The notes under the pieces are model-generated. The model saw nothing but the letters and a program-made list of their open reading frames with translations, was not told the DNA's origin and searched no databases. This document shows positions 1-7,440 of a DNA stretch of 7,440 bases, one piece after another. This stretch comes from an uncultured bacterium (lineage in GTDB: Bacteria; CALINM01). The stretch covers positions 1 through 7,440 of the forward strand of contig CALINM010000241.1 in the NCBI GenBank assembly GCA_938045315.1, in the 5' to 3' direction. Position 1 is the first letter of the stretch. Each line of letters starts with the position of its first letter. Made by a program: the position numbers and the translations under genes.

Positions 1-786
1 TCCGATGATTTCGATAGAAAAAACATGTTTTTCCCTGCAGGTGTTATATTAAATGGTGATATATCTAAAGTGATACCCTTTGACCCCGATAAAATTTCTG
101 AACATGTAAAACATTCATGGTATAAATATCCAGATGAAAACAAAGGGCTTCATCCAAAAGATGGTATAACTGAACCAAATTATACAGGCCTCAATCCTGA
201 TGGGACGTGCAAAGAAAAGGAAAAATATAGTTGGGTTAAAGCCCCAAGATATGATGATAAACCAATGGAAGTAGGGCCTCTTGCAAGGGTACTTGTAGCT
301 TATGCGTCTGGTAATAGAGAGATCCAAGATCTCGTAAATGGGGCATTGAAAGCGATCGATTTACCTGCGACAGCATTATTCTCAACTCTTGGTAGAACAG
401 CAGCAAGGGGATTAGAAACACTATATATTGCTAATAATGTGGAAAAATGGATTGGTGAACTGATAAACAATCTTAAAAATAATGAAGAAACATATACCCC
501 TTATAATATGCCTAAAGAGGCATATGGTTATGGTTTAATAGAAGCACCAAGGGGTGCACTTGGCCACTGGGTTTCTATTAAGAACTATAAGATTGAACAC
601 TATCAATGTATAGTTCCATCTACATGGAACTTCTCACCCAAGGATGCAAAGGATCAAAGGGGTGCATGTGAACAGGCACTTATAGGAAGTCCTTGTTACT
701 CCTCTGAAAAACCATTAGAAGTTCTAAGAACAGTTCATTCCTTTGACCCATGTCTTGCTTGTGCAATTCATGTGGCAAGGAGGTAA
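1..786 (+). CDS. hyaB: [NiFe] hydrogenase large (catalytic) subunit, C-terminal part, 5' end cut by window edge
   Basis: This subunit carries the Ni-Fe(CN)2CO centre that splits H2 in membrane-bound uptake hydrogenases. The frame is open from base 1, so the 261 visible residues are the C-terminal portion of a family usually about 550-600 residues long; the first Met (base 25) is internal. Visible signatures are the EAPRGALGHW block near residues 180-190, and at the very end (249-257) DPCLACAIH, whose two Cys are the C-terminal ligand pair of the Ni-Fe centre. The N-terminal Cys pair is outside the window. The maturation protease should cut after the His, removing only Val-Ala-Arg-Arg, which is much shorter than the roughly 15-residue tails of E. 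coli HyaB/HybC or Desulfovibrio HynB. The gene is followed after 2 nt by the cytochrome b gene, and the protease comes third, the usual hyaB-hyaC-hyaD order. The family is certain; the exact group 1 subgroup is not. Confidence 0.96.
   Translation, partial: SDDFDRKNMFFPAGVILNGDISKVIPFDPDKISEHVKHSWYKYPDENKGLHPKDGITEPNYTGLNPDGTCKEKEKYSWVKAPRYDDKPMEVGPLARVLVAYASGNREIQDLVNGALKAIDLPATALFSTLGRTAARGLETLYIANNVEKWIGELINNLKNNEETYTPYNMPKEAYGYGLIEAPRGALGHWVSIKNYKIEHYQCIVPSTWNFSPKDAKDQRGACEQALIGSPCYSSEKPLEVLRTVHSFDPCLACAIHVARR
777..784 (+). promoter_or_regulatory. Ribosome binding site of the cytochrome b gene, inside the large-subunit gene
   Basis: AAGGAGGT is a near-perfect Shine-Dalgarno sequence. It lies over the last Ala-Arg-Arg codons and the first base of the stop codon of the large subunit. 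Its GGAGG core ends 5 nt before the ATG at 789. It decides the start of the cytochrome gene at 789 rather than an in-frame ATG at 750, and it implies translational coupling. Confidence 0.85.
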
Positions 787-788
787 TT

Positions 789-1478
789 ATGTCATACGAA
801 AGAGTATATAGAATGAATTTAATTATGAGAATAAATCATTGGTTGATGTTTATAGCTTTTATAGCTTGTGCAACAACAGGTTTTTACATAGCCCATCCTT
901 TCCTTGTATTTGAAACAGGAGAGATTACTGATAGTTATGTAATGGGTTATATAAGATTGATTCATTACTTAGGTGCCATCTTTCTTGATGTTATATTGCT
1001 TGTTTGGCTTTACCTTTTCTTTTTTGGGCGTCATGCTTATTTTAAATTTATATTTCCTTTGGGACCAAGATTTAGAGAAGCCTTGCTGATGTTAAAGCAT
1101 TATTTTACTTTAAATCCTGAAGATAGACCTGAAACATATGAAAGGATGGATGCTTTAAATGCCTGGGGATTTTTAATATTCATAATACTTTTTAAAGCCC
1201 TTATGTTAATTACTGGTTTTGCAATGCTTTCCCCACAAATAACGGCACAAAATACTGCAATCCCAGGTGGACATCTTGTGTTTTCAGGAGTAGGCTCAAT
1301 TGCTTATTTTCTCTTTGGTGATTTAGCAACGATAAGGCTCGCCCATCATGTTATGGCCTGGATATTGATAGTATTTGTTATCATTCATGTTTATCTTGAG
1401 ATATGGCGTGAGGTCATATGGAAAGAAGGAGATATTTCAATAGTTTTTAGTGGTTATAAATTCATCAGGAAAAAATAG
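789..1478 (+). CDS. hyaC: Ni/Fe-hydrogenase b-type cytochrome subunit
   Basis: This is the membrane di-heme cytochrome b that anchors the hydrogenase and passes electrons from H2 oxidation to the quinone pool. The protein has 229 residues, normal for the family. Four hydrophobic segments are visible at about residues 16-36, 54-79, 124-147 and 181-208. Candidate heme-ligand histidines sit where the family has them: His17 in the N-terminal NHW motif, His59 in helix 2, and His186/His187 and His200 in helix 4. The N-terminal RVYRMNLIMRINHW and the C-terminal HVYLEIWRE block are typical. The start at 789 is chosen because of the strong AAGGAGGT just upstream; an in-frame ATG at 750 would add 13 residues encoded inside the large-subunit gene. 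The protease ATG follows the TAG stop directly. Heme for this subunit could come from the adjacent hem cluster (inference). Confidence 0.95.
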   Translation: MSYERVYRMNLIMRINHWLMFIAFIACATTGFYIAHPFLVFETGEITDSYVMGYIRLIHYLGAIFLDVILLVWLYLFFFGRHAYFKFIFPLGPRFREALLMLKHYFTLNPEDRPETYERMDALNAWGFLIFIILFKALMLITGFAMLSPQITAQNTAIPGGHLVFSGVGSIAYFLFGDLATIRLAHHVMAWILIVFVIIHVYLEIWREVIWKEGDISIVFSGYKFIRKK

Positions 1479-1946
1479 ATGGTTAAAGTAGTGGGGATAG
1501 GCAATCCCCTTCTTGGTGATGATGGATTTGGACTAACTGTTCTTGATAAAATTGAAAAAGTGAGATTGGAGGGGGTTGTTTTTATTAAATTGCCTACCCC
1601 CTCTCCCTGGGTTTTATATGAAGTTTTCAGAGAAGGTGATTATTTTATAGTTGTTGATGCTTTATATGACGGTAATTTTGGTGAGATAGAAGTTTTCCCA
1701 ATATATAATCTTAAATCAAATTCTACTAAATTAAAAAGTTTGCATGATGTTAGTTTAGCCCAGGTAGTTGATTTCCTTAGTCTTTATGATATCAATGTAA
1801 AAGGTGTTATAATTGGTACTAAAGTAAAAGATATTAGCCCAAAAATAGGTTTATCAGATGAACTAATAAAACTCATCCCTAACGCAGTTGAAAAAGTGTT
1901 TGAGGTTTTAAACGCTGTACTGAAGAAAAATAATCCTAATCTTTAA
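1479..1946 (+). CDS. hyaD: Hydrogenase maturation endopeptidase (HyaD/HybD/HynC family)
   Basis: This cytoplasmic protease of the M52 family removes the C-terminal propeptide of the large subunit once nickel is in place. It has 155 residues, typical for the family. The signature GIGNPLLGDDGFG is at residues 6-18. The three expected nickel-sensing ligands are visible as Asp15, Asp60 (in VVDAL) and His89 (in LHDVSL). In E. coli HybD the first ligand is Glu16; Asp at this place also occurs in HycI, so it is a variant, not a defect. The ATG follows the cytochrome stop with no gap, and AGGA at 1467-1470 lies 8 nt upstream. Its probable substrate is the large subunit encoded at 1-786. The last 11 bp overlap the end of hemY on the other strand. 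No hypA-F or other accessory genes are visible. Confidence 0.94.
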   Translation: MVKVVGIGNPLLGDDGFGLTVLDKIEKVRLEGVVFIKLPTPSPWVLYEVFREGDYFIVVDALYDGNFGEIEVFPIYNLKSNSTKLKSLHDVSLAQVVDFLSLYDINVKGVIIGTKVKDISPKIGLSDELIKLIPNAVEKVFEVLNAVLKKNNPNL

Positions 1947-3339
1947 AAGCCTTCAGCTCTTCCAAAATAAAATTAGCTGCATCGAAACCGCTCTTAACAC
2001 AATCTCCAATTCCTATTCCTTTGTAACTACAGCCTATAAGTAGTAACCCTTTATGTGTTTTTAATGATTTATAAATTTCTTCAATCCTATCTAAATGTCC
2101 AACAGTGTATTTAGGCATGCCTCTTTGCCATCTATATACTTTTCCAAAAACTGGTTTTGCATTAATTTTCGCAATTTCTTCTAATTCTTCCCTTACAATA
2201 CTTATAAGTTTTTCATCATCCTCATTGACAAGTTCTTCATGATGACCACCGCCAACGAAGGATCTAATTAAAATATAATCATCAGGTGCTCTATATGACC
2301 ATTTTATGGAACTCCATGTACAGGCATTAATTCTTCTATTCTCAATTCTAGGGACTATAAAGCCAAAACCCTTTAGATTTACTTTGATATCACCTCTTTT
2401 ATAGGCAAGAGAAATTGTAGCAGAAGAGGACCACTCAATATTTTTTAACATAGAAGATAAATTTTCATCCATATCTTTTATTAGCTCTGCGGTTATATAT
2501 GATGGTGTGCCAATAATTACATAATCGAATCTATCCTGAAAGCCATCTTCGGTAATAATTTTATATTGGCCGTTCTCTTTATTGATGGCTATTACATGCT
2601 TATCTGTGAGTATTTTGTCTGAACCTATGAATTTCTTACATCCCTCTACTAATTCTGCCATACCCTTTTTTAGGGACATAAAATAAGTCATTTTTTTTGT
2701 ATTTGGTTGTGATTGTGGCTTATTCTTCATAGCTTTAACCATACCTTTAATAAGGCTTCCATATTTTTTTTCCATCTCAATAAAACGTGGGAAGGTCGCT
2801 TTTACACTCATATTGTCTGGATTTGATGTGTGAATACCTGCAACCAGAGGCTCGGCAATTTTTTCTAAACATTCTCTACCAAGTCTTCTTGTAACAAATT
2901 GAGCAAGGCTTTCATCACTGTCATCTTTTTTGGGTGGTATAAATAATTCCAGTCCCATTCTTATCTTGCCAGCCCAGGATATAAGACTTGATTTTAATAG
3001 GGGCATAATCATTGTAGGTACCATTAGCATAACACCCTCTGGCAGGGGATGTAGTTTACCAGCAGAGTATATGTAAGTTCCTTTATGATCATCATTGCTA
3101 CATAACATCTCATTTTCTAATCCAATTTTTTTGATAAGTTGTACAGACCAAAATTTTTCAGGCAAATAACTATCTGGACCAGCTTCTATTATAAAATTAT
3201 TCTCATATTCTGTTTTTATTTTACCACCTATATTTTTCTCTTTCTCAAATATTACAAAATCAAATCCAGCCTCTTTTAGAACAACTGCACATGCTAAACT
3301 TGAAATACCGCTACCTATTATTGCGATCCTTTTAATCAT
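1936..3339 (-). CDS. hemY: Oxygen-dependent, FAD-binding protoporphyrinogen/coproporphyrinogen oxidase
   Basis: The protein oxidises a porphyrinogen to a porphyrin (six-electron oxidation) using FAD and O2. Family members act on protoporphyrinogen IX, or on coproporphyrinogen III (CgoX) in the coproporphyrin-dependent pathway; this window alone does not say which. It has 467 residues, the usual length. Evidence includes the N-terminal dinucleotide-binding fold (Gly9-Ser-Gly11 at the start of a GxGxxS loop, acidic Glu32 at the end of strand 2), the family block EAGPDS at 52-57, and the C-terminal FAD block from about 436 with YKGIGIGDCVKSG. The ATG overlaps the end of hemH by 8 nt; upstream purines (AAAGGATGGG) are poorly placed for a ribosome binding site, so coupling to hemH translation is likely. 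It is the last gene of hemE-hemH-hemY, the same order as in Bacillus subtilis. Confidence 0.95.
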   Translation of the reverse strand: MIKRIAIIGSGISSLACAVVLKEAGFDFVIFEKEKNIGGKIKTEYENNFIIEAGPDSYLPEKFWSVQLIKKIGLENEMLCSNDDHKGTYIYSAGKLHPLPEGVMLMVPTMIMPLLKSSLISWAGKIRMGLELFIPPKKDDSDESLAQFVTRRLGRECLEKIAEPLVAGIHTSNPDNMSVKATFPRFIEMEKKYGSLIKGMVKAMKNKPQSQPNTKKMTYFMSLKKGMAELVEGCKKFIGSDKILTDKHVIAINKENGQYKIITEDGFQDRFDYVIIGTPSYITAELIKDMDENLSSMLKNIEWSSSATISLAYKRGDIKVNLKGFGFIVPRIENRRINACTWSSIKWSYRAPDDYILIRSFVGGGHHEELVNEDDEKLISIVREELEEIAKINAKPVFGKVYRWQRGMPKYTVGHLDRIEEIYKSLKTHKGLLLIGCSYKGIGIGDCVKSGFDAANFILEELKAFKD

Positions 3340-4225
3340 GCCATTTTCCCATCCTTTCCATAATTATATAAAATAATGATTTTATGAAATCAGGGTCGTC
3401 ATTAAGTGAAGTTATTCTATGGTAAGATAGACCTAAATTTTTTGCATAATTTGCATGTATTATATCAATATCATAGAGTGTCTCAATATGATCAGCAGTA
3501 AAACCAATTGGTATCTGTACTATTGAATTATAACCTTTTGCTTTAACCTCTTCCATTATTTGTTCTACTTCTGGTGTTATCCAGCTTTCTCTTCTATTTG
3601 ATGGTATACTTTGCCATCCTAATGTCCAATTCTTTAAGTTTAAGTTTGTTGATACTAATGAGCAGCATTCTAAAATTTGTGCTTTATAAGGTTCATTTGA
3701 TAATCTTTCAGGGATACTGTGGGCGGAGTAAATAAAGAATGAATTCCAGTTTTTAACCTCTTTCTTTATTTTATTTGTCCAGCAGTCAATAAAAGCTTTA
3801 TTTCTATACCAGCTATGGATAAAGGTATATGGAGTTTGAATGTTATTTTCTTTGATAAATTTCTCTATAAAATTAATATAATTGCCTGTAGTAACTGATG
3901 TAAAATATGGGGAAAGCAATAGAAAAATTATTTTTTCAAATCCTTTTTCGACAAAGTAAGTAATAATCTCGTCTATGCTGGGATTACAATAACGAAAAGC
4001 TGGTAAGCATTTATAATCAGAAGTGAGTAATTTTTCCAAGGCATGAGCTTGTTTCTCTGTTATTTCAGGGAGTGGAGAAAATCCACCTATAAGTTTGTAT
4101 TTCTCTTTTATAGCACTTATAATCTTATCTGGCAGTTCAATACCCGTTAATTTTTTTAAAAAAAGAGTAACTTCTTCTAAATTTCTTGGACCCCCAAGTG
4201 TAACTAAAGCAATTCCTACTTTCAT
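3332..4225 (-). CDS. hemH: Ferrochelatase
   Basis: The enzyme inserts Fe2+ into a porphyrin, the final step of heme synthesis in the protoporphyrin route or the penultimate one (CpfC) in the coproporphyrin route. It has 297 residues, at the short end of the soluble bacterial forms, with no added C-terminal membrane segment or Cys cluster. Visible motifs are the N-terminal ALVTLGGP at 6-13, IGGFSPL at 46-52 (most relatives have IGGGSPL, so Phe49 is a small deviation), the metal-site His169 in YSAHSIP, and His246/Glu248 in the TADHIETLYDID block, where Glu248 matches the conserved catalytic acid. The ATG overlaps the hemE stop as ATGA, so translation is probably coupled; no strong ribosome binding site of its own is seen. 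The stop lies 8 nt inside hemY. Confidence 0.95.
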   Translation of the reverse strand: MKVGIALVTLGGPRNLEEVTLFLKKLTGIELPDKIISAIKEKYKLIGGFSPLPEITEKQAHALEKLLTSDYKCLPAFRYCNPSIDEIITYFVEKGFEKIIFLLLSPYFTSVTTGNYINFIEKFIKENNIQTPYTFIHSWYRNKAFIDCWTNKIKKEVKNWNSFFIYSAHSIPERLSNEPYKAQILECCSLVSTNLNLKNWTLGWQSIPSNRRESWITPEVEQIMEEVKAKGYNSIVQIPIGFTADHIETLYDIDIIHANYAKNLGLSYHRITSLNDDPDFIKSLFYIIMERMGKWHD

Positions 4226-5253
4226 CTTTTGCTTAACTCATGAACTAAGTTTATAAGATACTCTGCATTTTCAACGGGTACCGTAGGTAGTATACCATGT
4301 CCTAAATTGAATATGTGACCATTTCTGTTACCAGCTCTTCTTAAAATATCTTCTACACGTTTTTTTATATATTCTTTAGAACCATATAATGCTGCAGGGT
4401 CCAGGTTGCCTTGAACAGCTGTTTCGTAATTTAATAATTTCCATGCTTCATCTAAGTCAATTCTCCAGTCAAGACCAATAACATCACCACCAGCTTCTTT
4501 CACAAGTTTTAATAAGTGAGAAGCACCAAAAGCGAAGTGTATGTGGGGTACCGATCTATCCAGTTCCTTGAACAGCCGTTTTTGGTGGGGTAGTATAAAC
4601 TCTCTATAATCGGATGTGCAAAGACAACCTACCCAACTATCAAAGATTTGAACAGCTTGTGCCCCTGCCTTTATCTGGGCGTTTAAGTAATCAATAATCA
4701 TATCCACTAATTTTTCCATTAAAAGATGCCATGTATCTGGTTCTTTATACATCATTGTTTTCGTGTATATGTAGTTCTTTGAACCACCACCTTCAATTAT
4801 ATAGCTTGCTAATGTAAAAGGAGCTCCAGAGAAACCAATTAATGGGATTTTACCATTTAACTCTTTTCTTACAAGCTTGATAGAAGTAAGCAGATAGTCC
4901 ATATGTTCTTCAATCACAAATTTTCTCATTTTTTCTACTTCTTTTTTTGTGCGAACAGGATTTTTGATTTGTGGTCCGTCATCTTTTGTAAATTCAAAAT
5001 CAATACCCATATATTCCAGAGGCAATAATATATCAGCAAAAATTATCGCCGCATCAAGTTCGAATCGCCTTACTGGTTGAAGAGTTACTTCAACAACAAG
5101 TTCGGGTGTTTTGCACATCTCAATAAAACTATATTTTGAGCGTATGTCTCGATATTCTTTAAGATATCTTCCTGCCTGTCTCATCATCCAAATAGGTGTA
5201 CAATCTACGGGCTCTTTTCTACATGCTTTAAGAAATCTGTCATTTCTTGCCAT
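4222..5253 (-). CDS. hemE: Uroporphyrinogen III decarboxylase
   Basis: This cofactor-free cytoplasmic enzyme converts uroporphyrinogen III to coproporphyrinogen III, removing four acetate carboxyl groups. It has 343 residues, the standard length. It shows the signature WMMRQAGRYL at 22-31 with the substrate-binding Arg25 and Arg29, the central Asp74 in IIFADIL that contacts the pyrrole NH groups, the IIEGGGSKNY block, FDSWVG, and the C-terminal FNLGHGI with His319. These correspond to the known active-site set Arg37, Arg41, Asp86 and His339 of the human enzyme. The start at 5253 is supported by GAGAGG 6 nt upstream. It is the first gene of the hemE-hemH-hemY operon. The next enzyme of the pathway (HemN/HemF type) is not in the window. 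Confidence 0.97.
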   Translation of the reverse strand: MARNDRFLKACRKEPVDCTPIWMMRQAGRYLKEYRDIRSKYSFIEMCKTPELVVEVTLQPVRRFELDAAIIFADILLPLEYMGIDFEFTKDDGPQIKNPVRTKKEVEKMRKFVIEEHMDYLLTSIKLVRKELNGKIPLIGFSGAPFTLASYIIEGGGSKNYIYTKTMMYKEPDTWHLLMEKLVDMIIDYLNAQIKAGAQAVQIFDSWVGCLCTSDYREFILPHQKRLFKELDRSVPHIHFAFGASHLLKLVKEAGGDVIGLDWRIDLDEAWKLLNYETAVQGNLDPAALYGSKEYIKKRVEDILRRAGNRNGHIFNLGHGILPTVPVENAEYLINLVHELSKR

Positions 5254-5259
5254 TAATAA

Positions 5260-5265
5260 CCTCTC
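5260..5265 (-). promoter_or_regulatory. Ribosome binding site of hemE
   Basis: On the minus strand GAGAGG lies 6 nt before the ATG at 5253-5251. It is the only good ribosome binding site seen in the hem operon; hemH and hemY start within the preceding gene and appear to rely on coupling. Confidence 0.7.
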
Positions 5266-5283
5266 ATAAAAGTTTTAGTCATT

Positions 5284-5313
5284 AGTATAAACGAAAAAAT
5301 AAGAAAAATACAG
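5284..5313 (-). promoter_or_regulatory. Possible hemE operon promoter
   Basis: On the minus strand TATACT (5289-5284) is a fair -10 hexamer, with a poor -35 (CTGTAT, 5313-5308) 18 nt upstream. Transcription would begin near 5277, giving a leader of about 24 nt before hemE. The -35 match is weak and the region is AT-rich, so this is tentative. Confidence 0.28.
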
Positions 5314-5406
5314 AGCGATTGTTAGATATAGAATATTGTACGTGGTGAGTTTTAAGGTTTTAAAAGATTATTTAATTATGGAAAATCAACAGTTTTATAA
5401 ATACTA

Positions 5407-5440
5407 ATAGATTCGAATCATAAAAGTCTTTTGAATCTAT
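5407..5440. repeat. Inverted repeat in the divergent hemE / DUF438 intergenic region
   Basis: ATAGATTC (5407-5414) is mirrored exactly by GAATCTAT (5433-5440). With one G-U pair the RNA stem could extend to 11 bp around a 12-nt loop. The left arm also contains a perfect 10-bp palindrome, GATTCGAATC (5410-5419), so three GAATC-type half-sites lie within 34 bp. It sits about 75-110 bp upstream of the probable start of the rightward transcript and about 150 bp upstream of hemE. It could be an operator for either gene. It is not a convincing terminator, because no coding region ends near it. Confidence 0.45.
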
Positions 5441-5480
5441 AAATTTTTTTAAGCATGTTAACAATTTTTAAAAACTAAAC

Positions 5481-5508
5481 TTGCTTAATAATTTTTTTGT
5501 GGTAGTAT
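5481..5508 (+). promoter_or_regulatory. Probable promoter of the DUF438-hemerythrin gene
   Basis: TTGCTT (5481-5486) and TAGTAT (5503-5508) are separated by 16 nt, and TGG directly precedes the -10, making an extended -10 element. Transcription would start near 5515, leaving a short leader of about 15 nt that contains the ribosome binding site. Confidence 0.5.
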
Positions 5509-5517
5509 TTTTTAAAG

Positions 5518-5524
5518 AAGGGGG
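5518..5524 (+). promoter_or_regulatory. Ribosome binding site of the DUF438-hemerythrin gene
   Basis: AAGGGGG ends 5 nt before the ATG at 5530. It is a purine-rich Shine-Dalgarno-like site that supports this start codon. Confidence 0.6.
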
Positions 5525-5529
5525 ATTTT

Positions 5530-6705
5530 ATGGAAGGAATAGATAAAAAAGCAATACTAAAAGAAATTATAAAACAGCTTCATAGTGGTTTGCCGCCAGA
5601 GGAATTAAAGAGTAAGTTCAAAAGTCTTCTTAGTCATGTAACTTCTACTGAAATAATTCAACTTGAACAAGAATTGATAAAAGAGGGAATGGATAGAGAG
5701 GATATTAGAAAGCTTTGTGAATTACATATTGAGCTATTTAAAGAATCTCTTGAGAAAGAAACAGCACTCGCACCACCGGGGCATCCCATAAATATCCTAA
5801 TGGAAGAGCACAAGATTTTTCTGAATATGGCCAAAGAACTTTTAAACACGATTAACTTTTATTTAGAAGGAAAGATGTATGAACTTAGGGAAAAGTCAGG
5901 GAGAATTATAGATGATTTAAAAAAAACGGAAAGTCACTATATAAGGGAGGAAAATGTTTTATTTCCCTATATTGAAAAATATGGTATTACTGAACCTCCA
6001 AAGATGATGTGGACAGAACATGATCGCATTAGAGCCATTAAAAAAGAAATTTATGGATATTTAGATAAGGGAAATTATAACAATCTAAAAGATGCATCTT
6101 TCAGACTTGTTGAGATGTTATCCACACATTTTTATAAGGAAAATAATATTCTATTTCCAGCAGGTATGAGAACAATAAATGAGATAGAATGGGTTAAAAT
6201 TAGGAAAGAATTTGATGAAATTGGTTATAGTTTTATTGAACCACCTTCTTTTTTGGGTGATAGAATGATAGAAGAAAAAATAATATCCTACGGAGAAGAG
6301 CATTATGTTAATTTTGAAACGGGAAATTTATTTTTTGATGAAATAGAAGCAATTTTCAATACTTTACCTGTAGATATTACTTTCGTTGATAAAGATGATA
6401 AGGTTTGTTATTTCAGTCAAACTAAAGATAGAATTTTTTTAAGAACACCTGCTATTATAGGTAGAAAAGTTCAGCAATGTCATCCTGAAAAAAGTTTACA
6501 CATAGTAAATAGAATTTTAAAGGATTTCAAAGAGGGAAAGAGGGATAAAGCTCAATTTTGGATTAATTTAAATGGAAGATTTATACTGATACAATATTTT
6601 GCGGTAAAGAATAAGCAAGGCACTTATTTAGGATGTCTTGAAGTAACACAGGACATCACGGAAATAAAGAAGTTAGAAGGGGAAAAGAGACTTCTCGATG
6701 ACTGA
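5530..6705 (+). CDS. DUF438 - hemerythrin (HHE) - PAS domain protein
   Basis: This is a soluble three-part protein of 391 residues with no signal peptide or membrane segment. Residues about 5-75 form the helical DUF438 domain. Residues about 83-215 form a hemerythrin-like four-helix bundle with a full candidate diiron ligand set: His85 or His94, His136 with Glu140 (HxxxE), His164, and His200 with Glu204 (second HxxxE). Residues about 265-385 form a PAS domain, recognisable from the NTLPVDITFVDKDDKVCYFS opening, a QQCHPEKS block at 315-322, and the closing GCLEVTQDITEIKKLEGEK. Proteins of this architecture are presumed to sense or handle O2, NO or redox state; no catalytic activity is proven by the sequence, and no kinase, cyclase or DNA-binding output domain is fused. 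It is divergent from hemE and convergent with rubredoxin, whose stop lies 4 bp beyond its own. The domain call is firm; the function is inferred. Confidence 0.9.
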   Translation: MEGIDKKAILKEIIKQLHSGLPPEELKSKFKSLLSHVTSTEIIQLEQELIKEGMDREDIRKLCELHIELFKESLEKETALAPPGHPINILMEEHKIFLNMAKELLNTINFYLEGKMYELREKSGRIIDDLKKTESHYIREENVLFPYIEKYGITEPPKMMWTEHDRIRAIKKEIYGYLDKGNYNNLKDASFRLVEMLSTHFYKENNILFPAGMRTINEIEWVKIRKEFDEIGYSFIEPPSFLGDRMIEEKIISYGEEHYVNFETGNLFFDEIEAIFNTLPVDITFVDKDDKVCYFSQTKDRIFLRTPAIIGRKVQQCHPEKSLHIVNRILKDFKEGKRDKAQFWINLNGRFILIQYFAVKNKQGTYLGCLEVTQDITEIKKLEGEKRLLDD

Positions 6706-6709
6706 CTGA

Positions 6710-6868
6710 TCAAAGCTTTTGAAATTCTGATTTTGGAGCTCCACAAAGAGGACATACCCAATCTTCTGGCAACTCTGAAAAAAGAGTTCCAGCAGGTATT
6801 CCATTATCTGGATCACCTTCTTTTTCATCATAAATATAGTTACAGACTGTGCAGAGCCATTTATCCAT
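6710..6868 (-). CDS. rub: Rubredoxin
   Basis: This is a small cytoplasmic electron carrier with one iron held by four cysteines. It has 52 residues, exactly the classical length. Cys6 and Cys9 (in CTVCNYIYD) and Cys39 and Cys42 (in [11 protein letters not shown]) are the Fe ligands, and [10 protein letters not shown] at 19-28 and LPEDWVCP at 33-40 are diagnostic. The frame is open upstream to an ATG at 6919, but that would add 17 non-rubredoxin residues and begin inside the -35 element. The start at 6868 has GAAGGAG 5 nt upstream and fits the family. Rubredoxins donate electrons to rubrerythrin, superoxide reductase or flavodiiron NO/O2 reductases; no such partner is visible here, though the convergent neighbour is a hemerythrin-domain protein. 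It appears to be transcribed alone from its own promoter. Confidence 0.97.
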
Positions 6869-6873
6869 ATAAA

Positions 6874-6880
6874 CTCCTTC
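6874..6880 (-). promoter_or_regulatory. Ribosome binding site of rubredoxin
   Basis: GAAGGAG on the minus strand lies 5 nt before the ATG at 6868-6866. It settles the start codon in favour of the 52-residue protein over the longer frame from 6919. Confidence 0.85.
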
Positions 6881-6891
6881 AATTTTTTTAA

Positions 6892-6919
6892 AGTTTACCA
6901 TATTAGATATGTATGTCAA
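6892..6919 (-). promoter_or_regulatory. Rubredoxin promoter, sigma-70 type with extended -10
   Basis: On the minus strand a perfect TTGACA (6919-6914) is followed after 16 nt by TAAACT (6897-6892), with TGG directly before the -10. Transcription would start near 6885, giving a leader of about 17 nt that carries the ribosome binding site. Inside the spacer is the inverted repeat CATAT-TAG-ATATG (6899-6911), a position where repressor operators often lie, but in such AT-rich DNA it may be chance. Confidence 0.62.
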
Positions 6920-6943
6920 CTAAGAAGCAACCTTATTTAGATG

Positions 6944-7440
6944 TTAACTCATTTTTTTAAGAGCTAAATGATTATAAGCATCAAAATTTCCTCCTGTGCA
7001 TGCTTTCTCAAGATAATTAAAAGCTATTATATAATCCTGTGTTAACTTTTTCTAATTTATACATAAGACCTAAGTTATATCACCTTTCATAATTTGTGGT
7101 TATCACAAAAAGTTTTATATAATTGTGTGGCTATAGGATAGTTTCTTTCCCCCTATTTACCTCTTATATTTAAGCCGCCTTAGTTATAAAATGCAAGAGA
7201 TAATTTTTGAGTCACAAGCTTTTTTATAATTGCTAATTGCTGATTTATAGTCCAGTTTTGTGCCGAGCCCTTGTTCATAAAGCATGTCTATATTATCACA
7301 CCTATCAGTAAGACCACTATCACATGCTTTTTAACTTAATCTAAAGATTTTGAATAATCCTTATTATTTTTACGCTTCTTCTCCTTCATCAATAATATTT
7401 GCATGGTCTATTGAAAAAGTCATAAATATGTTAAATATTA
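6944..7440 (-). pseudogene. Decayed Sel1-repeat (Hcp-like, cysteine-paired) protein gene, probably running off the window edge
   Basis: No long frame survives, but the minus strand reads as Sel1 repeats if frames are switched. From right to left: DEGEE (about 7390-7376) and KDYSKSLD (before a TAA); then an open stretch of 48 codons at 7330-7187 with KACDSG, LYEQGLGTKLDYKSAISNYK and a second KACDSK; then IRGK, a TAG (7155-7153) and GERNYPIATQLYKTFCD; then LGLMYKLEKV; and last AFNYLEKACTGG, NFDAYNHLA and a final TAA at 6946-6944. In-frame stops also lie at 7186-7184 and 7089-7087, with about four frame changes overall. Intact relatives are alpha/alpha-solenoid proteins; in Helicobacter Hcp proteins Cys pairs 8 residues apart form disulfides, and the first unit here keeps that spacing (CDSGLTDRC). 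No signal peptide or start can be placed. Several stops plus indels argue for a true pseudogene rather than one sequencing error. No other gene is seen in 6869-7440. Confidence 0.72.
6998..7330 (-). repeat. Four Sel1-like repeat anchors with a 36-codon period
   Basis: The Cys codon of the Lys-Ala-Cys-Asp-type anchor occurs at 7324-7322 (KACD), 7216-7214 (KACD), 7107-7105 (TFCD) and 7000-6998 (KACT). The steps are 108, 109 and 107 nt. The Sel1 unit with Hcp-type spacing is 36 residues, or 108 nt. The +1 and -1 departures coincide with places where the reading frame must change to follow the repeat, as expected for small indels in a decaying gene. Confidence 0.72.

Follow-up and report, generated by a model that had tools for sequence, protein, structure and literature searches.

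The window, meaning the whole stretch of DNA analysed here (7440 bp), is an entire contig (C241) of a MAG that comprises 244 contigs and 1.86 Mb and is 91.8% complete. It carries genes for a NiFe-hydrogenase large subunit (end only), a hydrogenase cytochrome b and a maturation protease, followed by hemG, hemH, hemE, a gene for a DUF438-hemerythrin-PAS protein and a gene for rubredoxin. The rubredoxin gene is intact (6710–6868, minus strand, ATG at 6868; 52 aa), and its product is 94% identical in the single genome that served for same-genus comparison (G001; MAG SKW176, 'Proteobacteria bacterium isolate SKW176', JAOABK010000009.1). The other family member is G002, at 84% completeness. Since just two genomes among the 40 relatives listed belong to the same family, with the remaining ones sharing the domain only, the window's lineage seems isolated and poorly sampled. 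To the right of rubredoxin, no long reading frame was found on either strand.

Within this apparently blank flank, four Cys anchors lie on the minus strand: two of the form KACD (7319–7330 and 7211–7222, with Cys codons starting at 7324 and 7216), one TFCD in a different frame (Cys codon 7105–7107, starting at 7107) and one KACT (Cys codon 6998–7000, starting at 7000). Their TGY codons are separated by exactly the 108, 109 and 107 nt that a first-pass annotation of this DNA had reported, and fall in frames 2, 2, 0 and 2. One Cys pair is retained (7324/7300), and the partners of the other anchors are mostly gone. The Sel1 blocks that had been picked out between the anchors, including LYEQGLGTKLDYKSA and YNHLA, are indeed present, and two open pieces (KACDSGLTDRCDNIDMLYEQGLGTKLDYKSAISNYKKACDS and TQDYIIAFNYLEKACTGGNFDAYNHLAL) independently match the Pfam Sel1 profile (E values of 0.0012 and 0.0074, both matches being under the family cut-off of 30.7 bits, as expected of fragments).

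An intact counterpart is found in G001, where an open Sel1 gene of 394 aa with nine complete 36-aa units (L034:10025–11209) starts 1 nt past the enoyl-CoA hydratase gene and stops 65 nt short of rubredoxin. Its product scores 285.9 bits against PF08238, with units at 36-residue steps, and its cysteines lie at residues 49/57, 85/93 and so on to 373/381, so that every 36-residue unit has Cys at its positions 1 and 9. Among solved structures, those nearest to it are 6ok3 (a Sel1 repeat protein) and 1ouv, which is HcpC of Helicobacter, and the paired cysteines align with those of the latter, in keeping with the paired-Cys (Hcp) kind and 36-residue period to which the first-pass annotation had assigned the repeats. 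Judged by eye, the N-terminus of the G001 protein is hydrophobic and ends in CYAD; this protein and the relic's ancestor were thus probably exported, as had been supposed when a secreted or periplasmic product was proposed. As a family, Cys-paired Sel1 proteins are alpha-solenoids that undergo export and bind to other proteins.

The translated, frameshift-aware comparison with a Sel1 protein that had been suggested as a check bears out the family assignment. In a frameshift-tolerant alignment to the G001 protein, the relic scores 296, against a mean of 31.7 (sd 3.9) and a maximum of 43 among 200 dinucleotide-preserving shuffles, and a translated search of the family's three genomes with the same protein matched the window's genome at 6956–7426 only, with internal stops (E = 3 × 10−18). 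By Pfam profile at E ≤ 0.001, no second Sel1 gene was found in the whole assembly of the window's genome.

At the nucleotide level, an alignment with a long-gap state stays colinear all the way from window 7440 (gene position 26), past the site of the original stop codon (6935–6933), into rubredoxin, with 70% nucleotide identity over 502 aligned positions. The relic thus occupies 6933–7440 on the minus strand and continues on a second contig (C235); the earlier extent of 6944–7440 was right in location and slightly too small. This alignment replaced a first one in which gap extension was nearly free and the relic was scattered over the gene. A local protein alignment that put the first half of the relic on repeats 4–5 was likewise overruled by the nucleotide alignment and the translated searches, which identify that half as the N-terminus plus repeat 1, a placement adopted for its colinearity on either side.

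In the window's genome, the hydratase orthologue stops 16 nt before the end of C235, a contig that matches G001 colinearly along its full length; C235 therefore neighbours the window, and the relic is flanked by the neighbours of the intact gene. The two contigs are adjacent, and the assembly breaks inside the relic (between window position 7440 and L130, contig C235, 1–16). By alignment, the gap between them holds approximately 10 nt of the relic, and the relic's 5′ end, amounting to approximately the first 25 nt of gene sequence, falls either within this gap or on C235. With the hydratase only 16 nt from the contig end, nearly the entire relic is known.

Relative to the G001 gene, the relic has stops in three aligned original codons (7333, 7182 and 7082) and approximately seven small indels, mostly not multiples of three, consistent with the at least three internal stops and several frame changes first noted by eye and with the view that the gene is decaying. 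Across the relic, the three minus-strand frames contain 16, 24 and 12 stops, and a full-length product would be impossible. Two larger gaps were also observed, one of 432 nt (4 × 108 nt, four repeats; junction at 7188–7189) and one of 217 nt (approximately 2 × 108 nt, two repeats; junction at 6958–6959). Together with the Sel1 signal, these features confirm a pseudogene on the minus strand of 6933–7440, one that formerly encoded a Sel1-repeat protein with paired cysteines (Hcp-like).

Divergence between the relic and the G001 gene is 0.26, 0.20 and 0.45 at codon positions 1, 2 and 3, respectively, compared with 0.06–0.25, 0.02–0.16 and 0.39–0.50 for the neighbouring genes. Given the third-position excess in the relic (P = 1 × 10−6), the Sel1 gene was under selection during part of the time after the species split. 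The neutral share of the window lineage's own branch comes to approximately 15–70%, depending on the assumed baseline, which is a rough bound and gives no date. Because this codon signature is kept beside many indels, the decay appears not to be very old, and other strains may have an intact allele.

We consider it very probable that the locus is a unitary pseudogene, in which the genus's single Sel1 gene was kept in SKW176 and broken in the window's lineage. Counting against the pseudogene reading are the MAG assembly (91.8% complete) and the contig break inside the relic, and the same two features, along with the visible third-position signature, would favour a live Sel1 gene in which only sequencing or assembly errors interrupt the frame, the alternative that the first-pass annotation had itself set against decay. 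However, stops and indels run throughout 500 nt here, whereas eight neighbouring genes on two contigs (approximately 7.3 kb, 67–94% amino acid identity) are open, so errors confined to the Sel1 gene are improbable; in addition, nonsense substitutions occur besides the indels, and the two large gaps cover whole repeats. We therefore regard a live gene as very unlikely.

Even less credence is given to a co-opted remnant, for example one serving as a leader or regulatory RNA of rubredoxin, which the relic's position directly upstream of that gene on the same strand might suggest. Downstream of the relic and outside it, rubredoxin has a promoter-like element of its own (TTGACA-N16-TAAACT; 6892–6919, minus strand), and this element is conserved in G001 (TTGACT-N16-TAAACT), in line with the earlier description of an intact rubredoxin promoter. 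No Rfam match was found in the relic region, and the predicted RNA fold of 6869–7440 is no better than those of shuffled sequences (z = −0.71). The stops in all frames argue, with moderate confidence, for a relic without remaining function. The blank flank is thus a gene relic, and caution is warranted against taking it for a regulatory region of rubredoxin. Finally, the probability of a chance or low-complexity likeness in AT-rich spacer DNA is negligible, for despite the 28% GC content and a mild enrichment of KACD-like DNA patterns in the window (11 found versus 5.7 expected, with 2 mismatches), it is refuted by the orthologue in the same place, with its colinear end-to-end alignment, and it is at odds with both the shuffle control and the whole-genome E value.

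For the unitary pseudogene, a likely history can be outlined. The genus ancestor would have had one gene for a probably exported Cys-paired Sel1-repeat protein, between enoyl-CoA hydratase and rubredoxin. Repeat number would have shifted in the window's lineage by four plus two units of approximately 108 nt, most simply via inter-repeat recombination, as the gap sizes suggest; selection on the gene would have lapsed; and the small indels and stops now seen in the relic built up. These steps may have come in any order. Loss in the window's lineage, rather than gain in the sister, is strongly supported because the relic sits in the orthologous place. A deletion of repeats in the window's lineage, rather than an expansion in the sister, is favoured moderately. 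The most alike pair among the nine complete G001 units shares no more than 65% DNA identity, which rules out a recent expansion; an old one may have occurred. With one same-genus genome, and with no rubredoxin, Sel1 or close DUF438 protein found in G002 (84% complete), deletion versus expansion has no outgroup polarity. In itself, a bacterium losing a gene is an ordinary event.

The relic resembles the Sel1 family (PF08238, SLR proteins) in the 36-residue units, in the 286-bit score of its orthologue and in the pieces that still match the profile, and differs in that the window copy is broken. The likeness to Helicobacter Hcp proteins (HcpC, 1ouv) extends to the orthologue's two cysteines per unit, 8 residues apart and aligned with those of HcpC, and to what looks like an exported-type N-terminus; here, however, the host lineage is far removed, the window copy is not fully translatable, and disulfides and export are putative. 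The closest parallel is hcpG of H. pylori, for which pseudogenes account for 28 of 64 alleles, mostly via frameshift, and two to seven modules are seen in the functional alleles (PMC3608669). The gene kind, the frameshifts and premature stops, and the variable repeat number are shared with those alleles, whereas hcpG represents a within-species polymorphism amid many paralogues and the relic a between-species difference in the sole detectable Sel1 gene of its genome. Since frequent pseudogenes and variable repeat number were already on record for hcpG, the relic adds one more case to a known class and decides no open question. It offers a non-Helicobacter case of a Cys-paired Sel1 gene that would have changed its repeat number and that died, and an example of an empty-looking contig flank that proves to be a relic placeable in time against a sister species.

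A second, nearly wholly erased gene is suggested near the relic. In G001, an intact gene for a 632-aa sulfatase-family (LTA-synthase-like) protein (L034:12730–14628) lies between the DUF438 protein gene and hemE; the corresponding slot in the window measures 276 nt only (5254–5529). A probable remnant of the last approximately 25 codons was detected on the minus strand at approximately 5350–5424 (score 72, reached by 1 of 1,000 shuffles), and its distance from hemE approximately agrees with that in G001. No close copy of the G001 LTA-synthase-like sulfatase was found in the window's genome, in which other sulfatase-family genes are present. That the Sel1 gene was lost recently and adaptively along with this sulfatase gene, as part of a joint loss of envelope or secreted functions in this lineage, seems unlikely to us.

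At the other end of the window, the hydrogenase large subunit ends in DPCLACAIHVARR (at 745–786), only four residues past the expected maturation-protease cleavage histidine; C-terminal extensions of hydrogenase large subunits are usually longer. The G001 match to this subunit spans the same end and is 94% identical overall. The hydrogenase genes (1–1946) adjoin hemG in the window, but in G001:C161 the large subunit shares a contig with hemG and lies approximately 15.7 kb beyond it, so that the two species differ here by an insertion, a deletion or a rearrangement.
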